52,610 bases of DNA, taken from Bacteroidaceae bacterium (lineage in GTDB: Bacteria; Bacteroidota; Bacteroidia; Bacteroidales; Bacteroidaceae). The stretch is from NCBI GenBank assembly GCA_017469685.1, contig JAFUFW010000019.1:1-52610 (forward strand). The letters are read 5' to 3'. Positions 1-52,610 of this stretch are shown in pieces. The position numbers were made by a program, and so were the translations under genes. The notes beneath the pieces were generated by a model that did no database searches, was not told the origin of the DNA, and saw nothing but the letters and a program-made list of their open reading frames with translations. Numbering within the stretch: the first letter of the stretch is position 1; every line of letters begins with the position of its first letter.

Positions 1-1042
1 CAATTTCTTCCCAATCATCGGGAGTTACCCAGAATTCAACACCATCACCGTTCGTGATCAGACGGCCAAGTGTAGCGTTGGGGTTGAGTTTGCCATTCTG
101 GCCGATGAGCACCTGGCTCTCAGGATAGCTGAAAACATTGTAGCCCAGACCGCCGTTACCAGAGTCGCCGAACAGGTTTGCGTTGGCGCGCTGCCAAGCT
201 TCGGTAGCATTGGAGCCATTGTCAATGTAATAGTTCTTAAGTGCCTCATACTGCATCTCATAGTACTGACCCGGAGACTTGATGGTATTGTAGTGCTGCA
301 GGGCACGGGAGTTCCAACCCACCTTAGCATCGAAAGTCACCTTGGCGTCGCCAGCCTTGGCGCGCTTAGTCACAATCTGGATCACACCATTCGAACCACG
401 AGCACCGTAGAGGGCATTGGCAGCAGCATCCTTTGTGACTGTCATGCTCTCAATGTCACTGGGGTTGAGGTTTGCGATGTCGCCGTTGTAGGGAGCGCCG
501 TCAACGATGATAAGAGGATCATTGCTGGCGTTCAGCGAGCTGAAACCACGAACGCGGATGGTAGCCGTAGCGCCAGGAGCGCCATTAGAGCTAACCGTCT
601 GCAGACCAGGAACGACACCTGCAAGAGCGTCTGTGACGCTCGTCACCTGACTCTTAGCAAGATCCTCGGACGTGATAACCTTGGCAGAACCAGTGAAGGA
701 AGCCTTGGTAGCAGTTCCGAAACCTTGAACGAGCACCTCGTTCATGAGGCTCTCATCGCTGTCAAGTGAAATGCGCATGCCACTGCGAGCCTTAACCACA
801 CGAGTGATCATACCGATGTGAGAGAACTGCAGACGAGCGTCTGCATTGGGAACTGTGATAACGAAATCACCGTCGATGTTGGTCACTGTGCCTGCCTTGT
901 CGCCGACAATCTTGACGGAAACACCAGGCAATGGTTCACCGTCATCAGCACTGATAACAGTTCCCTTCACTTGCACCTGAGCCAGAGCCGCACCTACACA
1001 GAGCAGCAAGCTGGCCAGAAACATAGAAAGTCTTTTTTCCAT
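1..1042 (-). CDS. SusC/RagA-family TonB-dependent outer-membrane receptor, C-terminus cut by window edge
   Basis: About 347 N-terminal codons are present. They show a signal peptide (residues 1-22, cleavage after ALA), a carboxypeptidase-regulatory-like domain (about 23-105, with GTVISADDGEPLPGVSVKI) and a SusC plug with IRVRGFSSLNASNDPLIIVD and LYGARGSNGVI. The family forms the barrel of outer-membrane uptake complexes with a SusD lipoprotein, energised by TonB; its susD partner would lie outside the window. The gene diverges from the susC at 1531. Leader and first 68 coding bases are identical to that gene, after which the DNA drops to clear paralogue level. The start is fixed by the shared ATG. 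The substrate cannot be read from this fragment. Confidence 0.95.
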   Translation of the reverse strand, partial: MEKRLSMFLASLLLCVGAALAQVQVKGTVISADDGEPLPGVSVKIVGDKAGTVTNIDGDFVITVPNADARLQFSHIGMITRVVKARSGMRISLDSDESLMNEVLVQGFGTATKASFTGSAKVITSEDLAKSQVTSVTDALAGVVPGLQTVSSNGAPGATATIRVRGFSSLNASNDPLIIVDGAPYNGDIANLNPSDIESMTVTKDAAANALYGARGSNGVIQIVTKRAKAGDAKVTFDAKVGWNSRALQHYNTIKSPGQYYEMQYEALKNYYIDNGSNATEAWQRANANLFGDSGNGGLGYNVFSYPESQVLIGQNGKLNPNATLGRLITNGDGVEFWVTPDDWEEI

Positions 1043-1079
1043 AAATACTCTCTTTAATTAAACATAATACTTGTTAGTG
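975..1079 (-). repeat. Left arm of perfect 105-bp inverted repeat (susC leader plus signal peptide)
   Basis: The reverse complement of 975-1079 equals 1494-1598 base for base. Each arm holds 37 bases of 5' leader and the first 68 coding bases of a susC gene. Identity ends sharply at both edges, which points to recombination or gene conversion between the copies. Confidence 0.97.
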
Positions 1080-1147
1080 AAAAAACATTTTGCTTTACAA
1101 TCTTTTTGTACGGGCTAATATCCTGTGGACATAAAACTAAAACGCCA

Positions 1148-1155
1148 CAAAATTA
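1148..1155 (-). promoter_or_regulatory. Candidate -7 element for the left susC
   Basis: On the minus strand this reads TAATTTTG, matching the Bacteroidota -7 consensus TAnnTTTG. No good TTTG -33 element lies at the usual 19-21 bp spacing, so the call is tentative. Transcription would begin about 100 bases before the ATG and cross the inverted-repeat arm. Confidence 0.35.
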
Positions 1156-1373
1156 ATATAAAAATTGCAAACGACAGTGAAATTTATAAAAAAATGTTGC
1201 TTTTTCTTCCATTTTGTGCAAAAAGCCGTTATAAAATCAGCTTTTTGGTATGAAGATGTAATGCGACTCCGGCACTCTACCGCTTGCGCCATTTTTGCTC
1301 TTTTTAAGGTTTAAGCCTCTCGTTTTTTGCATTTTTTTGCCTTGACGTGGAATTCTTTCCAGGGCTCGGAAAT

Positions 1374-1417
1374 ATAATGCGGCCAATCTAAACGCCCAAT
1401 TAGGTTTGCCGCATTAT
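1374..1417. repeat. Imperfect palindrome in the susC spacer (17-bp arms, 10-base loop)
   Basis: The outer ten bases, ATAATGCGGC and GCCGCATTAT, pair perfectly and the next seven pair at five positions. The right arm contains TAGGTTTG (1401-1408), a match to the -7 consensus on the plus strand. It could be a protein-binding operator, a recombinase site or a transcript hairpin. Confidence 0.55.
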
Positions 1418-1493
1418 TATATATTCCCTTTACGATGCTATAATATATAATAATGTACGCGCGCTCGCGCGAGGGCCTATTTTGTGAAAATTA

Positions 1494-1598
1494 CACTAAC
1501 AAGTATTATGTTTAATTAAAGAGAGTATTTATGGAAAAAAGACTTTCTATGTTTCTGGCCAGCTTGCTGCTCTGTGTAGGTGCGGCTCTGGCTCAGGT
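1494..1598 (+). repeat. Right arm of perfect 105-bp inverted repeat
   Basis: Partner of 975-1079. It runs from CACTAACAAG in the leader to GCTCAGGT, just past the signal-peptide codons of the right susC. The next coding bases already differ between the two genes at synonymous positions. Confidence 0.97.
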
Positions 1599-4500
1599 AC
1601 AAGTAAAGGGTACCATCATTTCAGCTGATGATGGCGAACCGCTACCCGGAGCCTCAGTTAAGATTGCAGGTGCTAAAACGGGCACAGTTACCGACATAAA
1701 TGGTGACTTCACCATCGCTGTACCCGACAACAACACGCGTCTGGAAATTTCCCACATCGGGATGCTCCCACGTATCGTAAGGGCTCGCAATGGAATGCGC
1801 ATAGCTCTGGACACCGACAACAAGATCCTTGACGAGCTTATTGTGACGGCTTACGGTACACAGACCAAGGCTCAGTTTACGGGTTCGGCTTCAATCATGA
1901 ACGCAGAGGAGCTCGAGAAGTACCAGGTCACGAATGCGCTCGACGCTCTTAAAGGCCGTGCTTCAGGTGTGCAGATTAACAACGCTTCCGGACAGCCCGG
2001 TATGTCGAGCACTATCCGCATCCGTGGTATCAACTCGCTCAACGCAGCCAATGATCCCCTCATCGTTGTCGACGGCTCACCCTACGACGGCGACATCAAC
2101 CTCATCAACCCCAACGACATTGAGTCGATGACGGTGCTTAAGGATGCTGCTTCAACAGCACTCTACGGTGCGCGTGGCGGTAATGGTGTCATCATGATCA
2201 CGACGAAGAATGCCCAGAAGGGTAAGGATGCTACCATCACGGTCGATGCCAAATGGGGTGTCAACCAGAAGGGTACTCCTCAGTACGACAAGATAAGCGA
2301 CCCCGCAGGCTACTATGAGACATGGTATCGCGGCCTCAATAATTATGCTACAAACAAGCTTGGTATGGCCCCCAATGCCGCATGGCAGTGGTCTAACCAG
2401 AATATGTTCAGCGCAAACAACGTAGGCGACGAGAGCCTTGGATACAACGTCTATACCGTTCCCAACGGGCAGTTCCTCATCGGACAGAACGGCAAGCTCA
2501 ACCCCAATGCCACCCTCGGACGCCTTATCAGCTACGGCGGCAACGATTATTGGCTCACCCCCGACGACTGGGAGGACGAGACCTACAACAATGCTCTCCG
2601 CCAGGACTACACCGTGAGCGCTTCAGGTGCTAACGAACGTGGCTCCTTCTACCTCTCAGCCAACTACCTCAACATGGACGGTATCACAGCCGCTTCTGAC
2701 TACGAGCGCTTCAGCACACGCATGAAAGCCGACTATCAGCTGAAGAAGTGGTTGAAGGTTGGCGCCAACATGTCATACAACCACTACGAGCAAAACTACC
2801 TCCGTACCGACGAGGAAGGATCAACAGGTTCGTCAGGCAATGCCTTCGCCTTCATGAACATCGCTCCTATCTATCCGATGTTCATTCGTGACGCCCAAGG
2901 CAACATCATGTACGACCAGACAGCTCACATTGAGAACTACGACTATGGCGATGGCAACATCATCGGTCTGCGCCGCGCTTTCCTCTCACAGGCTAACCCC
3001 GTTTCAGCTAACCGCTTGGACACTCGCCAGACCGAGGGCAACAACTTCTCCGGTACTGGTACCATCGAGGTGCGTCTGCCTTATGGCTTCACACTCTCGT
3101 CCATCAACTACGTCTACCTCGACGAATACCGCTACACGGGCGTGACTAACCCCTTCTTCGGTCAGTATGCCAGCTCAAAGGGTATCGTGAGCAAGGATCA
3201 CGGACGTACTTGGGCACGCAACTTCCAGCAGCGCATCGACTGGCGTCATGAATATGGCAAGAACGATATCGAAGTGATGTTGGGTCACGAGTACTATCGT
3301 CGCGACACATACGACCTCGACTACTACAAGACCAACATGTTCAGCGTCAACAACAAGGAACTCGCAGGCGCCATCATTGCCGGAACAGGTAGCTCCTCAA
3401 AGGCTGGCTACAACACCGAATCATGGCTGGGACGTGCTCTCTACAACTACGACCAGCGCTACTTCGGCGAACTCTCTGTAGTTCGTGAGGCTTCTTCTCC
3501 CCGCTTCGACAGCAAGCACTGGTGGGGCACTTTCTGGAGCGCCTCAGCAGGCTGGCTCATCAACAAGGAGAAGTTCCTTGCCGATCAGAAATGGATCGAC
3601 GAGTTGAAACTTAAGGCTTCCTACGGTGAGAACGGTAACGACCGCATCGGCACATACCTCTTCACCAACACTTACACTGTTACGAACTCAAACGACCAGG
3701 TATCGCTCGTACCCTCAACAACGCAGGGTAACCCCAAAATCTCCTGGGAAAAGAATGCCAAGTTCAATATCGGTGTCGACTTCAGCTTCTGGAACCGCCG
3801 ACTCGAAGGTGGCATTGAGTTCTACAACAACAAGACCAACGACATGCTCTTCCGCTTCCCGCTCCCCGTATCATTCGGTTACACAGGTTTCTACACCAAC
3901 GTAGGCGACATGGTTAACAGAGGTGTTGAAGTAGAAGTTAGCGGCGACATCATCCGCAACAAACTGCTCACTTGGAGCGCTTACGCCAACCTCACCACCA
4001 ACCACAATGAGGTTACACGCCTCCCCGAGGAGCGTCGCACTCAGCACTACTGGAGCTCTGACGGCACACGCTACGACGGTTTCTCAAGCGGAAGCTACTT
4101 CTATGCCGAAGGCCTCTCGAGCTATGCTTACATGACTCACAAGTATGCCGGCGTCAACGAGGAAGGCCAGAGCCTCTGGTACAAGACAAAGTACAAGAAG
4201 GATGAGAACGACGAGTACATCTATGCCGACGAAGAAAAGACTATTCAGGTGTTCGACGAACTCGAGACTACTACCGACTACAGCGAAGCCGACGACTACA
4301 TCATCGGCGACATCATGCCTAAGGTCTACGGCGGTTTCGGCACATCGCTCGACATCAAGGGCTTCGACATCTCGGCCGACTTCACCTATCAGCTCGGCGG
4401 CAAGGTCTATGACAGCACTTATGCAAGCCTGATGAGCCTCAACACCACGGGTGCAGCTCTCCACAAGGATATTCTCAATGCATGGACAACCGAGAACACT

Positions 4501-4800
4501 GGCAGCGACATTCCTCGTCTGCAATACGGCGACACCTACATGGCAGGAGGTTCTGACCGCTTCCTCACAAGCGCACGCTTCCTCAGCCTGCAGAACGTAA
4601 CCGTAGGCTACACATTCCCCCGCAAGTTTACCGAGAAACTGCAGATTCAGAAACTCCGCCTCTACTTCGTTGGCGACAACCTCTATGTCTGGTCTGCTCG
4701 TAAGGGCCTCGACCCAAGAATGGTACTCGCAGGTGCTGTCAACAACACTTACTACTCAGCCATCCGCACCTTCTCTGGCGGTATTTCTGTCACATTTTAA
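1531..4800 (+). CDS. SusC/RagA-family TonB-dependent outer-membrane receptor
   Basis: A 1089-residue protein, full length for the family. The signal peptide is at 1-22, a CarboxypepD_reg-like domain at about 23-105 (GEPLPGASVKI), the plug at about 105-230 (IRIRGINSLNAANDPLIVVD, LYGARGGNGVIMITT) and a long barrel ends in the typical aromatic GISVTF. It should form a gated outer-membrane importer with the SusD encoded directly downstream. The start is supported by the identical ATG context in the divergent paralogue. No carbohydrate-active enzyme is encoded in this locus, so the imported nutrient may be peptide, glycan or something else. Confidence 0.97.
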   Translation: MEKRLSMFLASLLLCVGAALAQVQVKGTIISADDGEPLPGASVKIAGAKTGTVTDINGDFTIAVPDNNTRLEISHIGMLPRIVRARNGMRIALDTDNKILDELIVTAYGTQTKAQFTGSASIMNAEELEKYQVTNALDALKGRASGVQINNASGQPGMSSTIRIRGINSLNAANDPLIVVDGSPYDGDINLINPNDIESMTVLKDAASTALYGARGGNGVIMITTKNAQKGKDATITVDAKWGVNQKGTPQYDKISDPAGYYETWYRGLNNYATNKLGMAPNAAWQWSNQNMFSANNVGDESLGYNVYTVPNGQFLIGQNGKLNPNATLGRLISYGGNDYWLTPDDWEDETYNNALRQDYTVSASGANERGSFYLSANYLNMDGITAASDYERFSTRMKADYQLKKWLKVGANMSYNHYEQNYLRTDEEGSTGSSGNAFAFMNIAPIYPMFIRDAQGNIMYDQTAHIENYDYGDGNIIGLRRAFLSQANPVSANRLDTRQTEGNNFSGTGTIEVRLPYGFTLSSINYVYLDEYRYTGVTNPFFGQYASSKGIVSKDHGRTWARNFQQRIDWRHEYGKNDIEVMLGHEYYRRDTYDLDYYKTNMFSVNNKELAGAIIAGTGSSSKAGYNTESWLGRALYNYDQRYFGELSVVREASSPRFDSKHWWGTFWSASAGWLINKEKFLADQKWIDELKLKASYGENGNDRIGTYLFTNTYTVTNSNDQVSLVPSTTQGNPKISWEKNAKFNIGVDFSFWNRRLEGGIEFYNNKTNDMLFRFPLPVSFGYTGFYTNVGDMVNRGVEVEVSGDIIRNKLLTWSAYANLTTNHNEVTRLPEERRTQHYWSSDGTRYDGFSSGSYFYAEGLSSYAYMTHKYAGVNEEGQSLWYKTKYKKDENDEYIYADEEKTIQVFDELETTTDYSEADDYIIGDIMPKVYGGFGTSLDIKGFDISADFTYQLGGKVYDSTYASLMSLNTTGAALHKDILNAWTTENTGSDIPRLQYGDTYMAGGSDRFLTSARFLSLQNVTVGYTFPRKFTEKLQIQKLRLYFVGDNLYVWSARKGLDPRMVLAGAVNNTYYSAIRTFSGGISVTF

Positions 4801-4830
4801 TAATTGAACACATCCATAAAGACAAAGAAT

Positions 4831-6465
4831 ATGAAAAGCATTTATAACAAAATATTCGGTTTCGGTCTGGCTGTCATCTTCGTACCAGCTTTAACTGGGT
4901 GTATTGAAGAGATAGAGCCGACCACCATCGTGACGGCTGAACAGGCTGCAGAGTCGCCCACAGCATCTGAGGCACTGCAGATGGCCATGCCCGCTTATCT
5001 GAACCGTTACACCGATACTGGCTGGCACTACAGCTACGGCTATGCAGCACAGATGATGATTCGAAACATGCTTGGAGGCGACGAGGGCTTCAATGTGTCG
5101 ACCTACTCCGGTCACTTCGCACGTTGGGGAATCAACCAATACCAAGGTGCCGACTACGTTTTCGCAGGTTACGTGTGGAGCTACTACTACGGTTTCCTGC
5201 TCGCAGTGAACAATATGGTCGGAGCTGTCGACCCCGAGAATGCAAACGAGGCTCAGCTTGGTGCTCTCGGCACAGGTCTCGCCTACCGTGCGCTCATCTA
5301 TCTTGATCTGGCCCGTCTGTACGAATTCCTCCCCAATGATGTCTTCACCGACGGCCTCAATGCCGATGGTAACAACGTTCTGGGGCTGACAGTGCCCATC
5401 GTTACCGACAAGACAGAGGTCAGCGTGGCTCGCAACAACCCACGTGCTACCCACGAGGAGATGTACGAATTCATCCTTTCGGATCTCGAAAATGCCGAAA
5501 AGTATATCGTAAATCAGAAAACTACGAGTGGCCAGGTGCTGCCCGACCTCTCCTGTGTCTACGGCCTGAAGGCGCGTCTTTACATGTGGAATGAGGATTA
5601 TGCCAACGCCCAGAAGTACGCCCGCCTTGCTATTGATAACGCTAAGGTTCCCGTAATCTCTCAGGAACGTGCCCTCAGCAAAGTCAATGGTATGAACACA
5701 GCCAGCGACTTCATGTGGGCCGGACAGATGACTTCTGAGGATAATGTCGTTCAAACAGGTATTATCAACTGGATAAGCTGGGCTTCCAACCAGACAACTT
5801 TCGGTTACACTGGACCTGCCACAGAGATGTACCTCATCTGCGATGCCAATTTCTACAACCGCATCAGCAATACCGACTGGCGTAAGCTCTGGTTCCAGGC
5901 TCCCGAAGGCTCACCCCTGCGCAGCCAGATCCAGTACATGACCGCCGACGATGCCGAACTTCTTGTTCCTTATGCATCACTGAAGTTCCGTCCCGCTCAG
6001 GGCAACATCTCTGACTATTCAGTAGGAGCAGCAGCATCTTATCCCGTAATGCGTGTAGAGGAAATGTACTTCATCGAGGCTGAAGCTGCTGCACAGCAGA
6101 ATCCCTCTGCAGGTCTCGAACTGCTGAAGAACTTCATGACAGCTTACCGCGATCCCAACTACGCTACACGCGCAACAGATAAGGATGCCGTCATTGACGA
6201 AATCGTCTTCCAGAAGGAGGTTGAGTTGTGGGGCGAGGGCCAGCGCGTCTTCGACGTGAAGCGTCTGAACATCCCTGTCACACGCGGCTACAAGGACACT
6301 CCTTTCTATTCACAATTCCGTCTGAACACAACTACTCGTCCGGCTTGGACCAATTTGGTTATCTCGCGTAACGAGGTGATGAACAACAGCGCTCTGAAGG
6401 GCTTCAACAACCCCGATCCCTCAGACAAGTACACAATCTGGACTGAGGAAACAGCAGAAGACTAA
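4831..6465 (+). CDS. SusD/RagB-family nutrient-binding outer-membrane lipoprotein
   Basis: A 544-residue protein whose signal peptide ends in the lipobox LTGC (Cys24), which sets the ATG at 4831 rather than the in-frame TTG at 4804. The SusD fold is indicated by LGTGLAYRALIYLDLARLYE in the TPR-like first half and by FQKEVELWGEGQRVFDVKRL near the end, a signature of the family C-terminus. It caps the SusC barrel at the cell surface and captures the substrate. It follows susC by 30 bases and is almost surely co-transcribed with it. Confidence 0.96.
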   Translation: MKSIYNKIFGFGLAVIFVPALTGCIEEIEPTTIVTAEQAAESPTASEALQMAMPAYLNRYTDTGWHYSYGYAAQMMIRNMLGGDEGFNVSTYSGHFARWGINQYQGADYVFAGYVWSYYYGFLLAVNNMVGAVDPENANEAQLGALGTGLAYRALIYLDLARLYEFLPNDVFTDGLNADGNNVLGLTVPIVTDKTEVSVARNNPRATHEEMYEFILSDLENAEKYIVNQKTTSGQVLPDLSCVYGLKARLYMWNEDYANAQKYARLAIDNAKVPVISQERALSKVNGMNTASDFMWAGQMTSEDNVVQTGIINWISWASNQTTFGYTGPATEMYLICDANFYNRISNTDWRKLWFQAPEGSPLRSQIQYMTADDAELLVPYASLKFRPAQGNISDYSVGAAASYPVMRVEEMYFIEAEAAAQQNPSAGLELLKNFMTAYRDPNYATRATDKDAVIDEIVFQKEVELWGEGQRVFDVKRLNIPVTRGYKDTPFYSQFRLNTTTRPAWTNLVISRNEVMNNSALKGFNNPDPSDKYTIWTEETAED

Positions 6466-6505
6466 TGTGTTAAACAATTAAGCAACAACAATAACTTTTG
6501 AATCA

Positions 6506-8254
6506 ATGAAAAAGATTTTTAAATATAGCTTGATGCTTCTGGTTGCGGGCTTCGCTCTCTCTTCGTGTGGCGACACATACGAATACACTCCCGCAGAGGC
6601 ACCCGCAGGCGCTCAAGTCTATTTCAGCAATGAAATGGCAGAGACGATAGAGCTCAGCAAGAGCCAGTCGTCGTTCAATGTGACTGTGCTTCGTGCCAAC
6701 ACTGAAGGTGAACTCACCGTTCCCGTCACGGCAACCCTGCCCGAAGGAAGCATTTTCAACATTCCTGCCTCTGTAACATTCCCTGACGGAGCCAACGCTG
6801 CAGATGTTGTCATCACTTACAACCCCGAAGACCTCAACTACGGCGACTACACCGACATCACCCTTCAGGTAGGCGACGAGACATTCACAACACCTTATGG
6901 CGTCTCTTCTTACAGCTTCAAGGCTGGTGCTACGGCTTGGATCTCCTTGGGTACGGGTCAGTATCGCGACGACCTCTTCACTTCATGGTATTCTATTGAG
7001 AACTTGACTTATGAGGTTGAGATTGAGAAGAACGTAGTTGAAGAAGGTCTCTATCGCGTCGTAAATCCATACGGTGCGACCTATCCTTACAACGACCCGG
7101 GCGACTGGGACGCTTCCCAGAACTACTACTTGGTCATCGATGCTACCGACCCCGATTACGTTTGGTTCTCCGAATTCCACACTGGTACAGACTGGGGTAA
7201 AGGCGAAATGTGGTTCCTCAGCTTCGTGCAGTACCAACTCAACAGAGGCGTCTCGCTTGATGCTCTCAAGAGTCAGGCTCCCCAGTACTTCGGTACTTTC
7301 AAGGATGGCCTTATCACGATGCCCGAACCCAACTCGATTCTTGCAGGCCGTGGCGATGACGGTTATTGGTATTCCAATGGCAATGGTATGTTTGCCATTG
7401 CCCTGCCAGGCGCAAAGATTGCGAACTACACCATCGAGTATGAGTACGTGGGCCGCTTCATTGCCACCGATAAGCAATACTACGTCGAAGGTATACCTTC
7501 GTTTGGCGATGACGTTGTCTCTGCCAAGGCAGCTCTCGTAACTGATGAGACCTATGATACCGTACGCGAGCAGATCATCGCTGGCGAAGCTGGCGTTGAC
7601 GTTGCCGATGGCGAAGCCTTCCGCTTGCCGTTCGATGAGACTGGTACTTACTACGTGCTCATCATTGCATTCAACGAGGCTGGCGAAGTTGCCAACGAGC
7701 TGGCATCCAAGGTTAATGCCGTGATTGAAGGTGGTGTGCCTTCCATCAATTGGGAAGCTCTGTATGTAGGTTCCTACTACTACGACCTCCTCAGCGATCC
7801 TGAAAAAGAAGATTATGCCATCGATGAGGACCTTGTTCTCAGCCGCGATGCCGACAATGCCTCACATTTCCAGATTGCTCCCTGGGGCTCTGATGTGACT
7901 CTCGAGTTCGTGATGAATGAAGACGGCAGCCTCACCATCCCCGCCGACCAGCCTACAGGCATCTCCGGCCAGCATGGTGAGTTGTATATCACAGACGTTC
8001 AGACTTTCACTGGCGGTGATTCACGCTATGCAAACTACGTCAGCTTCTTCAAGGACAATGTCTTTACGTTCTACACGATCTATTACAACGATCAGGACAC
8101 CTATGGCGTTTGCGAAGACACCTTCACCCTTACCGGCAATGCCGGTGTGAAGTCTGCCGTGCGCGTCAGCCACAAGAAGATTGCAGACTTCAAGGATGTC
8201 AAGACGGTGACCCGCCTCGAGAAGCGCAACGTCAAGTACTTCGCAGCAAAGTAA
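6506..8254 (+). CDS. Sus-locus surface lipoprotein of unknown fold, SusE/F position
   Basis: A 582-residue protein with a lipobox ending at Cys21 (ALSSC). Residues about 33-125 look like a Calx-beta or immunoglobulin-like sandwich (AQVYFSNEMAETIELS followed by alternating beta strands). The rest is aromatic, beta-rich and not assignable by eye. It sits third in the susC-susD operon, where SusE/F-type surface binding proteins are usual, so an accessory binding role is inferred from position. The 40-base gap to susD holds no terminator, and a strong terminator follows the gene. Confidence 0.85.
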   Translation: MKKIFKYSLMLLVAGFALSSCGDTYEYTPAEAPAGAQVYFSNEMAETIELSKSQSSFNVTVLRANTEGELTVPVTATLPEGSIFNIPASVTFPDGANAADVVITYNPEDLNYGDYTDITLQVGDETFTTPYGVSSYSFKAGATAWISLGTGQYRDDLFTSWYSIENLTYEVEIEKNVVEEGLYRVVNPYGATYPYNDPGDWDASQNYYLVIDATDPDYVWFSEFHTGTDWGKGEMWFLSFVQYQLNRGVSLDALKSQAPQYFGTFKDGLITMPEPNSILAGRGDDGYWYSNGNGMFAIALPGAKIANYTIEYEYVGRFIATDKQYYVEGIPSFGDDVVSAKAALVTDETYDTVREQIIAGEAGVDVADGEAFRLPFDETGTYYVLIIAFNEAGEVANELASKVNAVIEGGVPSINWEALYVGSYYYDLLSDPEKEDYAIDEDLVLSRDADNASHFQIAPWGSDVTLEFVMNEDGSLTIPADQPTGISGQHGELYITDVQTFTGGDSRYANYVSFFKDNVFTFYTIYYNDQDTYGVCEDTFTLTGNAGVKSAVRVSHKKIADFKDVKTVTRLEKRNVKYFAAK

Positions 8255-8289
8255 TTAGCCACTTAGAAACGTACTCTCTATACTTTAGA

Positions 8290-8320
8290 ATTGTGCCGGG
8301 CTCAACCAACCCGGCACAAT
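8290..8320 (+). terminator. Intrinsic terminator of the susC-susD-lipoprotein operon
   Basis: A perfect 11-bp stem (ATTGTGCCGGG with CCCGGCACAAT) and a nine-base loop, followed by TTCCTT. It ends the sus operon before the peptidase gene. Confidence 0.85.
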
Positions 8321-8355
8321 TTCCTTAAACATACCAATCATCAAAACATGTTTCC

Positions 8356-10092
8356 ATGAAAAGAATCATACTTCTTTGCCTGACAGCAGTCTGCACAACC
8401 CTCATGGCTGCTGAACGCTCGCAAAAAGAGATGCAAGACATCGCGATGCGGCACTTCGCTACGTCGTCCGAAGTGAAGGTTAAGACTGGGCGCGGCACGG
8501 TGGCCGAGGCTCCTCGCTGTGTCCTTTCCTCAGATGAATATTCAGTATTTGCGTCGCCCGCCGATGAAAGTTTTGTAATTGTCTCAAAAAGCGACCTCAC
8601 AAGCCCCGTCATCGGATATGCTCAGGGCCGATTTGCCGACGCAGCCACTGCACCGGGCCTGCGCTGGTACCTCTCGCTTGTAGAGCGTAATATCCAGCAG
8701 GCTGAGGCTTCACATCAACCCTTAGGCCTGACAAGTGTCATGAAGGCCGACCTGAGTCCTGTAGAGCCTTTCATCACTACACATTGGCATCAGTCTGATC
8801 CCTTCAACCTGAAAACCCCTAACAACTATCCGGCCGGGTGCGTGGCTGTGGCCCTTGCGCAATGCATAAACTATTGCCGCTATCCCAGCAGTACTAAATT
8901 CAGGGGATATTGCTATTATACACAGTCAGCCACGAGTACCCGCTACACTGTCGACTCCCTCGACATCAACGACATTTATTTCTATCCCTATCTCGATCTC
9001 TATGGCCGTGCTACCGACGGACAGAAGAAGAGTGTAGCCACGCTGCTTCGCGACTGTGGTTATGCCACCTACATGCAATATTCCAAGAGTGGTAGTGGCA
9101 CCTATCTCTACGAGGCTGGCATCGCCTTGACGACCCGCTTCTCCTACCCACAGGAGTGCATAAAATATGCTGAGCGCTCAGCTTTCGGAGGTTCGCAGGA
9201 TGAGTGGAACCAGATTATCTATGACGAGATTCGCCAGCTGTGCCCCGTCATCTACGGCGGGCAGGATGAGAATGAAGGCGGTCATGCCTTCGTCCTTTGC
9301 GGCCTTGATGCTGACGGCCTTGTCTACGTCAACTGGGGCTGGGGAAGTGATGGTGACGGCTACTACGACATTTCGCTGATGAATCCTCCCGATATGCAAT
9401 TCTCTGATGGGCAGGACATGATTTATGGCATACGCAAGGAGCCTCTCGCTAACGACCGTCCCGAACCCCGTATCTACTCCTACGACGGGCAGCCCTATAC
9501 CTTCAGCTTTGCCGAAGAGAAAGGTGATGACGGGAAAGCGCATGTGGCACTGCATATAACTTTCAATGCAGGCATGGTGAACATGTCGCCAGCGACGCTG
9601 GACGGCGAGTTCGGACTCTTTGGCACCGATGTGACAACGGGCAAGGTGTGGCAGATAAAGGAGACGGACCCCGAGACGTGGGAGCCGGGCGTGGGTTACT
9701 TCCTGCGCGAACCCGCTGCTTTGTTCTACTATTATGTTGAGAAGGATATGGTGGCCGGTCACACCTATCGCATCAGCTTCGGCAGCCGCGACAAGCGCGA
9801 AGGACTGTGGCACAGCGTACTCTGTGAAGGTGGTGAGATAGGTTATGAGATACAATACACCGGCGATGCAGCCACCAGCACTATCTCTGAAGTTATGGAA
9901 CCGCTCTACGACTGTATCTCAACATTAGAGGCCGACGGCCCATCCGTAGCGGGCGTTCTCACCCAAGTCTACGACGCCTCAGGCCGCCTCGTCTATAGCA
10001 CTCCGTCTGAGAGCTTCAACCTCTGGGACGTTCCCGCCCGCGGCTTACTTATCGTCAAGCAGGGCAATGAGACACGCAAGATTGTGCGCTAA
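8356..10092 (+). CDS. Secreted C10-family (streptopain-like) cysteine peptidase
   Basis: A 578-residue exported protease. A signal peptide (1-18) is followed by a Spi/propeptide-like region (about 20-125) and the peptidase C10 core. The nucleophile is Cys162 in YPAGCVAVALAQ and the base is His310 in EGGHAFVLCGLD, followed by the YVNWGWG motif typical of the family. The last about 40 residues (GRLVYSTPSESFNLWDVPA onward) resemble a type IX secretion sorting domain, which suggests release to or anchoring on the cell surface. The gene lies behind the sus terminator and is probably transcribed on its own. In Bacteroidales such enzymes digest host or dietary protein. Confidence 0.93.
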   Translation: MKRIILLCLTAVCTTLMAAERSQKEMQDIAMRHFATSSEVKVKTGRGTVAEAPRCVLSSDEYSVFASPADESFVIVSKSDLTSPVIGYAQGRFADAATAPGLRWYLSLVERNIQQAEASHQPLGLTSVMKADLSPVEPFITTHWHQSDPFNLKTPNNYPAGCVAVALAQCINYCRYPSSTKFRGYCYYTQSATSTRYTVDSLDINDIYFYPYLDLYGRATDGQKKSVATLLRDCGYATYMQYSKSGSGTYLYEAGIALTTRFSYPQECIKYAERSAFGGSQDEWNQIIYDEIRQLCPVIYGGQDENEGGHAFVLCGLDADGLVYVNWGWGSDGDGYYDISLMNPPDMQFSDGQDMIYGIRKEPLANDRPEPRIYSYDGQPYTFSFAEEKGDDGKAHVALHITFNAGMVNMSPATLDGEFGLFGTDVTTGKVWQIKETDPETWEPGVGYFLREPAALFYYYVEKDMVAGHTYRISFGSRDKREGLWHSVLCEGGEIGYEIQYTGDAATSTISEVMEPLYDCISTLEADGPSVAGVLTQVYDASGRLVYSTPSESFNLWDVPARGLLIVKQGNETRKIVR

Positions 10093-10196
10093 GGACCTTA
10101 CGTCCAGATAAAAAGGCGTCTCACCTGTGGGACTGCAAATCGTTCCTTCGCAAAACGAAAGGATCAGCCGCAAGCACTCTCACATAACTTTCACAC

Positions 10197-10244
10197 AACA
10201 GACAACCCCGAAAGCTGAAAAAGGAGCTTCCGGGGTTGTCTGTT
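10197..10244. terminator. Bidirectional terminator between the C10 peptidase and sigma factor genes
   Basis: Arms AACAGACAACCCCGAAAGCT and AGCTTCCGGGGTTGTCTGTT pair over 20 positions with one mismatch. It lies between two convergent genes and can serve both. Confidence 0.8.
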
Positions 10245-10290
10245 ATATGCCGTTATTCTACTTACGCCTTCGATGCGCGGGAGATATTGC

Positions 10291-10884
10291 CTAAACATCC
10301 AGCAGCGTGAGGTCCTTGCCAACAGCCATCTTGCGCAGATTAATTATAGCATAACGCATACGTCCCAAGGCTGTGTTGATGCTGCAATTGGTCAGTGCAG
10401 CAATTTCTTTGAATGACAAGTCTTCGTAGATGCGCATGCGAATTATCTCCTGCTGGTTCTGCGGCAGGCGCGCAATCATCTCGGTGAGGTCAGAGATGGT
10501 CTGTTCGTTGTGGAAATCGGTCTCGACAGTACCCACGGAGAGACTTACCGTATTCTGTAATGCAGCACTGCCATCATCAGTCACAACGTCAACCATCGGC
10601 TTATTGTGGCGCACGGAATCAATGATGAGGTTGCGTGCTATGCGCATGAGCCAGGCGAAGAACTTGCCGTTGTCGGTGTAGCGATGTGAGCGGATGTAGG
10701 TGATAGCCTTGTAAAATGTCTCCTGAAAAAAATCATTTGCCCGGTCTTCGTCGTGAACGATGGCCAGGATGTAGGCATAAAGCGACTGCTGATAGCGTTC
10801 GAGCAGAGCGTCGAACGCAGCGTCATTGCCATTTTCATAGAGCCGTATGAGTCTCTCATCCGTCTCCTTCATGAGGTTTTGCAT
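10291..10884 (-). CDS. RNA polymerase sigma-70 factor, ECF family
   Basis: A 197-residue protein with region 2 at about 24-95 (EDRANDFFQETFYKAITYI, WLMRIARNLIIDSVR) and region 4 at about 140-190 (LPQNQQEIIRMRIYEDLSFK, helix-turn-helix IAALTNCSINTALGRM). It directs core polymerase to its own promoter class. No anti-sigma gene adjoins it, so it is not an obvious FecI-FecR pair. A second in-frame ATG lies four codons downstream at 10872. A good promoter lies about 130 bases upstream. Confidence 0.93.
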   Translation of the reverse strand: MQNLMKETDERLIRLYENGNDAAFDALLERYQQSLYAYILAIVHDEDRANDFFQETFYKAITYIRSHRYTDNGKFFAWLMRIARNLIIDSVRHNKPMVDVVTDDGSAALQNTVSLSVGTVETDFHNEQTISDLTEMIARLPQNQQEIIRMRIYEDLSFKEIAALTNCSINTALGRMRYAIINLRKMAVGKDLTLLDV

Positions 10885-11022
10885 TACTTTCTAATAAAAG
10901 TGTTTAGGAGTAATGTTTTGTCGATAGGCAATGACTTTTAGAATGAATAATTAAGAATAAATAATGATTTATAAGGGCAGAACAACGACCTGAAAAGTAA
11001 CTTTCAGGACGTATATCAGTTG

Positions 11023-11054
11023 CAAAGATGTGGCATTTTCTTGAATTGACCAAA
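11023..11054 (-). promoter_or_regulatory. Promoter of the ECF sigma factor gene
   Basis: On the minus strand a TTTG -33 element (11051-11054) and CATCTTTG (11023-11030, one mismatch to TAnnTTTG) are separated by 20 bp. The transcript would carry a leader of about 130 bases. Confidence 0.6.
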
Positions 11055-11069
11055 CTTTTTGCCACTTTT

Positions 11070-12071
11070 TTATGTTTCGACAAGCAAAGCGCCCTCAAGA
11101 TGAGCCCCACGAAGAAAATCTAAGGCCGCCATTCGGCGTTTGCCTGCCAATTGAATGTCTGTGAGACGAAGGATGCCGTCGCGGAGGTGAACAGCCAATG
11201 AAGAATGGCTAACAGATAAGGCATGAATATGTTGCGCCGGAGCAGCTGATGACTCATTGTCCGCTGCCCCTGCCCCATTCTCAATGTCCTTCTCGGCGAA
11301 GAACACTTTGAGCTGCGTCTCCTTGCCGTCGGCAGTGCGCAAGGTTGTCCATGCGCCAGGGTAGGGCGACAGGCCGCGAATGAAGTCGTAAGCGCTCTTG
11401 ACGGTGAGCTCGTGCCATCGTATCTGTGTGTTTTCACGAGAAAGTTTGGGGGCGGGTTTTAACTCGACAATGGAATCATCGAGCACAGAACGTTGGTCTA
11501 TGGTTTCGACTCTGCCAACGGAGATATCGTCGATAGTCTTAAGTACGAGGTCAGCGCCGAGGTTCATAAGGCGGTCGTAGACATCGCCTACGGTATCCGT
11601 GTCGGCCACGGGTGCAGCCACCCGATGGATTATGCGCCCCGTGTCGATGTCGTGGTCGAGGAAGAAGGTGGTGACGCCCGTTTCGGTCTCTCCGTTGATG
11701 ACGGCCCAGTTGATGGGAGCCGCGCCTCGGTACTGGGGCAGAAGGGCTGCATGCAGGTTGAAGGTGCCCATGGGCGGCATAGCCCAGACCACCTCTGGCA
11801 GCATGCGGAATGCGACAACGACTTGCAGGTCGGCACGATAGCTTCGCAGCTCTTCGAGGAAAGCCTCATCCTTCAGGCGCTCAGGCTGCAGCACAGGAAT
11901 CCCCTGCCCTACCGCGTATTGCTTTACGGGCGATGCCTGCAAGGTGTCGTGATGTCGCCCTACAGGTTTATCCGGCATCGTGACGACGGCCACGACATCG
12001 TATTTGTTCTCTACAAGTTTCTGAAGCGAGGCAACGGCAAACTCTGGCGTGCCCATGAAGATGATACGCAT
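11070..12071 (-). CDS. fmt: Methionyl-tRNA formyltransferase
   Basis: A 333-residue enzyme that formylates initiator Met-tRNA using 10-formyl-tetrahydrofolate. The N-terminal MRIIFMGTPEFAVASL fixes the start; the frame stays open about 60 codons further upstream, but that extension is antisense-like and overlaps the channel gene. The active-site region reads NLHAALLPQYRGAAPINWAV, and DHDIDTGRII marks the folate-site loop. The C-terminal domain begins near residue 210. The start lies two bases beyond the stop of the upstream ClC gene, so the two are co-transcribed. Confidence 0.97.
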   Translation of the reverse strand: MRIIFMGTPEFAVASLQKLVENKYDVVAVVTMPDKPVGRHHDTLQASPVKQYAVGQGIPVLQPERLKDEAFLEELRSYRADLQVVVAFRMLPEVVWAMPPMGTFNLHAALLPQYRGAAPINWAVINGETETGVTTFFLDHDIDTGRIIHRVAAPVADTDTVGDVYDRLMNLGADLVLKTIDDISVGRVETIDQRSVLDDSIVELKPAPKLSRENTQIRWHELTVKSAYDFIRGLSPYPGAWTTLRTADGKETQLKVFFAEKDIENGAGAADNESSAAPAQHIHALSVSHSSLAVHLRDGILRLTDIQLAGKRRMAALDFLRGAHLEGALLVET

Positions 12072-12073
12072 GA

Positions 12074-13858
12074 TTATTCTTCTGAAAGGTCTTGAAGCAT
12101 CGTTCGATACAGCGCCGTCACATGGCTGCGGCGTATGAAGCCAACGAAGAGGCCGTCGGCATCTACTACGGGGAGCGTCCAGGCACGGGTGCGATCGAAA
12201 GTCTGCATGACGAGGTCCATGGGATCGTTGGTCGTCAGGCGGGCGGCACACTGCGACATGAGATCGCGAACGTGAAGCTGATGGTAGAGTTCGGTGCGGA
12301 ACATTACGTTGCGGACACGGTCGAGAATCAGTACGGCGAGGAGCTTACCCGCGTCGTCCACGACGGGGAAGACGTCGCGCTCTGACGATGAAATCTGCCT
12401 AACAATCTCACCAAGGTCGTCATCTGGATGCAAGTGCTCCTCGTAGCGCTCGATAACGGAGTCCATCGACATCAGCGTGAGTATGGACTGGTCTTTGTTA
12501 TGGGTCACCAGCTCGCCCTTACGTGCCAGGCGCATTGCATAGATGCTATGTGGTTCGAAAAAGATAATCGTCAGATAAGAGGACACAGCCACCATCATCA
12601 GCGGAAGGAACAGCCCGTAGCCTCCCGTGAGCTCGGCAATGAGGAAAATACCGGTAAGCGGGGCATGCATGACGCCGCTCATCAGGCCGGCCATGCCCAG
12701 GAGCGAGAAGTTGCTCTCGGGGACAAGGATGCTGTTGCCCGGCAGCAAATTCCATAGAGAGGCGAAGACGAAGCCTGTCACGCAACCGAGGAAGAGGCTC
12801 GGAGCAAACGTTCCGCCGCAACCGCCGCCGCTGTTGGTGGCAGTGGTCGCAAAGACCTTGAAAAGGATTATTCCGGAAAGGTAGAGGAGAAGCAGCTGTG
12901 GCGCAGCGTAGAAGGCGGAACCTTCCATGACTTGGTTCCAGTCGGCAGGTCCCTGCCCGTTGAGCAGGACGCGTATCATCTCATAGCCCTCACCATAGAG
13001 CGAGGGGAAGAGAAAAATGAGCACACTGAGTATCGGCGCCGCCACGAGGAAACGCTTCCAAGGGGCACCAAGGCGCCGGAACTGGTCCTCGAGCCAGTTC
13101 ATCACGCGGGTGAAATAGAGCGATATGAAGCCACAGGCTATGCCTAAAAGGAGGTAAGCTGGCACGCGCTCGAGAGCAAAACCGTTGACGAGATGAAACT
13201 CGAAGACATTGTCCATACCCGACGCAGCGAAAGTCACGGCCGCCGCCGTGACGCACGACACCAGCAGGGGGAGCAGGCTGCCCAGCGTGAAATCGAACAT
13301 CAGCACTTCAAGCGTGAACACCAGGCCGGCTATGGGAGCCTTGAAGATGCCGGATATAGCGCCTGCTGCGCCACAGCCTACAAGCAACATCATCTTCTTG
13401 GCATCGAAGCGGAACAGGCGGCCAAGATTGCTGCCTATGGCCGACCCAGTGAGCACTATAGGAGCCTCTGCTCCCACACTGCCGCCAAAGCCTATGGTGA
13501 TGCTCGAAGCAATGACCGATGACCACGTGTTGTGCACCTTCAGCAGACTCTTCTTACGGGCGATGGCATAGAGGATTTTGGTGATACCATGCCCGATGTC
13601 GTCGCGAACTACGTACTTGACAAAGAGGCCCGTAATCAAGATGCCTACAACAGGATAGACCAGATAAAGCCAGTTGGCACCGGTGATGGAGAATTGATGA
13701 GTGAGCAGATAGCCTATCTGATGAATGAGCCATTTCAGCAGCAGGCCGGCCAGAGCCGTGAGCACACCTATCACCAAGGCCAGCAATAAAATGAACTGCC
13801 GGTCTTTAATGTGGGTCGCACGCCACTGCAAGCACTTCTCAAACGTGGATGATTTCAT
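12074..13858 (-). CDS. ClC-family chloride channel or transporter with two CBS domains
   Basis: A 594-residue membrane protein. The ClC core (about 15-430) shows the anion-pathway motifs GGSVGAEAP, carrying the gating glutamate, and GGTFAP. The cytoplasmic tail (about 450-590) holds two CBS domains (VFPVVDDAGKLLAVLILDRV and WTLPVVDADGLFVGFIRRS), which bind adenine nucleotides in relatives. ATG 13858 is chosen because codons further upstream (to 14026) do not look like channel sequence and would run past a promoter-like site. Whether it is a channel or a chloride/proton exchanger cannot be told from sequence alone. Confidence 0.94.
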   Translation of the reverse strand: MKSSTFEKCLQWRATHIKDRQFILLLALVIGVLTALAGLLLKWLIHQIGYLLTHQFSITGANWLYLVYPVVGILITGLFVKYVVRDDIGHGITKILYAIARKKSLLKVHNTWSSVIASSITIGFGGSVGAEAPIVLTGSAIGSNLGRLFRFDAKKMMLLVGCGAAGAISGIFKAPIAGLVFTLEVLMFDFTLGSLLPLLVSCVTAAAVTFAASGMDNVFEFHLVNGFALERVPAYLLLGIACGFISLYFTRVMNWLEDQFRRLGAPWKRFLVAAPILSVLIFLFPSLYGEGYEMIRVLLNGQGPADWNQVMEGSAFYAAPQLLLLYLSGIILFKVFATTATNSGGGCGGTFAPSLFLGCVTGFVFASLWNLLPGNSILVPESNFSLLGMAGLMSGVMHAPLTGIFLIAELTGGYGLFLPLMMVAVSSYLTIIFFEPHSIYAMRLARKGELVTHNKDQSILTLMSMDSVIERYEEHLHPDDDLGEIVRQISSSERDVFPVVDDAGKLLAVLILDRVRNVMFRTELYHQLHVRDLMSQCAARLTTNDPMDLVMQTFDRTRAWTLPVVDADGLFVGFIRRSHVTALYRTMLQDLSEE

Positions 13859-13894
13859 CTGCAACCGAGCGTCTGCTCTCTTCTTTTTGCGCCG

Positions 13895-13902
13895 CAAAAG
13901 TA
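13895..13902 (-). promoter_or_regulatory. Candidate -7 element for the clc-fmt transcript
   Basis: The minus strand reads TACTTTTG followed by CGGC, a common form of the Bacteroidota -7 region. No clear TTTG lies at the -33 position. It sits 37 bases before the chosen clc start and supports that start over the longer frame. Confidence 0.5.
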
Positions 13903-14038
13903 CATAAAAACCATATAAATCCAATGAGTTTTCCTTATAAATATTTGTTTCTTCACGCCTAAACTGCTCTTCAGAAAGAAAAAGGCTCAACTTTAGATTA
14001 ATTAACGCACAAAAAACAGTGTGCATACATTAATTATC

Positions 14039-14046
14039 TACCTTTG
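14039..14046 (+). promoter_or_regulatory. Candidate -7 element for the exported protein gene at 14087
   Basis: TACCTTTG matches TAnnTTTG and lies 40 bases before the ATG. The -33 region is AT-rich without a TTTG at the ideal distance. Confidence 0.5.
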
Positions 14047-14086
14047 TAAAAAAATAATGTTCAAACAATAGAAAAACATAATACGT

Positions 14087-14941
14087 ATGAATTACTCTGA
14101 ATTCAAGTATGCCATCTTAGGATTGACATTCGCTATTGGTTCACTCGCGAGCCAGACAGCTAACGCTCAAGGCGGACCTAAGGAAAATCCGAGAGGCGTC
14201 TATAAGTTGCAATCAATGAATGGCAAGCCTGCCGCTTTCCAGCAATATAAGATATGTACAGAGAACCCCACTTTGCAGGCTATGACGGTTACAAGGTCCG
14301 GACAGGTGATGATGCAGTTCCAGAACCCCGACAACTGGGTTTTCAACTACACAGGCTTAAACGACCATTCCACCAATCCTCATCGCGTTCAAGTGTACGA
14401 CAGCGATGCCAAAGGCTTCACGCTTAGGTGGTGGAATACTGATGTTAATGCCCCAGGATTCAATTATAAAGATTGGAACATTGAAAAATACGTAGCCGGA
14501 TACTACACTGAAGAGGAAAAGGCAGCCTTCGACCTGATCATGAACCCGCTGCCCTCGGCTGACGACGGTACGCTCACTGGCGGGTGGCTGAAGGTAGGAC
14601 AGTTTCAGCTCAACTCAGGCTCGTTCGCCGAAGAAGACGTCCAATATATGCTTGCCACCTTCCGGAAATACACAACACCTTTCGACGAATTGCTGGGAAA
14701 CATCATCGTTCTTACCAAATCGTCCATTCTCGAGTGCGGCTCCATCGTGGTTTATTCCGACAGGGGCATTGAAGTCACCGCAAGCACAATACATATAGGC
14801 GACTCCGTAAGCACTCTCCTAATAAGAGATGACGATTACATAGTATTGAAAGATGGCACGTCCTACGAGGTGTGGCGCCGCATCTCGGGCATCCGCCTGA
14901 TTGACATAGTTGCAAAAAGAAACCCCTTAGCTTCTCACTAA
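14087..14941 (+). CDS. Exported protein of unknown function, possibly DUF4488-like
   Basis: A 284-residue protein with a signal peptide ending near ANA-Q (residues 1-27). The mature part starts with GVYKLQSMNGKP and has a Trp-rich segment (FTLRWWNTD, KDWNIEKYVAG), then beta strands ending IIVLTKSSILECGSIVVYSD. The GVYKL...G opening recalls the DUF4488 or lipocalin-like families of Bacteroidota, but this rests on memory of the pattern only. It stands alone, divergent from clc, with its own promoter, and its stop codon lies inside a strong terminator. Function unknown. Confidence 0.8.
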   Translation: MNYSEFKYAILGLTFAIGSLASQTANAQGGPKENPRGVYKLQSMNGKPAAFQQYKICTENPTLQAMTVTRSGQVMMQFQNPDNWVFNYTGLNDHSTNPHRVQVYDSDAKGFTLRWWNTDVNAPGFNYKDWNIEKYVAGYYTEEEKAAFDLIMNPLPSADDGTLTGGWLKVGQFQLNSGSFAEEDVQYMLATFRKYTTPFDELLGNIIVLTKSSILECGSIVVYSDRGIEVTASTIHIGDSVSTLLIRDDDYIVLKDGTSYEVWRRISGIRLIDIVAKRNPLASH

Positions 14942-14954
14942 GGGGTTTCTTTTT
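14914..14954. terminator. Bidirectional terminator overlapping the stop codon of the 14087 gene
   Basis: Arms 14914-14930 and 14938-14954 pair over 17 bp (core AAACCCCTTAG with CTAAGGGGTTT) around a seven-base loop. T-runs flank both sides. It serves the convergent exported-protein gene and tsaC; the TAA stop (14939-14941) lies in its right arm. Confidence 0.9.
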
Positions 14955-14963
14955 ATTCGGCAG

Positions 14964-15539
14964 TCATTTTCTTATCACCTGGACTTCGCCATTCGGCCGA
15001 AGCTTTATAATGGAAGAAGGCTCGTGACGGGATGTGTCGCGCTGGCGTGAGAGGCAGACGTAGTCTACGGCACGCTTGATTTCGTCGCTGATGTCGGCAA
15101 AGGTCTGTGGCGAGGGCTCGCCGCTGATGTTGGCCGAGGTCGAGACGATGGCTTTCTGGAAGCGATAGCAGAGCTGCTGCGAGAAGACTTCAGAAGTGAC
15201 ACGCAGCCCTACGCTACCGTCCTCTGCCAAGAGGTTGGGCGCCAAGCCTGCGGCACCGTTGAGGATGACGGTCGTAGGCTTTGTGGCCAGATCTATGATG
15301 TCCCAGGCCACGTCGGGCACGTTGCGGACATAGCGTTGCAGGCGTCCCGGGCTGTCAACAAGACAGATGAGGGCTTTCGAGTCCTCGCGCTGCTTAATCT
15401 CAAACACTTTCCTGACAGCTTCAGGGTTGGTGGCATCGCAGCCGATGCCCCAGATAGTGTCGGTAGGATACAGGATGGTGCCTCCGGCACGTAGGGTCTC
15501 TACGGCTTTTCTTATATCTTCGTCTCTTTCTCTGCTCAT
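14964..15539 (-). CDS. tsaC: L-threonylcarbamoyladenylate synthase (YrdC/Sua5 family)
   Basis: A 191-residue single-domain enzyme that makes threonylcarbamoyl-AMP from threonine, bicarbonate and ATP for the t6A37 modification of tRNAs. Diagnostic segments are TILYPTDTIWGIGCDATNPEA, KQREDSKALICLVDS and STSANISGEPSP. The Sua5 C-terminal domain is absent, as in TsaC-type proteins. Its ATG shares one base with the prfC stop (TAATG), so the two are translationally coupled. Confidence 0.96.
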   Translation of the reverse strand: MSRERDEDIRKAVETLRAGGTILYPTDTIWGIGCDATNPEAVRKVFEIKQREDSKALICLVDSPGRLQRYVRNVPDVAWDIIDLATKPTTVILNGAAGLAPNLLAEDGSVGLRVTSEVFSQQLCYRFQKAIVSTSANISGEPSPQTFADISDEIKRAVDYVCLSRQRDTSRHEPSSIIKLRPNGEVQVIRK

Positions 15540-17128
15540 TAGAATTCGCTTGTGAAGTGGAACTTTATGTGCTCAAAGTCCTGCTGGGCCATGCTGAGGA
15601 CGTAGGCTGAGTCGGCGAGGAAAACGTCGCGGCCTTCGAGGTCGCGCGCCATATACTGGTACTTGCGCTTCTTGAACTGCTCGAGCTGTGCGGCATCGTC
15701 GCTCTCTATCCAGCAGGCTTTGTAGAGCGATGCAGGTTCCCAACGGCACTTGGCGCCGTACTCGTTCTCGAGGCGGTACTGAATGACTTCGAACTGCAGC
15801 TGGCCAACGGTGCCGATGAGTTTGCGGCCGTTGAACTGGTTGATGAAGAGCTGCGCCACGCCTTCATCCATAAGTTGGTTGATACCTTTTTCCAGCTGCT
15901 TGGTCTTCATAGGGTCGGCATTCTCGATGTACTTGAACATCTCAGGCGAGAACGAGGGCAGCCCCCGGAAATGGAGCTGCTCACCCTCGGTGATAGTGTC
16001 GCCAATCTTGAAGATGCCATTGTCTGGCAAGCCTACGATGTCGCCCGGCCACGCCTCATCGATGGTGCTCTTGCGCTGCGCCATGAACTGGGTGGGCGAG
16101 GAGAAGCGGACAGTCTTGCCCTGACGAACGTGCAGATAGGGCGCGTTGCGGACGAACTTTCCCGAACAGACCTTGCAGAAGGCGATGCATGAGCGGTGGT
16201 TGGGGTCGATGTTGGCTGTAATCTTGAATATGAAGCCTGTGAACTTAGGCTCTTCAGGCTGTACGTCGCGCTCTTCAGCCTTCGTGGGACGGGGCGACGG
16301 AGCTATCTCTACGAAGCAGTCGAGCAGCTCCTTGACGCCAAAGTTGTTCAGGGCGGAGCCGAAGAACACGGGCGCCACCTCGGCGTCGAGGTAGGTCTGG
16401 CGGTCGAACTCGGGATAGACGCCCTCGATGATCTCGAGGTCTTCGCGGAGTTTCTGGGCATCGTCCTCCCCCACCCTCTCTTCAAGTTCGGCTGCATCGA
16501 GCTCCACACTCACCTTCTCCGTCACGCGTTGCTTGTCGGGGGTGAAGAGGTTGAGGTTCCCCTCATATATATTATATACGCCTTTGAAGCGCTGCCCCTG
16601 GTTGATGGGCCAGGAGAGGGGGCGCACTTTAATCTGTAGCTCATCTTCTATTTCATCGAGGAGGTCGAAGGGATCCTTGCCCTCACGGTCCATTTTGTTG
16701 ACGAAGACGATGACGGGCGTCTTGCGCATGCGGCACACTGTCATCAGCTTGCGTGTCTGTGCCTCAACGCCTTTTGCGCCATCAATTACGATGATGGCAC
16801 TGTCGACAGCGGTGAGCGTACGGAAGGTGTCCTCGGCAAAGTCCTGGTGGCCTGGAGTGTCAAGGATGTTGACCTTGAAGGCAGACTCCGCCTCCCCCAG
16901 GGGAGAGTAGTCGAACTCCATGACGGAGGTTGTCACAGATATGCCGCGCTGCTTCTCGATGTCCATCCAGTCGGAGGTAGCAGTCTTTCGGATCTTATTG
17001 CTCTTGACGGCGCCGGCCACTTGGATCTGCCCGCCGAAGAGGAGGAACTTCTCTGTCAGCGTAGTCTTACCGGCATCAGGGTGCGAGATGATGGCGAATG
17101 TTCGCCTGCGTTCTATTTCTTGGTTCAC
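15539..17128 (-). CDS. prfC: Peptide chain release factor 3
   Basis: A 529-residue translational GTPase that recycles RF1/RF2 after termination. GTPase motifs are visible: G1 [13 protein letters not shown]3 [13 protein letters not shown] and G4 [10 protein letters not shown], with the RF3-specific [15 protein letters not shown] and [18 protein letters not shown]. It is full length. It lies between rfbD and tsaC on the same strand and overlaps tsaC by one base. Confidence 0.98.
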
Positions 17129-17154
17129 GAGGTTATTATGCTATTATATACGAT

Positions 17155-18084
17155 TTACAAGTGGCTGATACACTCCCGCAGGCTTTCCTCCCAATAGGGA
17201 ATCTCGACGCCGTAGGTCTGCTTTATCTTGGTCTTGTCGAGGACGCTGAAGTGGGGGCGTGCAGCTGGCGTGGGGTACTCGGCAGTGTGCAGTGGACTGA
17301 CGCGGCAGGTGGTGATGCCTGCGATGCGGTGGATGGCCTTAGTGAAGTCGTACCACGACGTGACGCCCTCGTCGGTGAAGTGGTAGATGCCAGGCTGGAT
17401 GCCCTGTTCGACAGCGGCCATGATGGCGGCAGCGAGATCGCGGGCGTAGGTCGGCGTGCCTATCTGGTCGAAGACGACGCCTAATTCGCCCTTCTCGCGG
17501 CCGAGGCGCAGCATGGTCTTCACGAAATTGTTGCCGAAGCGGCTGTAGAGCCATGCCGTGCGGACAATCATCGCAGAGGAATTGGCTGCGAGCACAGCCC
17601 TCTCGCCTGCAAGCTTCGTGCGGCCGTAGGCTGTGGCCGGGCTGGCGGGGCAGTCCTCGGTGTAGGGCGTGTGGGCGGTGCCGTCGAAAACGTAGTCGGT
17701 TGAGATGTGAATGAGCTGTCCGCCACGACGTTCTATGGCTGCGGCGAGATAGCCTGGGGCGACGGCGTTGAGCTGGTTGGCCTTTTCCTCATCGGCCTCG
17801 GCGCGGTCGACGGCCGTATATGCGGCGCAGTTGACGATGAGGTCTATGGCATTGTCCTCAACGTAGTCACTTACGGCGGCAGGGTCGGTGATGTCGAGGG
17901 GGCTGACGGTAAAAGCTACGGCTGGAGAACTGCCGCCTGCGAAACGCTGGGATGACGGGGATGAGGGCACGACGTCGGTGAAGAACCATTGGTAGCGCGG
18001 ATGCAATGCTGCCAGCAGTTGCATCTCGCTGCCCAGCTGCCCGCAGGCGCCTGTGACTAAGATATTGTTAATTCCGACTTTCAT
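17155..18084 (-). CDS. rfbD: dTDP-4-dehydrorhamnose reductase
   Basis: A 309-residue extended SDR catalysing the last step of dTDP-L-rhamnose synthesis. The nucleotide-binding motif TGACGQLGSEM is at about 11-21, the strand STDYVFDG follows at mid-length, and the catalytic YGRTKLAGE holds Tyr and Lys. The start MKVGINN at 18084 is chosen; the open frame continues upstream to 18231 only through the opposite-frame DUF4924 gene. The rest of the rhamnose pathway (rfbA, rfbB, rfbC) is not in the window. It lies in a row with DUF4924 and prfC. Confidence 0.96.
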   Translation of the reverse strand: MKVGINNILVTGACGQLGSEMQLLAALHPRYQWFFTDVVPSSPSSQRFAGGSSPAVAFTVSPLDITDPAAVSDYVEDNAIDLIVNCAAYTAVDRAEADEEKANQLNAVAPGYLAAAIERRGGQLIHISTDYVFDGTAHTPYTEDCPASPATAYGRTKLAGERAVLAANSSAMIVRTAWLYSRFGNNFVKTMLRLGREKGELGVVFDQIGTPTYARDLAAAIMAAVEQGIQPGIYHFTDEGVTSWYDFTKAIHRIAGITTCRVSPLHTAEYPTPAARPHFSVLDKTKIKQTYGVEIPYWEESLRECISHL

Positions 18085-18094
18085 TATATGATCT

Positions 18095-18637
18095 TCAAAG
18101 CTCCAGCTCGCCAGCCTTGTCCTTGCGCCACGCATCTGCGAGCAGGGCGAGCATGTGTGAAATATGCGTGAGAGCCTCCTGCGTAGCTTCCGAGACGGGG
18201 CGCTGCTGCAGCCGCAGTAGCATGGTGCCATAGAGAGCCTCGAAGCAGTTCTCGAGTTCGGGCATATTCTGCCGCCCCGACTTTGAGCGCAGTTCTACGA
18301 TAAAGGGCAACGCCTTATAGTACGCGGCCGAATAAAAGGGGTGCTTAGGGCTGTCGAGCAGCTGCAGATGCAAGTCGGTGAGCATGGCGAGCGTGCCTCT
18401 GTTCATCTGCAGATGGCCTCGCTCGGCGACACCTTCCTCGCGCATCATAGTGCAGAGGTCTGCGAGCCACTGCGCTTCGCGGCGGCGCTCATCGGGTGTG
18501 AGGTCGAAACGCGGCACATAGTCGGCAGCCAATCGGTCGGCATCGCAGCCGTAGGCCCTGAGCGTATCCTCAAGCTGCCACATATAGAGGAGGTATTCAG
18601 CTATATTACTGTCTCTGAGTTGTTTTGCTATTTTCAT
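18095..18637 (-). CDS. DUF4924 family protein
   Basis: A 180-residue, almost wholly helical cytoplasmic protein beginning MKIAKQLRDSNIAEYLLYMW and rich in Leu, Glu and Arg. It matches my memory of DUF4924, a Bacteroidota-specific family that commonly sits beside rfbD and prfC. No catalytic motif is visible and no function is known. It ends 10 bases before the rfbD start, so the two are co-transcribed. Confidence 0.85.
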   Translation of the reverse strand: MKIAKQLRDSNIAEYLLYMWQLEDTLRAYGCDADRLAADYVPRFDLTPDERRREAQWLADLCTMMREEGVAERGHLQMNRGTLAMLTDLHLQLLDSPKHPFYSAAYYKALPFIVELRSKSGRQNMPELENCFEALYGTMLLRLQQRPVSEATQEALTHISHMLALLADAWRKDKAGELEL

Positions 18638-18684
18638 TTTATCTCTGGTTCCTATTCTCCTATTCCTAACCTCTGACTACGGGT

Positions 18685-19338
18685 CTAATACAACGTCAGG
18701 CCGAGTAGCGTAGAGAGCAATCCGAGCACCGAGACGACCATCACCACCATGCCTATGATGCGGTTGATAAGGCCTATGCGTTCAAGTTCGAAAGTGGAAC
18801 GCAGCTTGTCGACGATGTATGTCAGGCCGTACCACCAGAGCATGGCGCCAAGGAATATGGAGACATAGCCGAGGATCTGCTGGCCGAGATGGTCGGGCAC
18901 GACGAAGGTGAAGCGTGCGAAAAGGGCGAGGAAGAGGAATATGATGAGTGGGTTGCTCAGCGTAACCAAGAATGCCGTAAGGCAGTTGTGGGCCAGTGTG
19001 CCCTTGTTGTGCGACGAGGGGCGCAGCTGCGGCTTGGTGCGGAAGGTGTAGTAGCCGAAGACGAACAGCAACACGCTACCCAAAAGCTGGAGCAGATACA
19101 TCCACTGAGGGTCCTCAATGATGTCGATGACGAAACTCATGCCCACGCCGGTGACGACGGCATAGAGGATGTCGCTCAGGGCTGCGCCTAAGCCCGTGAC
19201 AAGGCCATACCAGCGACCTTTGTTGAGAGTCCGCTGAATGCACAACACACCGACGGGCCCCATCGGTGCACTGGCCACGATGCCGACGATGAGCCCCTTA
19301 ACGGTCAAATCTAATATAGTAATGTGCTCAAACCACAT
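18685..19338 (-). CDS. LysE-family amino-acid or metabolite exporter
   Basis: A 217-residue membrane protein with about six transmembrane segments. The LysE/RhtB signature lies in the first helix region (GLIVGIVASAPMGPVGVLCI) and the next (GRWYGLVTGLGAALSDILYA). The start at MWFEHITIL is preferred; the longer frame up to 19431 adds 31 residues before the normal family N-terminus. It probably exports an amino acid or related small solute; the substrate is unknown. Confidence 0.9.
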   Translation of the reverse strand: MWFEHITILDLTVKGLIVGIVASAPMGPVGVLCIQRTLNKGRWYGLVTGLGAALSDILYAVVTGVGMSFVIDIIEDPQWMYLLQLLGSVLLFVFGYYTFRTKPQLRPSSHNKGTLAHNCLTAFLVTLSNPLIIFLFLALFARFTFVVPDHLGQQILGYVSIFLGAMLWWYGLTYIVDKLRSTFELERIGLINRIIGMVVMVVSVLGLLSTLLGLTLY

Positions 19339-19438
19339 AAATACGCCTGCAAAGGTCGGCCTTTTCTTCGAGATAATGAAAAAAAACGTGCAGAAAAGGT
19401 CCACTTTACCCAAGAAAAGCCATTTTTTCATTAAAAAC

Positions 19439-19470
19439 TTTCACTTAAAACGAAAGATTATATATCTTTG
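19439..19470 (+). promoter_or_regulatory. Promoter of the sugar-acid gene run
   Basis: TATCTTTG (19463-19470) is a perfect TAnnTTTG -7 element. TTTC (19439-19442) lies 20 bp upstream as a near -33 element. The transcript would have a leader of about 220 bases carrying the 22-bp repeats. Confidence 0.65.
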
Positions 19471-19556
19471 ACGCTTGAAATGCCTCCCGGCAAAACCAAC
19501 CAAAGGAAACAGCAACACTAAGCGATGTCAGAAATAAGCCCAAGCCTTTCGGCCGG

Positions 19557-19620
19557 AACCCTTAAGGGTTATCGCCAAAACCCTTAAGGGTTATGACCAA
19601 AACCCTTGGCCCTTTTTTTA
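19557..19620 (+). repeat. Tandem 22-bp repeat with palindromic core in the leader of the ROK kinase gene
   Basis: Two copies of AACCCTTAAGGGTTATnnCC plus AA (19557-19578 and 19579-19600) and a partial third (19601-19610). Each starts with the palindrome AACCCTTAAGGGTT. The array ends in a run of seven T, so the last repeats can form a terminator-like hairpin (AAGGGTT with AACCCTT). This suggests an attenuator with alternative pairings, which is inference. Related words occur at 46373-46456. Confidence 0.7.
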
Positions 19621-19696
19621 ACACTTCCCGAGTTGCTTCTTTCAAACGCCTCTGAAAACATACTAAAAACTATAACTAAAACAGCAAACCAGCACT

Positions 19697-20656
19697 ATGG
19701 AAAAGAAACCTTACGTTATCGGCCTCGACCTCGGAGGCACGAACTCTGAGTTCGGCATCGTGGACCAGAACGCCAACATCGTTGCCTCTACGCGCGTGAA
19801 GACCGCTGGCCACGGCGACATCAACCAGTACGTCGACGACTGCGTGGCAGCCCTGCGCCCCATCATCGACGAGGTGGGCGGCATCGAGAAAATCCACGCC
19901 ATGGGCATCGGAGCCCCCAACGGCAACTACTACAGCGGCTCGATTGAGTTCGCACCCAACCTTCCTTGGAAAGGCAAGATACCCTTGGCACAGATGTTCT
20001 CGGAGCGTCTCGGCATTCCCGTGCGCCTGACCAACGACGCCAACGCCGCCGCTATGGGCGAGATGCAGTACGGCGTGGCAAAGGGTATGCAGAACTTCAT
20101 CATGATAACCCTCGGCACGGGCGTGGGCTCGGGCATCGTCGTCAACGGACAGATGGTGCTGGGCTGCGACGGCATGGCCGGCGAGCTGGGCCACGTGATC
20201 GTAGAGAAGGATGGACGCCAGTGCGGTTGCGGCCGCAAGGGCTGCCTCGAGGCCTACTGCTCGGCCACCGGCGTGGCCCGCACTGCCCGCGAGATTATTG
20301 AAAAGACCGACAAGCCCACACTCCTGCGCGAGATACCTCTTGACAAGATCGAGTCGAAGGACGTAGCCATCGCCGCAGGCAAGGGCGACGAAGTGGCCAA
20401 ACAAATATTCGAGGAGACGGGCCGCCTCTTGGGCGAGGCATGCGCCAATTTCGCTGCATTCTCAAGCCCTGAGGCCTTCGTGTTCTTCGGCGGTCTGGCC
20501 AAGGCCGGCGACCTCATCATGGACCCCATCAAGCGCGCCTACGACGCCACCGTGCTCCGCATCTTCCGCGACAAGGCCAAGTTCCTCGTCAGCGAGCTCG
20601 ACGGCGCAGGAGCAGCAGTGCTCGGAGCCAGCGCACTGGGATGGGAAGTGAAATAA
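19697..20656 (+). CDS. ROK-family glucokinase-like sugar kinase
   Basis: A 319-residue kinase. The ATP phosphate loop is GLDLGGTNSEFGIVD (about 9-23). The ROK signature region includes LTNDANAAAMGE, with the catalytic Asp, and ITLGTGVGSGIV. The zinc site is CGCGRKGCLEAYCSATG. It phosphorylates glucose or a similar hexose. It opens a plus-strand run that leads into glucuronate catabolism, so the natural substrate may be linked to breakdown of uronic-acid-containing glycans. Confidence 0.93.
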   Translation: MEKKPYVIGLDLGGTNSEFGIVDQNANIVASTRVKTAGHGDINQYVDDCVAALRPIIDEVGGIEKIHAMGIGAPNGNYYSGSIEFAPNLPWKGKIPLAQMFSERLGIPVRLTNDANAAAMGEMQYGVAKGMQNFIMITLGTGVGSGIVVNGQMVLGCDGMAGELGHVIVEKDGRQCGCGRKGCLEAYCSATGVARTAREIIEKTDKPTLLREIPLDKIESKDVAIAAGKGDEVAKQIFEETGRLLGEACANFAAFSSPEAFVFFGGLAKAGDLIMDPIKRAYDATVLRIFRDKAKFLVSELDGAGAAVLGASALGWEVK

Positions 20657-20694
20657 TCTCACAGTCTGACCGTTTTACATTATAGCCATTTCCC

Positions 20695-21918
20695 ATGGAA
20701 CGATTGATAGAGAGATTTTTAGACTACGTAAGCTACGACACACAGTCCTCTGAGGAAGCTGAGGGATGCCCGAGCACACCCAAGCAGCTCATCTTCGCAC
20801 GCCACCTCGCCGACTCACTCGAAGAGATGGGGCTTGAAGACGTCACCATGGACGAGCAGGGCTACATCTACGCCACCCTGCCCTCCAACGTGCCAGCAGA
20901 GGTGCCCACGATAGGCTTCATCGCACACTACGACACCAGCCCCGACTGCTCAGGAGCCGACATACGGCCGCGCATCGTTGAGAACTACGACGGCGGCGAC
21001 ATAGTGCTTGATGCCGACGAGGGCATCGTAAGCTCGCCACGTATGTTCCCCGAGATGCTCGACCATGTGGGCGAAGACCTCATAGTTACCGACGGCCACA
21101 CGCTCCTCGGCGCCGACGACAAGGCTGGCATAGCCGAGATCGTGGAAGCCATGGCATACCTGATGGAACACCCTGAGATAGAACACGGACAGGTGCGCAT
21201 AGCCTTTAACCCTGACGAGGAGATAGGCGCAGGCGCACACCTCTTCGACGTCGATAAGTTCGGGGCCGAATGGGCCTACACTATGGACGGCTCCGAGGTG
21301 GGAGAACTGGAATATGAGAACTTCAATGCCGCAGCTGCCACCATCCGCATCCGAGGCTTGAACGTGCATCCCGGCTACGCCAAGGGCAAGATGGTAAACG
21401 CATGCCTCATCGCAGCCGAGTTCGCCCAGGCCATGCCCAAGGACGAGGTGCCCGAGCGCACCGAGGGCTATGAAGGCTTCTACCACCTCACAGGCATGAA
21501 AGCTACGGTCGAGGAGGCTACCCTGTCTTACATCATACGCGACCACGACCGCCAGCGATTCGAGGAGCGCAAGGCCCACGTCGAGGACTTAGTGGCCGTG
21601 TTCAAGGAGCGCTACGGCCAAGGCGTAGTCACTGCCGACATCCGCGACCAATACTACAACATGAAGCAGCAGCTCGAAGGGAAGGAGCACATCATAGAGA
21701 TTGCACGCCGGGCCATTGAGGAGACGGGCACCCACTGCGTCGTCAAGGCCATTCGCGGCGGCACCGACGGCGCACAGCTATCATTCAAAGGGCTCCCCTG
21801 CCCCAACATCTTTGCCGGCGGCCTCAACTTCCACGGGCGCCACGAATTCGTGCCCATACAGTCTATGAAGAAAGCTATGCAGACAGTGGTCAACATCTGT
21901 CGCATCGTGGCTGAATAA
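20695..21918 (+). CDS. pepT: Peptidase T (tripeptide aminopeptidase)
   Basis: A 407-residue M20-family metallopeptidase that removes N-terminal residues from tripeptides in the cytoplasm. Metal and catalytic motifs are visible: [13 protein letters not shown] (first His, Asp), [18 protein letters not shown] (bridging Asp), [15 protein letters not shown] (general-base Glu) and [18 protein letters not shown] with GRHEFVPI (last His). It follows the kinase by 38 bases and precedes uxaC by 14, so it is probably co-transcribed although the functions are unrelated. Confidence 0.96.
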
Positions 21919-21932
21919 ACTGCACTGAGCCT

Positions 21933-23342
21933 ATGAAAGCCTTCATGAACGAGAACTTCCTGCTCGAGACCGATGTCGCGCAGGAACTTTACCATCGTCA
22001 TGCCGCACCCCAACCTATCATCGACTACCATTGCCACCTCGACCCGGCGATGGTGGCCGAAGACCATCGCTTCAGGAGCATCACTGAGTTGTGGCTCGGC
22101 GGCGACCACTACAAATGGCGCGCCATGCGAACCAACGGCGTGCCCGAACGCCTGATTACTGGCGACGCCTCTGACTGGGAGAAGTTCGAGGCGTGGGCTG
22201 CCACCGTGCCCTATTGCCTGCGCAACCCGCTCTATCATTGGGCCCATCTCGAGCTGCGAACAGCCTTCGGCATCGACAAATGCCTGAACCCCGAGACGGC
22301 ACGCGAGATCTTCGATGCCTGCAACGACCGCCTGCAGCACGACCCAGATTTCACAGCGCAAGGGCTAATGCGGAAGTACAACGTCGAGGTCGTCTGCACC
22401 ACCGACGACCCCGTTGACGACCTGCGTCACCATCAAGCCTACAGGCCGGGCTCCGGACCGCGTATGCTCCCAGCCTGGCGCCCCGACAAGGCCATGGCCG
22501 TAGAAGAGCCCGCACGCTTCAGAGACTACGTCAGCCGCCTCGGTGCCGCGGCCGACACGGACATTCGCTCGTTCAGCGACTTCATCGACGCCCTGCAACG
22601 CCGCCACGACTTCTTCCACGCTCAAGGCAGCCGCCTCAGCGACCATGGCTTAGAGGAATTCTATGCAGAACCTTACAGCGACACTGAAATAGCCATATCA
22701 TTTAATAATGTGATGCGCGGAAGGCAGCTTTCAGACTCAGAAGTGCGGAAGTTCAAGAGCGCTATGCTCTACATCTTCGCCGTGCAGGATGCCGAGGCCG
22801 GATGGGTACAGCAGTACCACTACGGAGCACTCCGCAACAACAACAGCCGTATGATGCGCGCCATCGGCCCCGACACTGGCTTCGACAGCATAGGACAATG
22901 GCACACCGCACGTTCGATGGCTCGATTCCTCGACCTCTTAGAGGGCGAAGGACATCTCACAAAGACGAACCTCAACAACCTCAACCCTGCCGACAACGAG
23001 ATGGTGGCCACCATGATAGGCAACTTCCAGGACGGCAGCGTGGCAGGAAAAATACAGTGGGGCTCAGGCTGGTGGTTCCTCGATCAGAAGGATGGTATGG
23101 AACGCCAGATGAACACCCTCTCGCTGCTCGGACTGCTCTCGCGATTCGTAGGCATGCTCACCGACTCCCGTTCTTTCCTCTCCTACCCTCGCCACGAATA
23201 CTTCCGCCGTACCCTATGCAACCTGCTCGGCAATGACATCGAGCAGGGTCTCATTCCTTTCACCGGCTTCGAGGAGAAGCGCGTTCGCCAGATGGTTGAG
23301 GACATCTGCTACGGCAATGCCAAGATGTATTTCGGGTTGTGA
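21933..23342 (+). CDS. uxaC: Glucuronate (uronate) isomerase
   Basis: A 469-residue enzyme of the amidohydrolase superfamily that converts D-glucuronate to D-fructuronate and D-galacturonate to D-tagaturonate. The metal motif YHCHLDP lies near residue 31. Family segments include WRAMRTNGVPERLITGD, CTTDDPVDDLRHHQ and GSGWWFLDQKDGMERQM, and the C-terminus RMVEDICYGNAKMYFG is conserved. It is the first committed step of the hexuronate branch encoded by the next three genes. Confidence 0.97.
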   Translation: MKAFMNENFLLETDVAQELYHRHAAPQPIIDYHCHLDPAMVAEDHRFRSITELWLGGDHYKWRAMRTNGVPERLITGDASDWEKFEAWAATVPYCLRNPLYHWAHLELRTAFGIDKCLNPETAREIFDACNDRLQHDPDFTAQGLMRKYNVEVVCTTDDPVDDLRHHQAYRPGSGPRMLPAWRPDKAMAVEEPARFRDYVSRLGAAADTDIRSFSDFIDALQRRHDFFHAQGSRLSDHGLEEFYAEPYSDTEIAISFNNVMRGRQLSDSEVRKFKSAMLYIFAVQDAEAGWVQQYHYGALRNNNSRMMRAIGPDTGFDSIGQWHTARSMARFLDLLEGEGHLTKTNLNNLNPADNEMVATMIGNFQDGSVAGKIQWGSGWWFLDQKDGMERQMNTLSLLGLLSRFVGMLTDSRSFLSYPRHEYFRRTLCNLLGNDIEQGLIPFTGFEEKRVRQMVEDICYGNAKMYFGL

Positions 23343-23407
23343 CGCCTTCTTTTCCGATATAACGTTTAAAAGAATTACAGACCTCCAATTATTATTAACC
23401 CTCCAAT

Positions 23408-24838
23408 ATGAATAAGACAAACTGGCGCTGGGCTATCTGCAGCCTGCTCTTCGTCGCTACCACGGTCAACTACCTCGACCGTCAGGTGCTTTCGCTGACG
23501 TGGAAGGACTTCATTGCGCCCGAGTTCCATTGGTCCGACTCCGACTATGGCACCATCGCCGCCACCTTCTCACTCTTCTACGCCTTCGTAAGCCTCTTCG
23601 CGGGCAAGTTTATCGACTGGGTCGGCACCAAGCGGGGCTACCTCATCGCCATCTTCATTTGGAGTGTGGGAGCCTGCCTACACGCAGGCTGTGGCTGGAT
23701 GACGATGCACATCCAAGGCCTTGAGAGCGTCGAGACCCTTCGCGCCGTGGAGGCTGGCAGCACTCTTGCCTTGGCCATCTCCACCACGTCGGTGTGGCTG
23801 TTCATGGTCTGCCGTATGATATTAGCCATCGGCGAGAGCGGTAACTTCCCCTCTGCCATCAAAGTAACCACCGAATATTTTCCCAAGAAGGACCGTGCAC
23901 TGGCCACCAGCATCTTCAATGCAGGTTCGTCAATAGGCGCCCTGGTGGCACCCATCAGCGTGCCATTCCTGGCTCGCGCCTACGGCTGGGAGTGGGCCTT
24001 CATCATCATCGGTGCCCTTGGCTTCCTGTGGATAGGCTTCTGGCTGACAATGTACGAAAAGCCCGAACAAAGCAAGCACGTCAACGAGGCAGAGCTTGCA
24101 TACATCAATCAGGACGAAACAGAAAAGCCGCCAGCCGACAACGATGTTGCCGGCCAACGGCTCTCTCTCCTCCGATGCTTCACCTTCCGCCAGACGTGGG
24201 CTTACATCTGCGGTAAATTCTTCACCGACGGCGTTTGGTGGTTCCTGCTCTTCTGGGCACCAGCCTACTTCAGCGACCAGTACGGCTACCGCTCCGACTC
24301 AGCCATGGGCGCCACACTCATCTTCCTTGTCTACCTTATCGTCACCGTAGTGAGCATACTCGCAGGAGGCTTGCTGCCCAAATACTTCATGGTGCAGCGC
24401 GGCATGGAACCCTACTCCGGTCGCTTGCGCGCCATGTTGATGTTCGCTTTCCTGCCCGTCTTTGCCCTGCTGGCTCAGCCTATGGGTGTCCACAGCGCCT
24501 GGTGGCCCGCCATCTTCATTGGTTTGGCAGGTGCCGGCCATCAGTCGTGGTCGGCCAACCTCTACAACACCGTTGGCGATATGTTCCCCAAGTCAGCCGT
24601 AGCCACCATCACAGGCATCGGCACGATGACGGGCGGCATCGTTTCCTTCATTGTCAACTGGGGTGCTGGCCATCTCTTTGACTACAGCGCAGCCCGCGGT
24701 GCAGCTTTCCAGTTCCTCGGCTTCGAGGGTAAGGAGGCTGGCTACATGATCATCTTCTGCTATTGCGCCGTAGCCTATCTCATTGCATGGGCATGCATGA
24801 AAACGCTCGTGCCACGGTATGAAAATGTGGAGCTATAA
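23408..24838 (+). CDS. MFS hexuronate transporter (ExuT-like)
   Basis: A 476-residue inner-membrane carrier with twelve predicted helices, of the anion:cation symporter group. The N-terminus has ATTVNYLDRQVLSLTWKDF, typical of ExuT/UxuT/DgoT-like proteins, then GKFIDWVGTKRGYLIAIF and AIGESGNFPSAIKVTTEYFP. It is placed between uxaC and uxuA, so uptake of glucuronate or galacturonate is the likely role. A segment around residues 110-125 is an unusually long loop for the family. Confidence 0.93.
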   Translation: MNKTNWRWAICSLLFVATTVNYLDRQVLSLTWKDFIAPEFHWSDSDYGTIAATFSLFYAFVSLFAGKFIDWVGTKRGYLIAIFIWSVGACLHAGCGWMTMHIQGLESVETLRAVEAGSTLALAISTTSVWLFMVCRMILAIGESGNFPSAIKVTTEYFPKKDRALATSIFNAGSSIGALVAPISVPFLARAYGWEWAFIIIGALGFLWIGFWLTMYEKPEQSKHVNEAELAYINQDETEKPPADNDVAGQRLSLLRCFTFRQTWAYICGKFFTDGVWWFLLFWAPAYFSDQYGYRSDSAMGATLIFLVYLIVTVVSILAGGLLPKYFMVQRGMEPYSGRLRAMLMFAFLPVFALLAQPMGVHSAWWPAIFIGLAGAGHQSWSANLYNTVGDMFPKSAVATITGIGTMTGGIVSFIVNWGAGHLFDYSAARGAAFQFLGFEGKEAGYMIIFCYCAVAYLIAWACMKTLVPRYENVEL

Positions 24839-24896
24839 ACATTCAAGTCTCACCTAAAACTATAATCAATGCCACAGGCAAAGACATTGAAACAAG

Positions 24897-26093
24897 ATGG
24901 AAAAGACATGGCGCTGGTTCGGAAAGAATGATAAGATAACGCTTGCGATGCTCCGCCAGATAGGTGTTGAGGGTATCGTTACGGCCTTGCACAACGTGCC
25001 GCTCGGTGAGGTCTGGACGCGCGAGCAGATTCGCGACCTGCGGAAGTATATTGAAACTGCAGGCCTGCGATGGAGCGTAGTGGAGAGCCTGCCTGTGACT
25101 GAGACCATCAAATACGGCGGCCCCGACCGCGACCAGCAGATTGAGGTCTATAAGGAGAGCCTGCGCAACCTCGCAGCCGAGGGCATACGCACCGTGTGCT
25201 ACAATTTTATGCCCGTGCTCGACTGGGCACGCACAGACCTCCTTCATCCCAATGCAGATGGTTCGTCCAACCTCTACTTCTCCTACGCCGAATTCGCATA
25301 CTTCGACATATATATATTGAAACGTGCAGGCGCGCGCGAGGAGTGGGCACGCTTCCGTTTCCCAGAGGGTGTTGGGCAGGGGCGCGACGTGTTGGCCGAG
25401 GCCGACGCGCTGGCAAAGAATATGACGCCCGAGCGCGACCATCAACTCGTGGAGAACATCGTCATCAAGACTCAGGGCTTCGTCAGCGGCAATTTCCACG
25501 AAGGTGATGAAGCGCCCATAGAGAAGTTCCGCGAGTTCCTTGCCCTTTATCAGGGTATCGACAAGGCACAGCTGCGAACCAACATGAAATATTTCCTTGA
25601 GGCTATCATGCCTACGTGCGAAGAATGCGGCATCAATATGTGCGTCCACCCCGACGACCCGCCGATCGAGATCCTCGGTCTCCCACGTATAGTACGCACT
25701 GCCGAGGATATCCGTTGGCTGCTCAATGCCGTGCCCAATCCACACAACGGCATCACATTCTGCGCAGGAAGCCTTTCAGCCGGAGCCTACAACGATGTCA
25801 CAGCCATGGCGCGCGAGTTCGCACACCGCACCCATTTCGTACACCTCCGCTCCTGCCATATCTTCCCTAACGGCGACTTCACCGAAGCCAGTCATCTTGG
25901 AGGCCGCGCAGACCTCATTGAGCTATGCCGCATATTTGAAGGTGAAAGCGCCAAACTCCCCTTCCGCGTTGACCATGGCCGCACGATGCTTGGCGATGAA
26001 GCCCGAGGCTACAATGCAGGCTACTCGTTCCTTGGCCGCATGTACGCCATGGCACAGATGCAAGGCGTCCTGGCCGCACTCGAGCATAAATAG
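24897..26093 (+). CDS. uxuA: Mannonate dehydratase
   Basis: A 398-residue TIM-barrel enzyme that dehydrates D-mannonate to 2-keto-3-deoxygluconate. Family segments are TWRWFGKNDKITLAMLRQIG at the N-terminus, YNFMPVLDWARTDL, NMCVHPDDPP with metal-site His, FCAGSLSAGAYNDV and FVHLRSCH. The ATG at 24897 gives the usual MEKTWRWFG start. It lies 14 bases before the SDR gene that should supply mannonate. Confidence 0.97.
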   Translation: MEKTWRWFGKNDKITLAMLRQIGVEGIVTALHNVPLGEVWTREQIRDLRKYIETAGLRWSVVESLPVTETIKYGGPDRDQQIEVYKESLRNLAAEGIRTVCYNFMPVLDWARTDLLHPNADGSSNLYFSYAEFAYFDIYILKRAGAREEWARFRFPEGVGQGRDVLAEADALAKNMTPERDHQLVENIVIKTQGFVSGNFHEGDEAPIEKFREFLALYQGIDKAQLRTNMKYFLEAIMPTCEECGINMCVHPDDPPIEILGLPRIVRTAEDIRWLLNAVPNPHNGITFCAGSLSAGAYNDVTAMAREFAHRTHFVHLRSCHIFPNGDFTEASHLGGRADLIELCRIFEGESAKLPFRVDHGRTMLGDEARGYNAGYSFLGRMYAMAQMQGVLAALEHK

Positions 26094-26107
26094 AAACCAA
26101 GAACTAT

Positions 26108-26920
26108 ATGAGCAAGCTTTTTGACATTAACAATCACGTCGTTGTTATCACCGGCGGCACGGGCGTCCTCGGCCGCGCCATTGCCAAATATCTTGCGGGC
26201 GAAGGAGCAATAGTTGTCATCCTCGGCCGCAAGAAAGACGTGGGCGAAGCTATCGTGGCTGACATCACTCAAGCTGGCGGCGAGGCCTGTTTCCTTGAGA
26301 CCGACGTGCTCAACCGTGAGAAGGTAGAGCTGAACTGTGCAGACGTCCTTGCCCGCTACGGACGTGTTGATGCCCTGCTGAATGCAGCCGGAGGCAATAT
26401 GCCTGGGGCTACCATTGCCCCCGACAAGACCTTCTTCGACCTCGACCCGTCGCAGTTTCAGACCGTGCTCGACCTCAACCTCACGGGCACCGTCATCCCC
26501 ACGCAAGTCTTTCTGAGCCCAATGGTTGAACGGGGCAAAGGCTCAATCGTCAACTTCTCGTCCATGGCGGCCTTCCGCCCCATGACGCGCGTATGCGGCT
26601 ACGCCGCCGCCAAAGCCGGCATCAGCAACTTCACAGCCTACATGGCCACCGAGTGTGCCCGCAAGTTCGGCGAGGGCATCCGCGTCAACGCCATCGCCCC
26701 AGGCTTCTTCATCACCGAGCAGAACCGCTCGCTGCTCACCAACCCAGACGGCAGCTACACCCAGCGCGGACAGGACGTCATCCGTCAGACACCATTCGGC
26801 CGCATGGGCCAGCCCGAGGAACTCTGCGGCACCATCCACTACCTCATCTCCGACGCCTCACGCTTCGTCACAGGCACCGTCGCCGTAGTCGACGGCGGCT
26901 TCAACGTCTTCGCGATGTAA
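26108..26920 (+). CDS. SDR-family D-mannonate (fructuronate) oxidoreductase
   Basis: A 270-residue classical short-chain dehydrogenase. The cofactor motif GGTGVLGRAIAKYL is at about 16-29, the NAG-type motif is NAAGGNMPG, the catalytic Ser is in NFSSMAAF and the Tyr/Lys pair in YAAAKAG. It stands where uxuB would be expected, between mannonate dehydratase and a symporter, so NAD(P)H-dependent fructuronate-to-mannonate reduction is inferred from context. It is unrelated in sequence to the long-chain UxuB of Escherichia coli. Confidence 0.88.
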   Translation: MSKLFDINNHVVVITGGTGVLGRAIAKYLAGEGAIVVILGRKKDVGEAIVADITQAGGEACFLETDVLNREKVELNCADVLARYGRVDALLNAAGGNMPGATIAPDKTFFDLDPSQFQTVLDLNLTGTVIPTQVFLSPMVERGKGSIVNFSSMAAFRPMTRVCGYAAAKAGISNFTAYMATECARKFGEGIRVNAIAPGFFITEQNRSLLTNPDGSYTQRGQDVIRQTPFGRMGQPEELCGTIHYLISDASRFVTGTVAVVDGGFNVFAM

Positions 26921-26965
26921 GACCTCATAGAAGATAGAGTCCTTTGCAGAGCAGTCCCAAAGTTT

Positions 26966-28384
26966 ATGCCCGAACAGATAAACGCAATCAATGATGCATT
27001 GTGGGGCTACGTGCTGGTAGCTGCGCTGGTGGCATGCGGCTTGTGGTTTACGTGGAGGACGCGGGGTGTGCAGTTCCGCATGGTGGGCGAGATGTTTCGG
27101 CTGTTGGCCGACACGGCTGGCAGCGGTGGCACCGCAGGCGACAAAGAGGGCAGTAGGGGCCACAGACATATCTCATCGTTCCAAGCCTTTGCGGTGTCCG
27201 TGGCCACACGAGTGGGCACTGGAAACCTGGCTGGCGTAGCTACAGCGATAGCCATTGGCGGCCCCGGCTCTGTATTCTGGATGTGGATTATAGCACTGAT
27301 TGGCTCTGCCACGGCTTTCGTCGAGTCGACGTTAGGCCAGCTATTCAAACTGCGACAGCGCGAGTCCTTCGTTGGCGGTCCGGCGTACTACATCCTTAAG
27401 GGCTTGCATTGCCGGTGGATGGCCTACCTCTTCGCCGTCCTTATCACCCTGACCTTCGGTTTGGTCTACAACTCCATTCAGAGCAACACCATTTGCGGCG
27501 CCATGCACGAAGCCTTCGGCTGGAGCCCGTGGGTGGTAGGCTGTGTATTGGCGGCTACGGCACTGGTCATCGTCTTCGGCGGCATCCATCGCATCGCCAA
27601 CGTCAGCGCCGTGCTTGTGCCGCTGATGGCTATTGGCTATTTTGTGCTGGCGGTGGTCATCATCGCGATGAACATACAACAGGTGCCGCATGTGCTAAAA
27701 GTCATTGTCACTAACGCTTTCGGCGTGGAACAAGGCTTAGGCGGCGCCATCGGAGCGACCATAATGAGCGGAGTGAAGCGAGGCCTGTTTAGTAACGAAG
27801 CCGGCGAAGGCAGTGCTCCAAACGTGGCAGCCACGGCCTCCGCGACACACCCCGTGAAGCAAGGACTCATTCAGGCGCTGGGTGTCTACACCGATACGCT
27901 GCTGGTGTGCTCGTGCACAGCCTTCGTCATCCTCATCAGCGGACTGTATGAAACGCCCGAGCTGAACGGCATCGCCCTTACGCAGGCAGCCTTGAACTCC
28001 GAGATTGGTTCATTCGGCCCAACATTCATTGCTCTCGCCATCCTCCTCTTTGCCTTCTCGAGCATCATCGGCAACTATTATTACGGCGAAGCCAACATAC
28101 GTTTCATGACGTCGAGTAGCGCAGTGCTCGCCGCCTACCGTCTCTTCTCAGGAGGCGTTGTGGTGATGTTCGGTGCTTTAGCCAGCTTAGATCTTGTCTG
28201 GAGCTTAGGCGACCTGTTCATGGCTCTGCTTACGGCTTGCAACCTCATCGCCATCATCGCCCTCGGCAAATACGCCTTCCGACTTCTTGACAACTACCGT
28301 TGTCAGAAGCGCGAAGGCACGAAAGAACCCGTGTTCCACCGCGACCTGTTACCAGAGATTGCCGAGGAGCTGGAGTGCTGGTAA
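26966..28384 (+). CDS. Sodium:alanine symporter family (AGCS) transporter
   Basis: A 472-residue membrane protein with about eleven helices. The family signature GLFSNEAGEGSAPNVAATA is clear, as are AVSVATRVGTGNLAGVATAI and GGPGSVFWMWIIALIGSAT. AGCS carriers take up alanine, glycine or related amino acids with sodium. It is 45 bases behind the SDR gene. A link to hexuronate metabolism is not obvious, so it may only share the transcript. Confidence 0.94.
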   Translation: MPEQINAINDALWGYVLVAALVACGLWFTWRTRGVQFRMVGEMFRLLADTAGSGGTAGDKEGSRGHRHISSFQAFAVSVATRVGTGNLAGVATAIAIGGPGSVFWMWIIALIGSATAFVESTLGQLFKLRQRESFVGGPAYYILKGLHCRWMAYLFAVLITLTFGLVYNSIQSNTICGAMHEAFGWSPWVVGCVLAATALVIVFGGIHRIANVSAVLVPLMAIGYFVLAVVIIAMNIQQVPHVLKVIVTNAFGVEQGLGGAIGATIMSGVKRGLFSNEAGEGSAPNVAATASATHPVKQGLIQALGVYTDTLLVCSCTAFVILISGLYETPELNGIALTQAALNSEIGSFGPTFIALAILLFAFSSIIGNYYYGEANIRFMTSSSAVLAAYRLFSGGVVVMFGALASLDLVWSLGDLFMALLTACNLIAIIALGKYAFRLLDNYRCQKREGTKEPVFHRDLLPEIAEELECW

Positions 28385-28559
28385 GGGTTAGCCCAATCCT
28401 TTTAATGGAGATTTCATCCACGCATACACCTTACCTCCTCATAACTAAGGTTCATCATTTAGGGCACACAAGCACGACCTATTCTGTGCTACCTCCTCCT
28501 TCATCACAGCCCCCGTCGAAGACGGTTTACTTCACAATGGAAACCTCTCAAAAGAGAAC

Positions 28560-28595
28560 AACTCACTGATGAGAAACAATCTTCACCGGTGAGTT
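28560..28595 (+). terminator. Weak hairpin downstream of the AGCS gene
   Basis: AACTCAC and GTGAGTT pair across a long loop with no strong T-run after it. It is the only hairpin seen in the 246 bases between the convergent genes; the rest of the gap shows nothing recognisable. Confidence 0.3.
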
Positions 28596-28630
28596 AATTC
28601 ATAAAAGTGTCCTATTCTTATACTTGCCTC

Positions 28631-29674
28631 TTAATATTGTTTATACCAATAAGTTTTGATTCCAAATTCTTCTTCTGAATTAGGGCGTTCAAGCATTACC
28701 CTTCTTACTTTTGAAATATTTACAATGCGTGAATTCCCAGAATCTTTGGACTGTCGATAAGAAATAATTTCATCATCAATTGACATAATTGTCACAGGTA
28801 TGCTTTTGTTGGCTTCAAATGGATTATATCCCTTTAAATTAAGCAGACCTTCGCATGGGAAATTTAATACATCTTTATCGTCAACAAACGGCAATAATAA
28901 GCTAATTACCTTATCTTTATCCATTATGTGACTTTTATTTGAATCTTTCTGTTGGTACCGTATCTGACTATTTTCAACAGACAAATTTTTGATGATTGTT
29001 TCTGAACGTTTCGTAACTAATATAGTATCTTTGCTGATTCCTGAGATCTTATTACTTGAGTTCTTAACTCCATTATCTCCGCCGCTATTAAAGTTATGAC
29101 CACTAATATTGACTGTTGGTTTGTAGTTACCTACACCCGTTTGATTGTTAACTTGTGCCAAGACATGACCGTGCCTATCAAATTCCACAAATGAAGCTAT
29201 AGTTGCCATCGCCTCAAAGCCTATGGGCATTTCTGCCCTCGTCCCAGGGATAAAGGCCAAAGGCCAACTACCGAATAAAAATAAAGCTACAGCTATTGGT
29301 GTTCTGTTCTTACCTGTGACATAAATATTCCCATTTATCGGTATAACTCCACCGTTAGCCAAAGATATCCTGTTCAATCTTACGCCTAATTTACCTTTTG
29401 TTCCCCACCACGATGATTTCTTTGCCTTATAGACAGTTCCCGATACGGAAGAACCTGCAGGAATAACAACGACATCGTCCACGATTACATTATTACTTAC
29501 CTTAAAATAAACAATATTACCAACTCGAACATCCGAGGCTTTTAAAGGGCTTACAATTCTGACTGGTACCTAAGTCCCAATTCTTAAAGCCACTGTAGAA
29601 GGCACATTCTGAGCTGCCAAGCTCAAAGCCATTAATTGAACTACAACAATTAACAAGATAACGTTTTTTTTCAT
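28631..29674 (-). pseudogene. Exported protein gene interrupted by one in-frame TAG
   Basis: The frame starts at 29674 with a signal peptide (MKKNVILLIVVVQLMALSLA), runs 34 codons, meets TAG at 29570-29572 and then stays open to 28631 (347 codons in all). The junction reads RIGT-stop-VPVRIV, and related Bacteroidota proteins as I remember them have GT-K/R-VP at this place, so a lysine codon AAG probably became TAG. After the stop come DVRVGNIVYFKV, a Gly-rich hydrophobic stretch (ALFLFGSWPLAFIPG) and a polar C-terminal half. An internal GTG at 29482 could restart translation without a signal peptide. The DNA is more AT-rich than its neighbours. Function unknown. Confidence 0.75.
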
Positions 29675-29964
29675 AAGACAAAATAAAAGGGTTTAACTGA
29701 ATAAGATGAATACATATAAAGCGTGGAATAACATCCACTTCAACAACTGAGGCCTTAGGAAACCCGCACGAAAGAAATAGATACACTCCACGCGTACGCA
29801 TGGAAGCCATCATGTCATCTATTCGTGCTTGAAATTTCCTAAGTTTCAGTTGAATGATAAGCATAACGCTTCGATTATTCCAATAAAAGAACCGACCGCT
29901 GTCAGCATTTGTGATATACACATGCTATAACCACGTATAAGGCCTGCAATGTATTTCAACAATG

Positions 29965-29995
29965 CAAAAGTATAAGAATATCATTTTAAAACAAA
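29965..29995 (-). promoter_or_regulatory. Promoter upstream of the interrupted exported-protein gene
   Basis: On the minus strand TTTG (29992-29995) and TACTTTTG (29965-29972) are exactly 19 bp apart, a textbook Bacteroidota promoter. The leader to the ATG at 29674 would be about 280 bases long and contains no convincing gene. Confidence 0.65.
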
Positions 29996-30142
29996 ACTAT
30001 TCAAGAAAAAAAGTTTATTCATCAGCATTTTTGAGTTCAAGAAGGGCGTCGAGTGTAAAAATATATTGCCAGCTTTTAATTATTTATTTTAAAAGTTGCA
30101 AGATTCGACAACTTGATATGCATTTGCACCATAAAACGTAAG

Positions 30143-30315
30143 ATAAGGACTTACGGCGATTTTTTAGAGGCTTTCATGCAGACCTTGACTGAAAAGGAGC
30201 TGGAAAAAGTGCAATATGGACTTCTATTGCTTAAGACTCAGGGACACCTGTCAAAATAGTTTGTGAAACTGATTCGTGAGTGCGTATATGAGTTACGAAC
30301 TGAATATGGAGGGGA
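30143..30315 (+). pseudogene. Remnant of a RelE/HigB-like toxin gene
   Basis: The frame reads IRTYGDFLEAFMQTLTEKEL, then EKVQYGLLLLKTQGHLSK, a TAG stop at 30257-30259, then FVKLIRECVYELRTEYGG. This resembles the first 60 or so residues of Bacteroidales RelE/HigB-type (Gp49-like) toxins, where the motif K-F-V-K-x-I-R-x-x-x-x-E-L-R-x-E-Y is usual. The expected start is ATA (30143-30145) instead of ATG, the middle has a stop and the C-terminal third is missing. No antitoxin frame is seen. It sits in the AT-rich island beside another broken gene. Confidence 0.6.
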
Positions 30316-30348
30316 GCCTCAAGAAACTAACATATACTTAGGCAAACG

Positions 30349-30386
30349 AAAAGAGCGCACCGCCGCAGTGGCGAGTGCGCTCTTTC
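30349..30386 (-). terminator. Intrinsic terminator of the Hsp15-like gene
   Basis: AAAGAGCGCAC (30350-30360) pairs with GTGCGCTCTTT (30375-30385) around a 14-base loop. On the minus strand it is followed by TTTTCGTTTG. It lies immediately downstream of the S4-domain gene. The remainder of the 29675-30388 gap holds only the toxin remnant and a promoter. Confidence 0.8.
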
Positions 30387-30388
30387 GG

Positions 30389-30907
30389 TTATTCCTCATC
30401 CCCGTCGTCGAGGTCGAAATCGAAATCCCCGAAGAAGACGGGGATGTCGGCAGCCTGGGCGCCGAAGTCATCGAGGGCCCGGCGCTCTTTCTTGGTTGGA
30501 CGCCCTGTACCGCGAGCACGACCTACGAAGCCGCTGATACGGTTCATCTCCAGTAGCTCGTACTGCTCTGGAGCCGTAACATTCTCGAGGATCTCGGGTA
30601 TAAGCTTTGCCCCCACACGGTGCTCTATGGCCTGAAGTATGCGGAAGCTGTAGGTGACAGGCGGTTTGCGCACGTCAACGACGTCGCCGACCTTCACCAT
30701 TCGAGAGGGCTTCATCTGTGCGCCAGCGATGCTCACCTGCCCCTTCTTGCAAGCCGCCGCCGCGATGCTGCGGGTCTTGAAGATGCGGGCGGCCCACAGC
30801 CATTTGTCGAGGCGAGCGGACCCGCCCCCCACAACAGCCCCACTCCCAGCTCCTCCCGTCTGGGAGGGGAGTGGCTGGCGCGAGGTTTGTTTATTGTTAT
30901 GATTCAT
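30389..30907 (-). CDS. S4-domain RNA-binding protein, Hsp15 family
   Basis: A 172-residue protein. The S4 domain starts at residue 31 (ARLDKWLWAARIFKTRSIAA), continues through KKGQVSIAGAQMKPSRMVK and includes the family loop VDVRKPPVTYSFRIL. Hsp15 binds stalled 50S subunits carrying peptidyl-tRNA and helps recycling. The acidic tail (FFGDFDFDLDDGDEE) is typical of Bacteroidota members. Residues about 8-30 (Gly/Ser/Pro-rich) are encoded by a C/G-rich palindromic repeat (30840-30874) and a G-run, so the N-terminal extension looks like a repeat insertion. There is no other in-frame ATG before the domain. Confidence 0.92.
   Translation of the reverse strand: MNHNNKQTSRQPLPSQTGGAGSGAVVGGGSARLDKWLWAARIFKTRSIAAAACKKGQVSIAGAQMKPSRMVKVGDVVDVRKPPVTYSFRILQAIEHRVGAKLIPEILENVTAPEQYELLEMNRISGFVGRARGTGRPTKKERRALDDFGAQAADIPVFFGDFDFDLDDGDEE
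30840..30874. repeat. C/G-rich palindromic repeat, copy 1 (inside the Hsp15-like gene)
   Basis: CCACTCCC (30840-30847) pairs with GGGAGTGG (30867-30874), and inner TCCC pairs with GGGA. It shares the CTCCC...GGGAGGGG style with copies at 31419, 32023 and 32203. It encodes about residues 12-23 of the Hsp15-like protein. Confidence 0.7.
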
Positions 30908-30953
30908 TGAAAGCTGCTTTTATTATGTTGTCACGCTTCGGATGTGCTGAAAA

Positions 30954-31388
30954 CTATTGCAAAACATCTGGAACACCATCCATGTTTTCGTCTAATGGCA
31001 TCCTATTAAGGGAAAACTTCACACCTTTAGCATCAAAGGCTATAGTTATATAATCAGACTTCATAACACCCGAATAATCAGCCGTAAATTCAGTTGCATC
31101 ACTATTGTATGTGGCCGACATCTGGAATGTACTGGTTGAATAAGTGTAGTTGGGCCATACCCCTTCAGTGTCGAAACCAGAAAACATGAGTTGTTTTCCG
31201 TCGCTTTGCCATAAGACGAAACTATGACATTGACCGCCCTGCACTTCGACAATCATCACTTCATAGCCATCAATAACGGACACGAATGTGCCATCAGGTG
31301 TGTGTGAGGCATCAGAGACAGCTACATCGTCTTTCGAACAAGAGAGGAATCCACAAAGAACCAACAAGGCAAATAAACTATATTTCAT
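30954..31388 (-). CDS. Small lipoprotein of unknown function
   Basis: A 144-residue protein with a lipoprotein signal peptide ending in LSC at Cys17. The mature part is beta-rich (SFVLWQSDGKQLMFSGFD, FQMSATYNSDATEFTADYSG), consistent with a small lipocalin-like or beta-barrel domain. The C-terminus MPLDENMDGVPDVLQ resembles a single calcium-binding thrombospondin type-3-like loop (DxNxDGxxD). No family was recognised. It lies between the Hsp15-like gene and pth on the same strand. Confidence 0.8.
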   Translation of the reverse strand: MKYSLFALLVLCGFLSCSKDDVAVSDASHTPDGTFVSVIDGYEVMIVEVQGGQCHSFVLWQSDGKQLMFSGFDTEGVWPNYTYSTSTFQMSATYNSDATEFTADYSGVMKSDYITIAFDAKGVKFSLNRMPLDENMDGVPDVLQ

Positions 31389-31418
31389 CGGAATGATATG
31401 ATTTAATGTGCCAGCCTT

Positions 31419-31455
31419 CCTCCCGACCTCACAGGGATTGGTCGGGGGTGGGTCT
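31419..31455. repeat. C/G-rich palindromic repeat, copy 2 (forms the 3' end of pth)
   Basis: CCCGACC (31422-31428) pairs with GGTCGGG (31440-31446), followed by GGTGGGTC. The pth stop codon (31429-31431) lies in the loop, and the last eight Pth residues RPTPDQSL are encoded by the right arm and flank. Confidence 0.75.
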
Positions 31456-32019
31456 CTTTCTATTCAGCTGATTCATCGCCATCTGCACTCCAACTAAGCA
31501 GAATGTTTTGATGGCAGCGGAGGCTTGCTTGGTGATTTCAGGAATGAGGGATTCCTGCTCTTCGGGGAAACGACCGAGGACATAGTCGACCTGCTGGCCT
31601 GGATAGTAGTCGTTGCCGATTCCAAAACGCAGGCGGGCGTACTGCTGAGTGCCTAATATCTGGGCTATGTGCTTCAGACCATTGTGGCCACCGTCGCTGC
31701 CGCAGGGTTTCATTCGGAGCTGTCCGAATGGCAGGCCGATGTCGTCGACGCAGACGAGAAGATGCTCGAGTGCGATGTTCTCTTTCTGCATCCAATAGCG
31801 CACAGCGTTGCCGCTGAGGTTCATAAAGGTGGTAGGTTTAAGGAGTATGAGCTGGCGACCTTTGACACTGATGCGTGTGATGAAGCCGTAGCGTTTATCC
31901 TCCCAAGCAGCTTCTTTCTCTGCTGCCATAGCATCAACGATGCGGAAGCCTGCATTGTGGCGCGTGCCTTCATAGTCGGGCCCTATGTTCCCGAGGCCTA
32001 CGATAAGGTATTTTTCCAT
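31429..32019 (-). CDS. pth: Peptidyl-tRNA hydrolase
   Basis: A 196-residue enzyme that releases peptides from prematurely dropped peptidyl-tRNAs. It shows [25 protein letters not shown] with the catalytic His, [35 protein letters not shown] and HNGLKHI. The start at 32019 is fixed by the family N-terminus and by a strong purine-rich Shine-Dalgarno supplied by a neighbouring repeat. The last residues RPTPDQSL come from another repeat copy, so both gene borders have been shaped by repeats. Upstream codons to 32202 are not part of the protein. Confidence 0.97.
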
Positions 32020-32022
32020 AAG

Positions 32023-32060
32023 ACTCTCCCCCGTCCCCTCCCTTGGAGAGGAGAGGGGCG
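32023..32060. repeat. C/G-rich palindromic repeat, copy 3 (supplies the pth ribosome-binding site)
   Basis: CTCTCC (32024-32029) pairs with GGAGAG (32045-32050), and CCCCTC (32035-32040) with GAGGGG (32053-32058). Read on the minus strand, its GGGGGAGAG end lies just before the pth ATG and acts as a Shine-Dalgarno, which is unusual in Bacteroidota. Confidence 0.75.
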
Positions 32061-32143
32061 TAAATACGTTTTCAAATAGTCGTTTTATAATAGTAAACAC
32101 GGAGGGACGTTTAGAATTGAAGTTTATAGAGAAATGGTAAAAA

Positions 32144-32181
32144 AAAGACGCAAAGCCATTGTAAATGTCCATTGCGTCTTT
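32144..32181 (-). terminator. Intrinsic terminator downstream of rplY
   Basis: AAAGACGCAA (32144-32153) and TTGCGTCTTT (32172-32181) form a 10-bp stem, followed on the minus strand by a T-run. It should end the rplY transcript, so pth needs its own promoter or read-through. Confidence 0.8.
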
Positions 32182-32202
32182 CGATTTCTTGAGAACAATC
32201 AC

Positions 32203-32237
32203 TCTCCTCCCTAACGGGAGGGGTTGGGTGGGTCTTT
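32203..32237. repeat. C/G-rich palindromic repeat, copy 4 (abuts the rplY stop)
   Basis: CTCCC (32207-32211) pairs with GGGAG (32216-32220), followed by GGGTTGGGTGGGTC. It ends exactly at the rplY stop codon (32238-32240). Confidence 0.75.
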
Positions 32238-32846
32238 TTATGCCTCAGCCTCAGCACCCTCAGCACTTGCAGCGCTACGGGCGTTACGAGTCATCTTAAC
32301 CTGGCATACGACGACGCTGGGCGAGGTGACGAGTTCGAGACCTTCGAAACTGAGTTCACCAACCTTGATGGTCTTGCCGAGCTCGAGGTGAGTCACGTCA
32401 ATGTCAAGGCGCTCAGGAATGGCGGTGTGAACAGCCTTCACCTTAATCTTACGTACGCTGGCAGCAAGCTTACCACCAGCCTTGACGCCCTCTGCGAGGC
32501 CGTTGAGCTTGATGGGCACTTCCATGACGATGGGCTTCTGGTCGGTAATCTCGTAGAAATCGACGTGGAGCACATTGTCCTTCACGGGGTGGAACTGAGC
32601 CTCCTTGAGGATGGCGAGGCACTGCTTGCCGTCGATGTCAAGCTTTACAGTGTAGATGTCTGGGGTGTAGAGAAGCTTGCGGAGCTCGCTCTCACTGACG
32701 GCGAAAGCTGTAGCTTCGGGCAGACCGTTCTCGCCCTTCTTCTCACCATAGATGTTGCAAGGAATCATGCCCTGCTTGCGCATTTGTTTGGCCAGCTTCT
32801 TGCCGCCGGCGGTACGTGCAGTACCTTTGATCTCGATTGTTTTCAT
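32238..32846 (-). CDS. rplY: 50S ribosomal protein L25, long CTC form
   Basis: A 202-residue L25/TL5/CTC protein that binds 5S rRNA. The N-terminal L25 domain (about 1-90) has [20 protein letters not shown] and [11 protein letters not shown]. The C-terminal TL5 beta domain (about 95-185) includes [20 protein letters not shown] and [14 protein letters not shown]. The Ala/Glu-rich tail is common in the phylum. It heads a transcript with pth downstream, but a terminator lies between them. Confidence 0.97.
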
Positions 32847-32940
32847 TTCGTTTTAGTTTTTGTGTTACTCTAAATGAATGTTGCTTCATTCGCCATCACA
32901 CGGGCTGCCCGCAGGCAGGGATGTGCTCCGAAAGCGGGCG

Positions 32941-32948
32941 CAAAGGTA
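32941..32948 (-). promoter_or_regulatory. Candidate -7 element for rplY
   Basis: The minus strand reads TACCTTTG, followed by the CGC that is common after this element, 95 bases before the ATG. No convincing TTTG -33 element is seen. Confidence 0.5.
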
Positions 32949-33034
32949 CAAAAAAGTTGAGAAACGTACGCACTCCGGCCTGTTTTTTTTCTTTATCTTA
33001 TCATTTTTTCATCAGCACAGCCAAAACAGGGAGG

Positions 33035-34003
33035 CTACACATGGGGAATGGTGACGATGAAGGCGTCTGCCGCCTGCGCAATGACGAGTTCCTTCCCCAG
33101 CAGCGCAAACTGCTCGCGCAGGTAAACCAGACCCGTGCCGTGCTTGACATCATCGGGACGCAACTGGAGGTTGTTGCGGACAGTGATGGCCTCTGCTTGT
33201 ATCTCTATGTGGATAACCAGCGGTTGCACGGCGGTGGCGATGTTATGCTTGATAGCATTCTCCACCAACTGCTGGATACAGCCCGGCACGGTGAGATGGT
33301 TTCCGGCGGGCACCTTCTGCACAACCTCCACCCGCACGGCATCGGCGAAGCGAATATGCTGCAGGTAAACATAGTTATCCACGAAGGCGAGCTCGTCCGT
33401 CAGCGGCACCGTCACTTGCTCTTGCGTGTCCAAAATATAACGGTAGATCCGTGACAGTTTCTTGATGAAGCGGTTGGCTATTGCTGCATCTTTATAAGTG
33501 AGGGCGGCGAGGACGTTCAGGCTGTTGAAGAGGAAATGGGGCGAGAACTGTCGGCGCAGCATCATCTGCTGGTAGTTGATTTTCTCTTCCGTCTCGCGCC
33601 GTATGCGGTCACGATACAGGTCGAGTTCAATAAGCTGTACCAACAACACGGCCACGACCACTGCCGGCAACAGGACGCGCTGCAGCGGCACGGGAAAAGT
33701 GATGAAGTAACTCAGCAGCGAGAGATGGAGCCAGCGAATCATCAGGAACAGGCCAACAATGGTAGCCACCTCCATGACGTAGCGCCACTGGACTGGTACG
33801 TGGCAGCGCTCCAGATAGACGGCGAACTGCATGGTTACCCACACGAAGAGACAGGCAATCGGCAGATTGACCACCAGGGCAACACCGATGCTCCACCATT
33901 CAAAGTCGGGCACCGCCAACGAAAAGAACGTGACGAACAGCAACGACACGATGACAGAGATCGACAGGACAAAGAATCCGAAGTGCTTCGAGGAGGATTT
34001 CAT
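33035..34003 (-). CDS. LytS/YehU-type sensor histidine kinase
   Basis: A 322-residue kinase with four transmembrane helices in the first about 128 residues and no large extracytoplasmic domain. The His_kinase domain has the phospho-acceptor His156 in RRQFSPHFLFNSLN, and the ATPase N-box is QQLVENAIKHNI. The G-box is short (GTGLVYLREQFALLG). It signals to the LytTR regulator encoded 27 bases upstream in the same operon. The stimulus is unknown; these pairs in Bacteroidota often sense envelope state or small metabolites. Confidence 0.95.
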   Translation of the reverse strand: MKSSSKHFGFFVLSISVIVSLLFVTFFSLAVPDFEWWSIGVALVVNLPIACLFVWVTMQFAVYLERCHVPVQWRYVMEVATIVGLFLMIRWLHLSLLSYFITFPVPLQRVLLPAVVVAVLLVQLIELDLYRDRIRRETEEKINYQQMMLRRQFSPHFLFNSLNVLAALTYKDAAIANRFIKKLSRIYRYILDTQEQVTVPLTDELAFVDNYVYLQHIRFADAVRVEVVQKVPAGNHLTVPGCIQQLVENAIKHNIATAVQPLVIHIEIQAEAITVRNNLQLRPDDVKHGTGLVYLREQFALLGKELVIAQAADAFIVTIPHV

Positions 34004-34030
34004 GCATAAATGGGTGTTGGGAACAATATA

Positions 34031-34801
34031 TTATGTGCCTTCTGCTACAGCACCGTCCATCCATGCCAGCACCTGCATGACCCTGCCGCGGCTGACAATG
34101 AGCGGTTCCCCGGGACAATCCTGCGAAAGACGGATGGACAGGCGTCCGCCAAAGTATTTGCTGCATCGCACAATGGCATCGATATGGGCGATGCAGTTCC
34201 GTGAGATCCTGCAGAACTCCTTCGGATCCAACATCTGCTCTAAGCTGTCCAGTGAATACGGCACGATGTAATGTTTGCCGCCTCGTGTATAGAGATAGGT
34301 GTACTTTTCCTCTGCCATGAAAGCGCGGATGTCAGCCGTTGTCACATAGCGGTATTCATCACCTAAGGTGACCAGGAAGCGTGTGCGGCGGCAATGGAGG
34401 AGGTAGTCATTCTCGGCACGCTGCACGGCAGGTGTGGGGTTTGCAGTCTGACGGTTAGCCTCGAACTTCTCCAGCGCGGCCGCCAGTTCTTCCTCGCTGA
34501 CGGGTTTGAGAAGGTAGTCAACACTGTTGGCCTTGAAGGCCCGCAGTGCATACTCGTCGTAGGCCGTGGTGAAGATAACGGGGATGTGGTTCGGCATAAT
34601 GCGGAAGATATCGAAGGAGAGCCCGTCGCTCAGACGGATGTCCATGAACATGAGGTCGTAACACCCCGCGCGCAGGAGTTCGACAGCCTCCTGCACGCTG
34701 CCAGCCCGCCCCGCCAACTCATATTCAGGGCGCAACAGCCTGACGAGGCGTTGCAACTCCTCGCAGGCCAGCGTTTCATCTTCAATCATCAGATACCTCA
34801 T
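34031..34801 (-). CDS. LytTR-family response regulator
   Basis: A 256-residue regulator. The receiver domain (1-120) has the acidic pocket MIEDE and the phospho-acceptor Asp54 in MFMDIRLSDG; the Lys is in LLKPVSEEEL. The LytTR DNA-binding domain (about 150-250) includes YTYLYTRGGKHYIVPYSLDS and FCRISRNCIAHIDAI. The start at 34801 is set by the normal receiver N-terminus. It is the first gene of a two-gene unit with the histidine kinase and sits behind its own promoter. Confidence 0.95.
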   Translation of the reverse strand: MRYLMIEDETLACEELQRLVRLLRPEYELAGRAGSVQEAVELLRAGCYDLMFMDIRLSDGLSFDIFRIMPNHIPVIFTTAYDEYALRAFKANSVDYLLKPVSEEELAAALEKFEANRQTANPTPAVQRAENDYLLHCRRTRFLVTLGDEYRYVTTADIRAFMAEEKYTYLYTRGGKHYIVPYSLDSLEQMLDPKEFCRISRNCIAHIDAIVRCSKYFGGRLSIRLSQDCPGEPLIVSRGRVMQVLAWMDGAVAEGT

Positions 34802-34843
34802 GGCTTTCCTGTTCACTGTGGTGTGGTTATCTCCTTTGCGCCG

Positions 34844-34851
34844 CAAAGATA
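34844..34851 (-). promoter_or_regulatory. Candidate -7 element for the LytTR-LytS operon
   Basis: The minus strand reads TATCTTTG, a perfect -7 match, with CTTG (34870-34873) 18 bp upstream as a weak -33 element. It lies just downstream of the SDR stop codon. Confidence 0.55.
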
Positions 34852-34882
34852 TACAAATTCCGGCACACACAAGTAACTTCCC

Positions 34883-36412
34883 CTACGTTTTTTCCCATCC
34901 GTCGAAAACATGGGCATCATAGACATGATTAGTTCCTGCCTCATGAAGGGGCGCCCACAGCTGTGCGAAGAAGGGATTGCGACGCGCCTCGGCATCCCAC
35001 TGCCACGGCCGTGCACTTGATTCGCCGACATAGGGATAGGGGAAACATTCGGGACACCAGTGCCCGCCCAGTAGAATCAGCCTCGGCGAGGCTGTGAAAC
35101 GATGCCCCTCGGCACATTGCCACCGTAGGGGTGTATCCCAGTCGCCACGCGTCATCGTCGCAGAGAGACACTTGCCGCCACGGAAGCAGGCTGCGCGCTG
35201 CATGTCTTCAATCGTGAACTCGGACATCGGTTTCCGTTCATCGTAACCATGATCCAACAACACAGCCTTGTCAGTGGGATGCGACAGGTCGGTATGCTTC
35301 CAGCCGGGAATCTTGCTGTAAGCCTCCAGGGAACCGTAATAGGCCGCGATGCGCTGCTCGTTGTGTTCGCGAATCCACCGCTGCGTGCCGTGGGTCTTCC
35401 TGTACGCCATGAATGCCATGGCCAGCTTCACGATATGCGGTACTAAACAGGCTACCTTCGTGGCTTTGGCGAAGCGTATGGCCAATGGCAGGGTGTTGCT
35501 GCGACTCATCTGTTCGAAGTACTCCTTCAATGGCACATAGCCACGGAAGTGCAGGTAGTTCTCCAGCACGTCGCTGTCCAGATACCACATGCCATGGAAG
35601 TTGCGCGTGGTGAACCACCGTGCCTCGAAGATATGTTCGGGACGCGGGCAGCCGATAGCCTTCAGCAGCAGGGATTCAAACTCATAGTTCGATATGCGAT
35701 ATTCAGGACCTGAGCCTATGTTGTAGTAGCGGTTCCAGAACTCGTCTGGCACCTCGGGGCGACACACACGTTCCAACAGACGTCCGCTGTCCTCCACGGT
35801 CGCCCATTCCAGCACGCCACGGATGGGTACATGGAACATGATGGGGTCATAGTTCTTGAGGATGGCCGGGTAAAGGATGCCCGACTGTCGCAGGCTCACC
35901 CATCGGCGGATGCCGCTGTCGGTGAGGATGCGTTCGGCCATGACCTTCGTAATGCCATAGTGGTCGTAGGCTGATACACAGATTGGATCGCCGGTACGGC
36001 CCCAATGCAGGGGCTCGCGGCGGTCGCCCATCTGTGCCACGGAACCGATGTATACCACCTTGGGCTGGCGGTAGCCCTGCGCCAGCACCGCATCACGGAT
36101 GTTGCGGGCGGCGCCCACATTGGTGCTCAGTGTGGTCTTGGGTTTATAGTCTGCCTTGGGGCTTACCTGCCCGCCCACGTGCAGGACGATGTCGCTGCCC
36201 GCAACGCCCCGCAGCACATCGTCGTAGTTACGCAGGTCACCCCAGATGATTTCAATCTCATCTTTCAGCGGGGTTAGTATTTTGCGGTCGCGTCGCGTAG
36301 GCAGTGCCAGCACGCGTACGTTGTACATATCCTTTTTGGCCAGCAGTTCCTTGAGGCCTGCCGTTCCCATGGTACCCGTGGCACCTGTGAGGAATACATT
36401 GATCTTCTTCAT
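34883..36412 (-). CDS. Extended SDR (epimerase/3-beta-HSD-like) with C-terminal zinc ribbon
   Basis: A 509-residue protein. The NAD-binding motif TGATGTMG is at about 9-16, the catalytic Ser near 124 (VYIGSVAQMG) and Tyr152/Lys156 in YGITK. The SDR part ends near residue 330. The tail holds a zinc-ribbon-like motif, WQCAEGHRF then WCPEC (Cys433, His437, Cys453, Cys456), similar to DUF4379-type ribbons, which is unusual on a dehydrogenase. It starts 20 bases after the 5-alpha-reductase-like gene, so the two proteins may act on the same, possibly steroid or lipid, substrate. The start at MKKINVF is preferred to 36430. Confidence 0.85.
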   Translation of the reverse strand: MKKINVFLTGATGTMGTAGLKELLAKKDMYNVRVLALPTRRDRKILTPLKDEIEIIWGDLRNYDDVLRGVAGSDIVLHVGGQVSPKADYKPKTTLSTNVGAARNIRDAVLAQGYRQPKVVYIGSVAQMGDRREPLHWGRTGDPICVSAYDHYGITKVMAERILTDSGIRRWVSLRQSGILYPAILKNYDPIMFHVPIRGVLEWATVEDSGRLLERVCRPEVPDEFWNRYYNIGSGPEYRISNYEFESLLLKAIGCPRPEHIFEARWFTTRNFHGMWYLDSDVLENYLHFRGYVPLKEYFEQMSRSNTLPLAIRFAKATKVACLVPHIVKLAMAFMAYRKTHGTQRWIREHNEQRIAAYYGSLEAYSKIPGWKHTDLSHPTDKAVLLDHGYDERKPMSEFTIEDMQRAACFRGGKCLSATMTRGDWDTPLRWQCAEGHRFTASPRLILLGGHWCPECFPYPYVGESSARPWQWDAEARRNPFFAQLWAPLHEAGTNHVYDAHVFDGWEKT

Positions 36413-36432
36413 CTCAGTTCTCTTGCACATAT

Positions 36433-37203
36433 TTAATATATAAAAGGTATGATGCGCTTACGGCGGCCCACCTGCTCCTTGCCGAACTCTTCGCAATAGC
36501 GGCGGTGGATGGCATGGGCGCGTGGAACCAGATTCGCTGCCGTCCACACGGGGAAGACCCATGCTGCGGGTGTCGCCACAGCCAGTGCATAGCCTGTCCA
36601 CTCCAATATCTCTCCGAGATAGTTGGCACTTGTCACATAGCGGTATATGCCGTCCCGGGGCAGGTAGTGGCGCGTATCGCCGGGTTTGCGCAGGTGGCGA
36701 ATGACATGGTCGCTATGCCAGTTAATGCACAGACCTGCTACAAACAGGAGGATGCCCACCAGCACATGTTCACGCAGCAGATAGCCCATGCCCTCCTCAA
36801 ATGCCGGATTCGGGAACCAGAACAGGGTGCCGCCTTGAAGGATGCCGTTGAGGATATTGAACACGGCGCCCATCAGCACGATGGTAACGGGCATACGGCT
36901 ACAGCCCTTCATCAAGAGAGGGAAGATGAAGCTGCGCTGAAAATAATGGAACTCAAACAGCGTCAGGAACATCACCTCAGGCTGGTGGGTGCTGCCGCCT
37001 GTCATTTGCCAGATCACGAACATCATGAATAAAGCCGGAGCCTCCATCAACACCCATCCTAACTTGTTACCTACGCTCCATCCCCATGCCTTCGTGTGGA
37101 ACTTGCCATATCCGGCATTGACGAAGTAGAGGCATATAAAAACGATGGCCGCCATACCGAACATGGCTTTGACCAGTACATTGAAAACATATTCACTCAC
37201 CAT
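36433..37203 (-). CDS. Steroid 5-alpha-reductase-like membrane protein
   Basis: A 256-residue membrane protein with about six helices. The C-terminal half matches the 3-oxo-5-alpha-steroid 4-dehydrogenase family: PRDGIYRYVTSANYLGEILE with the conserved Asn-Tyr and Glu, EWTGYALAV, then HAIHRRYCEEFG and a basic tail RRKRIIPFIY. Family members reduce the delta-4 double bond of 3-keto steroids or related enones using NADPH. Its neighbour is a 3-beta-HSD-like SDR. Steroid or bile-acid modification is a plausible inference, but an endogenous lipid substrate is equally possible. Confidence 0.85.
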   Translation of the reverse strand: MVSEYVFNVLVKAMFGMAAIVFICLYFVNAGYGKFHTKAWGWSVGNKLGWVLMEAPALFMMFVIWQMTGGSTHQPEVMFLTLFEFHYFQRSFIFPLLMKGCSRMPVTIVLMGAVFNILNGILQGGTLFWFPNPAFEEGMGYLLREHVLVGILLFVAGLCINWHSDHVIRHLRKPGDTRHYLPRDGIYRYVTSANYLGEILEWTGYALAVATPAAWVFPVWTAANLVPRAHAIHRRYCEEFGKEQVGRRKRIIPFIY

Positions 37204-37228
37204 ATCTTGCTGTATTGACGGTTATATT

Positions 37229-37244
37229 TATCTTTGCAAAGGTA
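37229..37244. promoter_or_regulatory. Back-to-back -7 elements on both strands
   Basis: TATCTTTG (37229-37236, plus) directly abuts CAAAGGTA (37237-37244, which is TACCTTTG on the minus strand), so the 16 bases form a near palindrome. The minus element would drive the reductase-SDR operon. The plus element has CTTG 19 bp upstream (37206-37209). Confidence 0.5.
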
Positions 37245-37403
37245 CGGCGATTTCTCCTTACACCGAAGATGAATCCGACGAGCGGCATGATGGGGCGGAC
37301 CAAATGACAAGCGAGGGCGATGAAGTGACGGAGTTTAAGAGAAAAAAACGGTCATTCCACTGTTTTTTATTCTCCCGTGCACTGTGCGTACGAAATAAAT
37401 GTG

Positions 37404-37411
37404 TACCTTTG
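37404..37411 (+). promoter_or_regulatory. Candidate -7 element for the large secreted protein
   Basis: TACCTTTG matches the consensus and lies 45 bases before the ATG at 37456. No good -33 element is seen. Confidence 0.5.
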
Positions 37412-37455
37412 GAGCTGAAAAGTACAGAAACAAATATAAAAACCAGCATAAAAAC

Positions 37456-40400
37456 ATGAAGCACCTACGCCATCTATTGCCAGCGGCCGCGCTGCTGTCC
37501 GCCAGCCTGCACACTGCGGCACAGACCGATGTCACATCCGCTTACCTAACGAATCCTTCCTTCGAGGCTGATGCAGCCCAGTGTACTGATGCCTTGAAAA
37601 AGAGCGAGGCGGCCGACGGCCTGCGCGGATGGGACGTCAGCGCCATCACAGGATGGACCACCACCCGCCCCGACAAGCAGCTGCTCATCACTGCCGACTG
37701 CTTCACCGACAACAACTTTGGCAAGACCACGATTGCCGAGGGGCAGTATGCCCTGTTCCAGCGCATGGGCTGGACCAACGGCACGAGCACCGTCAGCCAG
37801 ACATCGACACAGGCCCTCACTGCCGGCAAGTACATGCTCACAGCTAAGGTGAAAGCCTTTTATGCTAATTCCGCCACCAGCAGCGCTATCATCCAGGTGA
37901 AAACTAACGGAAAGAGCATTGCATCAGCTGCCATAGCTTTCGCCCAAGGCTCAGCAGGCTGCATGGCAAGCTCCGACTGGACTACCGCCAGCCTACGCTT
38001 CACGCTCGCTGAGGCGGCTACAATCGACGTTGAAGTCAGCGTAACATGGGTCAGCGGCGGCAGTCAGATAGCCCTTGATGACTTCCGTCTCACTGAATTG
38101 CCTGCCGACACGCCCGACGAGCCCACCCCCGAAGCTACACGCTACACCGAGGGCATCATCACCCACGACTTCGTGCCCGAAGCAGAGATGATGCAGGACC
38201 TGCTTCAGATGCTGGCCAACTCGATGCAGTATGCCAAGAGTATCTGGTTCAACTGCCAGGCGCCGAACTCTGTCGGCGAAGTCTGCGGCTACTTCAAGGG
38301 CAACAGCGCCGGGCAGAGCAACGAGGACGGGGTGCGCACCAATGCAGACTTCGCTATGATAGCAGCATTCCTCTGCAAATATGCCCAAGGCAAGGTGACG
38401 CTGCCAGAGGGCATGACATGGGACGAAGTAAAGCAGATGGCAATGAAGAGCCTCGTCTTCGGCTACTCGACACATAAGGCAAACAAGCTGAAAGTGACAG
38501 CCGACAATAAATACTGGGGCAGCACGGCCACGAACGATGCCGTATGGGAGAGTTCACTGTGGACAATGAGTCTCTGCTACGCCTCGCATTTCCTCAAGGA
38601 CGAACTTACCGATGCCCAGCGCTCATACATATATAATATGGTAAAGGCTGAGTGCAACTACGAGCTTGGCCGCTCTATTCCAACTGGCTATGCCGGCGAC
38701 ACTAAAGCTGAGGAGAACGGCTGGGAGGCCGACGTACTGGCCTGCGCCCTCGGGCTTTACCCCGACGATGCGCAAGCTGCCCGCTGGTTTGACCGTCTGC
38801 GCGACTTCGCCATTAATAGCTACTCGCAAGTGGACGATGCCAATAATACTTCCGTCATCGATCCCGATTACGACCAGAAGACCGTGGCCGACTATTATCG
38901 TGGCCAGAACCTCTATGACGACTACACACTGCAGAACCACAACCTCTTCCACACATCCTACCAGAACGTGGTGATGCAGGAACTTGGCGAGGCACATCTG
39001 GCCATGCTCCTATTCCAAGGCGACAACACGAAATGGAAGACTAACGCGCTGATGCACAACCAGCAGCAGGTGCTCGACCTCGTGCTCAAGCGTTTAGCCC
39101 TGTCCGACGGCGAACTTGCCATGCCCAACGGCAACGACTGGAGCCTCTTCCTCTTCGATCAAATCACCAGCTACAGCACCGCTGCCTGCTTCCTACGCGA
39201 CGCCGATGCGCTGATGCTTGAGAATATGGCTTACAAGTATATCAAGGCCCGCCAGCAGACAACGCAGGATGGCTCATGGCTCCTTAACAGCGATATAGGT
39301 CCGCGCCGAATGGGCGTCGAGGCCCACCGCGTCATGATGACCTACCTGATGCACTTAGCAGCCTCGACGGCCAACCTTCAACCTTCGACGTGGAACGACT
39401 TCTCCATTCGCCAGCAGCAGGCATACATCTTCAAGTCACAGAACATAATCAGAGCCTCATCAGACGACCGCTTCGTGACCTTCTCATGGAGCAACGGTCT
39501 GAAGAGCTACACTGGCTATATTGCTGACACGACACCCGACCGCAACAAAATCATCTGCCCCTTCCGTGCGAACAACACAGGCAACCTGCTGGGCTGGTAC
39601 ACTGTAAGCGGCAAAGGCACAAATGCATCACCAACAGTAAGCGGTATATACAAGCTCTACGACACCGCCTTTACGATGAACGGACGCATCACAACCAATG
39701 ATGCCACGTTGGAGAACAGTTTCGTACTCGCAGCTACGCGCGGTAACGCCGTGGTCTACTTGAGCAACGTCAAAGCCCTACAGAACGCCACGCTCACTGG
39801 ACGCAGAGGCGGACTGCTGGCTATCACCGTTGACCCTTTCACCTCAGAGCAACGAACCATCTACACGGATGAAGGCGAAGTCACCACCAATGGCGCCGCC
39901 ACGCACACCTGGCAGACGCACTGGGCAAACATAGACCAGTCTGTAGGCATCGTCACCCTCGGAGGCACTGGCCAGATGGCTTTCGGCGACCGTGCATTAA
40001 ACAACAGCATACAATGTGCCAAGTTCTACCCCTTGTACTCTCAAAAGAACGAAGCCATCACTGCTGGTAATACTGTAGACCGTACGGCCGTCATCTACTA
40101 TAGCCGCGTTGACGCAGCCACGACAGAGCGCCTGCAGGCACAGGCCATGAGCCTAAACGAGCAGTTGCCCGAAGGCTGGAACGGCCTCATCGCCTGCGAC
40201 CCAGACGGTGAGCGCAACATCATCGTGGCTAATTTGGCTGGTGGTGCAAATAATAAAGCCAAGCTGAAAGGCCTCGCCATAGAAGGCCTCGGAGCACCAG
40301 TGTTGCAAACAGAGACCATCATCGAAGGCAGCACGGGCTCAGCGACAATAGCACTTGACGAGAACCACTCACTGATGCATCCGTTAACAGTTTTCATCAA

Positions 40401-41481
40401 AAATGCCACAGGCGTGGCAGCCAAGATGTTCAACCCTGTTGACGACAAGCAACTCTACGTACGTTCACTGATTCACAATGAGCAGAACATAACCGTCAGC
40501 ATAATGAATGGCAGCAGTGTCGTCAGCAAAGATTTCTTGATCCCTGAGTCCGGCACTCTCATTATCCGCCTCGACGACGGCGAGCTACAGGCTTACGCAA
40601 AAGAAGTCGAGGAGGAGCTTACTGATCTTACTGCACAGTACATTGTAAACCCTAATTTCGAGGAGGACGAGACATGGGGCACCACAGGCAGCATCACCCT
40701 TAGTGGCACAACCTACGCTCCCTGCTACACGCAGACAGTCGGTGCCGCAGACAGCCAGTTTCCGCAAGTGTTGCCCGTAAAGGGTTGGGATGCAGCGAGC
40801 ACGCTCTCGCCTGCCAGCAAATTCGCCCTCCTCTATTCAATGCCCTATAGCTTTACTCAGTATTGTGTCTCGCCCTCCTCACTCGGCAACAGCGCCAGCA
40901 TCATGGCCGTTCCAGCCGCTTTTGAGGAGAGCGTGGGCAAACGTTGCCTATCAATCCTAAATTCATGGACTGTGGGCACCAACGCCGTGAAGCAGGTCGT
41001 AGCTCTGCCCAAGGGCTACTACGAGCTCAGCTTCAAGCTACGCTATTCGTGCGCCAACGAGAGTCGTCGCACAGCAGAAAATGTAATCGCTTCAACAGAC
41101 GGGAACACGAACACGCTGCTCTGTAGAGTTACCGCCAATGATGAAGAGTTTTATGCCCCCTACCCCACCTCCGCCGACACTTGGGAGACAAAGGTCATTG
41201 GCTTCAGTGTAGAGCCTGACGAAGGGAGTGAAACCGCCGATGTTGACATCACCCTTGGCCTCAAGACTACTGAGAATCAAGGCGCAACAAATCAGACACG
41301 TTTATATATAGATGACCTGCGCTTGCGAGGACACGTGGAGCAGGCCCCCGACGGCATTAGCGCATCGGCCTTTCAATCAGCTGACAGCAAATTCTACGAC
41401 CTTGGAGGACGTCAGTTTCAAGAGTTACGAAAAACCGGATTCGTAATTCAAAAAGGGCAGAAATACTCGATAGCACATTAA
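37456..41481 (+). CDS. Large secreted multidomain protein, probable polysaccharide-active
   Basis: A 1341-residue protein. A signal peptide (about 1-22) is followed by a jelly-roll, carbohydrate-binding-like module (about 25-210: LTNPSFEAD at the start, QIALDDFRLTEL at the end). Next come a helical region rich in Trp and aromatic residues (about 220-680) and a beta-rich region (about 690-1070). A second copy of the first module follows (about 1085-1290: IVNPNFEEDETWG to RLYIDDLRLRG), then a C-terminal tail (YDLGGRQF) like type IX sorting signals. The toroid-plus-sandwich order recalls polysaccharide lyases, but I recognise no catalytic motif and make no specific claim. The ATG at 37456 is chosen for the signal peptide. 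It precedes asparaginase by 6 bases. Confidence 0.85.
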   Translation: MKHLRHLLPAAALLSASLHTAAQTDVTSAYLTNPSFEADAAQCTDALKKSEAADGLRGWDVSAITGWTTTRPDKQLLITADCFTDNNFGKTTIAEGQYALFQRMGWTNGTSTVSQTSTQALTAGKYMLTAKVKAFYANSATSSAIIQVKTNGKSIASAAIAFAQGSAGCMASSDWTTASLRFTLAEAATIDVEVSVTWVSGGSQIALDDFRLTELPADTPDEPTPEATRYTEGIITHDFVPEAEMMQDLLQMLANSMQYAKSIWFNCQAPNSVGEVCGYFKGNSAGQSNEDGVRTNADFAMIAAFLCKYAQGKVTLPEGMTWDEVKQMAMKSLVFGYSTHKANKLKVTADNKYWGSTATNDAVWESSLWTMSLCYASHFLKDELTDAQRSYIYNMVKAECNYELGRSIPTGYAGDTKAEENGWEADVLACALGLYPDDAQAARWFDRLRDFAINSYSQVDDANNTSVIDPDYDQKTVADYYRGQNLYDDYTLQNHNLFHTSYQNVVMQELGEAHLAMLLFQGDNTKWKTNALMHNQQQVLDLVLKRLALSDGELAMPNGNDWSLFLFDQITSYSTAACFLRDADALMLENMAYKYIKARQQTTQDGSWLLNSDIGPRRMGVEAHRVMMTYLMHLAASTANLQPSTWNDFSIRQQQAYIFKSQNIIRASSDDRFVTFSWSNGLKSYTGYIADTTPDRNKIICPFRANNTGNLLGWYTVSGKGTNASPTVSGIYKLYDTAFTMNGRITTNDATLENSFVLAATRGNAVVYLSNVKALQNATLTGRRGGLLAITVDPFTSEQRTIYTDEGEVTTNGAATHTWQTHWANIDQSVGIVTLGGTGQMAFGDRALNNSIQCAKFYPLYSQKNEAITAGNTVDRTAVIYYSRVDAATTERLQAQAMSLNEQLPEGWNGLIACDPDGERNIIVANLAGGANNKAKLKGLAIEGLGAPVLQTETIIEGSTGSATIALDENHSLMHPLTVFIKNATGVAAKMFNPVDDKQLYVRSLIHNEQNITVSIMNGSSVVSKDFLIPESGTLIIRLDDGELQAYAKEVEEELTDLTAQYIVNPNFEEDETWGTTGSITLSGTTYAPCYTQTVGAADSQFPQVLPVKGWDAASTLSPASKFALLYSMPYSFTQYCVSPSSLGNSASIMAVPAAFEESVGKRCLSILNSWTVGTNAVKQVVALPKGYYELSFKLRYSCANESRRTAENVIASTDGNTNTLLCRVTANDEEFYAPYPTSADTWETKVIGFSVEPDEGSETADVDITLGLKTTENQGATNQTRLYIDDLRLRGHVEQAPDGISASAFQSADSKFYDLGGRQFQELRKTGFVIQKGQKYSIAH

Positions 41482-41487
41482 TATATT

Positions 41488-42516
41488 ATGCAATCACACG
41501 TTCTATTAATATACACCGGCGGCACCATTGGCATGGGCATTAATCCGAGCACAGGTGTGCTTGAGCCCCTCAACTTCAACGAACTGCTCTCCCACATGCC
41601 AGAGCTGCAAGACATTCCGGCGCACGTAGACGTTCATCAGTTCGCCGAACCCATCGATTCCAGCGATATGAATCCGCAGTTGTGGACTCGTATTGTGGAA
41701 ATAATAACGGAGCACTACAACAGCTACGACGGTTTTGTTATTCTTCATGGTACAGACACGATGGCTTTCACAGCATCAGCCTTGTCGTTCATGCTTGAGA
41801 ACCTCACCAAGCCCGTCGTCCTGACAGGTTCTCAGCTACCTATAGGCCAGCTTCGGACTGATGGTCGCGAAAACCTGATAACAAGCATCGAGATAGCAGC
41901 AGCCAAGGGTGCAAAAGGCCAACCACGCGTGCCTGAAGTGTGCATTTATTTTAGCGGCAAGCTGCTTCGCGGCAACCGCTCCACGAAAGTAAACAGCGAG
42001 GGGTTCAATGCCTTTGACACATTCAACTTCCCGCATCTGGCAGACGCGGGCGTAAAGATTAGCTTCCACGACGGACTTATCCTGCGCCCCGATTTCAATC
42101 GACCTATGACGCCTCACACAGAGATGGACACTGGCGTCGTGGTCTTCACACTTTTCCCGGGGATTGAGGAGTGTACGGTCCGTCATCTGCTCAACACCCC
42201 AGGCCTTCACTCAGTGGTCATGCGCACCTACGGCAGCGGTAATGCTCCCCAGCAGCCATGGCTCAAGGAGGCCCTCCTGCAAGCAGAGGAGCGAGGGATA
42301 ACGGTCGTGAACATCACACAATGTGCTGCGGGTCCCGTAGAGATGGCACGCTACAGCGGCGGCTTCTTGCTGAAGACAGCAGGCGTCATCGGCGGTTTCG
42401 ACAGCACAGTTGAATGTGCCATAGCTAAACTGATGCACCTGCGAGGGCTCAGTAACGACCCGCAATTCATTCGAGCACAAATGCAGCAATCGCTCTGCGG
42501 AGAGATTACAATATAA
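41488..42516 (+). CDS. ansA: L-asparaginase, type I (cytoplasmic)
   Basis: A 342-residue amidohydrolase that converts asparagine to aspartate and ammonia. The first catalytic Thr is in YTGGTIGMG (about residues 9-17) and the second in HGTDTMAFTASAL, with the Lys motif region TGSQLPIGQLRTDGREN. No signal peptide is present, as in type I enzymes. It follows the large secreted protein by only 6 bases, so the two are likely co-transcribed. Confidence 0.96.
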   Translation: MQSHVLLIYTGGTIGMGINPSTGVLEPLNFNELLSHMPELQDIPAHVDVHQFAEPIDSSDMNPQLWTRIVEIITEHYNSYDGFVILHGTDTMAFTASALSFMLENLTKPVVLTGSQLPIGQLRTDGRENLITSIEIAAAKGAKGQPRVPEVCIYFSGKLLRGNRSTKVNSEGFNAFDTFNFPHLADAGVKISFHDGLILRPDFNRPMTPHTEMDTGVVVFTLFPGIEECTVRHLLNTPGLHSVVMRTYGSGNAPQQPWLKEALLQAEERGITVVNITQCAAGPVEMARYSGGFLLKTAGVIGGFDSTVECAIAKLMHLRGLSNDPQFIRAQMQQSLCGEITI

Positions 42517-42576
42517 AAACATTATTCTTTACATCAAAAAACAGGTAGAATTCTTCTGCTAAAAGAAAAATTATTG

Positions 42577-42584
42577 TATTTTTG
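42577..42584 (+). promoter_or_regulatory. Candidate -7 element for the surface-glycan gene cluster
   Basis: TATTTTTG fits TAnnTTTG, with TCTG (42555-42558) 18 bp upstream as a poor -33 element, 36 bases before the first Stealth gene. Confidence 0.5.
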
Positions 42585-42619
42585 CCCGCAATAAAAATAA
42601 CGCTCATAGAGACAAATAC

Positions 42620-43612
42620 ATGGACATTGATTTTGTGATTACATGGGTCGACATGAACGACCCTAAGTGGCAGAGTGATTTTTCCAAATATTCCGGCAAT
42701 AAAGAGAATACGAAGAACGGAGTCTCGGAAGCGCGGTTCAGAGACAATGGTTTCCTGAAGTACTGGTTCAGAGGAGTCGAGAAGTTTGCGCCGTGGGTAC
42801 GAAAGATTCATTTCGTGACAAGTGGCCAAAAGCCGGAATGGCTTGATGCCAGTCACCCAAAAATCAATTTGGTTAACCATAAGGACTTTATTCCATCGCA
42901 ATTTCTGCCATCGTTCAACTCTGTGGTTATAGAGCGCTATATGCATAAGATACCTGATTTGGCCGAGCACTTTGTCTATTTTAACGATGATTTCTATATC
43001 ATCAACCACGTCAAGGAAGAACGCTTCTTCAGGAATGGTCTCCCGTGCGACATCGCTGTGTTTGCTTATAATCCATCTTGGTCGCAGTGGTACAAGAGAA
43101 TAAAAAACAACGTCAGGATTATCAACCGCCACTTCGATAAGAGGGAGGTAATGGCGCTTCATCACGACAAATGGTTTGACCGAAGCTACGGCATGAAGGC
43201 ACGGTGGAATTATATCCTCAAGCTCTATGATAAGTTCATCACTCTGCGCGTACCCCACAACGCCCAGCCATACCTGAAATCCACATTTACTGAAGTTTGG
43301 GACGCTGCGGAAAAAGAACTAACCGAGACTTCCGTCAACAAGTTCCGTGCTTTGACCGACTACACCCCAGAACTTTTCCGTATGTGGCAGATCTGTGAGG
43401 GTAACTTCTGCCCGTACAACACGTACCGCGACACAAAGATGTTCCCTCTCATGGTGCGGCCAAAGCAAGCTATAAAGGCGATACGCCAGCAGTCCTATAC
43501 CCTTATATGCCTAAACGATAATGTCCACATCCGCAATTACGACCTTGTGATGGACAACATAAGAGATTCATTCCAAAGCATATTACCTAAGAAATCAAGC
43601 TTTGAACTGTAG
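42620..43612 (+). CDS. Stealth-family capsular polysaccharide phosphotransferase
   Basis: A 330-residue protein of the Stealth family, whose members transfer sugar-1-phosphate units to build phosphodiester-linked surface glycans. Conserved region 1 is MDIDFVITWVDMNDPKW. Region 2 spans about 45-130 (RFRDNGFLKYWFRGVEKFAP, PSFNSVVIERYMHKIPDLAE, FVYFNDDFYI), and the FNDD pair is the expected metal site. The C-terminal regions are less clear. It opens a four-gene glycan cluster that ends with a second Stealth gene. Confidence 0.92.
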   Translation: MDIDFVITWVDMNDPKWQSDFSKYSGNKENTKNGVSEARFRDNGFLKYWFRGVEKFAPWVRKIHFVTSGQKPEWLDASHPKINLVNHKDFIPSQFLPSFNSVVIERYMHKIPDLAEHFVYFNDDFYIINHVKEERFFRNGLPCDIAVFAYNPSWSQWYKRIKNNVRIINRHFDKREVMALHHDKWFDRSYGMKARWNYILKLYDKFITLRVPHNAQPYLKSTFTEVWDAAEKELTETSVNKFRALTDYTPELFRMWQICEGNFCPYNTYRDTKMFPLMVRPKQAIKAIRQQSYTLICLNDNVHIRNYDLVMDNIRDSFQSILPKKSSFEL

Positions 43613-43618
43613 ACCTTG

Positions 43619-43660
43619 TTAATTAGTTATTTGTTAATCTGAGAATCAGTTAATCTGAAT
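43619..43660 (+). repeat. Octamer array before the GT92-like gene
   Basis: Approximate 8-nt units (TTAATTAG, then a 7-mer, TTAATCTG twice, with one AGAATCAG between) run to three bases before the ATG at 43661. Confidence 0.75.
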
Positions 43661-44554
43661 ATGCACAAGGTAGCTGCAGAAATCATTGCCGGACTTATTC
43701 CACACAAGATGGCGCGGAACAGATGGCGCGGGATATTGCGCTTCGGTCCCATCAACGCCATCAGGCTGAAGAGGCAAATAAAAAACGAGAAGTCGTCGCC
43801 AGAGCATTATCTTTCGGTATGCGCAATAGCAAAAAACGAAGGACCGTATTTCAAAGAATGGATTGAGTGGCACATGAGTCATGGCGTGGAGAAATTCTAC
43901 ATCTATGACAATGAGAGCACAGACGGCACGAAGGATGTTCTTCAGCCATACATTCAATCGGGCGTTGTAGAGTATAAATACTGGCCTGGGTACAGACGAC
44001 AGTTAGCGGCCTACGACGATTGTCTGGCGAACTATCGTTTCTCTTCCCGGTGGATTGCATTCATTGACTTGGACGAATTTATAGTTCCCGTCAAGGACGC
44101 TTCAATAGCTGATTTCCTGAAGGGGTTTGAATCTTTTGCCGCTGTAGAGGTTAACTGGCTAATATACGGCAGTGGCGGCCAGCAGAAGAAATTGCCTGGC
44201 ACGATGATGGAGCGCTTCAGGTTCCACTCCAAGCCCGACCATTACCTGAACCGCCACGTCAAGAGCATCGTTGATCCCCGCAGGGTGTTCACGATGATAG
44301 GCTGCCACGAAGCTGCAAAGATATCCGGCTACATAGCCGATTCTCACGGCCAGCCCGTAACAAAGAACTTCCGTGAGCGCGAACCTCAACAAGACGTCAT
44401 ACGCATAAGCCATTATGCCGTAAGGTCGTATGAGGAATTCATCGAAAAGCAGGCTCGTGGCAGAGCCAGCGGAACGCAGAAGACAGTCCGTTCGGAGTAC
44501 TTCACACAGTACGACCTCAACGACATAGAGGACACGAGCGTGTCAATTCGTTAA
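43661..44554 (+). CDS. GT92/DUF23-like glycosyltransferase
   Basis: A 297-residue glycosyltransferase with the pattern of family 92. It shows YLSVCAIAKNEGPYFKEWIE, then GVEKFYIYDNESTDGT and WIAFIDLDEFIVPV with the DxD-like metal motif DLDEF. The C-terminal NRHVKSIVDPRRV and ISHYAVRSYEEFIEKQARGR also fit. It is cytoplasmic or peripheral with no signal. Its stop codon lies inside the octamer array that precedes the next gene. Confidence 0.9.
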   Translation: MHKVAAEIIAGLIPHKMARNRWRGILRFGPINAIRLKRQIKNEKSSPEHYLSVCAIAKNEGPYFKEWIEWHMSHGVEKFYIYDNESTDGTKDVLQPYIQSGVVEYKYWPGYRRQLAAYDDCLANYRFSSRWIAFIDLDEFIVPVKDASIADFLKGFESFAAVEVNWLIYGSGGQQKKLPGTMMERFRFHSKPDHYLNRHVKSIVDPRRVFTMIGCHEAAKISGYIADSHGQPVTKNFREREPQQDVIRISHYAVRSYEEFIEKQARGRASGTQKTVRSEYFTQYDLNDIEDTSVSIR

Positions 44555-44595
44555 TTCGTTAATTCGTTAATCTGTTAAACTGTTAATTCGTTAAT
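44543..44595 (+). repeat. Octamer array (TTAATTCG type) before the third glycan gene
   Basis: Six octamers in register from 44543 to 44590 (TCAATTCG, TTAATTCG twice, TTAATCTG, TTAAACTG, TTAATTCG) plus TTAAT before the ATG at 44596. The array supplies the stop codon of the preceding gene. Confidence 0.9.
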
Positions 44596-45381
44596 ATGCT
44601 AAAGCAGAAGGTGGTGGTTTCGATGACCTCGTTTCCGGCGGCTATCCCGTATGCGGCAGAAGCCGTGCAGTCGCTGCTAAACGGTTCCGTGCTTCCCGAC
44701 AAATTGATTCTTTATCTCACGTTTGCCCAATTCAGAGAGGGCGAGATACCTGAGAGCCTTAAGTCGCTGGCAGAGAACAACCCCGTTTTCGAAATCAGGA
44801 ACTACGACAGGGACATACGCTCATATCGTAAGCTCATACCTGCCCTCATCGATTTCCCCGACGCCGTAATCGTTACAGTAGATGATGACGTCTGGTACCA
44901 CCGACACATGCTTCGCGATTTACTGAACCTTCACGCTCAGTTCCCTGACGCAGTGCTGGCTCATCGTGCCAAGCGCATCAAATTGGGCAAGCCCTATCGT
45001 GGCTGGAGCAAATACCGCTGGTATGATTTCCTGTTCAAGAGGATTCATCGCAGTTTCCTCAACTTGCAGACGGGCGTAGGCGGAGTGCTCTATCCTCCCC
45101 ATTCACTTAAAAAGGAAATGATGGACGAAGAATTGTTCACCCAATTGGCTCCGAGCACCGATGATATATGGTTCTGGGCGGCAGGTGTGGCGAACGGGTT
45201 CCCTGTCATCCCCGTCCCTTTTGGCCGCAACAAGCCACGTGGGTTGGACAAACCTAAGGCATTATCGCTGAAGACAACGAACTTTAAAGGACGTACAGAT
45301 CGAAATGTCCTCGCTTTAAATGCTATTCTCGAGCATTATCCCGAAATCAAACAACAACTATACAATAATAAAGGTATTTAA
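44596..45381 (+). CDS. Putative GT-A-fold glycosyltransferase
   Basis: A 261-residue protein starting KVVVSMTSFPAAIPYAAEAV. The pattern MTSFPxR-like, DKLILYLT, then VIVTVDDDVWY (a DDD metal motif at about residues 95-97) is that of small GT-A glycosyltransferases found in capsule clusters. GVGGVLYPP and PSTDDIWFWAAGV resemble the acceptor and catalytic-base loops of such enzymes. The sugar and the linkage are unknown. It lies between the GT92-like gene and the second Stealth gene. Confidence 0.82.
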   Translation: MLKQKVVVSMTSFPAAIPYAAEAVQSLLNGSVLPDKLILYLTFAQFREGEIPESLKSLAENNPVFEIRNYDRDIRSYRKLIPALIDFPDAVIVTVDDDVWYHRHMLRDLLNLHAQFPDAVLAHRAKRIKLGKPYRGWSKYRWYDFLFKRIHRSFLNLQTGVGGVLYPPHSLKKEMMDEELFTQLAPSTDDIWFWAAGVANGFPVIPVPFGRNKPRGLDKPKALSLKTTNFKGRTDRNVLALNAILEHYPEIKQQLYNNKGI

Positions 45382-45385
45382 TGTG

Positions 45386-45402
45386 TTAATCTGTTAATTA
45401 TA
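45386..45402 (+). repeat. Short octamer array before the second Stealth gene
   Basis: TTAATCTG followed by TTAATTAT, one base before the ATG at 45403. It uses the same words as the other arrays in this cluster. Confidence 0.6.
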
Positions 45403-46335
45403 ATGGATATTGATTTAGTATATCTTTGGGTCAATGGCAACGACCCTAAGTGGATAGCCAAACGACAAGCCAGTATAGGAGATCTTTCGCTTGATGATGT
45501 TAACTGCAAGGGACGCTATGTAGACAACCAGGAGTTAAAGTACAGTTTACGTTCTGTTGAGAAGTATGCTCCGTGGATCCACAAGATATTCATCGTCACC
45601 GACGATCAGGTGCCCGAATGGCTCGACACCTCGCATCCGAAGATTCAGATTGTTGATCACACGGAGATAATGCCGCCGAAGTGTCTGCCATGCTTTAATT
45701 CCGTAGTGATAGAGCATCACTTGCACAAGATTCCAGGCCTGGCAGAGCATTTCCTGTATGCCAACGACGATATGTCTTTTAATCAGCCTGTAACTCCCGA
45801 TACGTTCTTCGCCAAAGACGCTCTGCCTATAATGCGCATGAACTGGAGACCCTTCAAGAAGTTGTCAATTCTATATAGGACAAAGGTTCAGGGTAAACAT
45901 CTTACAAACTATAAGCAGACAATACACAATGCCGCATTACTCGTTGAGCAGAAATACGGCTCCTACTACAGTAGCAAAACCCATCACAATATCGACGCCT
46001 ACTTAAAGGACAGTTACGAGCATGTGCGTCAGGTGTTTGACAAAGAAATAAGCGCTACGCTATGCAACCATGTCCGCGCCCAGAATGATATTCAACGGAA
46101 CATCTATTCTTATGTGCCGTTGGCCGAGAAGCGTGCACATCTGTGTTACGTCACACAGCACACCTCTTTCCGCTTCCATATCGACAACAGAAAATATTAC
46201 GCCAAGTTCAAGAAGTACAACCCTGTGTTCTTCTGCATGAACGACTCTCAGTTTGCCAATGACGACGACCGGCGCCACGCGGCCACATTTCTGCAGCAAC
46301 TCTTCCCTGACAAGTCGCAGTTCGAGAAACTGTGA
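45403..46335 (+). CDS. Stealth-family capsular polysaccharide phosphotransferase, second copy
   Basis: A 310-residue paralogue of the protein at 42620. Region 1 is MDIDLVYLWVNGNDPKW. Region 2 includes RYVDNQELKYSLRSVEKYAP, PCFNSVVIEHHLHKIPGLAE and FLYANDDMSF. Then come a His-rich stretch (KTHHNIDAYL) and YVPLAEKRAHLCYVTQ. Two different Stealth enzymes in one cluster suggest two phosphodiester linkages or two acceptor sugars. Transcription ends at the strong terminator near 46415-46456. Confidence 0.92.
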   Translation: MDIDLVYLWVNGNDPKWIAKRQASIGDLSLDDVNCKGRYVDNQELKYSLRSVEKYAPWIHKIFIVTDDQVPEWLDTSHPKIQIVDHTEIMPPKCLPCFNSVVIEHHLHKIPGLAEHFLYANDDMSFNQPVTPDTFFAKDALPIMRMNWRPFKKLSILYRTKVQGKHLTNYKQTIHNAALLVEQKYGSYYSSKTHHNIDAYLKDSYEHVRQVFDKEISATLCNHVRAQNDIQRNIYSYVPLAEKRAHLCYVTQHTSFRFHIDNRKYYAKFKKYNPVFFCMNDSQFANDDDRRHAATFLQQLFPDKSQFEKL

Positions 46336-46414
46336 AAAGAGGTTTCTGTCCGATGCTTGAGGAGTTAAGAAAAAAGGCTTAAGGGTTTCGGGCAAAAGGC
46401 TTGGCCTAAATTGC

Positions 46415-46456
46415 AAAAAGGCTTAAGGGTTTTGCCCGAAACCCTTAAGCCTTTTT
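46415..46456. terminator. Bidirectional terminator between the glycan cluster and the acyltransferase
   Basis: An 18-bp perfect stem (core GGCTTAAGGGTTT with AAACCCTTAAGCC) with a six-base loop, flanked by A and T runs. A near copy of the left arm lies at 46373-46390. The CTTAAGGGTT word also occurs at 19557-19600. Confidence 0.9.
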
Positions 46457-46506
46457 TTTTTGCCCGGCTCTGCCGCTTCTATGAGCGCCAGCGAGAATGA
46501 AGGACA

Positions 46507-47442
46507 TTAATTAATCGGACCTTTCGCAAAGCGAGGATTAGAGGTCAGAGCCTGCCGGCGGTTGTACTCCTCACGGCTAAGGCGCCAGCGACGGTGCGAC
46601 CATAGCCACAACTCCGGTTGCCTGACGATTGAGGCTTCGAGCATACGGAGATAAGATATTGTGTAGGGGAACTGCTCGCCCTCGGCTGGTTCAATCTTGT
46701 GCAGCGAGATGCGGTAATGCCCCCGTTGAGGCTTTTCAAAGTCCATGAATATGAATCGTGCTCCTATCTTACGGCCAATCTCCTCAGCGCCAGTAATGTA
46801 GGAAGAGTCCTGACCGAGAAACGTAGTCCAATATTCTTGTACCTTAGTGTTGGGATGCTGGTCGGCGATGAAAGTCACGATGAAAGGTTTATCCTCACTG
46901 CGCAGGCGCAAAACTGTCCGGAGCGTACGCAGCTGAGGGATGCTTACGCTGCCGAAACGCTCGCGCAGCCGAAGCATAAACTGGTCGAAAGCCTTGTTGC
47001 GCAGCGGGTGGTAGACCTGGCAACATGTCGTAGGAACTGCCAGACTCATGTACAACTGCTCCGCCCATTCCCAGTTGCCGTTGTGCCCGCACAAAACAAA
47101 GCACGGCACTCCCTGACGAGCACACTCGTCGGCAAGTTCTAAACCGTGTGACTCCACACGCCGCGCCAACTCATCATCGGAAATATGCAGCAGCTTAATG
47201 ACTTCGACTATTAGGTCGCAGAGATGGTGGTAGAAAGCCACCTCCAACTCACGGCGCTCAGCATCCGTGCGGTCAGGGAAGACGCGCAGGATGTTCTCAC
47301 GAACTACGCGACGACGATAAGGCCAGACATGCAGCATCAACCAGCACAGGCCGTCGCTCAACACGTAAAGCCACGAAAGCGGCAGACGAGCCAGCGCTCC
47401 GAAAGCTATCAGGTAAAAATTACAAAGAATCTTATCTTTCAT
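46507..47442 (-). CDS. Lipid A biosynthesis acyltransferase (LpxL/HtrB family)
   Basis: A 311-residue inner-membrane enzyme that adds a secondary acyl chain to lipid A. A hydrophobic N-terminus (LIAFGALARLPLSWLYVLSD) is followed by the HX4(D/E) catalytic motif in CGHNGNWEWAE, QVYHPLRNKAFDQFMLRLRE and IADQHPN. The C-terminal ELWLWSHRRWRLSREE is typical. The start at 47442 gives the usual MKDKILCNFYL; an in-frame ATG at 47472 is an alternative. It diverges from the lplA-gcv operon. Confidence 0.92.
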   Translation of the reverse strand: MKDKILCNFYLIAFGALARLPLSWLYVLSDGLCWLMLHVWPYRRRVVRENILRVFPDRTDAERRELEVAFYHHLCDLIVEVIKLLHISDDELARRVESHGLELADECARQGVPCFVLCGHNGNWEWAEQLYMSLAVPTTCCQVYHPLRNKAFDQFMLRLRERFGSVSIPQLRTLRTVLRLRSEDKPFIVTFIADQHPNTKVQEYWTTFLGQDSSYITGAEEIGRKIGARFIFMDFEKPQRGHYRISLHKIEPAEGEQFPYTISYLRMLEASIVRQPELWLWSHRRWRLSREEYNRRQALTSNPRFAKGPIN

Positions 47443-47539
47443 AGTGGGAGATTGTATGGCCGGAGGTTCCATTAATTTATAATTCCGACCGCAAAGATAC
47501 TGTATCTTCCGTGGAAAACTGCATAAAAAACAAAAAAAA

Positions 47540-47564
47540 GTGATAAAGATTTCTACTTTATCAC
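47540..47564. promoter_or_regulatory. 9-bp inverted repeat, candidate operator of the lplA-gcv operon
   Basis: GTGATAAAG (47540-47548) and CTTTATCAC (47556-47564) form a perfect dyad with a seven-base centre. It covers the -33 region of the promoter at 47550-47582, where a bound regulator would block polymerase. Confidence 0.6.
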
Positions 47565-47582
47565 AGAGTTTTGCTACTTTTG
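47550..47582 (+). promoter_or_regulatory. Promoter of lplA-gcvTHP
   Basis: TACTTTTG (47575-47582) is a perfect -7 element and TTTC (47550-47553) lies 21 bp upstream. The ATG at 47604 follows within about 20 bases, so the leader is very short. Confidence 0.6.
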
Positions 47583-47603
47583 TGGCCAAAGACGACGCCT
47601 TAC

Positions 47604-48329
47604 ATGATTTACGTAACTTTACCGACCGACGAACAACATCGTCTGACATTCTATCTGGCCATGGAAGAATATCTGGCCCGCCACTGCAACGATGGGGATG
47701 ACCTATTCTTTACATGGCAGGTGGAGCCTACTGTGATATTCGCCCGCAATCAGATAATTGAGAACGAGGTTAACCTCGACTACTGCAGCCACAACGGCAT
47801 ACAAACCTACCGCCGCAAAAGCGGAGGCGGGTGTGTGTACGCAGACCGCTCCAACCTCATGCTCAGCTACATTACACGTTCCGATGAGGTAACGACGACC
47901 TTCACCCGCTATATGCAGATGGTCACCGCTGCGCTCGCCGACCTCGGCCTACCAGCAACCTCGACAGAGAATAACGACGTCCTCGTTGACGGACGTAAGG
48001 TTTCTGGCAACGCATTCTACCACATCCCTGGCCACAGCATCGTACACGGCACTATGCTCTTCGACACTGACATGGAGCACATGCTACACGCCATCACTCC
48101 GCCGCAGACTAAACTCTCGAAACACGGAGTTGAGAGCGTGCGACAGCGCATTACACTGCTCAAGGAACACACAGACATGACCATCGTGGAGTTTCAGACG
48201 TACCTCCGCGAACGCCTCTGCAACAGCACGCTCGAGCTAACACAGCCGGACGTGCAAGCCATAAGAACCCTCGAACAAGAATACCTTAACCCAATATTTA
48301 TCTATGGAAAAGAAAACCTGCCTCTATGA
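47604..48329 (+). CDS. lplA: Lipoate--protein ligase
   Basis: A 241-residue ligase that activates free lipoate with ATP and attaches it to a lysine of acceptor proteins. The family motif RRKSGGGCVYADRSNLMLSY and VLVDGRKVSGNAFYH, with the catalytic Lys, are present. The LplA accessory domain is short. It overlaps gcvT by 26 bases, and GcvH encoded downstream needs lipoylation on Lys64, so this ligase most likely serves the glycine cleavage system. The ATG at 47604 is preferred to upstream codons that would precede the promoter -7. Confidence 0.93.
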   Translation: MIYVTLPTDEQHRLTFYLAMEEYLARHCNDGDDLFFTWQVEPTVIFARNQIIENEVNLDYCSHNGIQTYRRKSGGGCVYADRSNLMLSYITRSDEVTTTFTRYMQMVTAALADLGLPATSTENNDVLVDGRKVSGNAFYHIPGHSIVHGTMLFDTDMEHMLHAITPPQTKLSKHGVESVRQRITLLKEHTDMTIVEFQTYLRERLCNSTLELTQPDVQAIRTLEQEYLNPIFIYGKENLPL

Positions 48330-49407
48330 CCGCCATGTGGCACTCGGCGCGCTGATGTCGCCCTTCGGCGGATTCATCATGCCCATCCAGTACTCCAACA
48401 TCACCGACGAGCACAACGCCGTGCGCCAGCACTGCGGCGTCTTCGACGTGAGCCACATGGGCGAAGTGTGCATCACCGGCCCCGATGCCGAGCGCTACGT
48501 CCAGCATATCTTCACCAACGACGTCGCCGGCGCACACCTCGGACAGATCTTCTACGGCATGATGTGCTACCCCGACGGCGGCACCGTCGACGACCTACTC
48601 GTCTACAAGATGGGCGAGAACGATTTCTTCCTCGTCATCAACGCCGCCAACATCGACAAGGACGTGGCATGGATGCAAGAGCACACCGAGGGCTTCGACA
48701 TCAACCTCGACCACCAGTCCGACTACTACGGCCAGCTCGCCGTGCAGGGTCCCGAAGCTGAGACCGTTGTCGAAGAAGTACTTGGCTTGCCTTGTAAGGA
48801 GCTGAAGTTCTACACGGCAAAGACGCTCGATGTCGCTGAAGGCGATGAGGGCGAAACCATTATCATCTCCCGCACTGGCTACACCGGCGAGGACGGCTTT
48901 GAGATCTACGGCTCTCACGAGTTCACAAAGCAGGCATGGGACAGGCTTATCCAGAGCGGACGCAGCAAGCCCTGCGGCCTCGGCTGTCGCGACACACTCC
49001 GCTTCGAGGTCGGTCTGCCGCTCTACGGCGACGAGCTCAGCGCCGACATCTCACCCATCATGGCAGGTCTCTCTATCTTCGTCAAGTTGGACAAGGCTGA
49101 GTTCATCGGTAAGGAAGCCCTCGCTGAGCAGAAGGCCAATGGCGTACCCCGCCGCCTCGTGGGCATCGAGCTCACCGACAAGGCCATCCCCCGTCACGGC
49201 TATGCTGTCCTCACTCCCGAGGGCGAGGTCGTTGGCGAAGTCACCACCGGCTACCACTGCCTCTCGGTTGACAAGAGCGTCTGCATGGCCCTCGTCAAGA
49301 CCGAACACACCAAGCTCGGCACACCGCTACAGGTGCAAATCCGCAAGAAGACCTTCCCCGGCGTGGTCGTCAAAAAGAAATTCTACGATAAACATTATAA
49401 GAAATAG
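48304..49407 (+). CDS. gcvT: Aminomethyltransferase (glycine cleavage T protein)
   Basis: A 367-residue enzyme that transfers the methylene unit from the GcvH aminomethyl-lipoyl arm to tetrahydrofolate, releasing ammonia. The N-terminal GGFIMPIQYSNITDEHNAVR, DVSHMGEVCITG and GYTGEDGFEIYG segments are characteristic, and the C-terminal beta-barrel carries VVGEVTTGYHCLSVDKSVCM. Its first codons lie inside the 3' end of lplA, so translation is coupled. It is the first gcv gene of the operon. Confidence 0.97.
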   Translation: MEKKTCLYDRHVALGALMSPFGGFIMPIQYSNITDEHNAVRQHCGVFDVSHMGEVCITGPDAERYVQHIFTNDVAGAHLGQIFYGMMCYPDGGTVDDLLVYKMGENDFFLVINAANIDKDVAWMQEHTEGFDINLDHQSDYYGQLAVQGPEAETVVEEVLGLPCKELKFYTAKTLDVAEGDEGETIIISRTGYTGEDGFEIYGSHEFTKQAWDRLIQSGRSKPCGLGCRDTLRFEVGLPLYGDELSADISPIMAGLSIFVKLDKAEFIGKEALAEQKANGVPRRLVGIELTDKAIPRHGYAVLTPEGEVVGEVTTGYHCLSVDKSVCMALVKTEHTKLGTPLQVQIRKKTFPGVVVKKKFYDKHYKK

Positions 49408-49471
49408 GAACTTTAATAAAGGTAATTAAGAAAACAAGAGAGAACATGGACGAGGAATAACTCTTTCCCTA

Positions 49472-49509
49472 TCTTATTTTCTTATTATCACATTATCACA
49501 TTTTCAATT
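49472..49509 (+). repeat. T-rich octamer array before gcvH
   Basis: Four octamers in register (TCTTATTT at 49472, then TCTTATTA, TCACATTA, TCACATTT) and TCAATT lead to the ATG at 49510. An A-rich, imperfectly complementary stretch lies at about 49420-49445. The gcvT-gcvH spacer holds nothing else recognisable. Confidence 0.8.
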
Positions 49510-49890
49510 ATGGCAAACTTTGAATCAGGACTCTACTACAGCGAGTCACACGAGTACGTTCGCGTTGAAGGCGAATTTGGTTACATTGGTATCAGCGACT
49601 ACGCTCAGCACGCACTGGGCAACGTCGTATATGTTGACGTTCCCGAGGTGGACGACGAAGTCACTGCCGGCGAGGAATTCGGCGCCGTGGAGAGCGTCAA
49701 GGCCGCCAGCGACCTCATCGCGCCCGTCTCCGGCACCGTCGTGGAGGTTAACGAAGCCCTTGAGGACGAGCCCGAACTCCTCAACAAGGACGCCTTCGCC
49801 AACTGGATCATCAAGGTCCAGCTCAGCGACAAGAGCGAACTCGACAACCTCATGGACGTCGAAGCGTACAAGGCACATTGCGCAGCATAA
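49510..49890 (+). CDS. gcvH: Glycine cleavage system H protein
   Basis: A 126-residue lipoyl carrier protein. The lipoyl-lysine is Lys64 in EEFGAVESVKAASDL, and YIGISDYAQHALGNVVYVD is the usual N-terminal half. It shuttles the aminomethyl group between the P and T proteins. The start is directly behind the octamer array. Confidence 0.97.
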   Translation: MANFESGLYYSESHEYVRVEGEFGYIGISDYAQHALGNVVYVDVPEVDDEVTAGEEFGAVESVKAASDLIAPVSGTVVEVNEALEDEPELLNKDAFANWIIKVQLSDKSELDNLMDVEAYKAHCAA

Positions 49891-49904
49891 ACACACTTTT
49901 CCGA

Positions 49905-50117
49905 CCACGAATTACACGAATTATACGAATTATCCACATCCTCTGACGATGTCGATTTATTCCGAATGACACGAATTCTATACGGCACGCTATGCAGGTG
50001 CCGAAAGCCATCTACAAGTTGTTGCACTCGACACCCGCGTAGCGTGTCGCATCAATTCGTGAAATTTGTTAATAATTCTATGATAGCAAGATCATGAATA
50101 ATTCGTGTAATTCGTGG
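49905..50117. repeat. 213-bp nested palindromic element between gcvH and gcvPA
   Basis: The outer arms 49905-49924 and 50098-50117 are perfect 20-bp reverse complements built from CACGAATTA words. Inside, CACGAATT (49970-49977) faces AATTCGTG (50054-50061). Two hairpins, 49983-50003 (CGGCAC/GTGCCG) and 50029-50049 (CGACAC/GTGTCG), are themselves inverted copies matching at 17 of 21 bases. No frame is coding. It could be a MITE-like insertion or a structured RNA. Confidence 0.9.
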
Positions 50118-50136
50118 TTCAAATATCTATTTCCAC

Positions 50137-51483
50137 ATGCAATTCAAGTACTTTCCTCATACTGAAGAGGATTTGAAAGAGATGTTGACTACGGTCGGTG
50201 TCTCTTCTGTGCACGACCTCTTCGCCGATGTCCCCGAGGCTGCGCGCTTCCAGCGCGACTATGAGCTGCCGCAGGCTCTCTCAGAGACCGACCTGCGCCT
50301 CTTCTTCGAGCAGCTCACGCACCCGCTCAATGCCCAGCAACTCATCTGCTTCGCCGGTGCCGGCTGCTACGACCACTATGCTCCCAGCGTGGTGCAGAAC
50401 CTCATCCAGCGCAGCGAGTTCCTCACTTCCTATACGCCCTACCAGGCCGAGATCTCGCAGGGCACGCTGCACTATATCTTTGAATATCAGTCGATGATAG
50501 CCGAGCTCACTGGGCTCGACATCAGCAACGCCTCTATGTACGACGGCGCCACCGCCACGGCAGAAGCCGCTATGATGGCGTGGGGCAATGCCAAGAAGGC
50601 CACCCGCGTGCTCGTCAGCGAGACCGTGGATCCGAAGGTGCGCCGCGTCTTAGACACCTACGCCCACTTCCACGGTGTGCCCCTCCAGCTCATCCCCGCC
50701 AAGAACGGTGCCCTGGACCGCGAAGCCCTGGACAAGGAGCTCGCCGAGGGCGGCGTGGCAGGTGTCATCCTCCAGCAGCCAAACTACTTCGGCATCGTGG
50801 AGGACTTCACGGGCGTGGCCGATGCCGTACACAACCAGAAGGGCATCCTCGTCATCAACGCCAACCCCGCCGACCTCGCCATCCTGAAGACGCCGGGCGA
50901 ATGGGGTGCCGACGTGGCCGTGGGCGAAGGCCAGAGCCTTGGCATCCCCATGACCTTCGGCGGGCCCGGCGTAGGCTACATGGCCTGCACAGAGAAGCTC
51001 ATCCGCAAGCTCCCCGGCCGCATCGTGGGACAGACCCTCGACAACCGCGGCCAGCGTGCCTTCGTGCTCACCCTGCAGGCCCGCGAGCAGCACATACGTC
51101 GCCAGAAAGCTACCTCCAACATCTGTTCCAACCAGAGCCTGATGGCGCTCTACGTGACCATCTACCTCGCCGTCATGGGCAAGGAAGGCCTGCGCGAGGC
51201 TGCCGAGATGAGCTATGCTGGTGCCCACAGCCTCTGCGACAAGCTCCTCGCCACGGGCCTTTTCCGCCTCACCTACCCCGACCAGCCCTTCTTCAATGAG
51301 TTCTGTGTCGATTACGAAGGCGACCTCGATGCCCTTCTGGCCGAAGCCACCGAGTGTGGCTACCTCGCCGGTGTCAAGGTGGGCGAGCACACCCTCATGC
51401 TGGCCGTCACCGAGCAGCGCACGCCCGAGGAGATTGACGAACTCTGCGAGATATTCAAAGAATATAAAAATGAAAAAATGTAA
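50137..51483 (+). CDS. gcvPA: Glycine dehydrogenase (decarboxylating) subunit 1
   Basis: A 448-residue P-protein alpha subunit of the two-subunit glycine decarboxylase. Family segments are FPHTEEDLKEML at the N-terminus, LICFAGAGCYDHYAPSVVQN, TPYQAEISQGTLHYIFEYQ and FGGPGVGYMACTEKLIRKLP. The C-terminus (KEYKNEKM) is encoded by the left arm of the palindromic repeat that follows, so the end has been altered by the repeat. The PLP lysine is on the other subunit. Confidence 0.96.
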   Translation: MQFKYFPHTEEDLKEMLTTVGVSSVHDLFADVPEAARFQRDYELPQALSETDLRLFFEQLTHPLNAQQLICFAGAGCYDHYAPSVVQNLIQRSEFLTSYTPYQAEISQGTLHYIFEYQSMIAELTGLDISNASMYDGATATAEAAMMAWGNAKKATRVLVSETVDPKVRRVLDTYAHFHGVPLQLIPAKNGALDREALDKELAEGGVAGVILQQPNYFGIVEDFTGVADAVHNQKGILVINANPADLAILKTPGEWGADVAVGEGQSLGIPMTFGGPGVGYMACTEKLIRKLPGRIVGQTLDNRGQRAFVLTLQAREQHIRRQKATSNICSNQSLMALYVTIYLAVMGKEGLREAAEMSYAGAHSLCDKLLATGLFRLTYPDQPFFNEFCVDYEGDLDALLAEATECGYLAGVKVGEHTLMLAVTEQRTPEEIDELCEIFKEYKNEKM

Positions 51484-51560
51484 GAATGAAAGTTCAACAC
51501 CCCAGAACAACCGAGACCTGTTATATTCTTTAATTCTTACATTTTTATATTTTTGAACAA
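51475..51560. repeat. Palindromic octamer element between gcvPA and gcvPB
   Basis: The A-rich left arm 51475-51492 and T-rich right arm 51528-51545 are reverse complements at 17 of 18 positions. The right side (51521-51560) is five octamers in exact register (first TTATATTC) ending at the ATG of gcvPB. The left arm overlaps the last codons and stop of gcvPA. Confidence 0.85.
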
Positions 51561-52610
51561 ATGAACAGAACATTATATGGAAACCTGATCTTCGAGCTCT
51601 CGAAGAAAGGACGCCGGGGCTACTCACTGCCTCAGGACTACGACCGCACACATTCGACCGCCGAACTGCCCGAGGCGCTGCGCCGCAAGGAGGCAGCCCG
51701 TCTGCCAGAGTGCGACGAGCTGACCGTAGTGCGCCACTACACCAACCTCAGCCACAACAACTTCGGCGTGAACGACGGCTTCTACCCCCTCGGCTCCTGC
51801 ACGATGAAGTATAATCCCGTCATCAACGAGGAAATAGCCGCCATGAAGGCCTTTGCCGGCCTGCACCCCCTACAGCCCGCCGAGACCTGCCAGGGCGCCC
51901 TCGAAGTCTACTTCAACCTCCAGCAGTCACTGGCCGAACTGGCCGGACTCAGCGAGTTCACCCTGAATCCCTGCGCCGGTGCCCACGGCGAACTGACAGG
52001 GTTGATGGTCATCAGGGCGTATCACGAGGCGAAAGAAAATGAAGAAATTCAGAAATTAAAAAATGAAAAGAGTGGGTCTGTGTCGCAGGAAGAACTTAAT
52101 TCTTTAATTTCTTCATTTTTAAATTCTCATCCTCGTCGCACCAAAGTCCTCATCCCCGACTCCGCCCACGGCACCAACCCCGCCTCGGCAGCTGTCTGCG
52201 GCCTTGAGGTCGTAGAGGTGAAGAGCCTGCCGGATGGCACCGTGGACGTTGATCACCTCCGCGAGCTTCTGTCAGAGATTGGCCCCGAGGTGGCAGCGAT
52301 GATGATGACCAACCCCAACACCCTCGGTATCTTCGAGCCCCGTGTGTTAGAGATCACCGAGATGGTGCACGCCGCAGGTGGCCTGATGTACTACGATGGC
52401 GCCAACCTCAACGCCCTCCTCGGCGAGTGCCGCCCGGGCAATATGGGCTTCGACGTCATGCACATCAACCTTCACAAGACCTTCTCCACACCTCACGGCG
52501 GCGGCGGCCCCGGCAGCGGCCCCGTGGGTGTCCGCAAGGGGCTAGAGCATTTCCTGCCCACGCCGCGCGTCGCTTTCGACGAAGCAGAGAAGCAGTTCCA
52601 TGTGGAGGCA
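51561..52610 (+). CDS. gcvPB: Glycine dehydrogenase (decarboxylating) subunit 2, cut by window edge
   Basis: The first 350 codons are present, starting [75 protein letters not shown] and the PLP-site region [19 protein letters not shown], with the catalytic Lys, are all intact. Between AYHEA and RRTKVLIPD lies an extra Lys/Glu/Ser-rich segment of about 33 residues (158-190), where the family usually has only a few. That segment is encoded by a palindromic octamer repeat. The reading frame stays open, so the enzyme may tolerate the loop. Confidence 0.96.
52032..52130 (+). repeat. Palindromic octamer element inserted in frame within gcvPB
   Basis: The arms 52036-52049 and 52106-52119 are perfect 14-bp reverse complements (AAAATGAAGAAATT), extending to 21 of 24. 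The left side reads as A-rich octamers (for example AGAAATTC), the right as T-rich octamers (for example CTTAATTC), the same style as the element between gcvPA and gcvPB. It interrupts a conserved region without a frameshift. Confidence 0.85.

Follow-up and report, generated by a model that had tools for sequence, protein, structure and literature searches.

A single predicted promoter between two divergent susC receptor cassettes: a probable inversion switch in a Bacteroidaceae genome

The window analysed here, 52,610 bp long, is the entire contig C62 of a Bacteroidaceae genome (G000; 2.83 Mb, 94 contigs, 87% complete) and carries two divergent SusCD/C10-peptidase cassettes with mirror-image, identical 5′ leaders and signal-peptide codons. 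One strong predicted promoter, P, lies between them. Recombination between the leaders would invert the spacer, so that P would drive one receptor or the other, with no change to either protein; in the present assembly, P faces the left receptor, on the ComEC side. From the sequence comparisons below, this layout probably serves as an inversion switch with one promoter for two receptors, operated by homologous recombination.

The locus is ordered ComEC, a leftward cassette (C10 peptidase, gene X, susD, and susC_L), the spacer, a rightward cassette (susC_R, susD, gene X, and C10 peptidase), and the genes for a sigma factor, fmt, and CLC. The left receptor gene, susC_L (2–1042, minus strand, 347 residues visible), is broken at base 1 by the contig end; its other 736 codons are found on contig C22, at an end that shares a 12-bp overlap with the window, and the same contig has susD, gene X, a C10 peptidase gene, and a ComEC-like gene. 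The right receptor gene, susC_R (1531–4800, plus strand, 1089 residues), gives a full-length match to the SusC/RagA TonB-dependent receptor family (TIGR04056, 749 bits for a cut-off of 368.25). It is followed on the same strand by susD_R (4804–6465, the true start codon of which may be slightly downstream), gene X_R (6506–8254, with no family above its Pfam cut-off), and, at the end of the cassette, a C10-family cysteine peptidase with a Spi-type propeptide (8356–10092). The right flank is made up of a sigma-70 family (ECF-type) sigma factor (10291–10884, minus strand), then fmt and the CLC channel gene. Both in the window (1531–10092) and in locus L129 (6025–13756), each cassette combines SusC/SusD with a C10 cysteine peptidase, with no glycosidase in view, a composition that suggests uptake of peptides rather than glycans. 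A scan of named genomes with susC_R returned 11 loci, 10 of them from metagenome-derived or uncultured organisms and one from Hallella mizrahii; five come from ruminant gut samples. The left receptor of the window (WIN_L) is of the type found in the same-genus genome G066 (94% amino acid identity over 347 residues), and the right one (WIN_R) is of the G003 type (89%).

The earlier note on this DNA had described segments 975–1079 (susC_L side, minus strand) and 1494–1598 (susC_R side, plus strand) as exact reverse complements spanning both 5′ leaders and signal-peptide codons, with sharp edges around a 414-bp spacer, and this description holds throughout. The arms match at 105 of 105 positions, each combining a 37-nt part of the leader with 68 coding nucleotides, and enclose a spacer at 1080–1493, a short segment between inverted repeats as in known invertons. 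Identity drops to about chance immediately inward of the arms and to 114 of 172 positions in the next 172 nt outward. The arms are not unusually long and exact for this genus, as the note had supposed: in seven other divergent susC pairs, the longest exact runs measure 26 to 201 bp, and in an eighth, that of G144, 43 bp. Arm extent varies by species. In G004 (L095 7911–8799), a divergent susC pair has 201-bp exact arms that include 164 nt upstream of the start codon, and a TTACCTTTGC box is located just inside one arm only. The two G087 leaders have only 21 exact bp in common, which counts against the switch. The idea that a palindrome in the leader serves as the crossover site was dropped, as the conserved part is also present in single-copy genes and the gap lengths vary.

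An origin of the repeat in draft assembly is very improbable. The 105-bp arm does exceed many assembly word lengths, and the contig end is only 974 bp away from it, but the contig breaks inside susC_L and not at the arm, with the 12-bp overlap to the next contig. Moreover, mirrored copies of the same leader occur in four other genomes of the genus, and window 1–1117, which comprises WIN_L with its arm plus the adjoining 38 bp of spacer, aligns unbroken to G066.

Comparison with orthologues indicates how the arms have become identical. Over the 68 coding nucleotides of the arm, WIN_L and WIN_R match at 68 positions, whereas WIN_L matches its G066 orthologue at 55 and WIN_R its G003 orthologue at 58; over the next 172 nt, the corresponding values are 114, 145, and 135. 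As the arms are alike within the window yet unlike their own orthologues, and the reverse is true outside, the outer edges are recombination edges, and the arms were homogenised inside the window's lineage, after its split from the G066 and G003 relatives. Gene conversion, named as the alternative in the earlier note, thus clearly acts on the arms, but does not exclude inversion. Taken as the whole explanation, it would make the leaders a homology anchor that swaps cassettes and keeps the starts of paralogues identical, the promoter layout being a by-product and nothing switching in the living cell. The evident homogenisation within the genome and the arm extents that differ between species, up to the inclusion of 164 nt upstream of the start codon in G004, fit this account; we nevertheless consider it unlikely and favor the switch, on the evidence of promoter placement, promoter reversal, and selection presented below.

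The spacer (36% G+C) is asymmetric. Alignment of 15 regions upstream of susC, from 11 single-copy genes and one gene of each of four pairs, revealed a conserved block with TTG at −33 in most members, 19 bp, and a −7 box TTAnnTTTGC; TAnnTTTG is given as the Bacteroides −7 consensus in a passage of PMC4747536. In the window, alignment and matrix score place P at 1142–1178 on the minus strand, facing susC_L, with the −7 box TAATTTTG at 1148–1155 and CTG at the −33 position in place of the TTG of most relatives. It belongs to a wider block (1080–1225, minus strand) that resembles the upstream regions of the relatives and is present on the susC_L side only. The leave-one-out score of P, 30.1, ranks first across both strands of 16 kb, although it is the lowest among the P copies of the five pairs described below, which counts against the switch; the best background score was 5.8 in 69,938 positions. 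P is presumably active, and a receptor without it would be off or low. No equivalent of P faces right, where there is only an isolated TAGGTTTG (1401–1408, plus strand) devoid of a matching −33 element, from which susC_R may have a weak promoter of its own. This box is contained in an 18-bp inverted repeat (89%) with an 8-nt loop (1374–1417). The promoterless side also carries the motif TATATAATAATGTACGCGCG (1444–1463, plus strand), the core of which, AATGTACGCGCG (1452–1463), occurs at 11 genome sites, compared with none for the reversed pattern, and often follows an AT-rich stretch. Its candidacy as a second promoter for susC_R was dropped, as the core is present at 11 sites and lies at varying distances from downstream reading frames.

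The same arrangement recurs in related species. The leader pattern was searched in 139 genomes of the genus, with the same pattern read backwards as a control, which gave no match; it was found before susC in 22 of them, as 17 single genes and five divergent pairs (the window, G100, G101, G087, and G144). Among 399 genomes drawn from the family, 34 of them genus members, seven matched the leader pattern, all within the genus. With a leave-one-out matrix, P precedes every one of the 17 single genes and, in each of the five pairs, one gene only: the left one in the window and G101, the right one in G100, G087, and G144. The P sides score 14.3 to 55.3 (the lowest being G011, 14.3) and all rank first in their locus, the promoterless sides scoring −21.1 to −5.3. 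Six singles and the G144 pair played no part in defining the matrix, but the G144 core is the same as that of G067, which was used. Within 400 nt, TAnnTTTG is absent from four of the five promoterless sides, the exception being TAGGTTTG before susC_R of the window. The other matches in family-1 spacers that exceed the background maximum of 5.8, namely 7.4 in G101 and 6.1 in G087, both overlap a leader; they were scored, like the background and the other subfamilies, with a matrix that was not leave-one-out, the P counts coming from the leave-one-out one. The pairs of other subfamilies in G092, G063, G004, and G071 reached weak scores of 6.0 to 8.6 with the former matrix and were not counted as cases of one promoter per pair; in G092, two in-arm hits of 9.4 outrank the candidate. 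Gene conversion by itself does not account for exactly one P in five of five pairs.

Both promoter orientations exist among the related species. When the loci are placed with ComEC at the left, P is directed toward the ComEC-side gene in the window, G100, and G101 and toward the other gene in G144 and G087 (the sigma side being absent from the G087 contig), a ratio of 3:2. The single-cassette susC genes point away from the sigma gene, toward the ComEC side, in four of 17 genomes (G067 and G099, with both flanks; G079 and G137, with the sigma flank only) and away from ComEC or toward sigma in seven (G003, G016, and G019, with both flanks; G066, with sigma only; G127, G011, and G029, with ComEC only); orientation could not be placed in six (G112, G010, G002, G091, G148, and G162). 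G099 has kept a C10 fragment on the side without a cassette, which would fit the loss of a promoterless cassette.

One clear reversal was found between sister species, in two draft genomes, G067 with one cassette and G144 with two. They are 91.9% identical along an 8,459-bp stretch that spans C10 to susC and reaches into the leader, and directly past that stretch, the P block is reversed between them (90.6% identity over 170 bp). The upstream region of G067 is that of the G144 right gene, while its susC is that of the G144 left gene (proteins 98% identical). The junction is located within the leader, in which an exact 43-bp run is common to the two G144 genes. The simplest account of these alignments would be an inversion between the leader arms together with loss of one cassette in G067, and the reversal was probably a direct inversion of this kind; a two-step replacement from outside may have occurred instead. 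As G067 lacks the second cassette, the two genomes do not represent states A and B of a single intact locus related by simple inversion. The reversed P of G144 relative to G067 is also left unexplained by gene conversion alone. The central proposal of the earlier note, a likely receptor switch by flipping of the spacer, is supported in part, by the sole strong predicted promoter that a flip would move without changing either protein, by the 3:2 orientations, and by this reversal with its junction in the leader.

Beyond the pairs, the upstream regions and the receptors follow different relationships. Among the 10 best upstream-region matches, the SusC proteins are less than 50% identical in six and 60 to 86% identical in four. 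For instance, G003 and G066 have upstream regions 82% identical over 260 bp and SusC proteins 47% identical; the values are 98% over 99 bp and 47% for G067 and the G144 right gene, 78% over 176 bp and 41% for G016 and G112, and 76% over 197 bp and 35% for G010 and the G087 right gene. Judged from these alignments, promoter and receptor are uncoupled. In addition, G003 and G112 are 98.1% identical over 8,583 bp starting 33 nt 5′ of the ATG (L028 7389–15971 and L091 1354–9936), while beyond the cassette their upstream regions are only 82.8% identical over 58 bp and the flanking region 76% over 653 bp. This is apparently a recent cassette transfer between species, its left junction again lying in the leader, which looks like a junction for cassette exchange. 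This 8.6-kb match counts in favor of an explanation by gene conversion or cassette exchange alone.

The promoterless receptor genes seem to have remained under purifying selection. All five are long open frames of 1088 to 1099 residues. In pairwise comparisons leaving out the first 25 codons, several of them with dS near 1, four of the five have dN/dS values of 0.06 to 0.15 against near relatives: 0.152 for the G144 left gene with G067, 0.071 and 0.064 for WIN_R with G003 and G112, 0.063 and 0.062 for the G087 left gene with G099 and G016, and 0.081 for the G101 right gene with G137. Promoter-bearing susC genes range from 0.079 to 0.134 (seven comparisons). The fifth, the G100 left gene, gives 0.348 at a dS of 1.6, in a comparison made only with the distant G066 and not with its nearest relative, the G144 right gene. 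Polarised synonymous/nonsynonymous changes number 103/17 in WIN_R and 95/19 in G003, and 261/57 in the G087 left gene and 60/10 in G099, counts that fit continued use of the promoterless genes; those of the promoterless G144 left gene (7/3) and of G067 (6/0) are too few to read and are not favorable. Continued selection on promoterless receptors is a further feature for which gene conversion by itself gives no account. A separate weak promoter would explain the low dN/dS as well as switching does.

As the earlier note had remarked, no recombinase is in view: none is encoded on the contig, and no dedicated gene was found in the 87%-complete assembly. G000 gave no match to the serine recombinase family (PF00239) and no Mpi-family serine invertase. 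There are four matches to the tyrosine recombinase family (Phage_integrase, PF00589), all on other contigs than the window's, two being the size of Xer and the other two lying in 448–449-residue frames on contig C25. Homologous, RecA-type recombination would be the most economical driver in the window's lineage. On this reading, the spacer would flip in living populations, though perhaps rarely, with no dedicated recombinase found.

Alternatively, the spacer could be inverted at the leader core by a trans-acting site-specific recombinase, be it Xer, a different tyrosine recombinase, or an enzyme encoded in the missing part of the genome; we regard this as improbable. The leader does contain TTATGTTTAAT, which we take to resemble an Escherichia coli XerD half-site; the genome is incomplete and has the two larger tyrosine recombinases on C25, and in cousins, susC-pair spacers contain serine invertases of the Mpi family. 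On the other hand, beside the absence of serine recombinase matches from G000, no extra tyrosine recombinase common to the five pairs was seen in these incomplete genomes (matches total two in G101 and one in G087), relatives vary in the bases immediately 5′ of TATG and in leader gap lengths, and a site-specific reaction alone would not homogenise 68 coding nucleotides. A dif/Xer core in the leader was set aside on the same grounds as the palindrome, single-copy occurrence and variable gaps, and is retained within this rival explanation.

Serine recombinase matches are present in 22 of the 139 genus genomes, and 19 stretches from 18 of these (without G102, G103, G138, and G161) were viewed. 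Invertases related to that of G092, itself included, occur in 14 of the 19. In G092, G063, G071, and G130, the invertase is placed between two divergent susC genes with inverted repeats (L093 8732–9397, L094 8790–9380, L096 7459–8046, and L233 8160–8744, respectively), and all four, when tested, scored above the cut-off of the Mpi family (NCBIfam NF009949). With inverted repeats over the gene starts and an invertase, these loci have the appearance of complete invertase switches in the same genus. The invertase is beside one susC in G090, G120, and G068 and about 6 kb past the right susC of the pair in G004; the remaining six are not beside susC on the viewed stretch, two of them being at contig starts. 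At or near contig ends, L240 (G068) and L241 (G120) show an invertase with flanking inverted repeats (3572–3610 and 4387–4425; 110–248 and 1068–1206), as if assembly had broken at a repeat of mixed orientation. The genus thus has related layouts both with and without a built-in invertase.

These observations can be joined in one broader reading, which we put forward tentatively, as somewhat short of even probability: a genus-wide plug-in socket combined with a recombinase-free toggle, cassette swap between species, and upkeep of silent cassettes. A constant promoter, 5′ leader, and signal peptide would receive interchangeable receptor-lid-peptidase cassettes by ordinary homologous recombination. 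Where two cassettes are mirrored around one promoter, the same homology would act as a toggle without recombinase; upon transfer between species, it would swap cassettes. Silent cassettes would be kept because the toggle exposes them to selection and would be lost once it stops. SusC-type receptors are important for taking up nutrients and for encounters with phages and immunity, and surface switching in Bacteroidales is known mainly through dedicated invertases. In this genus, five species have the layout with gene-start arms, with no recombinase seen that all would share, and cousins have a similar layout with an embedded Mpi-type invertase. If the switch is real, it would open the way to asking how switches of this kind originate and whether homologous recombination by itself suffices, and would connect the choice of receptor in one cell with the exchange of entire cassettes between species.

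The Hin-type flagellar phase switch also relies on one promoter in an invertible segment for the expression of alternative surface proteins, and silences the second gene through a repressor. In G092, G063, G071, and G130, the invertase sits between the two genes, whereas the window's spacer carries none; the genes here are divergent and symmetric.

In Bacteroidales, invertible promoters and SusC/SusD inversions are established, according to the passages concerned in PMC12632263, PMC4747536, and PMC10939037. In the capsule loci of Bacteroides fragilis, as outlined in PMC4747536 and PMC12632263, a single serine recombinase, Mpi, governs many promoters. The window is similar to these loci, as so outlined, in having a predicted promoter between inverted repeats that would be switched by inversion, and cousins of its genome have an invertase of the Mpi family inside the spacer of a divergent susC pair (four of four tested); it differs in that one promoter would serve two receptors by turns, gene starts form the arms, and G000 has no serine recombinase match. 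Tsr0667 of B. fragilis is described in part of PMC4747536 as producing shufflon-type multiple inversions in three SusC/SusD clusters and nine other regions. In both systems, as far as that description goes, DNA inversion would select among SusC/SusD outer-membrane proteins, but several invertible coding segments are not seen at our locus, which has two divergent cassettes and one pair of exact inner arms; here, the two complete cassettes would stay put and only the promoter segment would move. RagAB of Porphyromonas gingivalis is presented in the opening of the abstract of PMC11817032 as a receptor of the SusCD type that occurs as distinct alleles and is implicated in taking up protein; that opening does not mention two cassettes at one promoter, and the window's cassettes pair SusCD with a C10 peptidase. 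Our literature search, which did not extend to the original 2004 and 2009 B. fragilis papers, found no published one-promoter toggle of divergent susC genes, and we make no claim of its absence from print. Compared with these systems, and with no dedicated recombinase found, what is distinctive here is one predicted promoter placed between two complete divergent receptor cassettes, with the gene starts themselves as arms.
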